This document shows positions 1 to 64,000 of a stretch of DNA of 64,000 nucleotides, in pieces. Both the position numbers and the translations under genes were made by a program. Origin of the DNA: Zhongshania aquimaris (GTDB lineage Bacteria; Pseudomonadota; Gammaproteobacteria; Pseudomonadales; Spongiibacteraceae). Positions within the stretch are counted from its first letter, which is position 1. Each line of letters begins with the position of its first letter. Under the pieces are notes generated by a model that did not search any database, was not told the origin of the DNA, and saw nothing but the letters and a program-made list of their open reading frames with translations. Where the stretch lies: contig NZ_JAHWDQ010000002.1 of the NCBI RefSeq assembly GCF_019312595.1, positions 62,001-126,000 of the forward strand, given 5' to 3'.

Positions 1-448
1 ATTGTTTTAATAGTTGGTACTGGTGTTCTTTGTCGTGGTGCCGCAGGCTCATAAATACCTCGGCGAATTTTCTAACAAAACGTGCACCCAAGGTAATTTG
101 GTCTTCTTCCACAAAGGTACTACCGCCGCCACACCAAATAAAACGGCCCGCAGACTCGCCGCGCAAAGCTTCTAAAATATGACGACTCACCTCTGTACAA
201 AGATTTGGCATGGAGTGCTTATCAACCCCAATCGCAAATAGAACTGCCTCGGTATCAGCACCAATAGCACGCCACACGTCATCGGCGCACAGGGCATCAC
301 CTTCGACAATAGAAATACGCTCCTTTAGCTCCGCCGGTAATTTCGCCGCTGAGCGCACAAGCACCGTCACCTCATGACCGGCATCGACAGCTTGACGCAG
401 GCACTGGCTACCCACCGCGCCGGTTGCACCAAACAAGGTAATTTTCAT
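1..448 (-). CDS. NAD(P)H-binding oxidoreductase, NmrA/atypical SDR type (partial, C-terminus beyond window)
   Basis: The reading frame starts at an ATG at 448 on the minus strand and stays open to the window edge, giving 149 residues. The protein begins MKITLFGATGAVG, a beta strand followed by the glycine-rich GxxGxxG turn of an atypical short-chain dehydrogenase that binds NAD(P)H. It continues with a typical Rossmann pattern: an alternating strand VTVLVR, a later EGDA, and an AVLFAIG strand. The family (NAD(P)H-binding, NmrA-like, biliverdin-reductase-B-like) holds reductases and redox sensors, so the substrate cannot be told from sequence. The C-terminal substrate-binding half is missing only because the window ends. 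It lies downstream of the VOC gene on the same strand, but a strong terminator separates them. Confidence 0.8.
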   Translation of the reverse strand, partial: MKITLFGATGAVGSQCLRQAVDAGHEVTVLVRSAAKLPAELKERISIVEGDALCADDVWRAIGADTEAVLFAIGVDKHSMPNLCTEVSRHILEALRGESAGRFIWCGGGSTFVEEDQITLGARFVRKFAEVFMSLRHHDKEHQYQLLKQ

Positions 449-512
449 CGCGAAGATCCTGCTTTTATTGTGTGGCCTACAATATAAGATCAAAAACCGC
501 CAAGCCAAAACC

Positions 513-548
513 AAAAAAGGCGAGACCCTAAGGCCTCGCCCTTTTTTT
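513..548. terminator. Bidirectional rho-independent terminator
   Basis: A hairpin with stem GGCGAG/CTCGCC (519-524 with 535-540) is flanked by six A on the left and seven T on the right. It can therefore stop transcription on either strand. On the minus strand it lies just after the stop of the VOC protein gene and before the NAD(P)H-binding protein gene. Confidence 0.8.
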
Positions 549-559
549 CTAGAACGTAC

Positions 560-940
560 TTAAGCTACGCGGTGTAAAGCACAGAGTTTATTACCCGATG
601 GGTCGCGCAAATACGCAAGATACAGCTTACCTAAGCCACTTTCGCGAACGCCCGGCGCATCCTCACAAGTGGTACCGCCATTTGCCACACCCGCGGCATG
701 CCATGCATCCGCCTGCGCAGGGTCTTTGGCTGCAAAACCTACAGTACTGCCATTGCCATGGCTAGCAGGCTTGCCATCAATCGGCGACGTTATTGCGAAA
801 ATGCCACTCTCAGTAAAATAAAAGCAACGTCCCTTATCATCCATAACACCGGGCTCGTAACCCAGTGCGCCTAAAATTGCATCGTAAAATTTCTTTGATG
901 CATTCATGTCGTTTGCACCGACCATAATATGACTGAACAT
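560..940 (-). CDS. VOC family (glyoxalase/bleomycin-resistance fold) protein
   Basis: This 126-residue protein has the single-domain vicinal-oxygen-chelate layout. It starts MFSHIMVGANDM (first strand with a His near residue 4), has the helix KKFYDAILGALGY, and ends YLRDPSGNKLCALH, the classical last strand. VOC proteins are small metalloenzymes or binding proteins (glyoxalases, dioxygenases, resistance proteins). This subgroup is usually annotated only as VOC family and its substrate is unknown. The start is supported by an AAGAGGAAAA ribosome-binding site 6-8 bases upstream. It appears to be a single-gene unit, ending at the bidirectional terminator at 513-548. Confidence 0.85.
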   Translation of the reverse strand: MFSHIMVGANDMNASKKFYDAILGALGYEPGVMDDKGRCFYFTESGIFAITSPIDGKPASHGNGSTVGFAAKDPAQADAWHAAGVANGGTTCEDAPGVRESGLGKLYLAYLRDPSGNKLCALHRVA

Positions 941-988
941 TTTTTATTTTCCTCTTAAATTATTTAACTAAACATTTAGCAAAAATAC

Positions 989-2878
989 TCACAACAAAAC
1001 CTCCGCCTCGTCACCGCTGGCTTCAAGCCATGTTTTACGATCTGGCGCCCGCTTTTTAGATAGCAACATATCCATCAAGCTATCGGTTTCATCACCGTCA
1101 TCAATTGACAGTCGCACCAAGCGTCGGGTGTTGGGGTCCATGACGGTTTCACGAAGCTGTAAGGGATTCATTTCACCCAAGCCTTTGAATCGGGTGACAG
1201 AGACTTTGCCTCGTTTATTCTCGGCTTCCAGTCTGTCCATAATGCCTTGCTTTTCGGCATTATCCAGCGCGTAAAAAACGTCTTTACCAAGATCGATACG
1301 GTACAGCGGTGGCATCGCAATATAAACATGGCCTTGCTGAACCAGTGGGCGAAAATGACGTAGAAATAAAGCGCATAACAAAGTGGCAATGTGAAGTCCG
1401 TCGGAATCTGCATCGGCCAGCACGCAGATTTTACCGTAGCGCAGTCCGCTTAGGTCGTCAGAGTCGGGATCTATGCCCATCGCGACAGAAATATCGTGGA
1501 CTTCTTGCGAGGCCAAAATTTGCTGAGCGTCGACTTCCCAGGTATTTAAGATTTTACCGCGCAGCGGCAAGATCGCTTGGAACTGGCGATCGCGGGCTTG
1601 CTTGGCGGAACCGCCCGCCGAATCCCCTTCCACCAAGAACAACTCGGCGCGCTCGGTATCGACTCCAGAACAATCGGCTAATTTACCGGGCAAAGCTGGC
1701 CCCGCTGAGACTTTTTTACGCACCACTTTCTTGGCTTTACGCAGCCGAGTTTGGGCGTTGTTAATGCACAGCTCCGCGAGCTTTTCCGCATCTTCGGTGT
1801 GCTGGTTTAACCATAAACTGAAGGCATCTTTGGCAACACCAGCAACAAATGCCGAGGCTTCCCGCGAACTTAATCGCTCTTTGGTTTGCCCAGAAAATTG
1901 CGGGTCAGCAAGCTTGGACGACAGCACGTAACTGCACTTTTCCCAAATATCATCAGGGGCTAGCTTCACACCCCGGGGAATCAGGCTGCGGAACTCGCAA
2001 AACTCACGCATGGCGTCTAATAAGCCGCTGCGTAAACCATTGACGTGGGTACCGCCCTGGGCGGTGGGAATGAGGTTTACATAGGATTCAGCCAGAGGTT
2101 CGCCACCTTCAGGCAACCATTGCACGGCCCAATCAACCGCCTCGCTGCGACCGCTGAAATGGCCAATGAACGGCTCGGATGGCAGGGTTTCGTATTCGCG
2201 GGTGTGGCCAGCGAGATAGTCGCGCAGGCCGTCTTCGTAATACCACTCCTCGCTTTCGGTGCCGGTTTCATCAATAAAGCAGACGCGCAATCCTGGGCAT
2301 AATACCGCCTTAGCACGTAATACATGTTTTAAACGGCGTACCGAAAATTTGGCAGAATCAAAATATTTGGGATTGGGAGTAAAGCGAATATAGGTGCCTG
2401 TATTGCGCTTGCCACAGCTATCAATCACGGCCAATTCAGAGGTTTTGTCGCCATTGGCAAAAAACATCTGGTGAACTTCGCCGTCGCGTTTAATGATAAT
2501 TTCTAGCGACTCAGACAAGGCATTAACTACGGACACACCAACGCCGTGCAAGCCACCCGAGAACTGGTAATTGTCGTTGGAGAATTTGCCACCGGCATGC
2601 AAGGTACACAGAATCACCTCGACACCCGGTAAACCCTGCTCAGGGTGAATGTCTACCGGCATACCACGGCCGTTATCGCCGCATGCCAATGAACCGTCGG
2701 CGAACAAGGTGACTATGATTTCACTGGCGTGCCCAGCCAGTGCTTCGTCGACGCTATTGTCGATGACTTCTTGCGCTAGATGATTGGGTCTGGTGGTATC
2801 GGTATACATACCGGGGCGCTTGCGCACCGGTTCTAAACCAGTAAGGACTTCGATGGATTGCGAATTATATTGTGACAT
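989..2878 (-). CDS. parE: DNA topoisomerase IV subunit B
   Basis: ParE is the ATPase subunit of topoisomerase IV, which works with ParC to decatenate daughter chromosomes and relax supercoils. The 629 residues match the usual length (E. coli about 630). The N-terminal GHKL ATPase shows EVIDN (37-41, general base and Mg ligand), DNGRGMP (68-74) and GGLHGVG (108-114). The transducer lysine motif QTK is at 331-333. The TOPRIM domain has EGDSAGG (417-423) and DADSD (489-493), the metal-binding acidic residues. The N-terminus IEVLTGLEPVRKRPGMYTD is the hallmark ParE start. It is first in the parE-yqiA-cpdA-yqiB order known from enterics and pseudomonads, and is transcribed last. Confidence 0.98.
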   Translation of the reverse strand: MSQYNSQSIEVLTGLEPVRKRPGMYTDTTRPNHLAQEVIDNSVDEALAGHASEIIVTLFADGSLACGDNGRGMPVDIHPEQGLPGVEVILCTLHAGGKFSNDNYQFSGGLHGVGVSVVNALSESLEIIIKRDGEVHQMFFANGDKTSELAVIDSCGKRNTGTYIRFTPNPKYFDSAKFSVRRLKHVLRAKAVLCPGLRVCFIDETGTESEEWYYEDGLRDYLAGHTREYETLPSEPFIGHFSGRSEAVDWAVQWLPEGGEPLAESYVNLIPTAQGGTHVNGLRSGLLDAMREFCEFRSLIPRGVKLAPDDIWEKCSYVLSSKLADPQFSGQTKERLSSREASAFVAGVAKDAFSLWLNQHTEDAEKLAELCINNAQTRLRKAKKVVRKKVSAGPALPGKLADCSGVDTERAELFLVEGDSAGGSAKQARDRQFQAILPLRGKILNTWEVDAQQILASQEVHDISVAMGIDPDSDDLSGLRYGKICVLADADSDGLHIATLLCALFLRHFRPLVQQGHVYIAMPPLYRIDLGKDVFYALDNAEKQGIMDRLEAENKRGKVSVTRFKGLGEMNPLQLRETVMDPNTRRLVRLSIDDGDETDSLMDMLLSKKRAPDRKTWLEASGDEAEVLL

Positions 2879-2976
2879 CTAAAACCATTGTTAGCGGCCG
2901 CGCCGCAGTGACTAATTGAGCTAAACATCCAGCCATTGAATGGACCGGAATCCGTATTATTTTCTCACGCCGCTGA

Positions 2977-3573
2977 CTATTCTGCTGTCGACGCTGACAA
3001 TTGCAAAAATTCGACTATTGGCTCTAAGTGACGATCAAAATTTTGAAAGCTGTGGTCACCACCCGCCTCCACTGTCATCTTAACACCTTGGTAAAACGTC
3101 ACCGCATCGCGATAGTCCAAGGTTTCGTCCTGCTCCTGTACCATCACCCAGTAACGTCCGGTGTCCGGTTTTACCACCAAAGACTGCAGCGTATCAATGT
3201 CGACCTGCGTCAAACTAAAGTCCACACCGGTATAGGGATTGTGGTGTTCGCCAATAAAATGTTCCGCAAAGGTGTGGGGTTGAACCGCCGGGTTCACCAA
3301 CACCGCGGGCAGGCGGTAACGCTCAGCCAAGACAGTGGCAAAAAATCCCCCCATGGAGCTTCCCACTAAGCCCAATGGTCCGGTCTTCTTCTGCAAAAAA
3401 TCTTGCACTAGTTGATCTAGCTCACGAAGCGCTTCCGCCGGCGTATTCGACAGCGACGGTACCATATAATGAATATTGGGGTAGTGCTCGGCGACGTAAC
3501 GCCCCAGTTGCTGTGCTTTTAAAGATTGCGGTGACGAGATAAACCCGTGAATATAAATAAGCCCTGCTGTCAT
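2977..3573 (-). CDS. yqiA: Esterase YqiA (UPF0227 family)
   Basis: A 198-residue alpha/beta hydrolase beginning YIHGFISSPQSLKAQQL, the signature of the YqiA group. The nucleophile elbow GSSMGG is at 71-76 with Ser73 as probable nucleophile. The His in the GGDHSF motif near the C-terminus completes the triad. E. coli YqiA has esterase activity on short acyl esters, but its physiological substrate is unknown. The start ATG overlaps the cpdA stop by 4 bases (ATGA), so the two are translationally coupled. The location upstream of parE is conserved in gammaproteobacteria. Confidence 0.92.
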   Translation of the reverse strand: MTAGLIYIHGFISSPQSLKAQQLGRYVAEHYPNIHYMVPSLSNTPAEALRELDQLVQDFLQKKTGPLGLVGSSMGGFFATVLAERYRLPAVLVNPAVQPHTFAEHFIGEHHNPYTGVDFSLTQVDIDTLQSLVVKPDTGRYWVMVQEQDETLDYRDAVTFYQGVKMTVEAGGDHSFQNFDRHLEPIVEFLQLSASTAE

Positions 3574-4376
3574 TCGTAACCACTTGCCAGATTGTCGACC
3601 GCAAATGTTACACCTTTTACCCGCGACACTCTTGTTTGAAATCGACCATTTTCCGCCAGGTAAAATACTCGATAGCCTGGATTGCAGTCATCGAGCGCAA
3701 AGTTGTCGCTATTCGGCGCAAATTGAATACACGTTGACGGCGTGGTTAACAGCCCCACATTTTCAAAAAGCATTTCAGACTGCTGGTGCACATGACCCGA
3801 CACAAAGGCTTTGATTTGGGGCTTACCAGCGACCAGGGCAAAGACTTGATCAGCATTTGTTACCCGTTGCTCATCTAGCCAGGCACAGCCCAAAGCTCGC
3901 AAGTGATGATGCAAGAACACCAAGCTGGGCCGCTCTGCCTCTGCAATACTCGCCACCGCAGAAAGCTGATCAGCCGCCAAGCAGCCGCCAACCTCACCTT
4001 CGACGGCAGAGTTCAAAAAGCCCAAGCGCCAAGCGCCCAGATCCACCGTTGTAGGCATCATTTGATCGCCAACGATGCTTTTCATAAGGTCCACATCGTC
4101 ATGATTGCCCGGCAACCACACCATTTGCGACGCGAGACCATCGAGTCGCGCATACAAACGACGGTAGGATTCCGCATCGCCATGCGCTGCAATGTCACCA
4201 GAGACCACGAGTAAATCTATATGTGGGCACTCTGCAGCCAACGTGCTCAGCACTAGCTCTAAGCTATTATCGGTATCCATACCCAATAGGCTGTCACCCA
4301 GCTGGGCGCCGAGATGACAATCGCTAATTTGCACCACCGTCAGCAGTGCTTGGTCTTTTTGAGCAGGCAAATTCAC
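3570..4376 (-). CDS. cpdA: 3',5'-cyclic AMP phosphodiesterase CpdA
   Basis: This 268-residue metallophosphoesterase hydrolyses cAMP to AMP and thereby damps CRP/Vfr signalling. The calcineurin-like metal motifs are present in order: DCH at 19-21 after the first strand, SGD (59-61), GNHDD (90-94), the HHH run near residue 155, and GHVHQ in the last third. The length fits E. coli CpdA (about 275). It overlaps yqiA by 4 bases downstream and is preceded by the DUF1249 gene with a 75-base gap, so the block is probably co-transcribed towards parE. Confidence 0.93.
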   Translation of the reverse strand: MNLPAQKDQALLTVVQISDCHLGAQLGDSLLGMDTDNSLELVLSTLAAECPHIDLLVVSGDIAAHGDAESYRRLYARLDGLASQMVWLPGNHDDVDLMKSIVGDQMMPTTVDLGAWRLGFLNSAVEGEVGGCLAADQLSAVASIAEAERPSLVFLHHHLRALGCAWLDEQRVTNADQVFALVAGKPQIKAFVSGHVHQQSEMLFENVGLLTTPSTCIQFAPNSDNFALDDCNPGYRVFYLAENGRFQTRVSRVKGVTFAVDNLASGYE

Positions 4377-4451
4377 CGAACAACCCCATTATTAATGCTT
4401 GTTTTATACGGGATGCCCCAGCCTTGCGCCAGTAAAATTAAGCGAACGGCG

Positions 4452-4895
4452 TCATATTTCAAGAATATTCAGCGGATTATCTAAAGAGTGGCCATGACTA
4501 AGGCACAGACTCAACCATTCACCGAGATAACGGTTTTGCTGCGCCTTTTCGTCACGGTGGTACATGCTGGCATTAGGGTAGCGGTAACGGGGCTTTACCG
4601 GCCGCAACCCCCGCGCCCCCATGACCTCCGCGAGATTAGCGTCGTGATAAATTCTAACTTGTAGCACCGGCACTGGCAGCTCGGCGAATAGCGGCTTCTC
4701 CAAGCGCAGCTCAATCATGGTGGTGTACGGCGCTCGCTCTTTAACATGCAACTCGACGGCGTTAGTCGCCACGCCAAAACGCAGACAATCGCCCGCAGCC
4801 ACATCAACAGGCAGCAGTTTTTGCAGGCGGCGGAAATTCATTTCGCAGTCGGCGAGATGACCGTTGAGGTCTATGCGGTACTGATGTTTATCCAC
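4452..4895 (-). CDS. yqiB: DUF1249 family protein (YqiB-like)
   Basis: A small cytosolic protein of unknown function from the family fixed next to cpdA. Recognisable parts are CEMNFRRLQKLLP near the N-terminus and the YHDANLAEVM and RYRYPNASMYHRDEKAQ segments, which match E. coli YqiB closely. I place the start at the GTG at 4895 (147 aa). It follows an AGGAG and gives a beginning DKHQYRIDL that lines up with the start of YqiB. An ATG at 4922 would add nine residues that have no counterpart. In E. coli nudF lies between yqiB and tolC. Here that slot holds only the divergent promoter region. Confidence 0.88.
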   Translation of the reverse strand: MDKHQYRIDLNGHLADCEMNFRRLQKLLPVDVAAGDCLRFGVATNAVELHVKERAPYTTMIELRLEKPLFAELPVPVLQVRIYHDANLAEVMGARGLRPVKPRYRYPNASMYHRDEKAQQNRYLGEWLSLCLSHGHSLDNPLNILEI

Positions 4896-5016
4896 ATCGC
4901 TCCTAATGGAACACCCAAACATTCCATAACTTTCGTTAATTTACATTCTCAAGGGGCTTTAGTTTGATACACTTTAGCGCTTTATCACCTTCCCTCTATG
5001 GAGACAGGTTACCTCT

Positions 5017-6441
5017 ATGATCGCCAAACGTCATCTACTCAGTATCGCCATCGCTGCACTCCTAAGCAGCCACCTTGTTCAGGCTGACACATTACTCGAT
5101 GTCTATGAACTTGCAGTGAAAAATGATCCGCAGTTACAAGCCGCCGAAGCAACGTACCGAGCCAACATTGAAACCAAAAATTTAAGCCGTGCCGCGCTGT
5201 TGCCGCAGGTTACCGCGCAGGCCTATTATCAAGATTCCGAAAGCGAAGCAGAGCGCAAATCAATCCAACAAAGTACTGGGCTTGGTGGCACTACGACCAT
5301 CATTGACCAAAAGGCCTCCACCGGAACCGAATCAGAGGTTTATTCGGTGTCACTAAGCCAAGCGCTATTTGACTTACCTGCTTGGTTTAGTTTTCAGGCC
5401 GGCAAAAAAGTTACTGAACAAGCCGAAGCACAATTAGCTTACGAACAACAACAATTGATCGTACGCACCGCCGAAGCCTATTTCAATGTGTTGCGCGGCC
5501 GTGAAAACCTAGACGCGTCTAAGGCGGAAGAACGCGCAGCAAAACGTCAGTTAGAGCAAACCCAGCAGCGCTTTGACGTTGGTTTAATTGCTATCACCGA
5601 CGTCCATGAAGCCCGCGCCGTTTTTGACAGCACGGTTGCCCAGCGCTATGGCTTTGAAGGTACCTTGGCTATTGCTAGAGAGAATCTCAGCAGTTTAACC
5701 GGTCAAGAGCACAACAATCTGTGGTCACTGAAAACAGATTTTCCCATCACCATGCCTGAGCCTGCGAGCCGCGCCGAATGGGTAGATTTCGCACTAGCCA
5801 ACAACAAGTTGCTGCAAGTCTCGAATGCCGGCGCGAGTTCGGCCTACGAAACCGCACAATCCAAAAAAATGGAGCATTTGCCCAAAATCGTTGGTAGCTT
5901 TACGAGTAGCAAAGATGATACTGATGGCTCTACACAATTCACGCCACCAAGTGTCTTTGCCACCCAACCCGACGCGTACACTGAAAGCGATGTTTTGCGC
6001 GTAACCCTAACCATGCCGCTGTTTGCCGGTGGTGGTATCAGCGCTGGTCGGCGCCAAGCCTACGAGCAATACAACGCGGCCAACTACAATGCGCAAACTA
6101 CCCAGCGCCAGGTCATTACCGGCACCCGTGCACAGCACATTGCGGTATACACCGATGTGCAAACCGTCAATGCCCGTAAACAGAACATCATTTCAACCCG
6201 CAGTGCGCTAGACGCAACTGAGGCTGGTTATGAAGTGGGAACACGGAATATAGTTGATGTTCTCGATGCCCAACGCCGCCTTTATGGCGCAATGCGCGAC
6301 TACACCAATGCCCGCTACGACTATGTTATTGATGTGCTAAAACTAAAATTGAATGCCGGCACATTGAGCCCAGCAGACATTATTGCACTGAATAAATGGT
6401 TACAACTGCCTAAGCCCATCTCTCTAAAAGAGAGCAGCTAA
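5017..6441 (+). CDS. tolC: TolC family outer membrane channel protein
   Basis: TolC trimers form the outer-membrane exit duct for type I secretion and for RND/ABC/MFS drug efflux. The 474-residue protein has a signal peptide of about 23 residues (MIAKRHLL then a hydrophobic stretch ending VQA-DTLL). It starts the mature part with DTLLDVYELAVKNDPQL, the classic TolC opening. The internal duplication of helical repeats is visible as QAYYQDS in the first half and LFAGGGISAGRRQAYEQYNAA in the second. GTRNIVDVLDAQRRLYGA matches the coiled-coil helix of the second repeat. It diverges from the yqiB-cpdA-yqiA-parE block and converges on waaA. Confidence 0.95.
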   Translation: MIAKRHLLSIAIAALLSSHLVQADTLLDVYELAVKNDPQLQAAEATYRANIETKNLSRAALLPQVTAQAYYQDSESEAERKSIQQSTGLGGTTTIIDQKASTGTESEVYSVSLSQALFDLPAWFSFQAGKKVTEQAEAQLAYEQQQLIVRTAEAYFNVLRGRENLDASKAEERAAKRQLEQTQQRFDVGLIAITDVHEARAVFDSTVAQRYGFEGTLAIARENLSSLTGQEHNNLWSLKTDFPITMPEPASRAEWVDFALANNKLLQVSNAGASSAYETAQSKKMEHLPKIVGSFTSSKDDTDGSTQFTPPSVFATQPDAYTESDVLRVTLTMPLFAGGGISAGRRQAYEQYNAANYNAQTTQRQVITGTRAQHIAVYTDVQTVNARKQNIISTRSALDATEAGYEVGTRNIVDVLDAQRRLYGAMRDYTNARYDYVIDVLKLKLNAGTLSPADIIALNKWLQLPKPISLKESS

Positions 6442-6463
6442 AAGAGATTGGATCGGCAAAGTC

Positions 6464-7741
6464 TTAACGCAATTCCAGCGCTTGTTCGATTACCATGAGC
6501 AAGCGCTGTAAAGCGCCCCGATTATTATCCACCACCTGTTTTGCCGCCGCCCCCTGCTGTCCAGCACGCTGCGAATCTGCCATTAAACCTTGTAGCGTCT
6601 CCGCTAAATCCTCCGCGTCGACTATCGTTAGCAAGCCACCCGCCCCTTGCAATAAAGCGCTAATTTCCGAAAAGTTAAAATCGCTGGGGCCGCTCAGAAC
6701 CGGCAATCCCCAGGCTGCAGGCTCTAAAGTGTTGTGGCCGCCGTGCTCAATTAGGCTGCCGCCAACAAAGGCAATATCGGCGCAACCAAGCAGCAGCAAT
6801 AGCTCGCCCATGGTATCGCCCAAAATGACTTGCGCATCAATAGCACTGCTGCCTTGCCGATATTCGCTTCTACGCTGAAGGCTAAACCCGTCGGCTGTAA
6901 TTAATTCTGCAACCTTGCTAAAACGCTCTGGGTGTCTCGGCACCAATAACAGCAGCGCATTTGCTTGCTTCGCAAGCAATGCCTTGTGTGCCGCCAATAA
7001 AATTTCATCTTCACCGGCGTGGGTGCTCGCCGCGATCCACACCGGCCGCTCGCCAAACCACTGCGCACGCAACTCACGCGCTTGATCTCGGAGCAGGGTT
7101 GGAATGGCCAAATCGAATTTAATACTACCGGAAACCGTCAAGTTCTCTGCTGCCACACCCAGTGCCACAAAACGCGCTCCGTCATCCGCAGATTGCGCCA
7201 CCACCTGTGAAAACTGCGAAAATACCGCCCGTGTTAACGCCGCCAAACGACCGTAGCCGCGTGCGGAGCGCTCAGATAAGCGTCCATTCGCCAAGAGAAC
7301 GGGAATTCCCTTCGACGCCGTTTGGCAAACCATATTAGGCCAAATCTCGGTTTCCATGATCACCGCGACGCTTGGCTGGACACGCTTTAAAAACCGGCTT
7401 ACTGCATCAGGCAAATCATAGGGGGCATAAACATGGAACACGCGCTCACCAAACATGGCTTGCACCCGCTCAGAGCCGGTTGGCGTCATGGTAGTAACTA
7501 CCACAGGCAAGGTTGGATGCTCTGCGAGGAAATACTCAATGATTGGCGCCGCTGCTATGCTTTCGCCGACTGAAACCGCATGAATCCACAAACCGTGTTT
7601 TTGCGCTGGCGCCTGAAAAAAACCAAAGCGCTCTGCAATACGATGCCGATACGCCGGTGCCTGCCACCCTCGCCAAAGCAGGCGCAGTAACACCAGCGGC
7701 AAAATTAAGTAGAAAAAAGCACTGTATAAAAATCGGGGCAT
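6464..7741 (-). CDS. waaA: 3-deoxy-D-manno-octulosonic acid (Kdo) transferase
   Basis: WaaA (KdtA) adds Kdo residues from CMP-Kdo to lipid IVA at the inner face of the cytoplasmic membrane, an essential step in lipopolysaccharide core assembly. The 425 residues match the family. An N-terminal membrane anchor (residues about 5-24) is followed by WIHAVSVGE with Glu60, the catalytic base position. Further motifs are ETEIWPN, the GSIKFDL segment that begins the C-terminal GT-B domain, and GGHNTLEPAAWG for CMP-Kdo binding. The stop lies 22 bases from the convergent tolC stop. About 90 bases separate it from elbB upstream. Confidence 0.96.
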   Translation of the reverse strand: MPRFLYSAFFYLILPLVLLRLLWRGWQAPAYRHRIAERFGFFQAPAQKHGLWIHAVSVGESIAAAPIIEYFLAEHPTLPVVVTTMTPTGSERVQAMFGERVFHVYAPYDLPDAVSRFLKRVQPSVAVIMETEIWPNMVCQTASKGIPVLLANGRLSERSARGYGRLAALTRAVFSQFSQVVAQSADDGARFVALGVAAENLTVSGSIKFDLAIPTLLRDQARELRAQWFGERPVWIAASTHAGEDEILLAAHKALLAKQANALLLLVPRHPERFSKVAELITADGFSLQRRSEYRQGSSAIDAQVILGDTMGELLLLLGCADIAFVGGSLIEHGGHNTLEPAAWGLPVLSGPSDFNFSEISALLQGAGGLLTIVDAEDLAETLQGLMADSQRAGQQGAAAKQVVDNNRGALQRLLMVIEQALELR

Positions 7742-7834
7742 GTCGCGAATGCGTTCCCATACTCAAGCAAATGCGGCAAGCATAACGGCCAGCGCTCAAT
7801 CAGACCAGCCGTAAGCTCAAAACCCCGCGCGCAC

Positions 7835-8488
7835 CTAGGCCATATTTAAGACTTCTCGCACACAGCGATTAATTCCCTTAGCCGCTTCGGCAATACTTCC
7901 CGCCAACATATAGGCCGGCGTTGTCACTAACTTCATCGCCTCATCTATGCAAACCTCATCGACCGCGCAGCTCTGGTGAAGCGCACCCATGCTATTAATA
8001 GCAGCGGCAACATCGGCGTCATTACCCACCGTGCATTTCACGCCATCACCAAAAATACGGGCCGCCATGGTCGGTGCTATGCAGATCAAACCGGCCGGCT
8101 TGCCAGCCTTATGCATGGCCTGAATAAACTGCAGCACATCTTTTTGCACCGTCATATCAGTGCCATTTACGGCAAAATCAGATAGATTCTTGGCCGCACC
8201 AAAGCCGCCGGGCACGATGACCGCATCAAAATCTGCTGGCAGTGCATCAGCCAAGTCCTTCACTTCGCCACGGGCCAATCGCGCGGCTTCAACTAGCACA
8301 TTGCGGCTTTCACCTTCGGCCACTTCACCCACTAAATGGTTAATAACATGGAGCTGCTCAATATTCGGTGCAAAACACTGGTAGCTGGCCCCATGATTTT
8401 CTAATGACAACATAGTGAGTACCGATTCATATATTTCGGAACCGTCATAAACACCACAACCGGATAGTATCAGTGCGACTTTTTTCAT
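7835..8488 (-). CDS. elbB: ElbB, DJ-1/PfpI-like glyoxalase
   Basis: A 217-residue protein of the DJ-1/PfpI superfamily. The start [19 protein letters not shown] and the ALPADFDAVIVPGGFGAAKNL segment are diagnostic for ElbB (enhancing lycopene biosynthesis protein 2). Cys136 in GLICIAPT sits at the nucleophile elbow position of the family. E. coli ElbB has weak glyoxalase activity, and the link to isoprenoid levels is genetic only. The start overlaps the upstream ppx-like gene by 4 bases (ATGA), so the pair is coupled. Confidence 0.93.
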   Translation of the reverse strand: MKKVALILSGCGVYDGSEIYESVLTMLSLENHGASYQCFAPNIEQLHVINHLVGEVAEGESRNVLVEAARLARGEVKDLADALPADFDAVIVPGGFGAAKNLSDFAVNGTDMTVQKDVLQFIQAMHKAGKPAGLICIAPTMAARIFGDGVKCTVGNDADVAAAINSMGALHQSCAVDEVCIDEAMKLVTTPAYMLAGSIAEAAKGINRCVREVLNMA

Positions 8489-9462
8489 TGCTGCTGTCCT
8501 CCTTGCTGGAATGTCAGCCCGCGTTCAGCGAGCCGATTTTCGATAATACCCTCACGCAGCCCGCGCTGCGAAAGTTGCATACTACTAATATTTAAGGTCT
8601 CGAACAGGGCCATTACAATCGCCACGCCAGAGGCAAAAATAGACCGGCGATCTTCAGTCAGACCGGGGTAGCGAACGTCATCAACGGCGTTAAATGAGAA
8701 CAAACTGTCTGCCAGTGCCTGCAACTGTTGCAAGTAAATCCCCGTGCTACTTGGGTTTTTAGGCTGCGCTAAGAGCACTTGCTCAACTGCCAACAAGGTG
8801 CCAGAGCAACCAACGACACGGGGAGACGATTCCCAAAAAGCCGCCGGAAAACGATGCAATGCCTGCTTAAATATCACCTTCGCGGCATCGCGCGCTGCAT
8901 TAAAATGTTCTTGTCGCAATTCACCATCCGGAAAATAGCGCAAATAATGCAGGCAGCCGACATCGACACTCACCCCTTTCACCATTCGATGTGCGAAACC
9001 CCAGGCGAGTTCAGTGCTACCACCACCAATATCAGTCACCAGGCAATGTTGCTGAGACGAGGTATCCGCTTTGCCCAACAATTTTGTGCTAACACCAAGA
9101 TAAACCAGCTCCGCTTCCTGCTCGCCACTGATTATTGTTGGCAGCACGCCAAGTAAATCCTCCACTGCCGATAAAAACGGCAAGGTATTGCGCACGCCGC
9201 GCAATGACGCAGTGGCAACCACGTGCAGTTCCGCAATGCGGTAGCGCGCCAATATTTCCTTGTAATCTTGCAGGCACAATAACGCACGGTCTTGGGCGTC
9301 TCTTTGTAAACTACCTTGATCGGCACCCGCCGCTAATTGCACTTTGCGCTCCTCGGTATACACAGCACACCAACCATTCGATTGCACTTGTGCGATCAAT
9401 AAATGAAAGCTATTTGACCCCATATCTATCGCCGCCACATATGAGCCAACGGTCAAATTCAC
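8485..9462 (-). CDS. Ppx/GppA family phosphatase (short form)
   Basis: An ASKHA-fold phosphatase acting on polyphosphate or pppGpp. Phosphate-loop motifs [12 protein letters not shown] near the N-terminus and [14 protein letters not shown] in the middle are clear. At about 325 residues it holds only the two catalytic domains and lacks the HD-like C-terminal half of E. coli Ppx and GppA (about 500 residues). Whether it prefers polyphosphate or pppGpp cannot be decided. I favour the GTG at 9462, which follows AGGGG with a 7-base spacer, over an upstream GTG at 9480 that contains that ribosome-binding site. It is coupled to elbB by a 4-base overlap and diverges from trxA. Confidence 0.88.
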
Positions 9463-9475
9463 ACTGTTACCCCTT

Positions 9476-9505
9476 TTCACATCCCGCCAATTCCTGTGCT
9501 ATCAT
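9476..9505 (+). promoter_or_regulatory. Putative sigma-70 promoter of trxA
   Basis: TTCACA (9476-9481) and TATCAT (9500-9505) are separated by 18 bases and lie about 40 bases upstream of the trxA start. The fit to the -35/-10 consensus is moderate. The -35 box overlaps the 5' end of the divergent ppx-like gene. Confidence 0.45.
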
Positions 9506-9546
9506 CGCACATCCTTTATTTTGTGAAGTTTATTCGGAGAACTAAC

Positions 9547-9873
9547 ATGAGCGACAACATCGTTCACGTCACCGACAGCAGCTTTGAAGAAGACGTGCTG
9601 AAGTCTGATTTACCTGTGCTGGTCGATTTCTGGGCTGAGTGGTGTGGCCCTTGTAAAATGATTGCACCCATTCTGGATGAAATTTCAGGCGAGTTCGCAG
9701 GCAAATTGAAAATCTGCAAAATCGATGTCGATGCCAACAGCGACACGCCTGCCAAATTTAGCGTTCGCGGTATTCCAACGCTGATGATTTTCAAAGGCGG
9801 AAATGCAGAGGCCACTAAAGTTGGCGCACTGTCTAAAACCCAGTTACTGGATTTCGTGAATTCAGCACTGTAA
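9547..9873 (+). CDS. trxA: Thioredoxin 1
   Basis: Cytosolic disulfide reductase that supplies electrons from thioredoxin reductase to ribonucleotide reductase, methionine sulfoxide reductases and others. The 108 residues match E. coli TrxA exactly in length. The active site WCGPCK has its cysteines at 33 and 36, and the cis-proline motif RGIPTLMIF follows. The start at 9547 follows TCGGAG with good spacing. The frame is open further upstream, but those residues would precede the whole conserved fold. trxA directly before rho is the usual gammaproteobacterial order. Confidence 0.97.
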
Positions 9874-9882
9874 GTCCGCTGC

Positions 9883-9909
9883 AGCCCGCTCAGTTTTACT
9901 GAGCGGGCT
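9883..9909 (+). terminator. Strong hairpin after trxA, no T-run
   Basis: A 12-bp perfect stem (9883-9894 with 9898-9909) closes a 3-base loop 10 bases after the trxA stop codon. No T-run follows, so it is not a canonical intrinsic terminator. It may stabilise the trxA mRNA 3' end, or act together with Rho, whose own gene is next. Confidence 0.5.
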
Positions 9910-10096
9910 CACGCTAAAAGGTAGACGCCCTAACTTTTCAGTGATAGAGTGCGCAAGATCCTTCAAAGAACACCCAATAATTAACCTTATATTCGCTTCA
10001 GCTTAACTCGTCGAGTTCGTTCCGGCTTCCCGGTTTTTGCCGATCCCACGTCTCGCTTATATCCTGTCTAATTGATACCACTAAACCCATATACCT

Positions 10097-11365
10097 ATGA
10101 ATCTGACCGATCTAAAAACTAAATCAGCCCAAGAACTACTCGACATTGCTAAAGAAAGCGGCCTGGACAACATTGCCCGCTCACGCAAACAAGACATCAT
10201 CTTCTCCATACTGAAACGACACGCCAAAAGTGGTGAAGATATTCACGGCGACGGCGTACTGGAAATTTTGCAAGATGGGTTTGGCTTCCTGCGCTCAGCC
10301 GACTGCTCATACCTCGCCGGCCCCGACGATATATATGTTTCACCCAGCCAGATCAGACGCTTTAACCTGCGCACTGGCGATAGTATTGCTGGCAAAATCC
10401 GGCCGCCAAAAGAAGGCGAGCGCTATTTTGCACTATTGAAAGTCGACGAAGTCAACTTCACCCGCCCAGAACAGTCCAAGAACAAAGTCCTGTTTGAAAA
10501 CCTCACCCCCCTGTTTCCCAATGAGCGCTTAACGCTTGAAATGGGCACAGGTTCGACTGAGGATTTAACTGGACGCATCATCGATTTAGCTGCACCAATC
10601 GGCAAAGGCCAGCGCGGCCTGATCGTCGCTCCGCCAAAAGCGGGTAAAACCCTGATGTTGCAGAATATTGCCTCGAGCATTATCCGCAACAATCCAGAGT
10701 GCTACGTTATCGTTCTGCTGATTGACGAACGTCCTGAAGAAGTCACCGAGATGCAGCGCTCCGTCGGTATTCGCGGCGCAGAAGTGGTCGCCTCGACCTT
10801 TGACGAGCCACCTGCACGTCACGTTCAAGTGGCCGAAATGGTTATCGAAAAAGCCAAGCGCCTGGTTGAACACAAACGCGACGTGGTTATTCTGCTCGAC
10901 TCTATCACTCGTCTAGCTCGCGCTTATAACACCATTATCCCCAGCTCCGGCAAAGTACTGACCGGCGGTGTCGACGCACACGCCTTGGAACGCCCAAAAC
11001 GCTTTTTCGGCGCAGCTCGTAATATTGAAGAAGGTGGCAGCTTATCCATTATCGCAACCGCATTGATTGATACCGGTTCGAAAATGGACGAGGTTATCTA
11101 CGAAGAGTTTAAAGGTACGGGTAATAACGAACTACACCTCGACCGCAAAATTGCCGAGAAGCGCGTTTACCCCGCCATCAATATTCGTCGCTCCGGCACC
11201 CGTCGCGAAGAATTGCTGACCGGTGAAGAAGAACTGGCCAGAATGTGGATTCTGCGTAAATTACTGCACGGTATGGAAGACACCGCAGCGATTGAATTCT
11301 TAATCGACAAGCTCAAAGATACCAAGACCAACGCGGACTTCTTTGACTCGATGAAGCGTAAGTAA
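10097..11365 (+). CDS. rho: Transcription termination factor Rho
   Basis: Hexameric RNA-dependent ATPase/helicase that ends transcription. The 422 residues (E. coli 419) show the N-terminal helical domain ([18 protein letters not shown]) and the cold-shock-like RNA-binding domain with RNP1 DGFGFLR (60-66). Walker A APPKAGKT is at 178-185 and Walker B VVILLDS ends near Asp268. The Q-loop/R-loop region follows in the C-terminal half. The 223-base gap after trxA is long and probably holds the rho promoter and leader. rho is autoregulated through its leader in E. coli, but I see no clear leader peptide here. Confidence 0.98.
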
Positions 11366-11380
11366 CGCGGAATGCTTGAC

Positions 11381-11486
11381 GGGAGACGGGAGATGCTAAA
11401 AAGCAAAACTCTCAGCTCTCGTCAATGTGTTGGGCGCTGCACCATCCGCGCCCACTATTATTTTACTTTGCGTCTCCCCGTCTCCC
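11381..11486. repeat. Separated inverted repeat of a GGGAGAC heptad between rho and ubiD
   Basis: The left arm GGGAGACGGGAGA (11381-11393) and the right arm TCTCCCCGTCTCCC (11473-11486) are complementary apart from one extra C. They are about 80 bases apart in the rho-ubiD gap. Together they could fold the whole gap into one long stem-loop after the rho stop. The left arm itself is a tandem GACGGGA repeat. Function unknown: it could be a 3'-end structure of the rho mRNA or part of an interspersed repeat. Confidence 0.5.
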
Positions 11487-11505
11487 ATCCAGCGTAACGC
11501 CTGCC

Positions 11506-12969
11506 ATGTATAAAGACCTCAGAGAATTCATCCGGCATTTAGAAAAACAAGGTGAGCTAAAACGTATTAGCCATCCCGTTGATCCCAATCTGGAAATGAC
11601 TGAGATTTGCGACCGCGTCTTGCGCGCTGGCGGCCCCGCCCTATTGTTTGAAAATCCCATTGGTTACGATATTCCGGTACTGGCGAATTTATTCGGCACC
11701 GAAAAGCGTGTCGCAATGGGTATGGGCAAAGACGATATAAAGGCCCTTCACGAAGTCGGCGAATTACTCGCTTTTTTACGCCAACCTGATCCACCAAAAG
11801 GTCTACGCGACGCGTGGAGCAAACTACCGGTATTCAAACAAGTTTTGAATATGGGGCCTAAAATGGTGAGCAATGCGCCCTGCCAGGAATGCGTGATTGA
11901 AGGCGACGCGGTAGATTTACGCACACTGCCCATTCAAACCTGCTGGCCCGACGACGCCGCACCACTGATCACTTGGCCACTAGTCATTACCCGTGGCCCG
12001 AATAAAGAACGCCAAAACCTCGGCATTTACCGCATGCAGTTAATCGGCAAAAACAAGCTGATAATGCGCTGGCTTTCACATCGCGGCGGCGCACTGGATT
12101 TCCAAGAATTTAAAGCCAGCAACCCTGGTGAAAAATTTCCAATATCGGTTGCGCTTGGCGCCGATCCAGCTACGACCTTAGGTGCGGTTACGCCGGTACC
12201 TGACTCACTGAGCGAATACGCCTTTGCTGGATTACTGCGCGGCAGCAAGACCGAACTCACCAAAAGCTTGAGCAATGACTTACAAGTGCCGGCGACAGCA
12301 GAATTTATTCTAGAGGGTTATATCGACCCTGAGGAAATGGCCGACGAAGGCCCCTACGGCGATCACACGGGCTACTATAATGAAGTAGACAGCTTCCCCG
12401 TATTTACCGTCACCCACATCAGCCATCGCAAAAAACCGATCTATCACAGCACCTATACCGGTCGGCCACCGGATGAGCCAGCCGTACTCGGCGTCGCCTT
12501 GAATGAGGTGTTAGTCCCACTACTGCAAAGGCAATTCCCAGAAATAGTCGATTTCTATCTGCCACCGGAAGGCTGCTCCTATCGCATGGCCGTGGTGACG
12601 ATTAAAAAACAATATCCAGGTCACGCCAAACGCGTCATGTTTGGGGTTTGGTCATTTTTACGACAATTTATGTACACCAAGTTTGTAATTGTTTGCGACG
12701 ACGACGTCAACGCCCGCGACTGGAATGACGTTATCTGGGCCATCACTACCCGTATGGACCCCGCACGCGATACCGTACTCGTCGAAAATACCCCGATCGA
12801 TTATCTCGACTTTGCCTCACCTGTTTCGGGTCTAGGTTCCAAAATGGGAATGGACGCCACCAATAAGATGGGCGGTGAAACCACTCGTGAGTGGGGAAGG
12901 CCCATTGTGAAGGACCCTTCCGTTATTCAAAAGATAGATGATATTTGGGACCAGTTGGGGTTGAGCTAA
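11506..12969 (+). CDS. ubiD: 4-hydroxy-3-polyprenylbenzoate decarboxylase
   Basis: UbiD decarboxylates the polyprenyl-hydroxybenzoate intermediate of ubiquinone synthesis, using prenylated FMN made by UbiX. I choose the ATG at 11506, giving [21 protein letters not shown], the standard UbiD start, and 487 residues (E. coli 497). The open frame runs upstream but into unrelated sequence with the inverted repeat. [11 protein letters not shown] carries the prenyl-FMN/metal contacts, and [14 protein letters not shown] holds conserved acidic residues. Near the C-terminus [13 protein letters not shown] is typical. It follows rho on the same strand with a 140-base gap. ubiX is not in the window. Confidence 0.96.
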
Positions 12970-13044
12970 TTGGGGGCAGTGTAGAACACCCGTTTTAGCT
13001 CCTAAGTGACTATTTATAATTATTTCAGTTTTCTAGGAACTACT

Positions 13045-13066
13045 GTTTCGCCCAGCTGGGCGAAAC
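13045..13066. repeat. 22-base perfect palindrome downstream of ubiD
   Basis: GTTTCGCCCAGCTGGGCGAAAC reads the same on both strands and would fold into a 9-bp hairpin with an AGCT loop. It lies 76 bases after the ubiD stop. There is no T-run, so it is either an unusual mRNA 3' structure or a protein-binding palindrome. Confidence 0.5.
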
Positions 13067-13194
13067 CAGCTCTTGCAGTTAGCCCAATCCAAGAAAAGCA
13101 TCCGCTCCCTTCGCTGGATACCCAATCGAGATGGGGTACGGCGAGTTACTTCTGAACCAATGGCCCAGCCTGTGAAACCGCTCCAATCACAATT

Positions 13195-13213
13195 GATAAT
13201 GATTCTCATAATC
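13195..13213 (+). promoter_or_regulatory. Fur box upstream of TonB receptor
   Basis: GATAATGATTCTCATAATC agrees with the 19-base Fur consensus GATAATGATAATCATTATC at 16 positions by hand count. It lies 77 bases upstream of the TonB receptor start, a usual operator place. It implies repression of the receptor-PepSY operon by Fe(II)-Fur when iron is plentiful. Confidence 0.8.
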
Positions 13214-13289
13214 TATACAATTAGCGATTATCAAATACCCTCGGTAAGACCGCCTTAACAAGACCTCCTATTTCGAGTAGAAAATCTCC

Positions 13290-15389
13290 ATGACAAATCT
13301 CAAAAAATCGCTGTCCTTAACCACCTTCGCACTAATAGCTGCCAGCAGCGCTGCCATCGCCAAAGAGTTCACCGAAGAAATAGTGGTTACGGCCAGCCGC
13401 TCAGAACGACCACTCAGCACCATTGCCAATACCGTTACCGTTATTAACGAGCAAGAGCTTATTAAGCAGATGGGGGTCAGCAGCGATATGTCGACCATTC
13501 TAGGTAACCTCATACCTAGCTTTGCTCCAAGTCGCCAAAAGATGACTAATGCGGGAGAGAGCCTACGTGGCCGCAAGCCTCTATATCTAGTAGACGGTGT
13601 ACCACAATCCAACCCACTGCGTGACGGTGGTCGAGATGCCCACACTATTGATCCTCTAATGCTTGAACGGGTAGAAGTCATCCACGGTGCCAACGCTATT
13701 CACGGCTTGGGCGCCTCAGGCGGCATTATCAATCTCATTACCAAAAAACCGACTGACACTACCGAGCAAAGCATTCGCATCGAGTCATTTTTTCAGGAAG
13801 AGGATATCAGCGAGAGCCTGGGATACGGAGTGAATTACAGCGTGGCGGGTAGCTGGCAAGACTTCGACGCCCTTGCAAGTATCGGCTACCGCCAAAGCGG
13901 CATCGGCTACGACGCCAACGGCGATATTATTGGTTTCGATAATGCCCAGGGCGACACGCTCGATTCCGACATGGCCAACGTGTTTTTAAAAATGGGTTAC
14001 AACTGGGATGAACAGCGCCTTGAAATGACCATCAACCACTATGATATAGCCGGGAACAATGACTGGGTTGGTGTCGATGGCGACATCAATGCAGGTGTTC
14101 CGACCACTGCAGAAAAAGGCGATTTGCAGGGCGAGCCTGTCAGTAATGAAGTCACCCTGCTCAGCTTTAACTATAGTAACGAAACCTTCTTTGGCCACAA
14201 GTTGCGTGCGCATTTTTTCACCCAGGAATTTGCAGCGACCTACGGCGGAAGCGCCGCAGGAACTTTCCAAGACCCAACTATCGGACCATCGGTATTTGAT
14301 CAATCGCAAAACAACTCAGAGAAGCAAGGTATTAAGATTACTTTGATCAAAGATGACATCGCTGGCATGCCACTAAACTTGGTTTACGGCATGGATATTT
14401 TTACCGACACTACTTACCAAAAATTAATCACCACTGGTCGCTACTGGGTGCCAAAAACCGAGTATGAAAACTACGCGCCATTCTTACAAGCGGAGTATGT
14501 CGGCATTCAAAATCTCACGCTTACCGCCGGCGTTCGTCAGGAAAACTCCGAATTAATGGTCGACGATTTCAACACCTTGGCATCATATAACGGCGGCCAA
14601 TTTGTAAAAGGTGGCAATCCAAAATTCGACGACACCCTATTTAATGTTGGCGCCACCTACAAAATTACTGACAACTGGCGCTTGTTTGGCAATATGTCTG
14701 AAGGGTTTTCTATGGCCGATGTCGGTCGTGTATTGCGAGGAATCAATACCGCTAATCAAAGCGTTGAAACCTTTCTGGATCTAGAGCCCATTATTACCGA
14801 CAACACCGAGATTGGTGCAGAATATACAAATCGCAATTTCCAAGCCCAATTGAGCTACTACCAATCGGACTCTGATTTTGGCCAGCGCCTAGAGGCCGAC
14901 GCCAATGGCATTTACAGTGTAAAACGCGAACGCACTGAAATCAGCGGTATCGAACTTCGCGCCAGTTGGTTTGCCAGCGACGCCGACACCCTCAATATTC
15001 GCATCGCTCGTCAGGAGGGGGAATACGACTCTGACGGCAACGGCAAAGTAGACACCGACCTCGCCGGTGCGAATATCGGCCCGAATCGCGTCAATATTAG
15101 CTGGGACCGCGAGTGGACTGACAAATTGAGTTCACGTATACAAGTCAGTCAAGTTCAAGACCGCAATTTTAAAAACAGCAGCGGCCAAACCAGCACGAAA
15201 TTTGATGGCTACACCACCGTAGATACCAACCTCGATTACGCTGCAAGCTTTGGAACGATTAGCGTAGGAATACAAAATCTCAACAACGAAGATTATTTCA
15301 CCTACTATTCACAAACCACTGGATCTGATTCTCGAAACTTTAAAGGCTTGGGACGTAGCGTTAACGTGTCGTTTACTAAACAGTTTTAA
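13290..15389 (+). CDS. TonB-dependent outer membrane receptor, probably iron/siderophore
   Basis: A 699-residue ligand-gated outer-membrane beta barrel energised by TonB-ExbBD. A signal peptide of about 24 residues (MTNLKKSLSLTTFALIAAS... ending AIA) is followed by the TonB box EEIVVTAS. Plug-domain motifs are LYLVDGVP and LERVEVIHGANAIHGLGASGG. The barrel ends with phenylalanine in VNVSFTKQF, the outer-membrane assembly signal. Fur-box control and the next gene, a PepSY iron-regulated membrane protein 14 bases downstream, point to ferric-siderophore or haem uptake. The ligand itself cannot be read from sequence. Confidence 0.93.
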   Translation: MTNLKKSLSLTTFALIAASSAAIAKEFTEEIVVTASRSERPLSTIANTVTVINEQELIKQMGVSSDMSTILGNLIPSFAPSRQKMTNAGESLRGRKPLYLVDGVPQSNPLRDGGRDAHTIDPLMLERVEVIHGANAIHGLGASGGIINLITKKPTDTTEQSIRIESFFQEEDISESLGYGVNYSVAGSWQDFDALASIGYRQSGIGYDANGDIIGFDNAQGDTLDSDMANVFLKMGYNWDEQRLEMTINHYDIAGNNDWVGVDGDINAGVPTTAEKGDLQGEPVSNEVTLLSFNYSNETFFGHKLRAHFFTQEFAATYGGSAAGTFQDPTIGPSVFDQSQNNSEKQGIKITLIKDDIAGMPLNLVYGMDIFTDTTYQKLITTGRYWVPKTEYENYAPFLQAEYVGIQNLTLTAGVRQENSELMVDDFNTLASYNGGQFVKGGNPKFDDTLFNVGATYKITDNWRLFGNMSEGFSMADVGRVLRGINTANQSVETFLDLEPIITDNTEIGAEYTNRNFQAQLSYYQSDSDFGQRLEADANGIYSVKRERTEISGIELRASWFASDADTLNIRIARQEGEYDSDGNGKVDTDLAGANIGPNRVNISWDREWTDKLSSRIQVSQVQDRNFKNSSGQTSTKFDGYTTVDTNLDYAASFGTISVGIQNLNNEDYFTYYSQTTGSDSRNFKGLGRSVNVSFTKQF

Positions 15390-15403
15390 ACATAAATATC
15401 GAC

Positions 15404-16531
15404 ATGCGAAATGTTCTATTAAAGCTGCATAAGTACGCCGGATTGATCTTCGGTGTACTACTTAGCCTAATTGGTATTAGCGGTAGTCTACTGGTATTCG
15501 ATCACGCTATCGATGAAGCCCTAACACCTGAACTGCGCAGCAATCCATCGGCCAAGCCAATAGAGCTAGAATCAGTTATTAGCGCTGCAAGAGAAGCGGC
15601 ACCAAACGACGCGACTCTCAGCCGACTTTACCTGTCTCGCGCAGCGGGCAGTCCACATGTCGCCCGCTTTCCCGGCGGCGCAAATGACGGCAAAGCCTTA
15701 GAAGTTAGCATCGCTCCAGATTCAACTGACGTTCTCGCCGTGCGCGTATGGGGTAACTACCCAATGACATGGCTATACAGTTTTCACCACAGTTTAACCG
15801 CTGGCCAAACCGGCAAATACATTGTTGGCACAATGGGTATAGCACTACTTTTCTTTTGTCTCAGTGGCATCGTAATCTGGTGGCCACGCCGCGGGCAATG
15901 GCGCGGCGCGCTGCGTATTGAGCGTCACAAAGGCGCGATGCGATTAAACTACGACCTACACAAATTCATTGGTATTTTTTTCTCTGTACTGCTGGGATTA
16001 TCCGCATTTACAGGTATTGGCTTAATTTTTCATGGCCCAATGGAAGCCGCAGTCAATTTTGTGAGTCCCGTAAGCAAGCTGCCGTCGCCTAGCTCAGCAC
16101 CGAGAAACACGATTGAAACCCAAGCGATTAGCGCAGATATCGCCGTCGCAAAAGCATCAGCCGTTTTCCCCGGCGCAACCTTAAAACGAATTTATTTACC
16201 AGACAGCGACACCGCCAGCTACCAGTTGCTCTTAACGCAAAGCGAAGAGGCGTGGACAAATTACGGCGCTAGTAAGGTGTGGGTAGATCAATACACTGGC
16301 GAAGTATTAGCCAGCTGGAACCCACTGACGGCGCCAATGGGTAATAAATTTTTAATATGGCAATTCCCTTTACACAGTGGCGATGCGCTTGGCTTAGGTG
16401 GTCGCTGGCTACTTCTGATTACCGGCATCACGCCCACCGTTTTATTTGGTAGCGGCGTCTATTTATGGTGGAAAAAGCGGCAACGACGCCTCTCAAATCA
16501 ACGCCGCAATAAGAACAAACTAAGTACCTAA
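15404..16531 (+). CDS. PepSY-associated transmembrane protein (PiuB-like)
   Basis: A 375-residue inner-membrane protein with four hydrophobic segments (about 11-33, 143-163, 190-212 and 335-358) and PepSY domains in the periplasmic loops. The RxxLLKLHKYAGLIFG start and the HKFIGIFFSVLLGLSAFTG segment are typical of the iron-regulated PepSY_TM family. Members are often co-transcribed with siderophore receptors and are thought to act as ferric-siderophore reductases, with histidines in the helices (HK, HH) binding haem. It starts 14 bases after the receptor, so the two form one operon under the Fur box. Confidence 0.9.
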   Translation: MRNVLLKLHKYAGLIFGVLLSLIGISGSLLVFDHAIDEALTPELRSNPSAKPIELESVISAAREAAPNDATLSRLYLSRAAGSPHVARFPGGANDGKALEVSIAPDSTDVLAVRVWGNYPMTWLYSFHHSLTAGQTGKYIVGTMGIALLFFCLSGIVIWWPRRGQWRGALRIERHKGAMRLNYDLHKFIGIFFSVLLGLSAFTGIGLIFHGPMEAAVNFVSPVSKLPSPSSAPRNTIETQAISADIAVAKASAVFPGATLKRIYLPDSDTASYQLLLTQSEEAWTNYGASKVWVDQYTGEVLASWNPLTAPMGNKFLIWQFPLHSGDALGLGGRWLLLITGITPTVLFGSGVYLWWKKRQRRLSNQRRNKNKLST

Positions 16532-17007
16532 AGCACTTCACGAAATAGTGAATATTGTGCAAGCCTCCCACGCTGCACGTGAATTCCACAGCTATAAATT
16601 AATTGGCTCACCTTAAATGATATTCTGCTCGGCGTGACGCTGTTTTTCACTCGTTGGGAAAACCCAAGATGCCGTAGATCTATAAAACATTTCGCATATT
16701 TGGTATCGAAAAAAAGATAATCATTTTGCGAATCTAGATACAAAATCCAGGGTTTGGTATCAACAGATACTTGCCAGGCCCTCCCTTGTGAGCTCGATAA
16801 TTTCTTCCAAAGAATTTGCCGCTGGCCACTACATACGCAAACAAAATGTCCTATTAGCTGCTGGTGGACTACTCAATTTGGGCTTGATAAAACGACCCTA
16901 AGAGTATCATTATATGGGGGGCACTTAATTTAGTGACGGAATACGAAGACGTTGCTAGATCTTCATAATAGCGTTCAGATGATGAACATCTCAAATGGAA
17001 TTGTATA
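16532..17007. other. AT-rich gap between PepSY gene and large lipoprotein gene (476 bases)
   Basis: No convincing gene is present. Two short minus-strand frames have no protein-like features. The sequence looks more AT-rich than the flanking genes. It holds a weak GATAATCATTTT half-match to a Fur box near 16715 and a short TTCAC/GTGAA hairpin just after the PepSY stop. It presumably includes the lipoprotein promoter. Confidence 0.5.
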
Positions 17008-19929
17008 ATGTATTTTAACCAGTTGAATTCTCTCCTATTTAAACAACTTCTTCGCAAACCGCTAGGCTATATCCTGGTGATTTCGACCATATTACTAGGT
17101 GCCTGTGGTGGCGGAGGCGGCGGAGGTGGAAGTAGTGCAAATCAGGTCTGCGATAGGCTGACTCTTCTGACAACGGACACCATACTGCCCGGCGATCCGA
17201 TAGAGTTCAAAACAAACGAAACCCTCGACGCCGTCTATATTGTTCTGTCAGACAGCGAAGTCCCATTGAGCAGTATTACTAGCGACATGGGGTACATCGT
17301 CAATGCGCCCATAACACCGGACCTAGCGGCAAACGGTGGCGAAATTACGCTAGTTGCCGAAATGGGCGGCGCACGCTGCAACATCCCAGCTATCACGGTT
17401 GATGCCCTCCCACCGGCTAGCGATACCGATAATTACGCCGATGTACTGGATACCCTTGAGCAGGCGCTTATCAAGTTTGAAGAGGCCTTCGGTTACGATC
17501 CGGAGACAGTATCAGACGAAGATATTCAAAATGACCCCTATCTTTTGGCGGCCCACTACATCCACGAGTTATTCAACGATCCCGCCAGCGAAATTAGCTT
17601 GGCTTATCAGCGCAACGTGTTCGCTACGATGTCCGCAAATGATAAGGCCTACATCGCGCAAGTAATGGAAAAACTGGATCTCAAAACTTTACTAGAGAAT
17701 TTTGCGAGCCGTTTTGATGGGCCGATCTTTACGACAACCCCAGACTCAGGCGAAATAGCCAATGTTGCCGCAGCGGAACCGATGGTACGCCGCGCCCAAT
17801 GCACGGGCAGCTATGCAGATAATACTAAGCACAAAGTAGCGATAAATAATGGCGAGACATTGTCTCGCGGCATGAAGTTATCTTACGAGGCGCAAACTAA
17901 GCAAAGAAACGCCCAAAGTGCCGCCGCAAGTCAGGCGGCAAAGAGCTCTGCACTAAACACGTTATTTACCGTAGGTGGCCAATTAGGCAAAGGGGCAGCT
18001 GCAACACCCTTAGCGGTATTGACGACCGCGATGGCGATTAGCAGTATTACCAACAATATGGAAATTGACATGGTTGCAGCGCTGCTGCCATCTGAAATCA
18101 CGGAAGCCAAACTGACAATTATTCCGAAGCCACGCCTCGAAGAAGATTACACCGAAAAATTTTCAGAACCGAGTTGGCTTTTCCGCGTCGATGCGCGAAG
18201 CAAAGAATATGACTTTTCTAAATTGGTTGTAGACACTGGTTTTGCCGCCTTGGGTGCCCCAAAGAGTCCAGTCGATCCCAATTTAATGTTCGGGGCAAGT
18301 GAAGTCGCCAACCGGGTCACGTCTAAAGCGGGGGCTCAGGATTGCGAGCTAATTGTGCCTCCTATCAGCTGGAATAACATCCAGATTGGCAGTGACTATG
18401 CTGAGCCAAAGTTTATTTCAGGCACTGCATTTTCTTTAAACACCGGACAAGATCGTAAAATCACGCCACAGGAAGTTGGTCAATCTGAACTCGAGGTGAA
18501 ACTGAAGTCAGGGAAGTTCCCCTCATATACCAACACGCTCGCGATGGAGCAAGACACCATCGTGATGGAAAACCTCGCGAAATCATTTTTGTTTTCTTCT
18601 AGCCCAATTGTTGTCAACACACCAGGAGAAGTCATTGATGTCAATGTGAGCATTCTCAATTCAGTGCTTCCCGAAAAACATGAAATGCAGACCTCCAGTA
18701 ATCTTAGCGTGTCCAAGACACGAAGTGGTGACTCATTACAATTAAGGATAGCAACTCCCTCGGATCCAGAGGGCTACCCTCAGTACATTACATTAACCTC
18801 TACATCCAAAACCCTAGTGCCAACAGAGCCTCGCAGGACAACCGCAGAAGTTAAACTGGCAGACTTAAAGATAAGTATTGAGGAAACACTAGCCGGTAGT
18901 TGCGACGAAACCGTCTACACGGAAGAAAATCGCGCCATCATCACCGGGTTTAGCAATGATGACTCTGTAACTTGGACTTCCAATGGCGGCACGCTGACAG
19001 AGCTCGCCAATAATACGGTGCGATTCAGTACGGAGGACGTAGGCACGTTTGTACTCACCGCCACCAGTAATGAAGACAGCAGCATAAAGGCCAATGTGAC
19101 AATCAATACACTAGATTGCGCGGGCAATGTCTATATGAATGCAAACGTGGTAACGAATGCCAGCTCACCAAGAGAAGATTGCACCAACAGTAATCCTGAG
19201 GACGTCGAAGTAGAAACCATCTTTGGTGTGGTAAACCCCGATTACCAGGGTCTGTCACCGGCGAATATCCGTCAAAAAATGGGCTCACTGTCTGAGGGCC
19301 GCCCATTTAATTTTGATCAGTCGGATTCAGACAATTTGGTGTTTTCTGAAGAGCGCGGCGATCAATGCCTAACTACGAGCGTGGCGTTGATTGCAGACAG
19401 CGCCGGCACTATAGAGAATATGGGCGACAACACCATCGGCTTTGGTACCTCAAGCGAAACGCAGGGGCGGTGTATTGAAGTTGAATATTCGGAGGGTGAA
19501 AAAGGTACCGATTGCATTACCTCTGGCGCATTGGGCAGTTACATTATGGCCTGGGTCTTCGATCACGAAGCCGAAGCCGATTACGAATTGAAAATAGATC
19601 TTGCCTGCTCTGCTAAACCCGTTGAAGGCCTTCAATCGGGTAATAATATCATTTTCGTTATACATACCTACGATGAAAATGGCCAAGAAGTAAATGTGCT
19701 TCCTTTGACAAATCCACCAGGCGGCGCAACGACCTGTTTAGACGGTGTGTTGCCTTCGGGTAAACGCTGGACGATACCTGCGATGGCTAGTGGATCTCAA
19801 GTAATGATTTATGCCAGCTTCTTTGATTCTGTATTGGCCTCGCCCCCGGCAACGCAACAGGACCCGGGTGAACAAGTACTGAAAAATAGCGGCGATGTGT
19901 CCGGCACCATTCAAGTTATTGTGGAATAG
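17008..19929 (+). CDS. Large lipoprotein of unknown function with Ig-like segment
   Basis: A 973-residue exported protein. The N-terminus has a charged start, a hydrophobic stretch (about 19-31) and the lipobox LLGAC with Cys33. Eight glycines follow directly, a spacer common in surface lipoproteins of marine gammaproteobacteria. A helical region (about 140-330) is followed by an Ala-rich hydrophobic segment, then beta-rich sequence. The stretch near 650-700 (VTWTSNGGTLTELANNTVRF, then FVLTATSNEDSSIKANVTIN) looks like a bacterial Ig-like (Big_2-type) domain. Several cysteines follow in the C-terminal part. I do not recognise a family. The ribosome-binding site is weak. The gene stands alone between an AT-rich gap and a hairpin. 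Confidence 0.8.
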   Translation: MYFNQLNSLLFKQLLRKPLGYILVISTILLGACGGGGGGGGSSANQVCDRLTLLTTDTILPGDPIEFKTNETLDAVYIVLSDSEVPLSSITSDMGYIVNAPITPDLAANGGEITLVAEMGGARCNIPAITVDALPPASDTDNYADVLDTLEQALIKFEEAFGYDPETVSDEDIQNDPYLLAAHYIHELFNDPASEISLAYQRNVFATMSANDKAYIAQVMEKLDLKTLLENFASRFDGPIFTTTPDSGEIANVAAAEPMVRRAQCTGSYADNTKHKVAINNGETLSRGMKLSYEAQTKQRNAQSAAASQAAKSSALNTLFTVGGQLGKGAAATPLAVLTTAMAISSITNNMEIDMVAALLPSEITEAKLTIIPKPRLEEDYTEKFSEPSWLFRVDARSKEYDFSKLVVDTGFAALGAPKSPVDPNLMFGASEVANRVTSKAGAQDCELIVPPISWNNIQIGSDYAEPKFISGTAFSLNTGQDRKITPQEVGQSELEVKLKSGKFPSYTNTLAMEQDTIVMENLAKSFLFSSSPIVVNTPGEVIDVNVSILNSVLPEKHEMQTSSNLSVSKTRSGDSLQLRIATPSDPEGYPQYITLTSTSKTLVPTEPRRTTAEVKLADLKISIEETLAGSCDETVYTEENRAIITGFSNDDSVTWTSNGGTLTELANNTVRFSTEDVGTFVLTATSNEDSSIKANVTINTLDCAGNVYMNANVVTNASSPREDCTNSNPEDVEVETIFGVVNPDYQGLSPANIRQKMGSLSEGRPFNFDQSDSDNLVFSEERGDQCLTTSVALIADSAGTIENMGDNTIGFGTSSETQGRCIEVEYSEGEKGTDCITSGALGSYIMAWVFDHEAEADYELKIDLACSAKPVEGLQSGNNIIFVIHTYDENGQEVNVLPLTNPPGGATTCLDGVLPSGKRWTIPAMASGSQVMIYASFFDSVLASPPATQQDPGEQVLKNSGDVSGTIQVIVE

Positions 19930-20251
19930 CACAAAGTAAATGTACGAGCTTAAATCGCCCGTTTCGTTTACCTCGAACTGGCGATTTAAGCTTAAGCCAT
20001 CTCTTACAAAAGTGATTTCAGCATTAGAATAAACAATCCCTCTGCGTAATTTTATTGCAGTTTCCTCTAAGTTTACTCACCCTTCCAGGAAGACGTAGTT
20101 ATTCAGCACGATTTACCTCTCAGGTCAGGTGCCTTTAATTGTAAAAATTTCAAACGGAAAGTCACTCGAGTCAGATCCGAAAATCAAAAACACTCGCTCA
20201 ATTAATGCTAAACTGACAGTCCGCAACAAGCAGCTTAAGAACACCCCGGCT
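19930..20251. other. Intergenic region lipoprotein gene to hemW (322 bases)
   Basis: Besides the hairpin at 19947-19992 I see no gene or strong site. The hemW frame is open through the last 120 bases, but these do not encode conserved residues. The region probably contains the hemW promoter. Confidence 0.5.
19947..19992 (+). terminator. Long hairpin after lipoprotein gene, no T-run
   Basis: A perfect 13-base inverted repeat (AGCTTAAATCGCC, 19947-19959, with 19980-19992) flanks a 20-base loop. The loop can itself add imperfect pairing (GTTTCG with CGAACT). It begins 18 bases after the lipoprotein stop. There is no T-run, so it is a terminator-like or mRNA-stabilising structure rather than a proven intrinsic terminator. 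Confidence 0.5.
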
Positions 20252-21436
20252 ATGAACAATTCCAAATTGCCCGATCACAATGCTGAAGCGAGCTTGCTAA
20301 CCCATATACCACTTTCCCTATATATCCATATCCCTTGGTGCGTTCGCAAATGCCCCTACTGCGACTTTAATTCCCATGAAAAAAAGGGTGCGTTGCCAGA
20401 GCAAGCTTATATCGAGGCGATGCTAGAGGACCTTGATCAGGATTTAGAATTTATTCAAGGTCGAGAGTTACAAAGCATTTTTATCGGCGGCGGCACGCCC
20501 AGCTTGTTTAGCCCGCAGGCATACCAAACCCTGTTTAAAGAATTACGCGCGCGGCTACACTTCGCAGCAGATATTGAAATTACCCTAGAGGCAAATCCCG
20601 GTACGGTTGAACAAGCCCGCTTTGATAGTTATCGCCATGCGGGAATCAACCGTCTATCCATTGGCGTGCAAAGCTTTGATGCCACGCAGCTTCAAAAACT
20701 AGGCAGAATACACAGCAACGATGACGCGCTGAGGGCGATAGCCTGCGCAAGAAATGCCGGCTTCGATAATTTTAATGTCGATCTTATGCACGGCCTCAAT
20801 GAGCAAACCCAAGACGATGCCTTGCGTGATTTGCAGATTGCCATTGACGCCGGTGCACCCCACATTAGCTGGTATCAACTTACCATCGAACCCAATACCG
20901 AGTTTTTTAAAAGACCGCCGAGCCTACCCGTAGAAACGGAGATGCACCGCATTCAAAGCGCCGGCGTCGACCTTTTATCTGAATCAAACTTTACGCGTTA
21001 CGAAGTCTCTGCCTTTGCCAAGGCTGGGCACCAAGCGCGACACAATCTTAACTACTGGCAGTTTGGTGACTATCTCGCGATCGGTGCCGGCGCTCACGGA
21101 AAAATCAGCCAGGCAGATGGCAATATTATTCGCTATCAAAAAACTCGCAAACCAGAAGATTATTTGAGTCGCGCACCGTCTAGAACAAGTAAAACAGAGG
21201 TCATTGCCCGCGCAGATTTACCACTAGAATTTATGATGAATGCGCTACGTCTTCAAGACGGCTTCTCTAGGACCTTATTTGAATCTCGCACGGGCTTGCA
21301 CTGGCAGACCATTAGCCGCCCTATCGAAAAATTTATTGCGAATGAATTGCTGCAACTGATTGGCGACAATTACTCACCAACACCGCGCGGCTACGATATG
21401 CTCGATTCCGTGCTCGCCGAGTTCTTAGCCGACTGA
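20252..21436 (+). CDS. hemW: HemW-like radical SAM haem chaperone
   Basis: HemW is a radical SAM protein long annotated as oxygen-independent coproporphyrinogen oxidase but shown in E. coli and Lactococcus to bind haem and insert it into respiratory enzymes. The chosen start at 20252 gives 394 residues (E. coli 378). It has SLYIHIPWCVRKCPYCDFN with the CxxxCxxC cluster ligands Cys30, Cys34 and Cys37. GGGTPSLFS and HISWYQLTIEPNT follow, both typical of HemW rather than HemN. The frame is open 41 codons further up to 20129, but that part is basic and unlike any family start. The usual neighbour rdgB is not adjacent here. Confidence 0.92.
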   Translation: MNNSKLPDHNAEASLLTHIPLSLYIHIPWCVRKCPYCDFNSHEKKGALPEQAYIEAMLEDLDQDLEFIQGRELQSIFIGGGTPSLFSPQAYQTLFKELRARLHFAADIEITLEANPGTVEQARFDSYRHAGINRLSIGVQSFDATQLQKLGRIHSNDDALRAIACARNAGFDNFNVDLMHGLNEQTQDDALRDLQIAIDAGAPHISWYQLTIEPNTEFFKRPPSLPVETEMHRIQSAGVDLLSESNFTRYEVSAFAKAGHQARHNLNYWQFGDYLAIGAGAHGKISQADGNIIRYQKTRKPEDYLSRAPSRTSKTEVIARADLPLEFMMNALRLQDGFSRTLFESRTGLHWQTISRPIEKFIANELLQLIGDNYSPTPRGYDMLDSVLAEFLAD

Positions 21437-21451
21437 CTAGCACAAAAGATC

Positions 21452-22240
21452 TCACACATACGCCACCGCACCACCATCAATGCGAATATTCTGGCCGTTG
21501 ATAAAACCCGCTAAATCGCTGCAAATAAACGCGACCAAGTCGGCGACTTCCTGACGCTCGGCAATACGACCGCTGGGATTTGGGTATTCCGTTGCAACAA
21601 TATTTTTCACAATATCACTCCAATCATCACCCCAGCCTTTTTTCTCCGCGCGACGGCGAAAGCCCGCTTCCAATTCCGCGGTTCGAATATAACCTGGCGA
21701 GATGGTGTTAACGGTAATACCGGTATGACTCAACTCTTTGGTCAAGCTCACACTCATAGTCGCCAGTGCACCTTTGGAGGCATAATAGTGCGGCATGATG
21801 CTATTGGGTTGATGACTGCCGATCGTGCCCAGCTGAACAATTCGCCCCCAGCCTTTTTCACGCATTGCAGGGCTGAAGCCCTGAATCAAACGGGCCGCCG
21901 ACAGCACATTTTTCTGGTACATATCCAACCAACCTTCGGTGTTGCTTACCGCCCACTTACCCGCCGTTGCAGTGCCATAATTGTTTACCAAAATATCAAT
22001 GGCACCCACCGCGCTTTGGGTTTGTTGCAATACTTGATCACAACCTGCATCGCTAGCTATGTCGCCCCAAACCGCATGCGCGTTCTCGATACCAGCCGCT
22101 ACTTGCTCAGCGGCACCTTCTTCGTTGCCATGAAAAACAACGACTGCACCTTCTCTGGCGAGAGTCTGAGCAATCACTTCGCCTGTGCCGCGATGACTTC
22201 CAGTCACTAAGGCGATTTTATTCTTTAATTTAAGATCCAT
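21452..22240 (-). CDS. Short-chain dehydrogenase/reductase
   Basis: A 262-residue classical SDR, an NAD(P)-dependent oxidoreductase of unknown substrate. The cofactor turn TGSHRGTG is at 13-20, NNYG near 86-89, and the catalytic YxxxK is Tyr152-Lys156. In the stretch LGTIGS (137-142) the usual catalytic serine position is threonine 139, with Ser142 close by, a mild departure from the norm. The C-terminus GQNIRIDGG is standard. It converges on hemW with a 15-base gap and has no operon partner on its strand. Confidence 0.88.
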   Translation of the reverse strand: MDLKLKNKIALVTGSHRGTGEVIAQTLAREGAVVVFHGNEEGAAEQVAAGIENAHAVWGDIASDAGCDQVLQQTQSAVGAIDILVNNYGTATAGKWAVSNTEGWLDMYQKNVLSAARLIQGFSPAMREKGWGRIVQLGTIGSHQPNSIMPHYYASKGALATMSVSLTKELSHTGITVNTISPGYIRTAELEAGFRRRAEKKGWGDDWSDIVKNIVATEYPNPSGRIAERQEVADLVAFICSDLAGFINGQNIRIDGGAVAYV

Positions 22241-22374
22241 ACCAAGATACCGCTTGTGTCTGAATTAAGGGCAAGTAAGCCACTGATTTACCACAAACAT
22301 AGTCGCATACCGCCGCTCTGTGGCAAAATCTCTGAATTGACTATGTTACCCAACAATAATATCGAGGTTGCTCC

Positions 22375-22857
22375 ATGAATTTCTGCCCCCAATGCGCCAG
22401 CCCCATTGCCGAAAGATTGATCGATAGTGAAATCCGCAAGGGTTGTCCCGATCCCGCCTGTGGGTTTGTATTATGGAATAATCCCGTACCGGTGGTCGCC
22501 ATGATTGTTGAAGTCGAGGGCGGTGTTGTCATGGCCCATAACGTGACCTGGCCAAAAACGTTCTATTCTATTATCACCGGTTTTTTAGAAGCTGGCGAAG
22601 ATCCCGAGGAATGCGCGCGCCGTGAAACCATGGAAGAACTCAATCTACACGCTTTGGAGACATCACTAGTTGGGGTCTACCCATTTGCGCAGCAAAATCA
22701 GGTCATTATTGCCTACCACGTAAAAGCAGCCGGCGAGATAAAACTCAACCACGAATTAGATGATTACAAAATTGTTGCTCCAGCAGACATTAAACCTTGG
22801 CCGATGGGTACAGGGCTCGCGTTAACAGATTGGATAAAGACCCAAATCGGCAGCTAA
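22375..22857 (+). CDS. Nudix hydrolase with zinc-ribbon N-terminus
   Basis: A 160-residue pyrophosphohydrolase. The complete Nudix box GFLEAGEDPEECARRETMEEL lies at about 69-89 and carries the Mg-binding RETMEE glutamates. The N-terminus has FCPQC and a further Cys pair in GCPDPACG, a rubredoxin-like zinc ribbon. The protein therefore resembles the C-terminal part of NudC (NADH pyrophosphatase) without its N-terminal domain. The substrate is probably a nucleotide-sugar or dinucleotide, which is inference. It stands alone, diverging from the SDR gene. Confidence 0.9.
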   Translation: MNFCPQCASPIAERLIDSEIRKGCPDPACGFVLWNNPVPVVAMIVEVEGGVVMAHNVTWPKTFYSIITGFLEAGEDPEECARRETMEELNLHALETSLVGVYPFAQQNQVIIAYHVKAAGEIKLNHELDDYKIVAPADIKPWPMGTGLALTDWIKTQIGS

Positions 22858-22867
22858 GGGGTATTAA

Positions 22868-23107
22868 TTAGCGATGGGCGATGGCGGGCGACATATTGAT
22901 GCTGCCATCTTCCTCTAAGATACCAATATTCTCGCCAGAGGCGTCGATCACCACCACAACGCGCTCTTGGAAAAGCGGCCTCCTGATAAAATGAAGTCGC
23001 CAACCAAAGCCCTCCATTTGGCGCAATGCCAGTTGTTGCAGCTCATTTAGCATGTCTGCCGCGCCCTGTGGAATAGGAGCATCTCCCCTACGCTTTTCTT
23101 GATCCAT
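22868..23107 (-). CDS. Conserved small protein of unknown function
   Basis: A 79-residue soluble protein starting MDQEKRRGDAP at an ATG preceded by AAAGGTGA with good spacing. A GTG nine bases upstream is less likely. The core LQQLALRQMEGFGWRLHFIRRPLF followed by VVVIDASGENIGILEEDG and a basic end resembles short hypothetical proteins I know from pseudomonads, which gives some confidence that it is real. Function unknown. It ends 11 bases from the convergent Nudix stop. Confidence 0.7.
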   Translation of the reverse strand: MDQEKRRGDAPIPQGAADMLNELQQLALRQMEGFGWRLHFIRRPLFQERVVVVIDASGENIGILEEDGSINMSPAIAHR

Positions 23108-23279
23108 AGCGTTCACCTTTGTTCAACGCTTTCAGTTTTTATCGCTCAAACCGACGCTAAACTTACTACGCCGAGAACGGGCCTTATTCATGCCGGATCT
23201 TCATCACCTTGACCGGGTCACTTATACAAAAGCTAGGCATCGCTATTATCATTTTCGGTAAACGATCCTATTGCCTAGC

Positions 23280-24410
23280 CTATTTTTTTAGCGGTTTATC
23301 CTCCTTTACTTCCTCGGTATCATCTTCATCCTTGCCGTGACGATCTCGCGCAGACTCTACCTTGGCATTTTCCCGCGCCGTCTCAAGCTCTTCGGTTAAG
23401 GCAGATAGTTCTTCTTTTACGGCTTCTCGATCTATATCTTCCTCGCCCTCTATCGGCTCGATTTTTAATTTTTCCTTCAATTTTTTTATTTTTGCCTCAA
23501 GATTTTCAACGGCGCTGGCCACTTCTGCTTTGCTAAACAGGATTTCTTCAGCGTGTCCGTTTTTATCTTCTTCCGGCATATTTACTTTCTTGCGTTTTGG
23601 AATAAATTTTAATTCCGGCGGCAAAGGTCGCTGATTCATAAATGACGGCGATACAATCTCAATTCCAGCGTCGTGCAACGCATCTAGCATTTTGCCTCGC
23701 AAGCGGGAGCGGGCGCTGACCAAAAGCCCCGCCTCTTTCAACCAGCCGCTGGCGCGGTAATTAACCGAAAAGTCGCCGAGATTGCGAATTTGCACAAAAC
23801 CGTCACCCAGTTCCGCGGCCTCAATCGCTTTCAACAGCGCCTCTTCAATATCGCGGCGATCAACGTCGTAGCCCAGCGACACTTCGGCAGACACCACCGT
23901 GCCGGATGACCGCACTACGTTGTAGGGTTCTTGCACTAATAATAAATTCGGTACCGTCACCAGCTCGCTGGTTTCGTTCTGAAACTCGACGTGCAGCAAG
24001 CCCCGCTGCGAAACTCGGCCCAACTCATTGCGAAATTCAATGTAGTCACCGGCGCGAAAGCTATTGACCGTGCGCAACATGAAACCCGCCATTAAGTTTC
24101 CCATCACCGAGGTAGAAGACAGCGCAATAGCGGCACTGAGTAGCAAACCCACCAAGCTCAACAACTGACCCCGGAGTTCGCTTTCCATCGGGAAGGTAGT
24201 GATGCCCAGTAGCAAACCGCTCAAACGAAAAACAAGTTTAGTGCCCTGCTCACGGTAGCGAATATCCGCACCGTGATCTTTTTGAACTGCAAATATCTTG
24301 CGGGTAAACAACCAGACGCCAAACAAAAAGAGCATCACGACGGCAAAAGGCCCCCAAACACCCAGCCAATCGGGTGCTACGCTATTTACTGCACCCAGTG
24401 CCTCATCCAT
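23280..24410 (-). CDS. MscS family mechanosensitive ion channel
   Basis: A 376-residue inner-membrane protein with about three transmembrane helices. The pore-lining helix region LLSAAIALSSTSVMGNLMAGFMLRT is followed by FRAGDYIEF, the signature entry into the MscS beta domain. Such channels open under membrane tension to release solutes during hypo-osmotic shock. The C-terminal 90 residues (from about 290) are very rich in Lys and Glu and predicted coiled coil, an extension beyond the minimal MscS core. The start follows GGGAG. No neighbour shares its strand closely. Confidence 0.9.
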   Translation of the reverse strand: MDEALGAVNSVAPDWLGVWGPFAVVMLFLFGVWLFTRKIFAVQKDHGADIRYREQGTKLVFRLSGLLLGITTFPMESELRGQLLSLVGLLLSAAIALSSTSVMGNLMAGFMLRTVNSFRAGDYIEFRNELGRVSQRGLLHVEFQNETSELVTVPNLLLVQEPYNVVRSSGTVVSAEVSLGYDVDRRDIEEALLKAIEAAELGDGFVQIRNLGDFSVNYRASGWLKEAGLLVSARSRLRGKMLDALHDAGIEIVSPSFMNQRPLPPELKFIPKRKKVNMPEEDKNGHAEEILFSKAEVASAVENLEAKIKKLKEKLKIEPIEGEEDIDREAVKEELSALTEELETARENAKVESARDRHGKDEDDTEEVKEDKPLKK

Positions 24411-24640
24411 CTTTTAACTCCCGCTGTGAATTTCTTATTGGCCGCGAACGCAGCAAACCAAGCAAAATTTGATTACTGCAATTACAAAGTAGATCATCTT
24501 GCCAATGTACGCAGACAATTGCACATTAGAGCCCAGAGTATGGCGGATTCGTCCATGCGACGACACGGGGCTATGTGTTAAACTGACGCGCTTTTATACT
24601 CTATGCACGACACGGCTCGGCGATCGCCAAAGAGGAATTT

Positions 24641-26482
24641 ATGCCTGTATATCGTTCTAAAACCACCACTTCCGGCCGCAATATGGCGGGGGCACGCGCA
24701 TTGTGGCGCGCCACCGGCATGAAAGACGGTGACTTCGAGAAGCCAATCATTGCCGTGGTTAACTCATTTACGCAATTTGTGCCCGGCCACGTCCACCTAA
24801 AGGACATGGGTCAGCTAGTCGCCCGAGAAATTGAAGAAGCCGGCGGTGTCGCCAAAGAATTCAACACCATCGCGGTCGACGACGGTATCGCCATGGGTCA
24901 CGACGGTATGCTGTACAGCCTGCCCAGCCGAGACATTATCGCCGACTCAGTCGAATACATGGTTAACGCCCACTGCGCCGATGCCATGGTGTGTATCTCC
25001 AACTGCGACAAAATCACCCCCGGCATGTTGATGGCAGCGCTGCGCTTAAACATTCCCGTGGTATTCGTCTCTGGCGGGCCAATGGAGGCGGGTAAAACCA
25101 AGCTGTCTGAGCACAAGCTCGACTTGGTTGACGCCATGGTTATCGCCGTTGACGACTCCGCATCTGACGAGAAAGTCGCTGAATACGAACGCTCCGCCTG
25201 CCCTACCTGCGGCTCGTGTTCCGGTATGTTCACCGCTAACTCCATGAACTGCTTAACCGAAGCACTCGGCTTGTCTCTGCCTGGCAACGGCTCAATGTTA
25301 GCCACCCACGCCGACCGCAAAAAGTTATTCCTAGAAGCTGGCCGCCGTATTGTAGAACTCGCCAAGCGCTACTACGAAGAAGATGACGACAGCGTATTAC
25401 CACGCAGCATTGCCTCGTATGACGCGTTTAAAAATGCCATGGCGCTGGATATCGCCATGGGCGGCTCTACAAATACTATTCTGCATTTGCTTGCGGCAGC
25501 CCAGGAAGCCGAGCTGGACTTCACCTTAAAAGACATCGACAAACTGTCTCGTGAAGTACCGCAGCTGTGCAAAGTTGCGCCAAATACACCGCTCTACCAC
25601 ATGGAAGACGTGCATCGAGCCGGCGGTGTATTCGCTATTCTCGGCGAACTCCATCGCGCCGGTTTGCTCGAGCCTAACCTACCAACCGTACACGCCAGCA
25701 CCATGGGCGCCGCCGTAGCCCAGTGGGACATCATGAGCACCGATAACGATGCCGTGAAAAATTTCTTCAAAGCAGGCCCCGCCGGCATCCCAACCCAAAC
25801 TGCCTTTAGCCAAGACACACGCTGGGGCTCACTGGACGCCGACCGCGAAAATGGCTGTATCCGCAATTTAGAGAACGCCTTTTCTACAGAAGGTGGCTTG
25901 GCGGTGCTGTTCGGCAATATCGCTGAGGACGGCTGCGTCGTAAAAACCTCCGGTGTTGATGAAAGCATTTTGGTATTTGAGGGCCCCGCGCATATCTGCG
26001 AAAGCCAAGAAGGCGCGGTAGACGATATTCTCCACGACCGAGTTAAAGCCGGCGATGTGGTTATCGTTCGCTACGAAGGACCCAAAGGCGGTCCTGGTAT
26101 GCAAGAGATGCTATACCCAACCAGCTATATCAAATCCAAGGGACTGGGCAAAGTCTGCGCGCTATTAACTGACGGCCGCTTCTCTGGCGGCACATCGGGC
26201 CTGTCTATCGGTCACGCTTCGCCAGAGGCAGCCGCTGGCGGCGCTATTGGCTTGGTGGAACAGGGCGATATTATTCGAATCGACATACCGAATCGCGGCA
26301 TTAACGTGCTGATCGACGAGGGTGAGCTCAATAAACGCCGCAAAGCGATGGACGCCAAAGGCGCCGATGGCTGGAAGCCCGTTAACGAGCGTCCACGCAA
26401 AGTATCTGCAGCCCTTAAAGCCTATGCAAAAATGGTCACCAGCGCCGACAAAGGTGCAGTGCGGGATATAAACCAGCTTTAA
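24641..26482 (+). CDS. ilvD: Dihydroxy-acid dehydratase
   Basis: IlvD dehydrates 2,3-dihydroxyisovalerate and 2,3-dihydroxy-3-methylvalerate to the 2-keto acid precursors of valine, isoleucine and leucine, using an Fe-S cluster. The 613 residues match E. coli (616). Cluster and metal ligands lie in [10 protein letters not shown] (near 122) and [19 protein letters not shown] (near 190). [20 protein letters not shown] is in the C-terminal domain. The start follows AGAGGAATTT. It is monocistronic here and ends with its own terminator. A TATACT at 24595-24600 could be its -10 box. Confidence 0.97.
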
Positions 26483-26504
26483 TCCGCTATTTTGAGTGCA
26501 TAAA

Positions 26505-26529
26505 AAAGGGGCCAAATGGCCCCTTTAAA
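26505..26529 (+). terminator. Terminator after ilvD
   Basis: A 9-bp stem AAAGGGGCC/GGCCCCTTT (26505-26513 with 26518-26526) has an AAAT loop and begins 23 bases after the ilvD stop. The T-run is short (three T then AAATTT), so efficiency is uncertain. Confidence 0.7.
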
Positions 26530-26686
26530 TTTGGCTGTATCTTCACGCAACAGAAGACAAAACCCGTCCCATTATCTTCTCAGCAAGTAGCCGCTAAAAA
26601 GACAGTAGGCGTAATATAGCCTAGAAACGGTCAACTTTTGATAGGCAATTACCCCTAATTTTTGTAGTAGTATTCAAGCGCAAAAC

Positions 26687-26998
26687 CTATGGCCCTGAAC
26701 TGGGCGATGGCTCGCCGCACTGCCAGCAAAAATCAAAACTGCTCGGGCTCTCTTCGTCACAACGAGAACAAACCCAAGCCTGCTCTGGCCGCTGGCTCAA
26801 CTCTGTCAACAAGCTTTTTGCCTTGGCCAAATGGCGCTCATCAATCCACAACTCTGGCCACACGTCCGTGAAGGCCAAGCTTCCGGACGCGCCACCTGCA
26901 TACCTATTGCGAAGTTCGCCAGCTATTCCCTCTGCCGACAACAGATTTTGCACATTCACAACCAACATCAAATTCTGATCGGTAAATATTTTTTCCAC
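26687..26998 (-). CDS. DUF2007 protein with C-terminal zinc ribbon
   Basis: A 103-residue protein of unknown function. The N-terminal DUF2007 segment (signal-transducing-like ACT/PII-type fold) reads VVNVQNLLSAEGIAGELRN and PELWIDERHLAKAKSLL. The C-terminus VCSRCDEESPSSFDFCWQCG carries two CxxC pairs, a zinc ribbon. It starts at a GTG after GGAG. It lies 15 bases downstream of fadE on the same strand, so it may be expressed with it, but no functional link is known. Confidence 0.85.
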   Translation of the reverse strand: MEKIFTDQNLMLVVNVQNLLSAEGIAGELRNRYAGGASGSLAFTDVWPELWIDERHLAKAKSLLTELSQRPEQAWVCSRCDEESPSSFDFCWQCGEPSPSSGP

Positions 26999-27013
26999 CT
27001 ACCACTCCGCACA

Positions 27014-29443
27014 CTATGGCCGAACCGGACGCACATCAATATCGTTCAGTTTGGCGTCGAAGGCATCGGTCAGCAAGCAGTCATAACGGCGTTCATCGTA
27101 CTCTGCAAGCCGCTGCGACTGCTGCTCAGTTAACAGACCAGCCGCCACTGCCGATTGTAATTTTTCAGCAAAGCTATCGCCTGGTAATTTGCTATGAAGA
27201 ACCGCATCGTAGTCGTTTTCAATTTCACTCAACAATTGAAAAGCGCGATGAATACGGCCTTGGGCGTCCTCGTCGTTGTCGCTCATATGTACCGCATCTG
27301 CCAATATCGACCGCACCGGATTTTGGGTCATAATCATATCGCCCAAAGCGCGAATATCATTATCCGACACGTCGAAGCTCGGCACACCCCAGGGGAAAAA
27401 TACTACGCGTAACACACAACCCATCCAACGCTGTGGCATATTTTGATAAAAGCCCATTAGCGCTTTATTCAATGCTGTAAAACTGCGTTTTAAGGCAAAC
27501 TCCGCATGTAGCGTATTTGCTTCGCTGGCATGCTGATTATCATGAAATTTGAGAATAGCGCAGGCGATAACAAGCTGACTATGCACGTCCCCAAGTCGCG
27601 CCGACAGTAACTCCCGACGTTTAAGATCGCCACCCAGTAGCAGTAATGCAAAGTCCGCCGTCGCCGCAAACACGGCACTGTAGCGATCAATTCTCGGATA
27701 CCAGCGCGCCGACAAAGCGCTATTTCCGCAATCCGTTTTTGAAAACTTGCTCGCCGTCAAACCCTGCAAAAATCCGCGACTAAACACGCCAGCGGTGTGC
27801 GCTAAGTGAGCGCTAAGCAAACCATCAAAGCGCTCTAAAGCACCGTCGCCGTCATCAGACAGGGCTTCGAGTTCATCCGCCAAATAGGGGTGACAACGCA
27901 TTGCTCCCTGTCCGAATATAATCATCGAGCGGGTAAGAATATTTGCGCCCTCAACGGTAATCGCGATGGGAATAGTCTGGTAAACCAGCGCCATAAAATT
28001 TCTTGGCCCCATTTGAATAGCCCGACCACCCAGAATATCCATGCTGTGATTAATCAAACTGCGCATGGTTTCCGTCGCGTGATATTTGGCCATCGCCGTT
28101 AAGACCGACGGCGCGCCATCAGCCAAGGCGCGAGTCACTAGGGCACGATAGGCTTCTAGCATATACGCACCCGCCGCAATGTCTGCGCTGGCTTCTTGAA
28201 CACCCTCAAACTTGCCAACCGAAATGCCAAACTGGCGTCGAATTCGCGCAAAAGCACCGACCATCAAATAGCTCATTTCGCCACCGGCAGTGGATAGTGC
28301 GGGCAGTGAAATACCGCGCCCAGCACCCAAACACTCCACCAGCATCATCCAGCCTTGGCCGATATATTTTTGCCCACCGATCAACATCGACATGGGTATA
28401 AAGACATCGACACCGGTTATCGGGCCATTCATAAATGCCGAACCCGGATAATGACGGCGACCGATTTCCACCCCCGCCAAATCTGCGGGAACCAGCGCGC
28501 AGGTAATACCACGCTCAACCTCGTCACCTATTAATCCGTCGGGGTCGCTGAGGCGAAATGCCAACCCAACAACAGTCGCGATCGGCGCAAGGGTAATCCA
28601 GCGTTTTGAAAAATTGAGTTTTACGCCTAGGACTTTTTCGCCGTTGTATTCTTGTTCGCAGACCTCACCAGTATCGGGAATCGCACCGGCATCCGAGCCC
28701 GCCTCGGGACTGGTCAAACCAAAACAGGGCACTTCTTCGCCCTTAGCCAAACGCGCCAGCCAAAAGTCTTTTTGCTCATCGGTTCCGTATTTCAGCAACA
28801 GCTCACCGGGACCTAATGAATTGGGTACCATCACGCTGACCGCCGCCACTGTCGAGCGACTGGCAATTTTGCTCACAACGCGGCTTTGCGCGTAAGGCGT
28901 AAATTCGAGGCCGCCGTATGCACCGGGAATAATTAGACCGAGAAAGCCTTTGTCTTTTATAAACTGCCACACCGCTGGTGACAGGTCTTTATCGTGATGA
29001 TGAATTTGCCACTCGTCGAGCATCTCGCAGAGCTCTGCGGTTTCATTATCAAGGAAGGCTTGCTCTGCTTCACTCAGTGTTGAAAGCTCGATCGCCTCGA
29101 ACTTAGACCAATCGGGATGACCGGAAAATAAATCTTTTTCCCACCAGGTGGTGCCGGCATCCAGCGCCTCGCGCTCAGTACTGCTCATCGCGGGCATCAT
29201 TTTTTTCAATGCCACTTTTGCCGGTGCGCTGATAAAACGGATTCTTAAGCTGTCGACAATAATCACCGCCAGCACGGCCAATAAGACCAGTAAAACGATG
29301 GGATGAATAAAGAAGTCACTGCACAAACCAGCCAGCAACCAAGCGCTAACAAACACCGCGCAGCCGCGACGCCGAGATAACTGGAAAGAAAAAATTAAGG
29401 CGGTGGCAATAACAATTGCAAGAAATGCTAACAGGCCAATCAT
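27014..29443 (-). CDS. fadE: Acyl-CoA dehydrogenase FadE (large form)
   Basis: First step of fatty acid beta-oxidation: an FAD enzyme oxidising acyl-CoA to trans-2-enoyl-CoA. I choose the ATG at 29443 (809 residues, E. coli 814). It follows GAGAGGG and starts with the two membrane-associated helices MIGLLAFLAIVIATALIF. An ATG at 29479 would add twelve unsupported residues. Further parts are the GFLGLIIPGAYGGLEF segment, CFGLTSPEAGSDAG (FAD-binding), and GGRAIQMGPRN with AITVEGANILTRSMIIFGQGA, which contains the probable catalytic Glu. A C-terminal DUF1974-type extension follows. It is the main fadE of the window, with the DUF2007 gene behind it. Confidence 0.95.
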   Translation of the reverse strand: MIGLLAFLAIVIATALIFSFQLSRRRGCAVFVSAWLLAGLCSDFFIHPIVLLVLLAVLAVIIVDSLRIRFISAPAKVALKKMMPAMSSTEREALDAGTTWWEKDLFSGHPDWSKFEAIELSTLSEAEQAFLDNETAELCEMLDEWQIHHHDKDLSPAVWQFIKDKGFLGLIIPGAYGGLEFTPYAQSRVVSKIASRSTVAAVSVMVPNSLGPGELLLKYGTDEQKDFWLARLAKGEEVPCFGLTSPEAGSDAGAIPDTGEVCEQEYNGEKVLGVKLNFSKRWITLAPIATVVGLAFRLSDPDGLIGDEVERGITCALVPADLAGVEIGRRHYPGSAFMNGPITGVDVFIPMSMLIGGQKYIGQGWMMLVECLGAGRGISLPALSTAGGEMSYLMVGAFARIRRQFGISVGKFEGVQEASADIAAGAYMLEAYRALVTRALADGAPSVLTAMAKYHATETMRSLINHSMDILGGRAIQMGPRNFMALVYQTIPIAITVEGANILTRSMIIFGQGAMRCHPYLADELEALSDDGDGALERFDGLLSAHLAHTAGVFSRGFLQGLTASKFSKTDCGNSALSARWYPRIDRYSAVFAATADFALLLLGGDLKRRELLSARLGDVHSQLVIACAILKFHDNQHASEANTLHAEFALKRSFTALNKALMGFYQNMPQRWMGCVLRVVFFPWGVPSFDVSDNDIRALGDMIMTQNPVRSILADAVHMSDNDEDAQGRIHRAFQLLSEIENDYDAVLHSKLPGDSFAEKLQSAVAAGLLTEQQSQRLAEYDERRYDCLLTDAFDAKLNDIDVRPVRP

Positions 29444-29895
29444 AGTACCCTCTCTGAGCTGTAGTGGTTTGCGATACAAACGTTTAGATCAGTGAATAGT
29501 GCTTACCATGCTACGCTGTCGCAGTGACTATTGCATTAATGAGGCAAAGGCGGCGATCGAAAGTTCACACGTAGACCAGTAACGACGCGGCCTAAATTTA
29601 ATTTTGTTATACCAAAATATGGACTGCATCAACGATGTCAGCCACACTCTCGCCTCTAACTAATTGAAAGAGGCCCTTACTCGAACTGGAATTTTGTTCT
29701 CTGACAAAGAAAAATCGCACGCAATAGGGCGTCGGGTTGATTATCATAAATGACCGATTTAATAGAGCCTGCCCTTTATGCCCGGTACGCAGCGGAGCGA
29801 GCGCTTTGGCTACGATTTAAGCAAAAGTAGGACTGGCAGAGAGCAAAGCAACAATTGTGTATAAGCCACTTTAAAATAATATCGGGATTACAAAC
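29444..29895. other. Intergenic region between fadE and the ketoacyl synthase gene (452 bases)
   Basis: This divergent gap must hold the promoters of fadE and of the PA3286-like synthase. I see a short palindrome AAACGTTT at 29478-29485 and a weak TGATTATCATAAATGA element near 29738. Neither is strong enough to call. No gene or RNA is evident. Confidence 0.5.
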
Positions 29896-31020
29896 ATGAA
29901 CTCCTCAGTCGTTATTAGCGGAGTGGGCCTATGGACCCCAGCAAATAGCATTAGCAACGAAGAACTCGTAAGTAGCTACAACGCGTGGGCCGAACACTTT
30001 AACCACGAGAATCACGCTGCTATTGAAGCGGGCGAGTTAGACGCTAAGCCACTCTCCACTGCCGCCTTTATTGAAAAAGCATCTGGCATCAAAAGCCGCT
30101 ACGCCTATTCAAAAGAAGGTATTTTAGATATCCATCGTATGCGCCCGCTGCTGGAAGTACGCGATGATGAGCAGGTCTCGCATCAAGCAGAGATGGCTAT
30201 TTCCGCAGCAAAAAAGGCGCTTATAGCCGCAAATAAAACGGCTGCTGATATTGATATGGTCATTGTGTCCTGTGCCTACACTCAACGCTCCTATCCCGCG
30301 ATTGCGATTGAAGTACAAGCGGCCTTAGGAATCGAAGGTTTTGGTTTTGATATGCTAGTCGCGTGTTCGGCAGCCACTTTTGGCTTGGAGCGAGCCGTTG
30401 ACGCAATAAAATGCGGCACGTCAAAAGGTGTATTAGTCATTAGCCCTGAACTCACCTCTCCGCAAGTTAATTACATGGATAGGGATTCCCACTTTATTTT
30501 TGGCGACGTGGCAACAGCCGTGGTGGTCGAGAGCAGCGAATCGTGCCAATCTGCCCACGCCTTCGATGTGGTAAGCACCAAATGTGTGACGGCGTACTCC
30601 AATAACATTCGCTCAAACTTTGGCTACACATCGCGGACAACCGACCAAGACCCCTATGCTGCGGATATGCTATTCCATCAAAATGGTCGCAAAGTCTTTA
30701 AAGAAGTGTGCCCCATGGCCGCCGACCACATTGAGACTCATTTGCACAGCAACGGTATTCAAGTCGCCGAGTTGAAACGCTGGTGGCTGCATCAAGCCAA
30801 TATCAATATGAATCTCTTGATCAGCAAGCGATTGCTGGGTCGCGACGCCACCCTTGAAGAGGCACCGATTGTTCTCGACGAGTATGCCAACACCGCCTCA
30901 GCGGGTTCGATCATTGCGTTTGCAAAACATCATGAAGATTTAGCCGCTGGCGATATCGGCGTGATTTGCTCCTTCGGCGCCGGTTACTCCATCGGCAGCC
31001 TCATTCTTCGGAAGCGCTAA
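29896..31020 (+). CDS. Beta-ketoacyl-ACP synthase III, PA3286-like
   Basis: A thiolase-fold condensing enzyme of 374 residues. The catalytic triad is visible: Cys157 in MLVACSAATFG, His299 in WWLHQANINMN, and Asn332 in EYANTASAGS. It resembles Pseudomonas aeruginosa PA3286, which condenses a medium-chain acyl-CoA (octanoyl-CoA) with malonyl-ACP. That reaction moves beta-oxidation intermediates back into fatty acid synthesis. The insert of about 30 residues near the N-terminus (FNHENHAAIEAGELDAKPLS) is typical of that group and absent from plain FabH. Its place beside fadE, divergently transcribed, fits a link between breakdown and synthesis. Confidence 0.88.
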   Translation: MNSSVVISGVGLWTPANSISNEELVSSYNAWAEHFNHENHAAIEAGELDAKPLSTAAFIEKASGIKSRYAYSKEGILDIHRMRPLLEVRDDEQVSHQAEMAISAAKKALIAANKTAADIDMVIVSCAYTQRSYPAIAIEVQAALGIEGFGFDMLVACSAATFGLERAVDAIKCGTSKGVLVISPELTSPQVNYMDRDSHFIFGDVATAVVVESSESCQSAHAFDVVSTKCVTAYSNNIRSNFGYTSRTTDQDPYAADMLFHQNGRKVFKEVCPMAADHIETHLHSNGIQVAELKRWWLHQANINMNLLISKRLLGRDATLEEAPIVLDEYANTASAGSIIAFAKHHEDLAAGDIGVICSFGAGYSIGSLILRKR

Positions 31021-31027
31021 CCGCAGT

Positions 31028-31054
31028 GACTGCCTTCCAATTTGGAGGGTAGTC
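31028..31054. terminator. Hairpin between convergent genes
   Basis: An 11-bp imperfect stem (31028-31038 with 31044-31054, including two G-T pairs) sits between the convergent stops of the ketoacyl synthase and the chalcone-isomerase-like gene. There is no T-run on either side. Confidence 0.4.
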
Positions 31055-31062
31055 AATGGTAT

Positions 31063-31641
31063 TTAGCCACTCAACGCCTCGCGCCATGCGGCAAGCATGG
31101 TGTCGCGCTGCTCCTCACTTACCGCCGCTCGGCCCAACCATACGCTCAAAATAATCGCCGCCGACTCAGGTGAGCTAACAATGCCCAGCTGCCGGCCATT
31201 CAAAGCCAAGCCAAGCCCCTCGTCTGGCACCCAGGTGAGTTGGTAGTGATCTCCCTTCTCAACCGCTAAATACCAGCTGCAAAAGCGGGCGATATCAGCA
31301 GCTGCCGGCGCCAACTCCTGCTCGCTAAACGCACCCTCTAAAGCCTTATTGGTCATTTTCTGAAAACGTTCGGCGGACACACCGACCTTGTATTCAATAA
31401 TAATTTGCTTTGCATAACTCGGGTTTAAAATATCACCGTTCTCGGGCAATGCTTGCTGAGGATCTACTTGTAATCGGGTAAAGGTCAGGTCTTTCCACAA
31501 CAAGGTGTAGGTCTCGCTGCTGACCGTTTGCCACTCGGTGGCTTGGGCAACACTTTGCATGAATATCACGCCCGCCATCATCAGAGAATTGAGCCAGGTC
31601 CTGCGCCAAACCCTGCCACACACTTTTTGCTTGCGATTCAT
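31063..31641 (-). CDS. Exported chalcone-isomerase-like protein (Chalcone_3 family)
   Basis: A 192-residue periplasmic protein. The start at 31641 overlaps the upstream MFS gene by 4 bases (ATGA) and gives a basic start followed by a hydrophobic stretch and a VAQA cleavage site before TEW. The mature part has the chalcone-isomerase-like pattern: the YTLLWKDLTFTRLQV strand, IIIEYKVGVSAERFQKMTNKAL, a helix with FCSWYLAVEKGDHYQLTWVPDEGL, and ESAAIILSVWLG. Bacterial members lack known isomerase activity and some bind fatty acids, so a lipid-related role in the periplasm is inference. It is the last gene of the minus-strand arm of the lipid locus. Confidence 0.82.
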   Translation of the reverse strand: MNRKQKVCGRVWRRTWLNSLMMAGVIFMQSVAQATEWQTVSSETYTLLWKDLTFTRLQVDPQQALPENGDILNPSYAKQIIIEYKVGVSAERFQKMTNKALEGAFSEQELAPAAADIARFCSWYLAVEKGDHYQLTWVPDEGLGLALNGRQLGIVSSPESAAIILSVWLGRAAVSEEQRDTMLAAWREALSG

Positions 31642-32873
31642 ACATCTGCCCTCTTTCCAAGCCAAGCCACTGATTCGCGCCCCAGCATATAAAACACGCA
31701 TAATTTCAGGACTACCGGCGCAAGCACGTAAGCCGCCGTAATTGCCCACACTGGCGGCACGTCAATGTCTGCCTGACTACCCAGCCATAAATAAGACACA
31801 CCCACCGCCAAGCCCATTGCCGCTTTGCTCAGCATACTCCACAGTGCAAACATTCTTGCCCCCAGCGCAGCACCCCCATGCTCTTTAGACAACGCTTGCG
31901 CCAAGCCGGTTTGCATCGCTGAAGGTAGAGCCTGATCTGCACCCAGCATCAAGCCAGTACCAATACTAATTGCGATAAACCAGTACACATCGCCTTCGCC
32001 AAGTAATGCCGCAAAACTAAACAGCAGCGCCGAGCAGCACAGACCAATTCGCCAAGAGCGCAGGTCACCCAGCTTTTTCGCCAGAAAATACCAAAACGGC
32101 ACACCAATTAAACCTGCTAAAAAATAACTAAGTAGTGCCATCGGCACCGCATCTTCGGCGCCTAACACCTCTCGCATAAACAACAGTAAGACTGCTCCGG
32201 GTATCGCATTTGCAAACATGTTCACAAACCAGGGCAGCGCCAGGCTCCGCACCCGACAATCAGCCAGCAAGACCTTAACACTTAGGGTACTATTCGCGCC
32301 GGCAGAAAAATTCTGACTACCTTGCAAATAAACGGCAACAAACAGCGCCGCTAGCAACACGATTAGTGCCGAGGGTAGAGATGACGGCGCCACGAGCGCG
32401 GGCGCTAACATGGCTATTAAAGTACCTAATAACAGCGTGCCCTCGCGACTACTGTTATAACGCAGACGATCCATATTGTGTTGTGAGAGGTTCACAGGCA
32501 AGGCCAACCACGGTACAGTAATACCCGTCCAACCCAGCATGAGTAGTACCAGCGCGAGCGCCAGTATGCTTGGCGGCCAAGGATGAGGAATAAATGCCAA
32601 TGACATTGCGCTGGCAGCAATTAAAAGCCAAGAGCCCAACCACAGTGCTCGACCGCTGCCGTGACGATCTACCCACGCACCAGCAGGCAGGTCACTGGCA
32701 ACATCGCTAAAGCGAGCTAGAATAAATATGGTTCCCACCACGGTGTAACCATAGCCACCTTGCTCAGCCAACCACAGCGGCGCATAGATATAAAACGGCA
32801 GCCCCAATGCCGCCAGCGGCAAGCCGGGCAGCGCATAGCGAATAAATCGCCAATAGGCTAAAGGACTCCGCAT
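31638..32873 (-). CDS. MFS / GPH-like membrane transporter
   Basis: A 411-residue integral membrane protein with about eleven or twelve hydrophobic helices. The loop DLPAGAWVDRHGSGRALW between helices 2 and 3 is a variant of the MFS/GPH motif (GxWxDRxGrR). I place the start at 32873 (MRSPLAYWRFIRYALPGLPLAA). A start at 32984 would overlap the divergent gene and cross the promoter pair. The substrate is unknown. It is co-transcribed with the chalcone-isomerase-like gene by a 4-base overlap and is predicted to be driven by the minus-strand ECF-type promoter at 32940-32967. Confidence 0.87.
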   Translation of the reverse strand: MRSPLAYWRFIRYALPGLPLAALGLPFYIYAPLWLAEQGGYGYTVVGTIFILARFSDVASDLPAGAWVDRHGSGRALWLGSWLLIAASAMSLAFIPHPWPPSILALALVLLMLGWTGITVPWLALPVNLSQHNMDRLRYNSSREGTLLLGTLIAMLAPALVAPSSLPSALIVLLAALFVAVYLQGSQNFSAGANSTLSVKVLLADCRVRSLALPWFVNMFANAIPGAVLLLFMREVLGAEDAVPMALLSYFLAGLIGVPFWYFLAKKLGDLRSWRIGLCCSALLFSFAALLGEGDVYWFIAISIGTGLMLGADQALPSAMQTGLAQALSKEHGGAALGARMFALWSMLSKAAMGLAVGVSYLWLGSQADIDVPPVWAITAAYVLAPVVLKLCVFYMLGRESVAWLGKRADV

Positions 32874-32921
32874 ACAAACTCCGTAGCGGCCAAGGACGGC
32901 CCATTGCAGACTCACGCAAAG

Positions 32922-32949
32922 TGATCTGATCAATGGCAGTATACGTAAC
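32922..32949 (+). promoter_or_regulatory. Putative ECF-sigma promoter, plus arm (FAD oxidoreductase operon)
   Basis: TGATCT (32922-32927), 16 bases, then CGTAAC (32944-32949), about 30 bases upstream of the start codon at 32979. The spacing and hexamers resemble the TGATCC/CGTA-type promoters of RpoE-ChrR (group ECF11) singlet-oxygen regulons, as I recall them. The -10 overlaps that of the minus-strand promoter by its CG. Confidence 0.6.
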
Positions 32950-32967
32950 AACGAGATTGTGAGATCA
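32940..32967 (-). promoter_or_regulatory. Putative ECF-sigma promoter, minus arm (MFS operon)
   Basis: Read on the minus strand, TGATCT (32967-32962) is followed after 16 bases by CGTATA (32945-32940), about 65 bases upstream of the MFS start at 32873. It has the same -35 hexamer, spacing and CGTA core as the plus-strand site, and interlocks with it. Confidence 0.6.
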
Positions 32968-32978
32968 CTGATATTTCT

Positions 32979-34328
32979 ATGCAAACACTAACACCAAGCG
33001 CGCCTCTCAATATTGCCGTCATAGGCTCGGGCATTTCTGGCCTGAGCAGCGCGTGGCTGCTCGGCAAGCATCACAAGGTCACCTTGTTCGAGCAAGACTC
33101 GCGCTTAGGCGGCCACACCAATACCGTTGATGTGATGACCAGCGCCGGTACCGTTGCCGTCGATACCGGCTTTATTGTGTTTAATCAACGCTGCTATCCC
33201 AACTTGATCGCCTTATTCAAAGAGCTAGGCGTTGTCTATCAAGGCACCGATATGTCCTTCGGCGTATCGCTAGATAAAGGCCGCTTGGAATACAGTGGCT
33301 CTAATTCAATATCGACCTTGTTTGCGCAAAAACGAAATCTCTTCCGGCCGCGATTTTGGGGCATGATCCGCGACCTACTGCGCTTTTATAAACAAAGCGC
33401 AGCTTGGCTGCATTCACTGCCAGACGATATGTCCTTGGGCGAGTTACTAGAACGCGAGAAATTTGGCCCCGGCTTTTGCCAAGATCACCTGCTCCCGATG
33501 GGAGCCGCCATTTGGTCAACGCCGGTAGAAAAATTCATGGCCTACCCAGCCAAAACCTTTCTGCGCTTCTGCGACAATCACGGTTTGCTACAAGTTAACG
33601 AGCGCCCCCAGTGGCAAACGGTCATAGGCGGTTCGCGGGAGTACGTAAAGCGTATTCAGCAAACCTTCACTGGCGATATCCGACTAAACTGCAAAGTAGC
33701 CAAAGTGCGTCGCTTTCACGACCACGTCATAATCACCGACAACAATGGTGAAAATCACCGCTTTGACCATGTCGTGATGGCCGGTCACGCCGATCAATCG
33801 CTAGCGATGCTCGACGACGCAAATGCCGATGAACAACGCCTGCTAGGTGCCTTTGCCTACGAGCAAAATGACGCCGTACTGCACCGCGATGAAAAACTAA
33901 TGCCAGTGCTCGGTGAAGTGTGGTCGAGCTGGAACTATCTAGCCGACAGAGAACAAGATGGTAGCAAAGTATCGGTTAGCTACTGGATGAATTCCCTGCA
34001 GCACTTGCCCTGTAACGAGCAGTTAATTGTTACCCTAAACCCGCTACGCAGACCGAGAAAACATTTGGTTTACGAGCAGTTTAGCTACCAACATCCGGTG
34101 TTCGACGATGCCGCCCTCAATGCGCAAAAACACCTTTGGAGCCTGCAGGGCAAACAGCGTACCTGGTTTTGCGGCAGTTATTTTGGCTATGGCTTCCACG
34201 AAGATGGCATTCAATCAGGCCTTGCCGTCGCCGAACAATTAGGTGGCGTTGCGCGGCCTTGGAATACGGAAAAGGCCAGCGACCGCATCCACGTGCACGC
34301 CGCAAGCACCTTAACCGCTGCGGCATGA
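32979..34328 (+). CDS. FAD/NAD(P)-binding oxidoreductase (amine-oxidase-like)
   Basis: A 449-residue flavoprotein. The N-terminal dinucleotide-binding motif IAVIGSGISGLSSAWLL is followed by FEQDSRLGGHTNTVDV, the Glu for the FAD ribose and the RxGGH motif of the amine-oxidase/desaturase group. Later come AVDTGFIVFN and, near the C-terminus, GSYFGYGFHEDGIQSG for FAD closure. This family is regularly linked to DUF1365 and cyclopropane-synthase genes, and related genes belong to the RpoE-ChrR response of Rhodobacter. A role in modifying membrane acyl chains is inferred from that linkage. Its stop overlaps the DUF1365 start. Confidence 0.88.
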   Translation: MQTLTPSAPLNIAVIGSGISGLSSAWLLGKHHKVTLFEQDSRLGGHTNTVDVMTSAGTVAVDTGFIVFNQRCYPNLIALFKELGVVYQGTDMSFGVSLDKGRLEYSGSNSISTLFAQKRNLFRPRFWGMIRDLLRFYKQSAAWLHSLPDDMSLGELLEREKFGPGFCQDHLLPMGAAIWSTPVEKFMAYPAKTFLRFCDNHGLLQVNERPQWQTVIGGSREYVKRIQQTFTGDIRLNCKVAKVRRFHDHVIITDNNGENHRFDHVVMAGHADQSLAMLDDANADEQRLLGAFAYEQNDAVLHRDEKLMPVLGEVWSSWNYLADREQDGSKVSVSYWMNSLQHLPCNEQLIVTLNPLRRPRKHLVYEQFSYQHPVFDDAALNAQKHLWSLQGKQRTWFCGSYFGYGFHEDGIQSGLAVAEQLGGVARPWNTEKASDRIHVHAASTLTAAA

Positions 34329-35110
34329 CTGCCGACGATCACACGGCGATATACTGTGGAGAAGTGATGCACCATCGCTTCTATCCGCGCAAACATCGCT
34401 TTGTGTATCGCATGAGCAGCTTTTTATTCGACCTAGACAAACTGGATGAGACGGCACACCGCTGCAAGCTGTTCTCGTTTAATAGTTTTAACTTCTTTAG
34501 CTTTTACAATCGCGACGTCGGCAATGGCAGCGGTGAAGCGCCGCGCGAATATCTTGAGCGCACCTTACTCGAGCACGGCGTAAGTACCCCTCTTAAGTCC
34601 GCAAGCCTGCTCTGCTACCCGCGCATTTTAGGATTCACCTTCAATCCGCTGAGCGTTTATTATTGCTACGGTGACGATTCGCAGCTGTTCGCTATCTTGT
34701 ACGAAGTCAGTAACACGTTTAAGCAGCGCCATACCTACTTAATCCCCGTATCTGAAAGCGACCAGGGCAAAGGTATAGTCCGCCAGCAATGCGATAAAAA
34801 TTTTTACGTATCGCCATTTATTCCCATGGCTGTGCGCTATCATTTTCGAATGCACCTGCCGACTGAGCGTATCAGCTTGGCAATTCGCGAGACCGAGCAC
34901 GAAAAGCCGCTTCTTCACGCCGTATTCCGGGGCGAAAGACGTCCTTTCTCAGATTGGGAGTTACTTAAGAATCTTGTCAGCTTGCCGTTAATGACCGTTA
35001 AGGCCGTAGTCGGTATTCACTGGGAAGCCCTAAAACTTTTTATCAAAGGTGTGAAATTAGTACCTCGCCCAGCTGAACCGAAAGCGTCAGTTTCACGTAT
35101 TGACCAATAA
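34325..35110 (+). CDS. DUF1365 family protein
   Basis: A 261-residue protein of unknown biochemistry. It starts at the ATG at 34325 that overlaps the stop of the FAD oxidoreductase (ATGA). The opening YCGEVMHHRFYPRKHRFVYRMS is the DUF1365 hallmark. Further conserved parts are LCYPRILGFTFNPLSVYYCY and KNFYVSPFIPM. The family nearly always sits between an FAD oxidoreductase and a cyclopropane-fatty-acid-synthase homolog, as here, so it is thought to act on lipids. The frame extends upstream but only in antiphase with the preceding gene. Confidence 0.92.
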   Translation: MTADDHTAIYCGEVMHHRFYPRKHRFVYRMSSFLFDLDKLDETAHRCKLFSFNSFNFFSFYNRDVGNGSGEAPREYLERTLLEHGVSTPLKSASLLCYPRILGFTFNPLSVYYCYGDDSQLFAILYEVSNTFKQRHTYLIPVSESDQGKGIVRQQCDKNFYVSPFIPMAVRYHFRMHLPTERISLAIRETEHEKPLLHAVFRGERRPFSDWELLKNLVSLPLMTVKAVVGIHWEALKLFIKGVKLVPRPAEPKASVSRIDQ

Positions 35111-35138
35111 TTGTGATAGAAAATGCTAAGGGTTCACT

Positions 35139-36383
35139 ATGAAGACAGCCACTGCTGCTCTCGAAAATAATATCGGTACTGGCTGGTGGGCGAAGCGCCA
35201 ACAGCAAATGGTTGCGAAAGTTCTCGCCCCACTATCACATGCAAAGCGAGGTGTTTTGCGGCTCACCCTGCCCAACGGCAACAGCATTGAATTCGGCGAA
35301 CACCCCTGCGATCATTTCAACCCCGTGATTGTGCTGCACAACTGGAAGGCTGTACGCAAAGCCTTTACCGGCGGCTCAGTGGGCTGGAGTGAAGCGTATA
35401 TGGATGGCGACTGGGACAGCCCCGACGTCGCGATGTTAGTGGAATGGATTGTCATTAACGAAGACTATTTTGGCGGCATGCTGGACAGTGGCAAAATCGA
35501 GGGTGCCTTCCAAAAGTGGCGGCATCAACGCAATGCCAATAGCAAACGTGGCAGCCGACGCAATATTTCCTATCACTACGACTTAGGTAATGAATTTTAC
35601 CAGCAGTGGCTAGATCCCAGCATGACCTACTCGGCTGCCTATTACACCGACGATCATCAAACGCTGGCCGAAGCGCAGTACGCTAAATATCAGCGGATCA
35701 TAGATCTGCTTGATATCAAAGACGGCGACCGCATTCTCGAAATCGGCTGCGGTTGGGGCGGGTTTGCGGAACAAGTCTGCAGCCAAAAGAAAGTCTCCCT
35801 GCATGGCATCACGCTTTCTGAGCGACAGCTAGAGTTTGCTCAACAGCGCTTAGCCAAAACGGCGACACTGGGCAGTGCCGAGTTCAGTCTCACCGACTAT
35901 CGCGATACCAAGGGTGAGTACGACCACATTGTCTCTATTGAGATGCTAGAAGCGGTGGGCGAAAAATATTGGCCAAATTACTTCGAGACTGTCTGCAAGC
36001 GCCTCAAGCCGGGTGGCAAAGCCTCGGTGCAAATTATCACCATTGAAGACAAACGTTTTGCGCAGTACAGCACTAATCCCGACTTTATTCAGACCTATAT
36101 TTTCCCCGGCGGCATGCTGCCAACACCAAACATCTTCAAGAAACAAGCGGAACTAGCGGGCTTGAGTGTCGCCGATGAAGAAGCCTTCGGCTTAGACTAT
36201 GCCCGCACCCTCCGTGAGTGGGGCGATAAATTCCATCAGCGATGGGAAGAGATTGCGCCACTGGGCTTTGATAAACGCTTTCAAAGAATGTGGCATTACT
36301 ATTTAACTTATTGCGAGGGCGGCTTCCGCGGTAATTCCATCGACGTTTATCAGTTCGTGCTGGAAAAGCCAGCGCAACATTAG
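35139..36383 (+). CDS. cfa: Cyclopropane-fatty-acyl-phospholipid synthase family methyltransferase
   Basis: A SAM-dependent enzyme that methylenates or methylates double bonds of acyl chains in membrane phospholipids. The 414 residues include an N-terminal lipid-binding domain (EAYMDGDWDS near 85-94) and YHYDLGNEFYQQWLDPSMTYSAAY. The SAM motif I LEIGCGWGGF is at 200-209, with SIEMLEAVG next and FPGGMLPT in the C-terminal half. All these fit the CFA synthase family. In this operon type the enzyme may make modified fatty acids other than plain cyclopropanes (for example furan precursors in Rhodobacter), which is inference. The gene follows DUF1365 by 28 bases and ends at a strong terminator. 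Confidence 0.92.
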   Translation: MKTATAALENNIGTGWWAKRQQQMVAKVLAPLSHAKRGVLRLTLPNGNSIEFGEHPCDHFNPVIVLHNWKAVRKAFTGGSVGWSEAYMDGDWDSPDVAMLVEWIVINEDYFGGMLDSGKIEGAFQKWRHQRNANSKRGSRRNISYHYDLGNEFYQQWLDPSMTYSAAYYTDDHQTLAEAQYAKYQRIIDLLDIKDGDRILEIGCGWGGFAEQVCSQKKVSLHGITLSERQLEFAQQRLAKTATLGSAEFSLTDYRDTKGEYDHIVSIEMLEAVGEKYWPNYFETVCKRLKPGGKASVQIITIEDKRFAQYSTNPDFIQTYIFPGGMLPTPNIFKKQAELAGLSVADEEAFGLDYARTLREWGDKFHQRWEEIAPLGFDKRFQRMWHYYLTYCEGGFRGNSIDVYQFVLEKPAQH

Positions 36384-36400
36384 CGAGCGGTTAAAACAGC

Positions 36401-36440
36401 AATAAAAAAGGCCGCGCGAATGTAGCGGCCTTTTTTATTG
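36401..36440. terminator. Bidirectional terminator between cfa and fabH-like gene
   Basis: Stem GGCCGC/GCGGCC (36410-36415 with 36425-36430) is flanked by an A-run on the left and six T on the right. It can end both the plus-strand cfa operon and the minus-strand ketoacyl synthase gene. Confidence 0.85.
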
Positions 36441-36453
36441 CCAGTGAGAAAAG

Positions 36454-37545
36454 CTACTTCGCTTTTTCCGCCACTGCCGCTCGACAGCCCTCAACCCAAG
36501 GCATAAGTAGTTCCAGGGCTGTTTTGTCATTTTCTGGCAGCTCGTCGTGACACTCCGCCAATGGCCTAATCCGTGAGCCCCATTTAATGACCGCAGCGCC
36601 CCAGGTTAAACCTGCGCCAAAGGCGGCGGTTAAAATTTTATCACCCGGTTGAATACGGCCCTCTTCCAAGGCTTCGCATAATGCAATCGGCACGGTAGCA
36701 GCGGACGTATTGCCGTACTTCTCTATATTAACCACCACCTTTTCCGGTGGGGATTTCATTCGTTTCGCCAAGGTATCGATAATTCTTAAATTTGCTTGAT
36801 GCGGAACCAAGAGGTCAATTTGCTCGGGCTCTAATGCCAACTTCTCCAGCACACTGGTGATGGCCTGCCCCATGCCGCGAACCGCTCGTTTGAAAATTTC
36901 TTGACCCTCAAAATTCACATCAAAAAAACCGTCAACTCCAGCAAAGCGCTCGCGTACCGTACCTGAATCTCGCGCCGCTAATATATCTCGCGCTTCGCCG
37001 TCGCAGCCCAATTTTTCTGCGATCAAACCGCACTCTTCATCGCAGGCCTCTAAGACCACCGCGCCAGCACCATCGCCAAACAGCACCGATACATCCCGTA
37101 TCGTGTAATCGAGAAAGTAAGGAATACGGTCAGCGCCAATGACCAACACCTTTTTCATCGCGCCGCTGCGAATCATAGCGGTGCCGATACTCAAACCGTA
37201 TACAAAGCCGGTGCACGCCGCATTAAGGTCAAAAACCGCTGCATTCACCGCGCCAATACTGGCCTGAACAAAAGACGCCGCATTGGGTATTAATGTGTCG
37301 GGACACGCTGTGCCTAAAATCACCATATCTAATTCGGCTGCATCTAAACCCGCAGCGGCTAAGGCGCGCTTAGCAGCCAAACTAGCGAGCGTCGCGGTAG
37401 ACACATGGGAAATACGGCGCTCTTTTATGCCAGTACGTGTTGAGATCCACTCGTCAGAGGTATCTAGAAACGTGGCCAAATCTTCGTTGCTAAGCACCGC
37501 AGGCGGCAAGCATTTTCCCCAACCTGTGATATTCGCAAATTGCAT
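36454..37545 (-). CDS. Ketoacyl-ACP synthase III (FabH family)
   Basis: A 363-residue condensing enzyme. The triad is intact: Cys111 in NAACTGFVYG, His249 in VPHQANLR and Asn279 in YGNTSAA. The start ITGWGKCLPPAVLSNEDL and DTSDEWISTRTGIKERRIS are typical FabH. It is about 40 residues longer than E. coli FabH, with a charged helical tail after VIKWGSRIRP. Such tailed FabH paralogs are common in pseudomonads and their primer preference is unknown, so it may or may not be the housekeeping initiation enzyme. It diverges from a TetR gene over a 199-base gap. Confidence 0.9.
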   Translation of the reverse strand: MQFANITGWGKCLPPAVLSNEDLATFLDTSDEWISTRTGIKERRISHVSTATLASLAAKRALAAAGLDAAELDMVILGTACPDTLIPNAASFVQASIGAVNAAVFDLNAACTGFVYGLSIGTAMIRSGAMKKVLVIGADRIPYFLDYTIRDVSVLFGDGAGAVVLEACDEECGLIAEKLGCDGEARDILAARDSGTVRERFAGVDGFFDVNFEGQEIFKRAVRGMGQAITSVLEKLALEPEQIDLLVPHQANLRIIDTLAKRMKSPPEKVVVNIEKYGNTSAATVPIALCEALEEGRIQPGDKILTAAFGAGLTWGAAVIKWGSRIRPLAECHDELPENDKTALELLMPWVEGCRAAVAEKAK

Positions 37546-37744
37546 AATGGCCTCTTATTCTGTGTGAATGATCGGCATTATGCCGAGCAATGTTAGCACT
37601 GTCACCCAGCCGACAAGGGCGAAACGGGCAAAATTGACAGCAGAACTACGTACAATCCCCTATAAAATAAGCACCTTTTAGACGCAAAGACAAGATTACA
37701 ACATGCTAAGATAGTGACACTGCAAATTTAGCAAGGTGCAAAGG

Positions 37745-38323
37745 ATGAAAACAAACAAACGCTGGGGAAACGGAGCCAGGGTAGATGATCTCGACACTGG
37801 TAAAAAAATCCTTCTCAAATCCGCCGTTGATTGTTTCATTACCAAAGGCATCAAATCCACGACGATAGAAGATGTAGCCAAAGTGGCGAACGTCACTCGT
37901 CGCACGGTATATCGCTATTTTAACGGCAAGTCGGACATCATTGCCGCGCTAATTGATATCGAGCGCGAACGCATGTTCGTCAAAATTTACGATATTGCCA
38001 AACTGTACGACAATAACTTCCCCTTAATGCTCGAAGAGTGCATATGGTTTGCGGCCAGCTATAAACCGCCTGAAGCTGGTAAATTGGATCTTGTTTCGGG
38101 TGCGAATGGCCCAGAAACCGCACCGCATATAGACACAGATGAGTCTGTTGAGCACTGGCGCGAGCTACTAAAAGAACCATTAGAAGCTTACAACGCGCGT
38201 AACAATCGTAGCGTAGATCTCGAAGACCTCATTCCAATTGTCGGTCGGCTGGTACTCTCCTATCGCCAATTGCCCTCTACGAAAGAACAATTCAAAGCCA
38301 GCCTCAAAGCACTAGCGCTTTAA
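37745..38323 (+). CDS. TetR family transcriptional regulator
   Basis: A 192-residue repressor-type protein. The N-terminal helix-turn-helix reads ITKGIKSTTIEDVAKVANVTRRTVYRYFNGKSDI, the canonical TetR signature. The C-terminal ligand-binding half shows no close match that I recognise. I favour the ATG at 37745 with AAGG nine bases upstream over a GTG at 37736. It is followed by a hairpin and two acyl-CoA dehydrogenase genes and diverges from a ketoacyl synthase gene, so the likely effector is an acyl-CoA. That is inference. Confidence 0.9.
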   Translation: MKTNKRWGNGARVDDLDTGKKILLKSAVDCFITKGIKSTTIEDVAKVANVTRRTVYRYFNGKSDIIAALIDIERERMFVKIYDIAKLYDNNFPLMLEECIWFAASYKPPEAGKLDLVSGANGPETAPHIDTDESVEHWRELLKEPLEAYNARNNRSVDLEDLIPIVGRLVLSYRQLPSTKEQFKASLKALAL

Positions 38324-38326
38324 TCA

Positions 38327-38347
38327 CAGCGGGCAATTTGCCCGCTG
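38327..38347 (+). terminator. Hairpin after TetR gene, no T-run
   Basis: A 9-bp perfect stem CAGCGGGCA/TGCCCGCTG (38327-38335 with 38339-38347) with an ATT loop lies directly after the TetR stop. No T-run follows. Confidence 0.45.
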
Positions 38348-38452
38348 GCCCCATCCGGTATTCTCTTGGTCAATTTTGCTATTGTGCCTTATTAGCCAGC
38401 CGCCTAAGCTTCGGAGCATCGTAATTCCGCGTCAGATGCAAAGGGGCAAGCT

Positions 38453-39538
38453 ATGAATTTCGACTTTTCTGACGACCAGAAAAATATCCAGGATCAAGCG
38501 CGATCAATGTTGGCTAAAGAGTGCAATAGCAGCGTTGTACGCCAAGTTATTGATACCAACAGCGGCTTTGATGAGGCCTTATGGCAGCAAATTATTGCCT
38601 TGGGCTGGCCAGCTATTAGTATCCCAGAGCAGCACGGCGGTCTCGGCCTCAGCTATCTCGAACTATGCGTTATCGCTACCGAATTGGGCCGCTCTCTGGC
38701 GCCGGTGCCGTTTATCGCCTCGGTGTATCTCGGCACCGAAATCATCAAAGCTGCAGCATCAGAGCAACAACAAGCTGAATGGCTACCAGAACTGGCAAGC
38801 GGAGAAGTGATTAGTACGGTGGCGATTGGCAGCGATAAGTCATCCTGCCGCGCAAGCAACGACACCCTCAATGGCAGTAAATCAGCGGTCTTACACGGTA
38901 TGATTGCAAATCGCGCTATTGTCGCCGCTAGCGACGAGCAAGATGAACTGCAGTTATATCTGGTGGATTTACACCACAATAGTATTCAGTGTACAACTCA
39001 GAATAGCCTCGACCCAAGCTTGCCGCGTGCGGAGCTGGTTTTTAACAACACGCCCGCGATCAAGCTTAGCGGCACACTCTCTGCCAAAGCTGCGATAAGT
39101 CGTGTTTTCGACCGGGCGGCGGTCTTGCTGGCATTTGAACAAGTCGGTGGCTGCGAAGCCGCCATCGACATGGCCAAAGCCTACACCACCGATCGCTACG
39201 CCTTTGGTCGCCAAGTCGCCTCATTTCAGGCTATTAAACACAAGCTGGCCGATATGTTTGTGGCAAAAGAACTCGCCAAGTCCAATGCCTATTACGGCGC
39301 GTGGGCGCTGTCCGCCGATGCTCCAGAACTGGCTCTCGCCGCAGCAACAGCACGGGTTAGCGGCATAGACGCCTACTATCTTTGCAGCAAAGAAAACATA
39401 CAGGCCCACGGCGGCATGGGCTTTACCTGGGAGTTCGACTGCCACCTTTACTACCGTCGCGCACAAGCGCTGTCGACCCTTTTAGGTGGCAATCCCTATT
39501 GGAAAAGCCTGCTTGTCGACCGACTTCTCGCCGCCTAA
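38453..39538 (+). CDS. Acyl-CoA dehydrogenase family protein (first of pair)
   Basis: A 361-residue protein of the acyl-CoA dehydrogenase fold. The N-terminal helix (FSDDQKNIQDQARSML), LGWPAISIPEQHGGLGLSYLE and the C-terminal YAFGRQVASFQAIKHKLADM and QAHGGMGFTWEFDCHLYYRRA are standard. The usual FAD-loop motif (TE.. GSD) is degenerate (VAIGSDKSS), and the position of the classic catalytic Glu near the C-terminus (YEGT) is not conserved (LLGGNP). Such divergent subunits often pair with a second subunit in heteromeric enzymes, for instance in steroid side-chain degradation. The next gene, 28 bases downstream, encodes a plausible partner. Confidence 0.88.
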   Translation: MNFDFSDDQKNIQDQARSMLAKECNSSVVRQVIDTNSGFDEALWQQIIALGWPAISIPEQHGGLGLSYLELCVIATELGRSLAPVPFIASVYLGTEIIKAAASEQQQAEWLPELASGEVISTVAIGSDKSSCRASNDTLNGSKSAVLHGMIANRAIVAASDEQDELQLYLVDLHHNSIQCTTQNSLDPSLPRAELVFNNTPAIKLSGTLSAKAAISRVFDRAAVLLAFEQVGGCEAAIDMAKAYTTDRYAFGRQVASFQAIKHKLADMFVAKELAKSNAYYGAWALSADAPELALAAATARVSGIDAYYLCSKENIQAHGGMGFTWEFDCHLYYRRAQALSTLLGGNPYWKSLLVDRLLAA

Positions 39539-39566
39539 GCCGCCATAGTATTGCTGAGGAATAAGC

Positions 39567-40793
39567 ATGGATTTTAAAGATTCACCTGAACAGGCCGCGT
39601 TTCGCGCCGAAATACGGAGCTGGTTACAAGCCAACGCCACCGCAAAATCTGCGGGTGGCGGACGCAAAGATCAATCCGACGCCTACGAAGATGCCAAAGC
39701 TTGGTATAAAAAAGTCGCCGATGCGGGCTACGCCTGCCTGAATTGGCCCAAACAATACGGCGGCGCTGGCCTCAGCGATATTCACAAAGTCATTTGGTCA
39801 CAAGAAGTCGCAAACTACGCCGAACCCGATGGCTATTTTGTGATTGGTATCGGCAATTGCGGCCCCGCCATCATGCATTTCGCCACAGAGGAGCAGAAAC
39901 AAACGCTGCTGCCACCCATGGCCAGCGCTGAAACGGTGTGGTGCCAAATGTTTTCTGAGCCCAGTGCAGGCTCAGATGTCGCCGGCTTGCGCACCAGCGC
40001 GATCGCTGACGGCGACAATTGGATAATTAACGGCCAAAAAATTTGGACATCCGGCGCGCAGCATTCCGACTACGGCGTAATACTTTGCCGCACCGACCCG
40101 ACTATCTCTAAATATCGCGGTATGACCATGTTCTTTATCGACATGAACCAGCCCGGTGTTGAAGTTAAACCCATCAAACAGATGGACGGCGGCGCCCATT
40201 TCAATGAAGTATTTTTCAATAATGCCGTTATACCCGATGCCTATCGCTTGGGCGAGGTCGGCGGTGGCTGGGGCGCCGCGCTATTGGTGTTAATGAACGA
40301 ACGATTAGCCATTGCTGGTGTTCAACCCGATGGATTCCCAGAGTTTTTACAATTAGTCAAAACCCTGCACATAGACGGCGAGCCAATCAGTGCTAACCCA
40401 GCGGTGCGCGAGCGTCTTGCCGAGTGGTACTACAAACACGCGGGAATAAAGGCATCGACAAACCGCATGCTAACCGCCGTTGCCAAAGGTGGAATGCCTG
40501 GCGCTGAAGCTGCATTAGGTAAGCTGGTGGGCGCGGTAATGAATCAAGATATTGCCGATTACGCGATACAGCTGCTAGGTGACGCCGGCGTTATTTGCGA
40601 GCCAAACATTGCCGAACAACAAGCACACTTCCAAAAAACCGTGCTGTTTTCCCCTGGCATACGTTTAGCAGGCGGTACCGATGAGGTTATGCGCAATGTC
40701 ATTGCCGAACAGGTACTTGGCCTGCCGCAAGAGCCCCGCGCCGACAAAGGCCTCGCATTTAACGAAATACCCAGCGGAAATCAAAGCCGCTGA
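39567..40793 (+). CDS. Acyl-CoA dehydrogenase (second of pair)
   Basis: A 408-residue FAD-dependent dehydrogenase. MFSEPSAGSDVAGLRT and WIINGQKIWTSGAQHSDYG are the FAD/substrate loop motifs. FNEVFFNNAVIPDAYRLGEVGGGW follows, and the C-terminus LAGGTDEVMRNVIAEQVLGLP is the conserved last helix, with Gly in place of the medium-chain YEGT glutamate, as in many members using another base. The start follows GAGGAATAAGC. With the preceding gene it probably forms an alpha/beta enzyme. The substrate is unknown. Confidence 0.92.
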   Translation: MDFKDSPEQAAFRAEIRSWLQANATAKSAGGGRKDQSDAYEDAKAWYKKVADAGYACLNWPKQYGGAGLSDIHKVIWSQEVANYAEPDGYFVIGIGNCGPAIMHFATEEQKQTLLPPMASAETVWCQMFSEPSAGSDVAGLRTSAIADGDNWIINGQKIWTSGAQHSDYGVILCRTDPTISKYRGMTMFFIDMNQPGVEVKPIKQMDGGAHFNEVFFNNAVIPDAYRLGEVGGGWGAALLVLMNERLAIAGVQPDGFPEFLQLVKTLHIDGEPISANPAVRERLAEWYYKHAGIKASTNRMLTAVAKGGMPGAEAALGKLVGAVMNQDIADYAIQLLGDAGVICEPNIAEQQAHFQKTVLFSPGIRLAGGTDEVMRNVIAEQVLGLPQEPRADKGLAFNEIPSGNQSR

Positions 40794-41002
40794 GGCCAAA
40801 TACAGGCTTATCGCGATCCGATTGATATAAAGTGCCCAATCGGGTCGCACTGTGACACAGAAAAACTAGATCTTGTTCACAGTTTTCATACGCGGGTTCA
40901 CTCAGTAAGTGCTTTTCCCTATACTTCAAACAGCTCCTCCCACGTACCTTGATCACTCGGTAAGCGATTTACCAGATCATTAAGTACATGAGGGCGTCAA
41001 CA

Positions 41003-41182
41003 ATGAATAACTCAGGCAAACAAGACAGCGCAATTTTCCATGAAATTCGTCGCAACTTAAGTGCTATCAGCCAATTTGGTAGTAACCGCGCAGAATGGTG
41101 GTTAAACGTCAACTATGCCGAAGTTATTGAAATGCGCGACGCGGTTAGCACGAAATTCAGACAGGTACGGGTTGTAAATTAA
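41003..41182 (+). CDS. Small protein of unknown function
   Basis: A 59-codon frame starting MNNSGKQDSAIFHEIRRNLS and ending KFRQVRVVN. It has a GAGG about nine bases before the ATG and lies 26 bases before yrfG on the same strand. The composition is that of a small soluble, partly helical protein, with WWLNVNYAEVIEMRDAVS in the middle. I recognise no family. The case rests on the ribosome-binding site, codon-like pattern and tight spacing to the next gene. An in-frame ATG at 40988 would add five residues. Confidence 0.5.
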   Translation: MNNSGKQDSAIFHEIRRNLSAISQFGSNRAEWWLNVNYAEVIEMRDAVSTKFRQVRVVN

Positions 41183-41208
41183 TCCCGTGCCATTAACGAT
41201 GGCACCCT

Positions 41209-41874
41209 ATGATTGATTGGCACGCAATTGATACCGTCCTCCTCGATATGGATGGCACCCTGTTAGATCTGCACTACGACAACTTTTTTTGGACCCAACA
41301 CCTACCCCGCCGTTACGCAGACATACACGGCGGCGACCCAGAAAAAATTAACGACCAGCTTATGAGCCGCATCATGGCGGAGAAAGGCTCACTTAACTGG
41401 TATTGCCTGGATTATTGGTCTGATCAGTTAAAACTCGACATTGTTGCGCTTAAACGTGAAGTTGCCCACCTCATCGCCCCGCACCCCAGTACCAATGAGT
41501 TTCTCCATGCACTAAAGGCCAGTCATTGCGACGTGTGGCTGGTTACGAATGCCCATCGCGGCAGCTTAGACCTAAAACTTGAACACACAGATTTGGGTGA
41601 GCATATATCCAAAATCATTAGCTCCCACGAACTCGGCATCCCAAAAGAAGACACGGAGTTTTGGCGCAAGCTACAACAACACTGGCATTTTGACCCCACT
41701 CGCAGTCTGCTCGTCGACGATACCGCCAGCGTTTTAGACTCCGCAGCCGCCTTTGGTATTCGCCACCTGCTTACCTTACGCCAACCAGATAGCAAGCAAG
41801 CCGTGCGGGATTCACTCACCTATCCAGCGGTGTTAAGCTTTGCCGAAGTTTTACCCATTACTCGTCAATCTTGA
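41209..41874 (+). CDS. yrfG: GMP/IMP nucleotidase YrfG (HAD superfamily)
   Basis: A 221-residue HAD phosphatase. The nucleophile motif LLDMDGTLLDLHYDNFFW has Asp13 and Asp15. The WLVTNAHRGSLDLKL motif supplies the Thr/Ser step, and SLLVDDTASVLDSA holds the metal-binding acidic pair. The YDNFFW sequence is characteristic of the YrfG/YrjG group, which dephosphorylates GMP and IMP. In E. coli yrfG precedes hslR and hslO exactly as here, so context and sequence agree. Confidence 0.93.
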   Translation: MIDWHAIDTVLLDMDGTLLDLHYDNFFWTQHLPRRYADIHGGDPEKINDQLMSRIMAEKGSLNWYCLDYWSDQLKLDIVALKREVAHLIAPHPSTNEFLHALKASHCDVWLVTNAHRGSLDLKLEHTDLGEHISKIISSHELGIPKEDTEFWRKLQQHWHFDPTRSLLVDDTASVLDSAAAFGIRHLLTLRQPDSKQAVRDSLTYPAVLSFAEVLPITRQS

Positions 41875-41899
41875 TGACGACGACCAAATTAGCAATGCT

Positions 41900-42301
41900 A
41901 TGAATAAAACACCCCAAAGTGGAATTCGCATCGATAAATGGCTGTGGGCGGCGCGCTTTTTTAAAACCCGCAGCTTGGCGAAACAAGCTATTGAGGGTGG
42001 TAAAGTCCAATACAATGGCGACCGCTGTAAAGTGAGTAAAGAAGTGCAGGTGGGTACCCAACTTACCATTCGCGTTGGCTTCGACACCAAAGTCGTCGAC
42101 ATTATTGCCCTGTCAGACCAGCGCCGCGGTGCACCAGAAGCGGCGCTCTTATACACTGAAACAGCAGAGAGTATCGCCGCCCGGGAGCAAGACGCAGCAG
42201 ACCGCAAGGCACTGGGCAGCGCCTTCGCACATCCCGAGCGCCCGAATAAAAAGCAGCGCCGGCAAATTCATCGCTTTCAGCGTATAACTGACGAAACCTA
42301 G
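41900..42301 (+). CDS. hslR: Ribosome-associated heat shock protein Hsp15
   Basis: Hsp15 binds free 50S subunits carrying nascent chains and helps recycle stalled ribosomes after heat shock. The start at 41900 gives 133 residues, the same as E. coli. The S4 RNA-binding domain RIDKWLWAARFFKTRSLAKQAI (about 10-31) and GGKVQYNG are clear. The C-terminus is basic (PNKKQRRQIHRFQRI). An upstream in-frame ATG at 41840 would overlap yrfG and add residues outside the fold. Confidence 0.95.
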   Translation: MNKTPQSGIRIDKWLWAARFFKTRSLAKQAIEGGKVQYNGDRCKVSKEVQVGTQLTIRVGFDTKVVDIIALSDQRRGAPEAALLYTETAESIAAREQDAADRKALGSAFAHPERPNKKQRRQIHRFQRITDET

Positions 42302-42539
42302 CAAATTGCCGAGTGTTTTGATCCTATTGCCCGGACATCGCTAAGGCGGCTCTCTCAATTTGCTCAATAGCCGTCCGTACTCAGCGTAGGTGAAGATCCT
42401 TTTTGCAGCCCACCTGCTGCAAACCTAGTTATTGTCTAGTGAACTTCAAGCACGCCTCTTATTTCTCGCTGAGCAAAGATAAATTACGCTAGAAGCCGTA
42501 TAATTCCGCCTTTATTAAGTCACCAAAGTCCGTATTCCT

Positions 42540-43391
42540 ATGAGCGACAGCATCAACCGTTTTATTTTCGACAATACCGATGTCCGCGGAGAACACGTTC
42601 GTTTGGAAAAAAGCTATCAAGAAATTCTCACTATCCATCACTACCCACCTGGCGTGGCCAATTTGCTAGGCGAATTTCTTGCTGCGGCCAGCTTGCTGAG
42701 TGCAACCATTAAATTCGAGGGTTCCCTCATTCTGCAAGTTCGCGGTGACGGTGAAATTCCGCTGATTATGGCTGAGGCCAATTCCGAGCGCGAACTCAGG
42801 GCCATCGCCCACGACGCAAATCAGGCAATGAATCTCGACTTTAAAAGTTTAATCGGCAATGGCCAGCTCGCGATGACCATTGAGCCGAAACATGGCAAGC
42901 GCTACCAAGGGATCGTTAGCCTGGCCGGCGACAGCCTTGCGCATTGCTTAGAAGCCTATTTCGAACAAAGCGAGCAACTTTCCACCCGCATTTGGCTTTG
43001 CGCTGACGCAAATAGCGCCGCCGGTCTTATGCTGCAAGAACTACCCAGCAAATCCCCAGACAAAGACCGCTGGCAACACCTCGTTACCATTGCCGATACC
43101 GTAAAAGACGAAGAACTACTCACCCTAAATGCCGACACCTTGCTTTACCGTCTCTACCATCAAGACGCCGTGCGCTTATTCGACGCCAAACCATTGATCG
43201 CGCGCTGTCAGTGCAGCCGCGAACGGGTCGAAAAGGCGCTGATATCTATTGGTCAGGCGGAATTGAACGACATTATTCAAGAACAAGGGCAAATCGAAAC
43301 CAACTGTGAGTTCTGCAATCGCTTATATCAATTTAGCCCGACAGACATCGCTGCCATGTTCGATCAAAACATCCCCATAACGCGGCACTAA
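42540..43391 (+). CDS. hslO: Redox-regulated chaperone Hsp33
   Basis: Hsp33 is a cytosolic holdase switched on by oxidation and unfolding. The 283 residues have the usual N-terminal fold (RFIFDNTDVRGEHVRLEKSY, then HHYPPGVANLLGEFLAA). The zinc redox switch is in the C-terminus, with CxC at Cys223/Cys225 and CxxC at Cys256/Cys259, all four ligands intact. The gap from hslR (238 bases) is long, so it may have its own promoter. Confidence 0.97.
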   Translation: MSDSINRFIFDNTDVRGEHVRLEKSYQEILTIHHYPPGVANLLGEFLAAASLLSATIKFEGSLILQVRGDGEIPLIMAEANSERELRAIAHDANQAMNLDFKSLIGNGQLAMTIEPKHGKRYQGIVSLAGDSLAHCLEAYFEQSEQLSTRIWLCADANSAAGLMLQELPSKSPDKDRWQHLVTIADTVKDEELLTLNADTLLYRLYHQDAVRLFDAKPLIARCQCSRERVEKALISIGQAELNDIIQEQGQIETNCEFCNRLYQFSPTDIAAMFDQNIPITRH

Positions 43392-43562
43392 ATCCGCAAA
43401 AATACCCAAACGCAGATTTATGTGATCAAAGGTTAGCGCTGCTATGGGTTTTTTGTAATAATGGCGCCCCAAATTACCAGCCATCATGGGGGTTCTCCTT
43501 GCTCTCCGACCCCGCTGCTAGACCCAGGCTGCTCTCAGGATTACGTGACAGGAAAACAGAGA

Positions 43563-45113
43563 ATGAGTGCTGAAACGACGATTTACAAAGATTTAAGCCC
43601 CGCGCAATTGATTGAGCAGGCCCTCAGCCGTGGCGAAGGCCAATTAGCTGATACCGGCGCGCTAGTTGTGACTACCGGAAAACGCACCGGCCGCTCTCCC
43701 GGCGATCGCTATATTGTTCAAGAGCCATCTACCTCTGACTCAATCGATTGGACAAGCGTAAACCGTCCCTTCGACGCAGCAAAATTTGACGCTCTTTGGG
43801 ATCGCGTAGAAGACTACCTCGCAGACCACGACAGCTTTGTTTCTAATCTCCATGTTGGCGCTCACGAAGATCACTACATTCCCGTTGTTGTGAACACCCA
43901 AACCGCATGGCAAGGCCTGTTTGGCCGCAATATGTTTGTGCGCCCCAGCAAGTACAACCCAAAAGGCAAGGAAGAGTGGACTATCCTCAACTGCGCCGGT
44001 TTTGTTTGCGATCCAGCTCGCGACGGCACCAACTCTGACGGCTGTGTCATTATTAACTTTGCACAGCGCAAAGTGTTACTCGCCGGTATGCGCTACGCAG
44101 GCGAAATGAAAAAAGCGATGTTCTCTGTTCAGAACTTCCTGCTGCCAGAAAAAGACGTTATGCCAATGCACTGCTCTGCAAACGTAGATGAGCAAGGCAA
44201 CACCACCCTATTCTTTGGTTTGTCTGGCACGGGTAAGACCACTCTGTCAGCGGATCCAAGCTGCTACTTAATCGGCGATGACGAGCACGGCTGGGCGAAA
44301 GGCTCGGTGTTCAATATCGAAGGTGGCTGCTACGCAAAAACGATCAACCTAAGCCAGAAAAACGAGCCCATTATTTGGGACGCGATCCGCTTTGGTTCTA
44401 TTGTAGAGAATGTGGTGATTGGCGAGCAAAGCCGCCACGCTGACTACGACGATACCAGCCTGACCGAAAACGGCCGCTGCTGCTATCCGCTAGAGAACGT
44501 TGAGAAACGTGTTATCGAAAACGCCGCTGGCGAACCGAAAACCGTTATCTTCTTAACCTGTGATGTGTCAGGTGTTATCCCACCTATTTCCATTCTGTCT
44601 AAAGAAGCTGCCGCATTCCACTTCCTAAGTGGCTATACCGCACGTGTTGGCTCAACCGAACTAGGCGCAGAAGCTGGTATTCACCCGACCTTCTCTACCT
44701 GCTTCGGCGCGCCGTTTATGCCTCGCGCAGCTGGCGAATACGCTGAATTGCTGATGAAGCGCATTGACGACTTCGACTCGCAAGTTTACTTAATCAATAC
44801 TGGCTGGACTGGTGGTTCAGGCGCCGCTGGCGGCACTGGCTCACGCTTCCCAATTCCAGTCACTCGCGCTGTGGTTGCGGCGGCCCAGAATGGTTTGCTG
44901 ATCGGTGCTGAAACCGAAACCTTAGAAGCCTTGAACTTGACGATTCCCAAGTCAATTCCAGGTGTCGACGAAAAATACATTAACCCGCGCAAAGCGTGGG
45001 GCGATGTCGATGCCTATGACACCGAGGCCAGCAAATTGGCTAAGTTGTTCCAGGAGAACATCAAGAAGTTTGATGTTTCTGACGCTATCGTTGCCGCAGG
45101 CCCTAAAGGCTGA
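43563..45113 (+). CDS. pckA: Phosphoenolpyruvate carboxykinase (ATP)
   Basis: Converts oxaloacetate and ATP to phosphoenolpyruvate and CO2, the first committed step of gluconeogenesis from acids and fatty acids. The start at 43563 follows AGGAAAACAGAG and gives 516 residues (family 510-540). An upstream start would add 34 residues unlike the family. [15 protein letters not shown] binds substrate. The P-loop [13 protein letters not shown] is near 219-231, the metal-binding LIGDDEHGW next to it, and [10 protein letters not shown] further on. It ends at a strong terminator. The abundance of fatty acid genes nearby fits a gluconeogenic lifestyle. Confidence 0.97.
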
Positions 45114-45133
45114 GCAATAAGGTAAGCATATTA

Positions 45134-45159
45134 AGGGCAGCCAGGCTGCCCTTTTTTTC
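45134..45159 (+). terminator. Terminator after pckA
   Basis: A stem AGGGCAGC/GCTGCCCT (45134-45141 with 45145-45152) with a 3-base loop is followed at once by a T-run to 45158. This is a classic intrinsic terminator 20 bases after the stop. Confidence 0.9.
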
Positions 45160-45227
45160 GTCCCAATAATCTGTACCGTCTTTACTCTATACTGTCAGCA
45201 ACTAATTCACACCGAACCGAAGCGCTT

Positions 45228-46445
45228 ATGTCTGCAGCTAACCAGCCTGAACAAATACAATATTTCTTGGATCAATATCAGCAGGCATTTACCGACAATA
45301 CCCTGCAACGCGTAGTGCTCTCGAAATACCAAGGCGACGAGGCAGACTTAAATCGCGTTACCATTCGACCGGTTTTACTAAAGAACGCTGTCGCGCTGTC
45401 GTTTTTATACGAATATCAAACACGACACGTAACCAAAAATCTAAGCCTCAATGAGTCACTGGCTTTGCTAACACAAGAGCTGTCTACGCATTACAAAAAC
45501 GCCCACATGGTAAGTGACACCAAGGAAATTCAACTGCGATTCAGTAAAAAAGGAAAGGCGCTAATTAACGAACACCGTGTAATAGGCGCAAAGACTGAAC
45601 TCGCACAGCCCGACCTTAGTCAAAACCTAGCGCACAACCGCGAGAAACACCGCTTTGTGAAACAGGATCGTCCCTATTTAGCAGCGCTCGGCGTGACAGA
45701 TGCGCGGGGCCAAATTATTCCCGCCATGTCACGCAAGTGGAAGCAAATAAATAAATTTATCGAGGTACTGTCCGGCGCGATTGAAAACACAGGGCTGGTC
45801 GAGCGGCAAGAAATTCATATAGCAGACTTTGGCTCAGGTAAGGCCTACCTGACCTTCGCCGTACACGACTACCTATGTGACACATTGACGGTTAAACCCC
45901 AAGTCACTGGCGTCGAGCTTAGGCAGGGCTTAGTCGATTTATGCAATCAAACCGCCGCCAAATTAGCCTTGCAGGGAATCAAGTTTGAGCAGGGGGATGT
46001 TCAGCATTTCGCGGCGCAAAATATCAATATTATGATCGCGCTGCACGCCTGTGATACCGCCACCGACTACGCTATCAATATGGGCATTCGCAGTAACGCC
46101 GACATTATTATGTGCTCGCCATGCTGCCACAAACAAATTCGCCCTCAGCTAAAAAGTCCGTCGATACTGGCGCCCTTGCTGCAACATGGCATTCACCTTG
46201 GGCAAGAAGCAGAAATGCTAACCGATGGCCTGCGGGCCCTATTGTTAGAAGCACATGATTACGACACGCAGGTTTTTGAGTTTATTTCACTGGAACACAC
46301 TAACAAGAATAAGATGATTTTGGCGCAAAAACGCAAAGTACCGCGCGACAATAGCGCGATACTGACACAAATTGCCGACTTAAAACGCTTCTATGGCGTT
46401 AAAGAACACTGCCTAGAAGAGCTCCTTAACCAGCAGGTCGATTAA
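45228..46445 (+). CDS. Class I SAM-dependent methyltransferase of unknown target
   Basis: A 405-residue protein. The C-terminal half has a Rossmann methyltransferase: IADFGSGKAYLTFAVHDYL (motif I), VTGVELRQGLVDL (acidic residue after strand 2), and IMIALHACDTATDYAI. The MCSPCCHKQIRPQ segment with two adjacent cysteines is typical of a group related to eukaryotic GSTCD/TRM13-like methyltransferases. The N-terminal 170 residues are a separate domain of unknown fold. An RNA target is plausible but not proven. It converges directly (2-base gap) on the alpha/beta hydrolase gene. Confidence 0.85.
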   Translation: MSAANQPEQIQYFLDQYQQAFTDNTLQRVVLSKYQGDEADLNRVTIRPVLLKNAVALSFLYEYQTRHVTKNLSLNESLALLTQELSTHYKNAHMVSDTKEIQLRFSKKGKALINEHRVIGAKTELAQPDLSQNLAHNREKHRFVKQDRPYLAALGVTDARGQIIPAMSRKWKQINKFIEVLSGAIENTGLVERQEIHIADFGSGKAYLTFAVHDYLCDTLTVKPQVTGVELRQGLVDLCNQTAAKLALQGIKFEQGDVQHFAAQNINIMIALHACDTATDYAINMGIRSNADIIMCSPCCHKQIRPQLKSPSILAPLLQHGIHLGQEAEMLTDGLRALLLEAHDYDTQVFEFISLEHTNKNKMILAQKRKVPRDNSAILTQIADLKRFYGVKEHCLEELLNQQVD

Positions 46446-46447
46446 CG

Positions 46448-47248
46448 CTACACCGCTGCCAAAGTAGGAGTACGGCCATACACTCGCCCGCGCAAACCGC
46501 TCAAATCAAAGGGCCGCCACTGACCTTCGCGCTGGGCCAAGCGATCGGCGATAGCGTACATCACCGCCAAATTATGCGTTAATCCAACATGGCTTCCCGG
46601 CACCCGTAAATTCTCGGTTTGCGCACTCAGGGTTTTATCGACGCACAAATTCCAATCTACAATACCGTCTCCCTCACTGTAGATCGCCGTTGATGGCACA
46701 CTCGGCGTATTACGCCAGCAGTCCCCCCATTCCAACATAGGATCCGTCATCGCACCGGGATTTAACATCTCATATAGTTTTAAAACAGGGCCAGTAACGC
46801 CGCTCATATCAGGAATATGGATAGGCGAGCCCAAGGTGATTACCTGTCTAATAATATCTGGATTTTTGTTCGCCAAGGTTCGCGCATAGACACCGCCCAA
46901 ACTCCAGCCCACTAGACTGACCTTTCGACAGTAACGAGCGGCCAAGTCTTTTACATGGCGCTCAAAATCAAGGTATACCTGCTCGCGCAAACCCGTGTTT
47001 CGACCTTGCTCCCAGCCATAAGCTGCAAACCCCGACCGTCGTAAAAACGCCCTCATAGCCGCGGTACCACCGTCGCCAGTCATAAACGACGGCGCGACAA
47101 CGATCGGATGGCCATCACCGCACTTAATACTATCTAAGCGAGAGCGAAAAGACGCCATCGCCAACATTTCGAAGATAACCCGCAATTCTTTTGCGGTACT
47201 TAAAAAACTCGGCGCTCGAACACCGGCAACGCTATTCTTATTATCCAT
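46448..47248 (-). CDS. Alpha/beta hydrolase
   Basis: A 266-residue hydrolase. The nucleophile elbow VGWSLGG has Trp before Ser, an arrangement seen in PHA-synthase-like and some esterase families. VVAPSFMTGDGGTAAMRAFLR holds the oxyanion region, and a His in PGSHVGLTHN near the C-terminus completes the triad. The start follows AAGGGGATAAG. It lies back to back with the phasin genes, so action on polyester or acyl esters is possible but unproven. Confidence 0.85.
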   Translation of the reverse strand: MDNKNSVAGVRAPSFLSTAKELRVIFEMLAMASFRSRLDSIKCGDGHPIVVAPSFMTGDGGTAAMRAFLRRSGFAAYGWEQGRNTGLREQVYLDFERHVKDLAARYCRKVSLVGWSLGGVYARTLANKNPDIIRQVITLGSPIHIPDMSGVTGPVLKLYEMLNPGAMTDPMLEWGDCWRNTPSVPSTAIYSEGDGIVDWNLCVDKTLSAQTENLRVPGSHVGLTHNLAVMYAIADRLAQREGQWRPFDLSGLRGRVYGRTPTLAAV

Positions 47249-47563
47249 CTTATCCCCTTAGCCTACCTTAACCACGCTGGCGCTAACTGGCAGCACAGGC
47301 GTAAGCTGCTAGAGCTCTGGCTTACAAATAGTGACAGTTATATAACCGTAATATTGCCAACAGTGCAATCGTCAATTACCGAGTAAATACAATAGCGAAG
47401 GGTTCATCATCAGCTGAATAAGGGAAATCACGGAGCGAACTTAATTATTAGTATGCGATTTCTAATTTTAATCCGTAGTCTTGGCTCCAATCAGCGAGTT
47501 TATGTCGTTCTCGGCTGAACCGGGTTAAACAAAACCCCCTAATTTTTGGATGAGGACATCAGT
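47249..47563. other. Intergenic region between hydrolase and first phasin gene (315 bases)
   Basis: This divergent gap holds promoters for both genes. I see a 10-base palindrome GTTATATAAC at 47337-47346 and otherwise AT-rich sequence with no evident gene. A PhaD-type operator could lie here, but I cannot identify one. Confidence 0.5.
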
Positions 47564-48028
47564 ATGACCGAAGCAAGTAAAATCGAAAAAGCCAACGCCT
47601 TAGCGAAAGATGTATTTTTAGCTAATCTTGGTTTGGCAGGCAAAATTTTTGAACAAAGCCAAGATCTGCTGAAGCAAACTGAAGCCAAGCTTAAAGAAAC
47701 TGAAAGCAAATGCAAAGACGCTTACAGCAAGCGCAACGAATTCTTTGACAGTCTGGTCGCCCGCGGCGAAAAAGTTCAGAACGACACCATTGCCAAGTTC
47801 GAAGAAGGCAAAACTGAACTAAGCAGCAAGATTGAAAGCAACAAATCACAAGCAGTGGCTAAGTTTAAAGACACCAAAGCACAGGCTATCGCCAAGTTTG
47901 AAGAACTGAAAAGCGAAAGCAACGCAGCTGTTGAAGGTCAAATGAAAACCCTGCGTGAAAGCTTTGACAAAGTTAAAAGCAAAGTATCTCGCAACAGCGA
48001 TGAAGTGGTTGAAACCGTAGCATCGTAA
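47564..48028 (+). CDS. Phasin family protein (PHA granule-associated), first
   Basis: A 154-residue amphipathic helical protein rich in Lys, Glu and Ala with no cysteine-rich or catalytic parts beyond one Cys. It has the phasin opening of a hydrophobic helix (AKDVFLANLGLAGKIFEQSQDLL) and a long coiled-coil run after it. Phasins coat polyhydroxyalkanoate granules. The start at 47564 follows GAGGA with good spacing. An ATG at 47546 would contain that site. A terminator separates it from the second phasin gene. Confidence 0.85.
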   Translation: MTEASKIEKANALAKDVFLANLGLAGKIFEQSQDLLKQTEAKLKETESKCKDAYSKRNEFFDSLVARGEKVQNDTIAKFEEGKTELSSKIESNKSQAVAKFKDTKAQAIAKFEELKSESNAAVEGQMKTLRESFDKVKSKVSRNSDEVVETVAS

Positions 48029-48086
48029 GCATTCGATACCTATTTTCGGGTATCAAATCCTAGGTCTGTATCTCACCTATGCTTTT

Positions 48087-48119
48087 GCACGATGCGCCGC
48101 TTGGCCATCGTGCTTTTTT
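48087..48119 (+). terminator. Terminator after first phasin gene
   Basis: Stem GCACGATG/CATCGTGC (48087-48094 with 48106-48113) is followed by six T. It splits the two phasin genes into separate transcripts, or attenuates the second. Confidence 0.85.
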
Positions 48120-48208
48120 CATACCTGAGCGCAGAACAAGTTTCAGTTGGTATGTTACTTAAAGCATACGCCACTTAATTTAGTAAACCGTTTGCAATGG
48201 AGAAAACC

Positions 48209-48706
48209 ATGAGCAAAGAAAGTAAAAAAAGCCTGCAAGATCTTAAAGACGTAACAAATCAAGCTAGCGAATTAGCGAAAAGCATTTGGCTCGCCGGGCT
48301 TGGCGCCTATGGCCGCGCCTACGACGAAGCCCATGATCGCTATGAAAAGGCGAGCAAAGAAACTCCACGCCTATTCACCGACTTAGTTGACAAAGGCTCT
48401 CGCCTTGAAAGCCAGGCCCGTGAAAAACTCGGTGAAGTAACTAGCATTGGCAAAACAATTTCGATTGAAGAGCGCATTAGTAAAATGCGTGCCAGTCTTG
48501 GCTTCGGTCATACTGCCAGCGTAGATGACGTAGAGCGCTTAGAGAAAAAGCTAGACGCTTTAAGCAAGAAAGTAGACGCACTTGCCAAAGCGAATAAACC
48601 AGCTGCCGCCAAAGCGCCTGCCAAGAAAGCTGCTGCACCTGCTGCCAAAGCCGCAGCGCCTAAAGCAAAAGCTGCTCGCAAGGCACCTGCCAAGAAAGCC
48701 GTTTAA
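48209..48706 (+). CDS. Phasin with histone-H1-like tail (PhaF type), second
   Basis: A 165-residue protein of two parts. The phasin domain (about 1-90) contains KSIWLAGLGAYGRAYDEAHDRYE. A leucine-zipper-like segment (VERLEKKLDALSKKVDALAK) is followed by a Lys/Ala/Pro tail from about residue 130 with KAPAKKA repeats, like histone H1 and Pseudomonas PhaF. PhaF binds both DNA and granules and helps to share granules out at division. The start at 48209 follows GGAGAAAACC. Confidence 0.9.
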   Translation: MSKESKKSLQDLKDVTNQASELAKSIWLAGLGAYGRAYDEAHDRYEKASKETPRLFTDLVDKGSRLESQAREKLGEVTSIGKTISIEERISKMRASLGFGHTASVDDVERLEKKLDALSKKVDALAKANKPAAAKAPAKKAAAPAAKAAAPKAKAARKAPAKKAV

Positions 48707-48755
48707 CGCTGATTAGCTAGATCGTCCAAGCAACGGTCAGCAAAAAGCATATAAG

Positions 48756-48794
48756 AGCCTGCTTCCTAGTCAAATAGGTTGCGGGCTATTTTTT
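48756..48794 (+). terminator. Terminator after second phasin gene
   Basis: A stem AGCCTGC/GCGGGCT (48756-48762 with 48781-48787, one G-T pair), extended inside by CCTA/TAGG, is followed by a T-run to 48794. Confidence 0.8.
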
Positions 48795-48900
48795 CGCCTT
48801 GTGGTTTTTCGCAAAAAATTCCAACCACAAGCTTAGCCCTAGACACCACCATCGCTTCATGGCACCTTGTGGCCTCGCTCACAAGAATATCGATGTACCA

Positions 48901-49545
48901 ATGAAAACCCGCGACAAAATATTATTACGCAGCCTAAGTCTGTTTAACGCGGAAGGCGAACCACACGTCACAACCGTCGACATTGCCAATGAACTCAATA
49001 TTAGTCCCGGTAACCTCTATTATCATTTCCACGGCAAAGAAGAAATTATTCAAGAATTATTCGCCGCATTTGAAATTGAGTTAATTGATATTTTAACCGC
49101 GCCAATTGAGAAAACATTGGGAGCAAAAGACGCTTGGTTTTATTTGTATATCGTTTTTGAGCACATCTTCAACCATCGCTATTTGTACCGCAATCTCAAT
49201 GATATTCTTCAGCGCTATCCTCAAATTGCTAAAAAATTCTCTAAACTGTTAGAGCTAAAAGTGCAGGCCGTTCGCGCAGTTGCTTTGGAGTTGCGGTCGC
49301 AAAACTTTATCGACGTCGATGACATACTACTAGAGCGACTTTGCGACAATGTCGCCATGTCGCTGACCTTCTGGCTCAATTACAACCAACTCCGTGAGCG
49401 TAACACCAGCAATGAATTATTAATTCACCAGGGAGTATTTCAGGTGATGTCGCTGGTGTCTCAGCACCTACGACCGGAGTTTCGCTACTTTTACGATGAA
49501 TGCTGCGCGCTATTCGAGGCTCTCGCAATTTCCGACCCAGCTTAA
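48901..49545 (+). CDS. phaD: TetR family regulator, PhaD-like
   Basis: A 214-residue regulator starting MKTRDKILLRSLSLFNAEGEPHV, with the helix-turn-helix VDIANELNISPGNLYYHFHGKEEII. This matches the PhaD group, which in Pseudomonas activates PHA genes in response to acyl-CoA intermediates. It follows the two phasin genes on the same strand but after a terminator. The start at 48901 is favoured. A further in-frame ATG at 48799 overlaps the terminator and would add 34 unsupported residues. Confidence 0.88.
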   Translation: MKTRDKILLRSLSLFNAEGEPHVTTVDIANELNISPGNLYYHFHGKEEIIQELFAAFEIELIDILTAPIEKTLGAKDAWFYLYIVFEHIFNHRYLYRNLNDILQRYPQIAKKFSKLLELKVQAVRAVALELRSQNFIDVDDILLERLCDNVAMSLTFWLNYNQLRERNTSNELLIHQGVFQVMSLVSQHLRPEFRYFYDECCALFEALAISDPA

Positions 49546-49622
49546 ATTAAGCTGTCAAGGCTCGCGCCCGCCCCCTAGATTTTGCATAATGTCCGGCTTC
49601 TAAAACCAGACTAAGCAGACCT

Positions 49623-51938
49623 ATGAATTCCATTCCCAGCCGTATAGCCCAAGAACTGGGCGTCAAAGAAGCGCAAGTCAGCGCTGCCGTTGCCTTGCTC
49701 GACGAAGGCGCTACCGTTCCGTTTATTTCTCGCTATCGTAAAGAAGTCACCGGTGGACTCGATGACACTCAAATGCGAGACTTAGAAACACGGCTTGGCT
49801 ACCTGCGGGAACTGGAAGATCGTCGCACCAGCATACTCAATAGCATTAAAGAACAGGAAAAATTAACCCCGGAACTTGAAAGGGACATTCTCACCGCAGA
49901 CACCAAAAACCGCCTCGAAGACCTCTACCTGCCCTACAAACCAAAGCGTCGCACCAAGGGTCAAATTGCAATCGAAGCGGGCCTGCTGCCGCTGGCAGAC
50001 ACCTTGTTCGACAATCCAAACCAAGACCCCGCAACACTTGCCCTGGAATATATCAATGCGGAACTAGGTGTCGCAGATGTGAAGGCGGCCTTGGACGGCG
50101 CCAAATATATTCTTATGGAACGCCTCAGCGAAAATGCCGACCTGCTCGCCAAGCTGCGCAACTTCCTGTGGGAAGAAGGACTGCTTTGCAGTACGGTAAT
50201 GACAGGCAAAGAATCGGAAGGTGAGAAATTCCGCGACTACTTCGCTCACAGCGAAGCCTTGAAAACGACCCCCTCACACCGCGCTTTAGCCATGTTCCGC
50301 GGTCGCAACGAAGGTATTCTCAGCCTAGCCATAAAATTTAACGAAGAAGAAGGCAGTGTTCACCCCTGCGAAATCATGGTCGCCAAGCATTGGAACGTCG
50401 TTGATGAAGGTCGCGCCGCGGATAGCTGGCTAAAAGAAGTGATTCGCTGGACCTGGCGCATAAAGCTTTACACCCATTTAGAAACAGACTTATTGGGGCA
50501 GCTGCGTGAGCTGGCCGACACCGCCGCGATTGACGTGTTTGCGCAAAACTTAAAGGACTTACTGCTGGCAGCGCCCGCCGGGCAGCGCGCGACTATCGGC
50601 CTCGATCCCGGTTTACGAACCGGTGTAAAAGTGGCCGCAATCGACGCCACTGGCAAAGTACTGGACCACTGCGCGATTTACCCCACCCCACCGCAAAACA
50701 AAATTGCAGAATCGGCTGCCATCCTGCTTGCCATGATTAAAACCCACAATGTTGAACTCATCGCGATTGGTAACGGCACAGCAAGTCGTGAAACAGAGCG
50801 CTTTGTTAAAGATTTACTTTCGGCACACCCAGAACTAGGCTGCACCAGCGTAATGGTTAACGAGTCTGGCGCGTCTATTTATTCTGCATCCGAATACGCT
50901 GCCCGTGAATTTCCAAACCTCGACGTGACTATTCGCGGGGCAATTTCTATCGCTCGCCGCCTGCAGGACCCCTTGGCTGAACTAGTGAAAATCGATCCGA
51001 AATCCATTGGCGTCGGCCAATACCAGCACGATGTTTCACAAACTGCCTTGTCTCGCACCCTAGAAACGGTGGTGGAAGACTGTGTAAACGCCGTAGGTGT
51101 AGACGTAAACACCGCCTCTCCGGCTTTGCTGGCCCGTGTATCTGGCCTGAACCAAAGTATCTCGGCCAATATCGTTGAATACCGAGACCAACACGGCGCA
51201 TTTAAAAACCGCGCGCAATTAATGGAAGTCAGCCGATTTGGCGCCAAAACCTTTGAGCAAGCTGCAGGGTTTTTACGGGTAATGGGCGGTGATAATCCTC
51301 TAGACGGCTCAGCAGTGCATCCCGAGTCCTATAGCGTCGTTGAAAAGATCGTGAAGCGTTGCGGTCGCGCTGTGAATGATGTGCTCGGTGACAGTAGCTT
51401 CCTCAAAACCGTCAAACCTAGCGAATACGCCGACGAGCGCTTCGGTATTCCCACCATTACCGACATCATCGCCGAGTTGGACAAGCCCGGCCGCGATCCG
51501 CGACCCGATTTTAAAACGGCAAGCTTCAAAGACGGCATCGAAAAGATCTCCGATCTTGAGCCTGACATGATTCTGGAAGGAGTCGTGACCAACGTCACCA
51601 ACTTCGGTGCATTTGTTGATATTGGCGTGCATCAGGACGGTTTGGTTCACATTTCGGCACTGGCAAATCAATTTGTGAAAGATCCACGCACCGTCGTCAA
51701 AGCCGGTGATATTGTCAAAGTAAAGGTCATGGAAGTAGACGCGCAGCGCAAGCGAATTGCGTTGTCCATGCGTTTAGATGACAAGGCTAGCGAGCAGGAG
51801 TCGAGCAATAGTGGTGGCGAGCGTCGCGGAAGCCGCAGGTCGCCTGCCGCGCCGAAGCAAGCACCACAAAAAGAAGTGAATTCAACAATGGCAGCGCTAT
51901 TCGCTCAAGCGAAGCAAAACAAAAGCGGTCGTCTTTGA
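49623..51938 (+). CDS. tex: Tex, RNA-binding transcriptional accessory protein
   Basis: A 771-residue nucleic-acid-binding protein related to eukaryotic Spt6. In order, it has an N-terminal helical region ([31 protein letters not shown] split by loops), the YqgF-like domain [16 protein letters not shown] near 326, helix-hairpin-helix units ([15 protein letters not shown], near 495), and an S1 RNA-binding domain [20 protein letters not shown] from about 649. A low-complexity tail follows. Tex is needed for expression of some virulence and toxin genes in other bacteria. Its exact role here is unknown. Confidence 0.96.
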
Positions 51939-51941
51939 ACT

Positions 51942-51970
51942 AAACGGGGCGGTATCACCGCCCCGTTTCC
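51942..51970 (+). terminator. Hairpin terminator after tex
   Basis: A perfect 12-bp GC-rich stem (51942-51953 with 51957-51968) with an ATC loop begins three bases after the tex stop. The stem ends in TTT, but the following sequence is only partly T-rich. Confidence 0.7.
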
Positions 51971-51985
51971 TCTCCCTCAGCCACA

Positions 51986-52939
51986 TCAATGACTGGGTAA
52001 AAGCACCCCAGCACACTGCTGATTTTTGCTTTCATTGCTCGTCATAATTTCCTTGCGGCTCTGCTGAAAGGCTGGATTGTTGTCAGCAAGTTTTACCGCT
52101 TGATCAATAGCTAATACCGCGTCACCGCCGCAATTATTTTCAAGCAGTGCAAAGGCATAGTTATTCCACAGCGCGGGATCGTCAGAGTTGGTCTGCAGCA
52201 ACTGGCCAAACAAATCCACCGCGAGACTAGCGTCGCCCTGCATGAGAGCAGCGTTAGCCAAGGCGGTGAGCACCGGTTTGGAATTTGGCCACTGCTCCGC
52301 CGCCAGCGCGTAAAAAGCCATGGCCAATTCAACATCGCCCACCTGCTCAAACTCATACGCTGTCGCAATGTATTGCGTCGCTTTAGCTGTTGCAGGCAAG
52401 CGCTGGCTGTCAACGAGGACTCTCGCCCAGTGATCCGTGCGCGCCCAGGTCGCCATAAATGTGGCAAATGATAAGCGATAATTTTGATGGGTGCCGGAAT
52501 GCAAAATTAGCTCTTCCGTCATTAAGTCATAGCCAACAGCAACCGCGTAATGCCACTGTGGCCACCAAGCAAAGCCGAGATTTTGGAATACCAATACCGG
52601 ATTGCCCGCGTCTATTTCGGTGAGTACCGCAGACAAATTCTTAGCTAAAGGATAGGGAAGCAAACCAAGCCGTCGTGACGAGGCCTGCATTTCAATCGCC
52701 AAGGAGCCTTTCTTTCCTGGAATAAATAGCTGCTTCGCTAAGGATTGCTGATCAGTATTGATATGCCAAAAGCGCGCAATTTCAGTAAGCGCGGCCGGCC
52801 CGCAATAGAAGTCTTGCTGAGCAACAAACGGCACTGCCAACAATCGCTGCTTGGCGAGTGAGCTGACGTTGTCATTTAATGGAATGGATGAGCATGCCTG
52901 CAACAGCAGGCATGCGAGGAGAATACTAGTTAGCCGCAT
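51986..52939 (-). CDS. C39-like cysteine peptidase lipoprotein with TPR repeats (PA2778 family)
   Basis: A 317-residue lipoprotein. Lipobox LLQAC with Cys16. The C39-like papain-fold domain has the catalytic Cys46 in DFYCGPAAL and His130 in QWHYAVAVGYD. TPR-like helices occupy about 190-290 (AFYALAAEQWPNSKPVLTAL, NYAFALLENN). Such proteins are thought to act on small secreted peptides or on the partner protein. It overlaps the PA2779-type gene by 14 bases and the pair is always linked, suggesting that one is the substrate or accessory of the other. The pairing is known; the substrate is not. Confidence 0.9.
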   Translation of the reverse strand: MRLTSILLACLLLQACSSIPLNDNVSSLAKQRLLAVPFVAQQDFYCGPAALTEIARFWHINTDQQSLAKQLFIPGKKGSLAIEMQASSRRLGLLPYPLAKNLSAVLTEIDAGNPVLVFQNLGFAWWPQWHYAVAVGYDLMTEELILHSGTHQNYRLSFATFMATWARTDHWARVLVDSQRLPATAKATQYIATAYEFEQVGDVELAMAFYALAAEQWPNSKPVLTALANAALMQGDASLAVDLFGQLLQTNSDDPALWNNYAFALLENNCGGDAVLAIDQAVKLADNNPAFQQSRKEIMTSNESKNQQCAGVLLPSH

Positions 52940-53327
52940 TCACAAACGGGAATATGTCAGTGATACCTAGAATATCAGTAATGAAGAAAATCAAGACGAT
53001 CAAGGCCAATAAACCAACCGCGCCTGCACCGGCAGGCAATTGATCCATTTTTTCTTGCAGCATGGCCAATTCAGTCGGGGTCAGCGAATCAATTCGCGCC
53101 TCAACGTCCGCTGGCGATACACCTAATTCTACTAAGCGTTCACGCACATTCTCCTGTGCAAGTGCCGCTTTCATCTCTGCGCGATTCGTATCAATTGCGT
53201 ACTCCGCCACCATACGATCCGTGCTAATTACCCCAGCAGATGCGGTCGTTGCCATCACGCCAGTCCAGACCATGAACCCGCTCATCACAATCGCCGTGGT
53301 GTTACGTTTAAATGTTGTCCTAGCCAT
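52926..53327 (-). CDS. PA2779 family protein (small membrane protein)
   Basis: A 133-residue protein with an N-terminal signal-like hydrophobic segment (about 12-31, ending ASA), a helical middle (AEMKAALAQENVRERLVELGVSP and LTPTELAML), and a transmembrane helix (about 102-121, GAVGLLALIVLIFFITDIL). This layout is diagnostic for the PA2779 family. Its gene overlaps the C39-like peptidase gene downstream. A conserved short peptide flanked by the membrane helix could be the peptidase's target, which is inference. Confidence 0.9.
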   Translation of the reverse strand: MARTTFKRNTTAIVMSGFMVWTGVMATTASAGVISTDRMVAEYAIDTNRAEMKAALAQENVRERLVELGVSPADVEARIDSLTPTELAMLQEKMDQLPAGAGAVGLLALIVLIFFITDILGITDIFPFVNAAN

Positions 53328-53400
53328 AATTTATTTCCTTTATCCAATGGTTTACCGAATGACCGCCATTTGCGGTCATATTTTTATTCGCTTGCCACGC

Positions 53401-53958
53401 TTAAAATTGCTGAGTTTCTGGCTTGTTTAACACTAGCTGACCGTCATCCTGAACAGGAATAGTTGCGCCTGGTTCATGATCCATAACAACCGTGCCAGTC
53501 TCGCCATTCAGCGAGTACGTTACGCTGTATCCAGTTACCCGCTGTTGAGGGTCTTTAACCGTGTTGCATCGGCGTTCAGTGGTGGTATACACGTCGTTCT
53601 GCTGCATGTTGCCCTGAACCTTGTTACCGGCATAGCCGCCAGCCGCGGCGCCCGCAACAGTGGCAAGCTTTTTGCCGTTACCGCCACCAACTTGTTTGCC
53701 GATTACACCGCCGATTACTGCGCCGATAATGGTACCGGTGACTTTGTTTTGATCCTTCACTTCAGCTTGGTGCTGCACAACTTCGTCATAGCACTCTTCA
53801 CGATTTGTGTAGTACGTTTCCGTCACTGGCTTAGAGGAAATAACCTCTGCAAAACTAGGTGTTTTGTTTTCAACATAGCTGTTGTAACCAGCGTAACTAC
53901 CTGCAGCCGTAACCGCCACTGCACCAAATATTCCGCCAATCAATAAGTTCGTATTCAT
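53401..53958 (-). CDS. Glycine-zipper 2TM domain protein
   Basis: A 185-residue envelope protein. The N-terminus has a hydrophobic helix with a glycine pattern (LIGGIFGAVAVTAAGSYAG), acting as a signal anchor. Residues about 72-117 form the glycine-zipper pair (GTIIGAVIGGVIGKQVGGG and ATVAGAAAGGYAGNK) seen in SlyB/17-kDa antigen-like proteins. Cysteines at both ends of the conserved core (REECYDEV and RRCNTV) could form a disulfide. The function is structural or stress-related and not known. The start follows GGGGGCAGTG. It lies upstream of, and on the same strand as, the PA2779/PA2778 pair. Confidence 0.87.
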   Translation of the reverse strand: MNTNLLIGGIFGAVAVTAAGSYAGYNSYVENKTPSFAEVISSKPVTETYYTNREECYDEVVQHQAEVKDQNKVTGTIIGAVIGGVIGKQVGGGNGKKLATVAGAAAGGYAGNKVQGNMQQNDVYTTTERRCNTVKDPQQRVTGYSVTYSLNGETGTVVMDHEPGATIPVQDDGQLVLNKPETQQF

Positions 53959-54075
53959 GTCACTGCCCCCAATTCCTGTTTAACAGGATTTTATATCCTT
54001 GTTTCACTATGACCGGCTAATTCAGTCAGAGTGCCGAGAAAAATAGTGCAGTATTCACACTTAAAACCGCTGAAC

Positions 54076-54852
54076 TCATAGTAAAAACGCCAAATACACA
54101 ACAATTTCAGCGATTTGCTGCGCTGCGCCCAGAGCATCCCCGGTATATCCACCAATGCGGCGACGCAGATAAGCGGCGTAGCCAAACCGAAATATCAGCA
54201 AAGCGAGAAACATCGGCATCAGCGCCGGCAAATCGGAAAAACTAAGCAGTGCTAATATCGGCAACCCGGCCCACAGCCAATGAGATAGCGGCATGGCAGT
54301 CGCCAGCGGCTTAGACTTACCATCGCCGCGGACATAGTCCAGATCCAGCAGATAAGACACTGACAGCCAACGACTTACAATATGCGCCCAAAACAAGGCA
54401 CTAAGCAATGCTAGCGTTGAAGGCAAAGCGAACAGGGCCGACGCTTTTAAGCCCAGCACCATGATCAGACCAACGCTGCCATAGCTACCAATGCGCGAAT
54501 CCTTCATGATTCGCAACACATCATCTGGGCGCCAACCGCCGCCAAAACCATCACAACTATCGGCAAAGCCATCCTCATGAAACGCGCCGGTCACCAAGAT
54601 CGACGCCACCATAGACAGTAATACCGCTATCAACACATTATCGAAAAGAGCCGACGCTAGCATAAAGCTCAGCGCCGAGATCGCCGCTACCAAGGCGCCG
54701 ACCAGTGGAAAATAGCGCGATGCACCATTGAGCTTTTCATCGCTAAAGTCGGGATCAGCCGGCACCGGTATACGGGTTAAAAAGCCGACCGCGAGCAGAA
54801 AAATCTGCCATTCACGCAGTATTTGATGACGTTCTATCACTGACAAGTCCAC
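54076..54852 (-). CDS. cobS: Adenosylcobinamide-GDP ribazoletransferase (cobalamin synthase)
   Basis: CobS joins adenosylcobinamide-GDP and alpha-ribazole to make adenosylcobalamin, in the inner membrane. The 258 residues have many hydrophobic helices. Family motifs are FLLAVGFLTRIPVP near the N-terminus and GAFHEDGFADSCDGFGGGW, the acidic metal/active-site segment, followed by MKDSRIGSYG. It begins at a GTG at 54852. No other cobalamin gene (cobT, cobU, cobC) is nearby, unusual for a gene usually in a cluster, so it may serve cobamide salvage with partners elsewhere. Confidence 0.94.
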   Translation of the reverse strand: MDLSVIERHQILREWQIFLLAVGFLTRIPVPADPDFSDEKLNGASRYFPLVGALVAAISALSFMLASALFDNVLIAVLLSMVASILVTGAFHEDGFADSCDGFGGGWRPDDVLRIMKDSRIGSYGSVGLIMVLGLKASALFALPSTLALLSALFWAHIVSRWLSVSYLLDLDYVRGDGKSKPLATAMPLSHWLWAGLPILALLSFSDLPALMPMFLALLIFRFGYAAYLRRRIGGYTGDALGAAQQIAEIVVYLAFLL

Positions 54853-55019
54853 CTATCCCAAAAATTGTGCCCGGCAATACCGAACCATTACATTTAACGT
54901 CGTCTAAGAAACCGCTCCACATACTAAGCGACGCTAGTCATGCATTACCAGACTTGCCTCGCTCTGCTAAACTAGACGTTCTTCACACCATTTTGCTAAA
55001 CATTAAAAAGGTTTCCATT

Positions 55020-55499
55020 ATGAGTATTCAAACCGGCGACAAAATTCCCGCAGTTACACTCAAAGTGATGGGTGAAAAAGGCCCACAAGACATTAGCACC
55101 GAAGAAATTTTCTCAGGAAAGAAAGTAGTACTTTTTGCTGTACCTGGCGCGTTCACACCGGGTTGCACACTAACTCACTTGCCAGGCTACGTGGTAAACG
55201 CCGACAAAATGAAAGCCAAGGGTGTTGATACCATTGCCTGTATTTCCGTCAACGACGCCTTCGTGATGGACGCTTGGGGCAAGAGCCAGAATGCAGAAGA
55301 ATTGTTAATGCTTGCCGACGGTAACTGCGAATTTACCGAAGCCCTAGGTTTGGTAATGGACGGCTCAGGCTTTGGTCTTGGTCAGCGTTCACGTCGCTAC
55401 GCGATGATTGTCGACAACGGTACCGTGAGCCATTTAGCACTAGAGCCCACCGGTGCGGTGGATGTTAGCGCGGCAGAAAAAATACTCGCTCTGCTGTGA
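55020..55499 (+). CDS. Peroxiredoxin (Prx5/redoxin family)
   Basis: A 159-residue thiol peroxidase that reduces hydrogen peroxide and alkyl hydroperoxides. The peroxidatic Cys lies in VPGAFTPGCTLTHLPGY (about residue 49). FGLGQRSRRYAMIVDNG is the conserved C-terminal segment. There is no C-terminal glutaredoxin domain. The start at 55020 is the first Met of the conserved fold, and upstream codons are unsupported. Its stop overlaps the murI start by 4 bases. Confidence 0.93.
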   Translation: MSIQTGDKIPAVTLKVMGEKGPQDISTEEIFSGKKVVLFAVPGAFTPGCTLTHLPGYVVNADKMKAKGVDTIACISVNDAFVMDAWGKSQNAEELLMLADGNCEFTEALGLVMDGSGFGLGQRSRRYAMIVDNGTVSHLALEPTGAVDVSAAEKILALL

Positions 55500-56308
55500 G
55501 TCCCGCTGTGCACGCACCACGCGTGCTCGTATTTGATTCCGGCGTCGGCTCACTGAGTATCGGCGCCGCGATTCATCGCCTTATTCCCCAAGCAAACCTG
55601 CTCTACGCCATGGACCATGGCGGCTTTCCCTATGGCGAGTGGCAGGAAAATGCACTAGTACTGCATATTTGTCAGGCAGTATCCGCGCTATTGCAAAAGC
55701 ACCATGCCGACATCCTTGTCATGGCTTGTAACTCTGCCAGCACAGCGGTATTACCCGCCTTGCGCGGTATTCTCAACATACCCGTGGTTGGCGTGGTACC
55801 GGCAATTAAGCCAGCAGCGCAGCGCAGTCGCAGCGGCGTCATCGGCCTACTCGCCACCCCCGGCACCGTTGCCCGCGCCTACACCGCTCAGCTCATTAAA
55901 GATTTTGCCTCGCACTGCTGTGTCATTGCGGTGGGCAGCCGCAGCTTAGCACCCGCAATTGAATCGCAGTTTTGGAACGACAGCTCAGTTGACGAGGTAC
56001 TGCAGCAAATTAAAGCAGAGCTCTGCAAACACCCTCGCGGCGCAGAAATGGACACGGTGGTACTTGCCTGCACGCATTTCCCATTAATTCAAAAGCCACT
56101 CGCCGAACTAATGCCGGGCATAGAATGGATAGACTCTGGTGACGCCATCGCTCGTCGAGTGCAACATCTTATAGGGGAGCTTAATTTGCCACTGAGCCAA
56201 GTTGACCATGAAGGGAATCGAGAAGTCATTATTTTAGGGGAAAAGCGAGCGACGCCGACCTTAACGCGTCAACTTGAATCACTTGGTCTTAAACTTATCG
56301 ACTATTAA
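55496..56308 (+). CDS. murI: Glutamate racemase
   Basis: Converts L-glutamate to D-glutamate for peptidoglycan. The 270 residues begin at a GTG overlapping the peroxiredoxin stop (GTGA). VFDSGVGSLS carries the substrate-binding Asp/Ser. The two catalytic cysteines are Cys78 in MACNSAST and Cys192 in LACTHFPL. GGFPYGEW is the conserved Pro-Tyr-Gly loop. The C-terminus overlaps the convergent hypothetical gene by 14 bases. Confidence 0.96.
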   Translation: MSPAVHAPRVLVFDSGVGSLSIGAAIHRLIPQANLLYAMDHGGFPYGEWQENALVLHICQAVSALLQKHHADILVMACNSASTAVLPALRGILNIPVVGVVPAIKPAAQRSRSGVIGLLATPGTVARAYTAQLIKDFASHCCVIAVGSRSLAPAIESQFWNDSSVDEVLQQIKAELCKHPRGAEMDTVVLACTHFPLIQKPLAELMPGIEWIDSGDAIARRVQHLIGELNLPLSQVDHEGNREVIILGEKRATPTLTRQLESLGLKLIDY

Positions 56309-56633
56309 ATTGGCGAACACTTTCTTCGTATTCTGCTAGGACCATAGCAATATTTTCTAATCCCACATTATAACTATTGATGCGTTTGCGCTTATGCTCT
56401 TCGCTGTCTCGCCCAGTGCCAATCGCCGTTTTGTCGATGGTGTCTAAACACTTTATATACCGCAGACTATTGTCGAAATAGCGCTCTACTCTGCGCTTGG
56501 CAAACTCCATGCCTTCGGCATCGGCGATTGCGCCATCGGGGAACTGCTGCGGTGGTAAAGGAAGGACACAAGACGCGTGAGCGAAGGACCCACACAGGGT
56601 AAAAAATAAAAAGCTGGGAATTAAAAAACGCAT
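56295..56633 (-). CDS. Exported protein of unknown function
   Basis: A 112-residue protein with a clear signal peptide (hydrophobic core FLIPSFLFFTLCGS ending AHA-SC). The mature part is mostly charged and helical, with two cysteines (Cys22 in SCVLPL and one in YIKCLD), which could bridge. I recognise no family. The start follows GGAAAG. It converges on murI with a 14-base overlap of coding regions. Confidence 0.65.
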   Translation of the reverse strand: MRFLIPSFLFFTLCGSFAHASCVLPLPPQQFPDGAIADAEGMEFAKRRVERYFDNSLRYIKCLDTIDKTAIGTGRDSEEHKRKRINSYNVGLENIAMVLAEYEESVRQFNSR

Positions 56634-56731
56634 TGCACTTTCCGGCAGTTTTACTAATTGCCAAAGTATACAGAAAATCCGGCTAGACGCAGCCCAACCG
56701 GATCACAACAACACAAAAATGCGAGAAAATG

Positions 56732-57745
56732 CTATAAAGCGCGCGGATCAAACCCTTCCGCATAGAATTGGCTATACCATTTACGGAATTTCGCAATCGG
56801 GCCATCACCGTCACACAGAATCGGCAGCGGCCGATAAATTTTGTGTTCCCAAATTGGCTTATCTTCTTCAAGCTGGCCAACGATATTGGCGATGATCGCC
56901 GCGTTAACACCGCCCTTCTTCACTTCGCCATTTATCTTGGGTTGAATAAACGCAAAGCGCACCTGCACTTTGTGTTCATCAATTGGCGTTGTCAGACCCA
57001 ATAGGAATGTATCGGCAATCCCTTCGAACTTGGTAAAACCCTGACCTGGACCTGCGCTGCCAGTGCGAATAGATCCCTTCACCTCACCGCGCGGTGTTGG
57101 CATATTTGCGACCTGCAAACCGCGAACAAAGTAGCCGTCGTAAGTGGTCTCCCACTCAGGAAACGACGCCGTACCGTGCACATATTTAAAGTGCGCAGGG
57201 TCAGCCGCGTTCTCCGCCATTTCTTGCGGATGAGTGTGGATAATCCACTCATAGCGATCCTGCGGCGACCAATCGTCACTATTGGCCTCGTCATGGCTGA
57301 TAACTTCCCACAGCGGCGCAACGCCGTCTGGGTGGTACCAGGCCCAAATTACCTGATTTGTTTCGCGGATCGGAAAGCTTTTCAAACACTTTTTACCTGC
57401 CACTTTTGGCGGCATATTCTTCGCGTAAGGCACCTCTACGCATTCACCCTCGGGGCTAAACTTCCAAGAGTGAAACGGGCAAACAATATTATTGCCTTCA
57501 ATTCGGCCACCGCCAGTACCTGAGCGCTCGTGAATACCGTGGCCCAAATGCGCGCCCAAATGAGGACAGTAGGCTTCCATCAATACCGCCTTACCGGCCT
57601 CGGTGCGAAACAACACCAATTCCTGCCCAAAATAATGTACCGCGCGGGATTGGCTTGGCGCTAGCTCATCGGAATACGACACCGCAAACCAGCCAAACGG
57701 CATAGGCATGGGGTAGCGTTTCATTGCGTTGGTATCGGTCGTCAT
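56732..57745 (-). CDS. Rieske [2Fe-2S] oxygenase, KshA/Neverland-like
   Basis: A 337-residue oxygenase component. The Rieske cluster ligands are Cys60-Pro-His62 and Cys89-Pro-Phe-His92. The mononuclear iron site has NAADPAHFKYVH with Asn179, Asp182, His185 and His190, the usual spacing. The C-terminal half resembles sterol/steroid hydroxylases (KshA of actinobacteria and the eukaryotic Neverland/DAF-36 cholesterol desaturases). Substrates in this branch are steroids or other hydrophobic rings, so the exact reaction is inference. No ferredoxin or reductase gene is adjacent. The start follows GAGGATAAG. Confidence 0.88.
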   Translation of the reverse strand: MTTDTNAMKRYPMPMPFGWFAVSYSDELAPSQSRAVHYFGQELVLFRTEAGKAVLMEAYCPHLGAHLGHGIHERSGTGGGRIEGNNIVCPFHSWKFSPEGECVEVPYAKNMPPKVAGKKCLKSFPIRETNQVIWAWYHPDGVAPLWEVISHDEANSDDWSPQDRYEWIIHTHPQEMAENAADPAHFKYVHGTASFPEWETTYDGYFVRGLQVANMPTPRGEVKGSIRTGSAGPGQGFTKFEGIADTFLLGLTTPIDEHKVQVRFAFIQPKINGEVKKGGVNAAIIANIVGQLEEDKPIWEHKIYRPLPILCDGDGPIAKFRKWYSQFYAEGFDPRAL

Positions 57746-57931
57746 TTTCTTATCCTCGGCTGAGATGGTCTATCGCGGTGCTATGCGATCAGACCTCAGT
57801 AGGGTGTTCAGTTGGCTTCAAAAACACAAGCTCTCAATTGCCCACCACTTTACTCTTTGAACGCTGAGAGACAATGACAAAATGAGACATGAAACTGGCA
57901 AAAAACGCCAAGGAATGGATTCTTATAGCGC

Positions 57932-57990
57932 GCGGCAAGCACCTAGTACTCCTTCAACATGATATTGATGGAGTACTAGGTGCTTGCCGC
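57932..57990. repeat. Perfect 21-bp inverted repeat, long hairpin
   Basis: The arms at 57932-57952 and 57970-57990 (GCGGCAAGCACCTAGTACTCC and its exact complement) flank a 17-base spacer. The spacer can add four more pairs after one mismatch. It sits 11 bases after the stop of the three-repeat exported protein gene, read on the minus strand. No T-run follows on either side. It could be an unusual 3' end or a mobile palindromic repeat. Confidence 0.8.
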
Positions 57991-58001
57991 AAAAGCCCTA
58001 A

Positions 58002-58637
58002 TTACTTCCAGTTTTTATAGCGCTCCATCATGACATCGGCGCCCATGCGGATAAGCGACTCATTGGCCGAGCCCGGTTGCACACCGGTGCGCAAAATGGC
58101 CTGCTGCACAGCAACTTCCTTAGCAACTTCTTCCATGGTCGGCGCATCTACTTCGTCGCCGTCCTCAGTTTCTGTTTCTCCGCCCGCCGCCGCGCGAATA
58201 ATTGCTTCGCGCTCTGAACCAGGCTCAGCACCACTGCGACGCACCACCTCTTCAACAGCCAAGTCCTCCGCTGCCTGCTTGCTACTAATACGCTTACCTT
58301 GGGCGTCGTATATGCCGCTATAGGGCTCGTAAGCCGTTTCTGGCGGCACACCTGCGCCGATACGTATCATGGCTGCTTCCGTTGAGTCTGGCGCTACCCC
58401 CGCTTTTTTTACCGCCGCCTCAGCCGCCCGCGCCTTGCCAACCTGCATTGCGGTAACCGGCTGGCCACGGCGATCGTAAATACCGCCGGCTTGCGCGCTT
58501 GACTCGGCTTCAGCTTGGGTTTGAGTCTTTGCCGCCGCTTGACTGGGACCGCTTGATTTAGCGGGCGCACTTTCCGCACCGTAGGCAGGCGCTGCCAAAC
58601 ACACAGAAACTAAAGCTAAGGTATTGAAAAATCTCAT
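58002..58637 (-). CDS. Exported protein with three internal repeats, unknown function
   Basis: A 211-residue protein with a signal peptide (MRFFNTLALVSVCLAAPAYG-A), an Ala/Gln/Ser-rich linker, then three similar units of about 45 residues at about 52-95, 108-152 and 166-200. The first two begin GIYD..G. All three have an Ala/Glu-rich helix and the pattern GxxPxSxxxAxIRxGA. No catalytic residue stands out. The start at 58637 follows AGGGGCGATAT; an upstream ATG at 58667 is less well supported. I do not recognise the family. It may be an envelope-binding or structural protein. Confidence 0.75.
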   Translation of the reverse strand: MRFFNTLALVSVCLAAPAYGAESAPAKSSGPSQAAAKTQTQAEAESSAQAGGIYDRRGQPVTAMQVGKARAAEAAVKKAGVAPDSTEAAMIRIGAGVPPETAYEPYSGIYDAQGKRISSKQAAEDLAVEEVVRRSGAEPGSEREAIIRAAAGGETETEDGDEVDAPTMEEVAKEVAVQQAILRTGVQPGSANESLIRMGADVMMERYKNWK

Positions 58638-58755
58638 ATATCGCCCCTGAATATAATGTAAAAACAATCTTGTTTTTGTATTTTCTACGCTGATCGAGAG
58701 CCCTTAGAGCAGCTAGCACTGCAGCGTGTATTCAACACATGCTAATATCAGCGCT

Positions 58756-59757
58756 ATGACAAAAGTTGAAGCTCCACTACAAGATCGCTTCGGACGCGGA
58801 GTTAACTACCTGCGCTTATCGGTCACCGATCGCTGTGATTTCCGCTGCGTGTATTGCATGTCGGAAGATATGACCTTTTTGCCCCGCGCGCAAATTCTCA
58901 CATTGGAACAGTTGTACGACATTGCGAGCAGTTTTGTTCAGTTAGGTGTCAAAAAAATTCGGCTAACCGGTGGCGAGCCACTCGTTCGCAACAATGTCAT
59001 GTCGCTAATAGAACGGCTGGGGCAGCTAGAAAACCTTGAGCAACTTCACCTCACCACCAACGGCGCTCAGCTCGACAAATTCGCCAAACCGCTGAAGGCC
59101 GCTGGACTCACGGGTATCAACATCAGCCTAGACAGCCTGCAAGCCGGTCGCTTTAAAGAGTTAACGCGCTTTGGCGAGCTGCAAAAAGTATTGAACGGCG
59201 TCGACGCAGCGCGGGACGCGGGATTTAACCGCATAAAATTAAACGCCGTTATTCTCAAGGGGCGTAACGACGACGAAATTCTAGGCCTAGTCGACTACGC
59301 CCGCGACAAGCACATCGACATCAGCTTTATAGAAGAGATGCCGCTGGGGAATATCAGCGAGCACGACCGCGCGCTTAGTTTTATCAGCAGCGAGCAAATT
59401 CGCACGCAAATCCAAGAGCGCTACGCCCTAACCCCGACCACAGAAAACACCGGCGGCCCATCGCGCTACTACCGCATGGCCGATAGCCAATCTCGGATTG
59501 GATTTATCTCGCCCCACAGTCACAACTTCTGCCATCTTTGCAATCGAGTTCGACTCACCGTCGAGGGACGCCTACTGCTGTGCCTTGGCAATGAGCACTC
59601 CGTTAGCTTAAAGGAAATCGTAGACCGCTACCCCGGCGACCACGACAGACTGCGCGACGCGATAATTAAGGCCATGGATTTAAAACCAGAGCGCCATCAT
59701 TTTTCACTGGATGACGAGCCCCAAATTGTTCGTTTTATGAATACCACCGGCGGCTAA
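58756..59757 (+). CDS. moaA: GTP 3',8-cyclase MoaA
   Basis: First enzyme of molybdopterin synthesis: a radical SAM protein turning GTP into 3',8-cyclo-GTP. The start at 58756 gives 333 residues (family about 330). The radical SAM cluster is CDFRCVYC (Cys27, Cys31, Cys34), followed by [10 protein letters not shown]. The second cluster motif reads [21 protein letters not shown], and the C-terminal Gly-Gly (TTGG) needed for activity is present. Upstream codons from 58726 are not conserved. Other moa/moe genes are not in the window. Confidence 0.96.
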
Positions 59758-59768
59758 TTTAGCAATTT

Positions 59769-60254
59769 ATGGCGACAGTAGATCTTACAAGCAAGGACAT
59801 CATCGCCCAACTCAATTTAGTGCCGCATCTTGAGGGTGGCTTCTACAGCCGGACGTTCACCTCAGCGCACACGGTCAAAGATCGCGCAGCGATGTCGGCC
59901 ATTTACTACCTGCTCAGCAAAGACAGCTCGGTCGGTCACTTGCATAAAAATCGCTCCGACATTCTCCACTTTTGGCAGCACGGCAGCGCCATTGACTACA
60001 CCTTGCTTGCACCCGATGGCGGTGTCACTAATATCGTCATGGGGCCAGATTTAGTCGCTGGTCAGCAGCTGCAGATGTTGGTACCCGGTGGCTATTGGAA
60101 GGCATCAGAACTGCGGCAGGGTGAATATGGTTTGATATCTGAGGCTGTATGCCCAGGCTTTGATTTTAATGATCACGAACTGGCCGACGCCAGCCAAATC
60201 CAGCGCGCTTACCCACAATATTGGGCGGCGCTGAAACACCTCATTGCTCGTTAA
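59769..60254 (+). CDS. DUF985 cupin protein
   Basis: A 161-residue single-domain cupin. The opening LNLVPHLEGGFYSRTFTS and YYLLSKDSSVGHLHKNRSDILHFWQHGSAI are diagnostic, with the metal-binding His in the HLHKNRSD motif. The C-terminus SEAVCPGFDFNDHELAD closes the barrel. The family is of unknown function (some members bind sugars or act as isomerases). It starts 12 bases after moaA and so is probably co-transcribed. Confidence 0.9.
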   Translation: MATVDLTSKDIIAQLNLVPHLEGGFYSRTFTSAHTVKDRAAMSAIYYLLSKDSSVGHLHKNRSDILHFWQHGSAIDYTLLAPDGGVTNIVMGPDLVAGQQLQMLVPGGYWKASELRQGEYGLISEAVCPGFDFNDHELADASQIQRAYPQYWAALKHLIAR

Positions 60255-60275
60255 GCCCTGAACCGGATCCACCTT

Positions 60276-61208
60276 ATGACAGACGCCCGCAAGGACATAG
60301 AACAGCTTATCGCCAAGCTCGCCGAGCAGGGCTATATCGCCAGCTCCGCCATCGCGACCACACTTTATATTGCCCAACAACTAGAGCGTCCGATACTTAT
60401 TGAAGGTCCACCGGGTGTGGGTAAAACCGAACTCGCCAACGCCACCGCCGCGATGCTAGCGAAACCGCTGTTCAGATTGCAATGCTACGAAGGCCTGGAC
60501 GAAAGCAAAGCACTTTACGACTGGAAATACAGTAAGCAGCTTTTGTACGTGCAGGTTTTAAAAGAACAGCTACACGATATTCTCGATGGCACCGATGGCT
60601 TGGCGAATGCCGTCGAGCGCCTCCATAATTTTGACGATATTTTTTACTCTGAACGCTTTTTAGAACCGCGACCGCTACTCAAAGCTCTACAAAGTGACGA
60701 CGGTGCGGTATTGCTCATCGACGAAATCGACAAAGCAGATTACGAATTCGAGTCGCTGCTCTTAGAAATTCTGGCCGACTTTAGCGTCACCCTGCCAGAA
60801 ATTGGCACCCTGCGGGCGCGCCATAAACCCTTGGTGATACTCACCAGCAACAACACCCGCGACCTCAGCGATGCGCTTAAACGTCGCTGTCTACATTTGT
60901 ACATCCCCTTCCCCGAAGCAAAACTGGAAAGCCGGATTGTACACAGCCGAGTACCCGCCGTACCTGACGAGCTGCGCCGCCAGCTGGTCAACTTCGTACA
61001 CGGCGTTCGCGAGCTAGACTTAAAGAAGCAACCAGCCATCAGCGAAACCATCGATTGGGCGCGCAGCCTGTTGCTCTTGCACTGCGACAGTTTGTCGAGA
61101 GAATTGGTCGAAGACACCCTCAACGTGCTGCTCAAGTACGAAGAAGACATCAATATGGTCAGCCCCGAACTTCACGGTTTGATCAAACGTGCCACTAGTA
61201 ATTTATAA
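60276..61208 (+). CDS. MoxR-type AAA+ ATPase
   Basis: A 310-residue ATPase. Walker A GPPGVGKT is at 44-51. Walker B VLLIDE ends at Asp149-Glu150, followed by ILTSNNTRDLSDALKRRC (sensor 1 and Arg finger). MoxR ATPases act as chaperones, often with a partner carrying a von Willebrand domain, to activate metalloenzymes. The next gene is exactly such a partner, 6 bases downstream. In CO dehydrogenase systems the CoxD/CoxE pair of this type matures the Mo-containing enzyme; here moaA lies two genes upstream. Confidence 0.92.
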   Translation: MTDARKDIEQLIAKLAEQGYIASSAIATTLYIAQQLERPILIEGPPGVGKTELANATAAMLAKPLFRLQCYEGLDESKALYDWKYSKQLLYVQVLKEQLHDILDGTDGLANAVERLHNFDDIFYSERFLEPRPLLKALQSDDGAVLLIDEIDKADYEFESLLLEILADFSVTLPEIGTLRARHKPLVILTSNNTRDLSDALKRRCLHLYIPFPEAKLESRIVHSRVPAVPDELRRQLVNFVHGVRELDLKKQPAISETIDWARSLLLLHCDSLSRELVEDTLNVLLKYEEDINMVSPELHGLIKRATSNL

Positions 61209-61213
61209 GCGCC

Positions 61214-62596
61214 GTGGACGAAACTCTCCTGCAATTCATTCGCCACCTTCGCAACAATGGCTTGGCGATTTCAACCGCGGAAACGCTGGACGCCATGCGC
61301 GTAGTGGCGACCCTCGGCTATAGCGATCCGGGTTTACTGCGCGACGGCTTGGCGAGCTGCCTTGCTAAAACCGTCGACGACCACAGTCACTTCGCCGTAT
61401 GTTTTGAGCGGTTTTTCCGCGCCCCCATCGGCGAAAATATCACTGACAACAATACAAAAGACGAGGCGGAAAACACCGACCTCGACGACACCAAAAATCC
61501 AAATGAAGGCGACGGTGCAGGTGGCGGCGAAGGCGCCGGCAATGGCCAAGGCAGCGGCGGCTCGGGAAGCATTGGCCAGCGCGACAACACGCTTAGTGAA
61601 GTGATTCGCGCCGCCGCAGAAGTCGGCTTAGAAAATATTAAGTTCCGCACTCAGCGCGGAGTTTATCGGCGCAAAATTTTAAATGCGCTAAACGACGAAC
61701 AAAAAGTATCTAACATCCAACAGCTGCAAGACGCTGGCGAAATAGAGCAGGCCCTCATACTCCGCCAATTGCGCGACCGCCAAATTGCCGCGGTAAAGGA
61801 TGTCATCGACCGCCAGCTATTATTAAACAACGACGCGGCAGGCAAACAGCTTCGCGATGACACCATAAAAGACACATCGCTGTCTGCCATGGAGCATTAC
61901 CACCGCGAACGATTGCCACCACTGATCCGCAAGCTCGCCAAAAAACTTGCCTCTCGCCACCGGCAACGCCATAAACGAGCCCGACGCGGCAAACTCGATC
62001 TTGGCAAAACCCTGCGTCGCAATATTGCCTACGGCGGCATTCCCTTCCACCGATTCTGGAAAACCACCCGCAAAGACAAAAGCGATATTTTTGTGCTGTG
62101 CGACATAAGCGGTTCCGTCAGCGCCTGGTCGCGGGTGCTATTGCTCTTTGTGCAAGCACTTAGTGATGTGCTGCCCAATACCCGCAGCTTTGTGTTTTGT
62201 GGCCAAAGCATTGAAGTCAGCGATTTGTTTAAACAGTACCCCGCTGACGAAGCCATGGCCATCATTCAACAACGACATGGCTTAGGCGGCAGTGATTACG
62301 GCTTAGCGCTCAATAGTTTTTGGAATCAAATTGAAGACAAGCTCAATCGCCGAAGCTGTGTGATTATTCTTGGCGACGGTCGCGGCAACGGCGGCGACAC
62401 GGGAATAGATGCCCTGCGCAATATTTATCACCGCGCCAGACTGGTGTTGTGGTTTAACCCAGAGTCACACTACAGCTGGAACACCGGCGATTCGGAAATC
62501 CGTCGCTATCAAAGTGCCAGTCACTACGTTGCTGAATGTGGGTCGCTGCGCAAACTAGAGCGACTTCTGGACCAATTACTGAGCTTACTGCAATAA
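61214..62596 (+). CDS. VWA domain protein, CoxE-like
   Basis: A 460-residue protein that partners the MoxR ATPase. It starts at GTG 61214. A low-complexity linker (about 80-120) is rich in Asp/Asn then Gly. The C-terminal von Willebrand A domain has the metal-ion-dependent adhesion motif DISGSVS at 297-303, with further motif residues in GGSDYG and the ILGDGRGN stretch. The layout fits CoxE-like and related metalloenzyme-assembly factors. With MoxR it is predicted to insert metal or remodel a target. The target itself is not in the window. Confidence 0.9.
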   Translation: MDETLLQFIRHLRNNGLAISTAETLDAMRVVATLGYSDPGLLRDGLASCLAKTVDDHSHFAVCFERFFRAPIGENITDNNTKDEAENTDLDDTKNPNEGDGAGGGEGAGNGQGSGGSGSIGQRDNTLSEVIRAAAEVGLENIKFRTQRGVYRRKILNALNDEQKVSNIQQLQDAGEIEQALILRQLRDRQIAAVKDVIDRQLLLNNDAAGKQLRDDTIKDTSLSAMEHYHRERLPPLIRKLAKKLASRHRQRHKRARRGKLDLGKTLRRNIAYGGIPFHRFWKTTRKDKSDIFVLCDISGSVSAWSRVLLLFVQALSDVLPNTRSFVFCGQSIEVSDLFKQYPADEAMAIIQQRHGLGGSDYGLALNSFWNQIEDKLNRRSCVIILGDGRGNGGDTGIDALRNIYHRARLVLWFNPESHYSWNTGDSEIRRYQSASHYVAECGSLRKLERLLDQLLSLLQ

Positions 62597-62687
62597 GGCA
62601 TATACTCACTATACCGTGTGCAAATGCGGTATCCTTGTCACACAAAATCGCTACAGTCACGGCAATCCTAAGCTAGCTCGGGCCATC

Positions 62688-63299
62688 ATGAATAAATTAA
62701 AACACTTTATTAGCCAGTCATTTATCGGTGGTGTATTAGTTATCGCACCCGTGATCATTCTATTGCTGGGGCTGCGCTGGTTAGTGAATAGCGTGCAAAC
62801 TTTAATTGCCCCCATGACAGCACCGCTTGTTCGCCTTACCGGCGCGCCGCCGCTGTTGATCGACGCGCTGGTGATCGCCCTCATTTTGCTAAGTTGTTTT
62901 ATCGTCGGCACCATCGTTGCCACCAGTGCCGGACGCTGGATTCAAAATTTTGTCGATGCTCATCTAGCGCGCTTTGCCCCCGGCTATCGCCTTATTCGCG
63001 ACATCATTCAGCAAATGTTTGGCGCCAATAGCAATTCGCCGTTCACCAAAGGTGAGGCGGCCGTTGTGCAGCTGTACGGCGTAGATAGCCCCGCACGCGC
63101 CACCGCGATTATCACCAGCCGCCACAGCAATGGTTGGTACACCGTATTTGTGCCCACCGGCCCAAACCCAACGTCTGGTTTTGTCTACCATCTTCCTCCA
63201 GAATGCGTAGAGCCTCGACCCGATATCAAACTCGACGCCGCGTTTAAATCGATTATTTCCTGTGGTGCCGGTTCTGCGGAACTTGGCGTTATCAAATAA
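62688..63299 (+). CDS. DUF502 membrane protein
   Basis: A 203-residue inner-membrane protein. Two transmembrane helices (about 13-33 and 55-80) are followed by an RDIIQQMFGAN segment and a beta-rich cytosolic domain (VVQLYG, ITSRHSNGWYTVFVPTGPNPTSGFVYHL), the latter being the DUF502 hallmark. Function unknown. The start at 62688 gives the usual MNKLKHFISQSFIGG; upstream codons lack support. It lies on the plus strand between the VWA gene and trkH. Confidence 0.92.
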   Translation: MNKLKHFISQSFIGGVLVIAPVIILLLGLRWLVNSVQTLIAPMTAPLVRLTGAPPLLIDALVIALILLSCFIVGTIVATSAGRWIQNFVDAHLARFAPGYRLIRDIIQQMFGANSNSPFTKGEAAVVQLYGVDSPARATAIITSRHSNGWYTVFVPTGPNPTSGFVYHLPPECVEPRPDIKLDAAFKSIISCGAGSAELGVIK

Positions 63300-63358
63300 T
63301 CGGCTAGCTAGGCCTACGCGAGTACGCCAGCACCAAAGGCCAACACAGCGATCACACA

Positions 63359-64000
63359 ATGACCCAGTCCACACTCATCAAACCAGTCCTCAAAGTCTGC
63401 AGCCTTATACTGCTGGTCTTTGGGCTGATGATGACTGTACCTCTGCTCATGGCCATCATTTACCACACGGGCAACACCGCCGCTTTTAGCAACGCCATCG
63501 CACTGACCGTGGGTCTCGCTGCTGCCGGTTGGATTTTATCGCGCTCACATCGCATCAATATGCTCACCCCTCGGCAAATGTTTTTAATCACCACTAGCTC
63601 CTGGCTGCTCATTTCATTGACCGGAGCCCTGCCGTTTTTACTCATACCCGGACTCTGCGGATTGACCGACGCCGTGTTTGAGTCGGTATCTGGCCTCACC
63701 ACCACCGGCTCTACCGTGCTGACTGGGCTAGACACCATGCCACACGATATTTTGGTATGGCGTTCAATCCTGCAGTGGGTTGGCGGTCTCGGGGTTATCG
63801 GCATGGCCGTCGCGATTCTGCCCTTCCTGAAAGTAGGTGGTATGCGCCTATTCCAAACGGAGTCTTCCGACTGGTCAGACAAAGCCATACCGCGCTCACG
63901 CACCATGGTCACCATGATTATTTACGTGTACATCATCCTCACGTTTCTGTGCACGCTCGCCTATATGTTCACCGGCATGGATAGCTTTCACGCCGTCAAT
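63359..64000 (+). CDS. trkH: TrkH family potassium uptake protein (partial, C-terminus beyond window)
   Basis: The visible 214 residues start MTQSTLIKPVLKVCSLILLVFGLMM, the typical first transmembrane helix. They include the first pore loop with the selectivity-filter sequence SGLTTTGSTVLTG, and QWVGGLGVIGMAVAILPFLKVGG. TrkH is the K+-translocating subunit working with cytosolic TrkA. The frame is open to the last base of the window. It starts 60 bases after the DUF502 stop on the same strand. Confidence 0.95.
   Translation, partial: MTQSTLIKPVLKVCSLILLVFGLMMTVPLLMAIIYHTGNTAAFSNAIALTVGLAAAGWILSRSHRINMLTPRQMFLITTSSWLLISLTGALPFLLIPGLCGLTDAVFESVSGLTTTGSTVLTGLDTMPHDILVWRSILQWVGGLGVIGMAVAILPFLKVGGMRLFQTESSDWSDKAIPRSRTMVTMIIYVYIILTFLCTLAYMFTGMDSFHAVN

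Follow-up and report, generated by a model that had tools for sequence, protein, structure and literature searches.

A candidate ECF11-type bidirectional promoter with a shared TACGTA core between a furan-fatty-acid-type operon and an MFS transporter gene in Zhongshania

The promoters closest to those analyzed here belong to RpoE-ChrR stress systems. For the P. syringae sigma homologue, the consensus is given as TGATCC-n16-CGTA, with a TGATCT-type variant for PSPTO_4335 (PMC5507510), and Shewanella RpoE2 promoters are given as TGATCC and CGTATT (PMC4336711). The core regulon set out in Table 2 of PMC5507510 comprises rpoE, chrR, SDR, RSP1088, RSP1090, a flavin amine oxidase (RSP1091), phrB, and cfa. 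In R. sphaeroides, methylated furan fatty acid synthesis is ascribed to UfaD (RSP1091), UfaO (RSP1090, which contains DUF1365), and UfaM (RSP2144), and the 402-amino-acid RSP1089 shares one operon with ufaD and ufaO (PMC7380195). Mutants in the furan-fatty-acid genes are described as defective in raising sigmaE activity upon exposure to singlet oxygen (PMC6852236), from which a positive loop between these genes and sigmaE activity would be plausible by analogy.

A second kind of known system bears on this locus. Warman, Grainger, and colleagues describe bidirectional promoters in E. coli and Salmonella whose divergent starts lie 7 to 25 bp apart, 18 bp being the commonest distance (PMC12825309 and PMC10268837). 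At such promoters, as described in PMC12825309, one polymerase excludes the other, with competition at high activity and no interference at low basal activity. They were described for -10 elements of the housekeeping type, which are nearly symmetric and therefore arise often by accident. The HrpL case, in which a sigma54 promoter faces an ECF promoter, is of another kind (PMC5263251). We found no ECF-dependent bidirectional promoter among the open PubMed Central papers listed, judged by title and abstract opening, a scope that does not prove absence. Each component is known by itself (bidirectional promoters, ECF11 promoters, and the targets of the latter); their combination was not seen among the papers listed.

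The window (the whole stretch of Zhongshania aquimaris DNA that was analyzed, 64,000 nucleotides) contains a 46-bp inverted repeat, read directly from the sequence, in which TGATCT-N16-CGTA occurs both on the plus strand (32922-32947) and on the minus strand (32967-32942), with the centre of symmetry at 32944.5. The plus half has its -35 TGATCT at 32922-32927, a 16-base spacer, and its -10 CGTA at 32944-32947 and is predicted to be an ECF11-type promoter for an operon of FAD-oxidoreductase, DUF1365, and Cfa genes. The minus half, predicted to be the corresponding promoter of a divergent MFS gene, has its -35 TGATCT at 32967-32962, the same 16-base spacer, and its -10 CGTA at 32945-32942. The original prediction had placed these elements on both strands with overlapping -10 hexamers in a gap of 105 bases. 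It was right to the base: the gap lies between the MFS ATG at 32873 and the FAD-gene ATG at 32979, and the self-complementary core TACGTA (32942-32947), which also stands out in the genus alignment, yields CGTA on each strand. Reciprocal overlap of -10 elements on opposite strands is the mark of a bidirectional promoter, and TACGTA shows it. Perfect 8-base outer arms, AGTGATCT at 32920-32927 and AGATCACT at 32962-32969, extend the full inverted repeat to 32920-32969. No sigma70-like promoter was found in the 105-base gap by a simple scan.

The resemblance of the hexamers to ECF11 promoters, proposed at the outset, is borne out by the published P. syringae consensus TGATCC-n16-CGTA (PMC5507510), which both halves match save for one position, each -35 being TGATCT rather than TGATCC. 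In its -35, spacer, -10, and sigma/anti-sigma pair, the system is thus like R. sphaeroides RpoE, P. syringae PSPTO_1043, and Shewanella RpoE2 as these are described in the papers cited. Where those descriptions give ECF11 promoters singly, however, two are fused here through one -10, with TGATCT on both sides. With the bidirectional promoters described for E. coli and Salmonella, the locus shares a symmetric common -10 and, as we propose, use by polymerase in one orientation at a time. It differs from them in that their -10 is sigma70-type and TATAAT-like, whereas the CGTA -10 and the -35s here are of the stress ECF type.

On the plus strand, the repeat is followed by a UfaD-like FAD-dependent oxidoreductase gene of the RSP1091 type (32979-34328; Pfam Amino_oxidase/NAD_binding_8), a UfaO-like DUF1365 gene (34136-35110; E 4e-76), and a UfaM-like gene for a methyltransferase of the cyclopropane-fatty-acid-synthase family (35139-36383; Pfam CMAS, E 5.3e-86). 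From its family and the operon order, we infer that the oxidoreductase is the UfaD counterpart. The DUF1365 frame as listed starts inside the preceding gene, so its true start is probably further in. On the minus strand lie the MFS transporter gene (31638-32873; Pfam MFS_2), which encodes 411 amino acids from the ATG at 32873 and whose mechanical open reading frame extends to a TTG at 32984, and then a chalcone-isomerase-like gene (31063-31749; Pfam Chalcone_3) of uncertain start codon. The MFS gene is kin to a transporter found downstream of cfa in some relatives (with a homologue in genome G056), and R. sphaeroides RSP1089 is presumably an MFS transporter. That the downstream families belong to the singlet oxygen response had been part of the prediction, and the FAD oxidoreductase, DUF1365, and CMAS families do match the core regulon published in PMC5507510.

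We considered whether so short a gap could hold this arrangement by accident. The window contains TGATCY-N16-CGTA twice where 0.07 matches were expected, and none of 100 shuffles gave as many as two. Since a single inverted repeat supplies both matches, one half each, they count as one event rather than as independent ones; the earlier argument that identical elements on both strands are unlikely by chance thus stands in that chance is still very unlikely, although only one coincidence is involved. A draw of 390 genomes of the order gave TGATC-N15-TACGTA-N15-GATCA in 12, and 10 of these were of the window's genus (17 genus genomes in the draw) with the match at the same locus; in the remaining two genomes (G085 and G332), the matches sit within open reading frames, that of G085 in a 325-amino-acid frame. 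A draw across the phylum, which has some genomes in common with that of the order, gave the symmetric pattern in 2 of 398 genomes, namely, the window's own and G332. Accordingly, no noncoding example was found outside the genus in either draw. Chance resemblance does gain something from the commonness of loose TGATC...CGTA strings, of which the genome has 65, and from the 25 of 27 TGATCR-N16 sites that a script placed within open reading frames. Set against the expectation of 0.07 in the window, the want of noncoding examples outside the genus in the 390 and 398 genomes, and the conservation in the genus across 66 to 100% protein identity, we regard it as having a negligible probability. In G332, the same perfect 46-base palindrome occurs twice (loci L193 and L204), each time within an inverted repeat and with matching frames on both strands; on reading the sequence, these frames look transposase-like, and they are unrelated to the promoter.

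An orthologue of the FAD gene is present in 17 of 18 genomes of the genus (66 to 100% identity), and the MFS gene is divergent at all 17 loci. Neither rpoE nor chrR was found within the approximately 1.5-kb flank of any of them. Both halves of the repeat are in register at 11 of the 17. The minus half is intact alone at five (L011, L012, L013, L015, and L016) and the plus half alone at one (L014), and the TGATC and CGTA of the minus half are intact at 16. Since one half has decayed at 6 of the 17 loci, some species evidently do without two-way use. Taken over all 17 loci, intact or not, the first four columns of TACGTA agree in 17/17 and the last two in 16/17; mean column agreement is 16.7 of 17 for TACGTA, 14.0 for the plus -35, and 16.4 for the minus -35, versus 8.7 and 9.3 in the spacers. 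The pattern recurs in named records of Neomelitea salexigens DSM 19753 (L112) and a Zhongshania MAG (L113).

These data bear on a simpler explanation, which is that one half alone works in this species and that the other is decaying or fortuitous and is kept by symmetry. One-direction states clearly survive in the genus, with the plus half degenerate at 5 of 17 loci and the minus half at 1 of 17. In the window species, however, both halves match fully and each has a gene at promoter distance, and the -35 columns on both sides are better conserved than the spacers. Moreover, each -35 lies outside the core elements of the other half, so that a symmetric -10 would not by itself preserve it. We therefore consider one-way use improbable here and favor a promoter that is used in both directions.

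On a tree of the FAD proteins, the intact state needs four changes and is itself scattered over the genus, which fits an early origin followed by repeated loss of one half. Locus L019 falls with the sister genus at moderate support (89/82), so the interlocking could date from the ancestor of either the genus or the family. At the five loci with a degenerate plus half and an intact minus half, the ufaD-type operon may have passed out of RpoE control or onto another promoter. In G009 (L231), the nearest relative of the FAD gene is just 43% identical and has no such promoter upstream, ChrR is kept, and a search at E 1e-20 gave no MFS relative; this genome has apparently lost the locus.

We then compared named ufaD-type loci beyond the genus, taking the 80 top-ranking entries of a longer list (mostly alpha- and gammaproteobacterial by title; two with fewer than 200 bases upstream). 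The strict motif was present on both strands at 40, on the minus strand only at 18, on the plus strand only at 9, and on neither at 13. Of the both-strand loci, 38 carry separate back-to-back promoters, with -35 starts 10 to 187 bp apart (median, 43), and 2 are interlocked (L112 and L113, both of the window's genus). Among the loci examined, therefore, interlocking is seen only in the window's genus, and the back-to-back layout is commoner. The back-to-back loci have the same ECF11-type motif on both strands and the same ufaD-type gene as the locus here. They differ in that their promoters point apart with no common element and in what lies divergent, which is an ECF relative of the window genome's rpoE at 36 of the 38 (60 of all 80) and the MFS gene here. 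A transporter of the same family lies downstream on the same strand in at least 29 of the 80 loci, a lower bound because loci end at that point; in G056 it follows cfa. In the sister genus (G018 to G020), the divergent position is taken by a chalcone-isomerase-like gene, no relative of the MFS gene came up at E 1e-20, and the ufaD-type gene carries a single strict site, on the plus strand. From these layouts, interlocking probably replaced a back-to-back arrangement.

The same comparison speaks to another reading, in which a dimeric regulator, whether repressor or activator (of the TetR, LuxR, or MerR type, for instance), binds the palindrome as its operator and the ECF11 likeness is secondary. 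The repeat is a good one, with 8-base arms, as such an operator would be. Yet the half-site, with the same internal spacing, stands singly before the rpoE, photolyase-operon, SDR, and DUF4331 genes, and the two halves occur as separate back-to-back promoters in other taxa (38 of the 40 both-site loci). Arms 34 bases apart around a conserved centre are also unusual for the operator of a dimer. We consider this reading very unlikely and, given the single half-sites elsewhere, rejected a LitR/MerR-type or other operator as the main interpretation in favor of the two-way promoter.

A promoter of this kind calls for its sigma factor, and the search for an ECF11/ChrR pair in the genome found one. 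A single ChrR exceeds the TIGR02451 cutoff (190.8 bits, or 191.4 on rescoring, versus 124.5), and directly before chrR lies a gene for a 187-amino-acid ECF sigma factor. The best PDB match of the sigma factor is 2q1z, R. sphaeroides RpoE (121 bits; the next match has 59.6), and the only two PDB matches of the ChrR protein, 2z2s and 2q1z, are both ChrR. The zinc ligands given for R. sphaeroides ChrR are H6, H31, C35, and C38 together with H141, H143, E147, and H177 (PMC6852236), and an alignment read by eye shows all eight to be kept. Of 25 NCBIfam models listed for the sigma factor, none but the general sigma70-ECF superfamily model passes its own cutoff, so the ECF11 label rests on similarity to RpoE and ChrR. 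The ChrR equivalog model NF051881 is below its cutoff, at 144.2 of the 300 bits needed. A TGATCC-N16-CGTA ends 25 bases upstream of the rpoE start codon, overlapping the final codons of a 136-amino-acid open reading frame, and this site suggests that rpoE-chrR would be autoregulated. All 18 genus genomes have a ChrR over the cutoff, and 15 have the strict motif before rpoE (the misses are L206, L214, and L216). A second Cupin_7 protein in the genome (L002) was set aside, with no sigma gene among the open reading frames listed beside it.

Genome-wide, TGATCY-N16-CGTA has 16 sites, which are the two focal sites, that of rpoE, and 13 others. The genes after seven further sites include one for a 2-thiouracil-desulfurase/DUF1722 protein, followed by DNA photolyase. 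Motif sites also lie upstream of an SRPBCC-SDR protein gene, ahead of a gene for a ligand-gated-channel-like protein, 228 bases upstream of a small protein, and 161 bases from a 446-amino-acid fragment that is TonB-receptor-like by reading. The expectation of more TGATC(C/T)-N16-CGTA sites before related genes was thus realized at rpoE, the DUF1722-photolyase genes, the SRPBCC-SDR gene, and the DUF4331 gene. Of the eight members of the published core regulon, seven were compared, by family rather than by tree (rpoE, chrR, SDR, RSP1090, RSP1091, phrB, and cfa), and all seven have a matching family in motif-bearing genes or operons here. The targets in common with RpoE-ChrR systems are phrB, cfa/ufaM, DUF1365, FAD oxidoreductase, and SDR.

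Placement of the sites was scored with one script for all. Sites not covered by a chosen open reading frame numbered 6/16 versus 9/60 comparison sites (P = 0.05), or 6/13 without the three focal sites (P = 0.02). Those three, the two here and that of rpoE, score as covered: the mechanical MFS and FAD frames, which begin at upstream start codons, cross the former, and the rpoE site touches the end of the preceding frame. A laxer rule, set after an earlier count had been seen, asked whether a site was deep in a frame, with a distance of 100 bases or more to the first start codon and 40 or more to the stop; 11/16 sites were not deep versus 15/60 (P = 0.002), or 8/13 without the focal three (P = 0.015). 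By comparison set, uncovered and not-deep sites numbered 3 and 6 of 17 for other spacings, 0 and 0 of 7 for N15, 4 and 4 of 9 for N17, and 2 and 5 of 27 for TGATCR-N16. The N17 set, at 4/9 uncovered, is not clearly background. The other-spacing comparison drew on 20 consecutive sites (3 of them N17) among the 100 of 132 matches listed, and 15 TGATCR-N15 sites were left out. The number of TGATCY-N16 sites is by itself weak support, at 16 versus about 10 per spacing (132 matches over 13 spacings). Reversed patterns gave 35 versus 65 and 81 versus 132 forward matches, a difference in the same direction; strings containing CTAG may be depleted, and we did not lean on these controls for that reason. 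Taken together, genome-wide placement of the motif supports function only modestly, and the identity of the genes after the sites is more telling.

Two of these sites deserve mention in their own right. At the DUF4331 gene (L044 and also L109), TGATCT-N16-CGTA lies 37 bases before the start. On the minus strand of L111 (8490-8515), TGATCC-N16-CGTA precedes a 110-amino-acid open reading frame without a Pfam match and then a gene for a 1,010-amino-acid protein with YadA head-repeat and anchor regions, a possible unusual ECF11 target.

The motif, its symmetry and conservation, the sigma/anti-sigma pair with its own motif, and the regulon-type genes that carry the motif support the ECF11 reading. 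In our judgment, the repeat is probably an ECF11-dependent bidirectional promoter, under RpoE held by ChrR, that serves the furan-fatty-acid-type operon and the MFS transporter gene. Each half would supply its own -35 (TGATCT), and the self-complementary TACGTA would be the -10 for both. Singlet oxygen or organic peroxide would remove ChrR, and RpoE-RNA polymerase would then bind in either orientation, one giving the UfaD-, UfaO-, and UfaM-like furan-fatty-acid-type operon and the other giving the MFS transporter and probably also the chalcone-isomerase-like gene. We infer that both halves are transcribed, with starts predicted about 7 bases after each CGTA, at 32953-32955 (near 32954) on the plus strand for the ufaD-type operon and at 32934-32936 (near 32935) on the minus strand for the MFS gene. 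These divergent starts would be about 19 bp apart, inside the 7- to 25-bp range of bidirectional promoters, and each -35 falls in the predicted leader of the opposite gene. The same bases would be melted in both orientations, admitting one polymerase at a time. The two transcripts would thus have one inducer, with next to no expression in the absence of stress, a rise of both along with RpoE, and competition once induction is full.

Whether this arrangement is an evolved bidirectional stress promoter is a question on which we are evenly divided. Such a history would have rpoE-chrR leave the divergent place that it occupies in many relatives, the MFS gene move in, and the palindrome replace separate promoters. 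Under photo-oxidative stress, mutual exclusion would then fix how much furan fatty acid is made relative to transport, with no extra regulator, and species with one decayed half would represent one-way versions found in nature.

Taken by itself, a CGTA-type ECF promoter lacks symmetry, and two-way use needs TACGTA and two full -35s in exact register. That so demanding an arrangement is conserved suggests selection for initiation that is shared and proceeds in one direction at a time. Transcription either way would require the same inducible sigma factor, which would make a clean natural system for polymerase competition under induction, for which the one-half species and the commoner back-to-back layout are ready-made comparisons. 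Furan-fatty-acid-type synthesis and an uncharacterized MFS transporter would likewise be placed on one switch. The block as a whole is flanked on both sides by genes for ketoacyl-synthase-III-like proteins, at 29896-31020 (by reading) and 36454-37545 (by Pfam).
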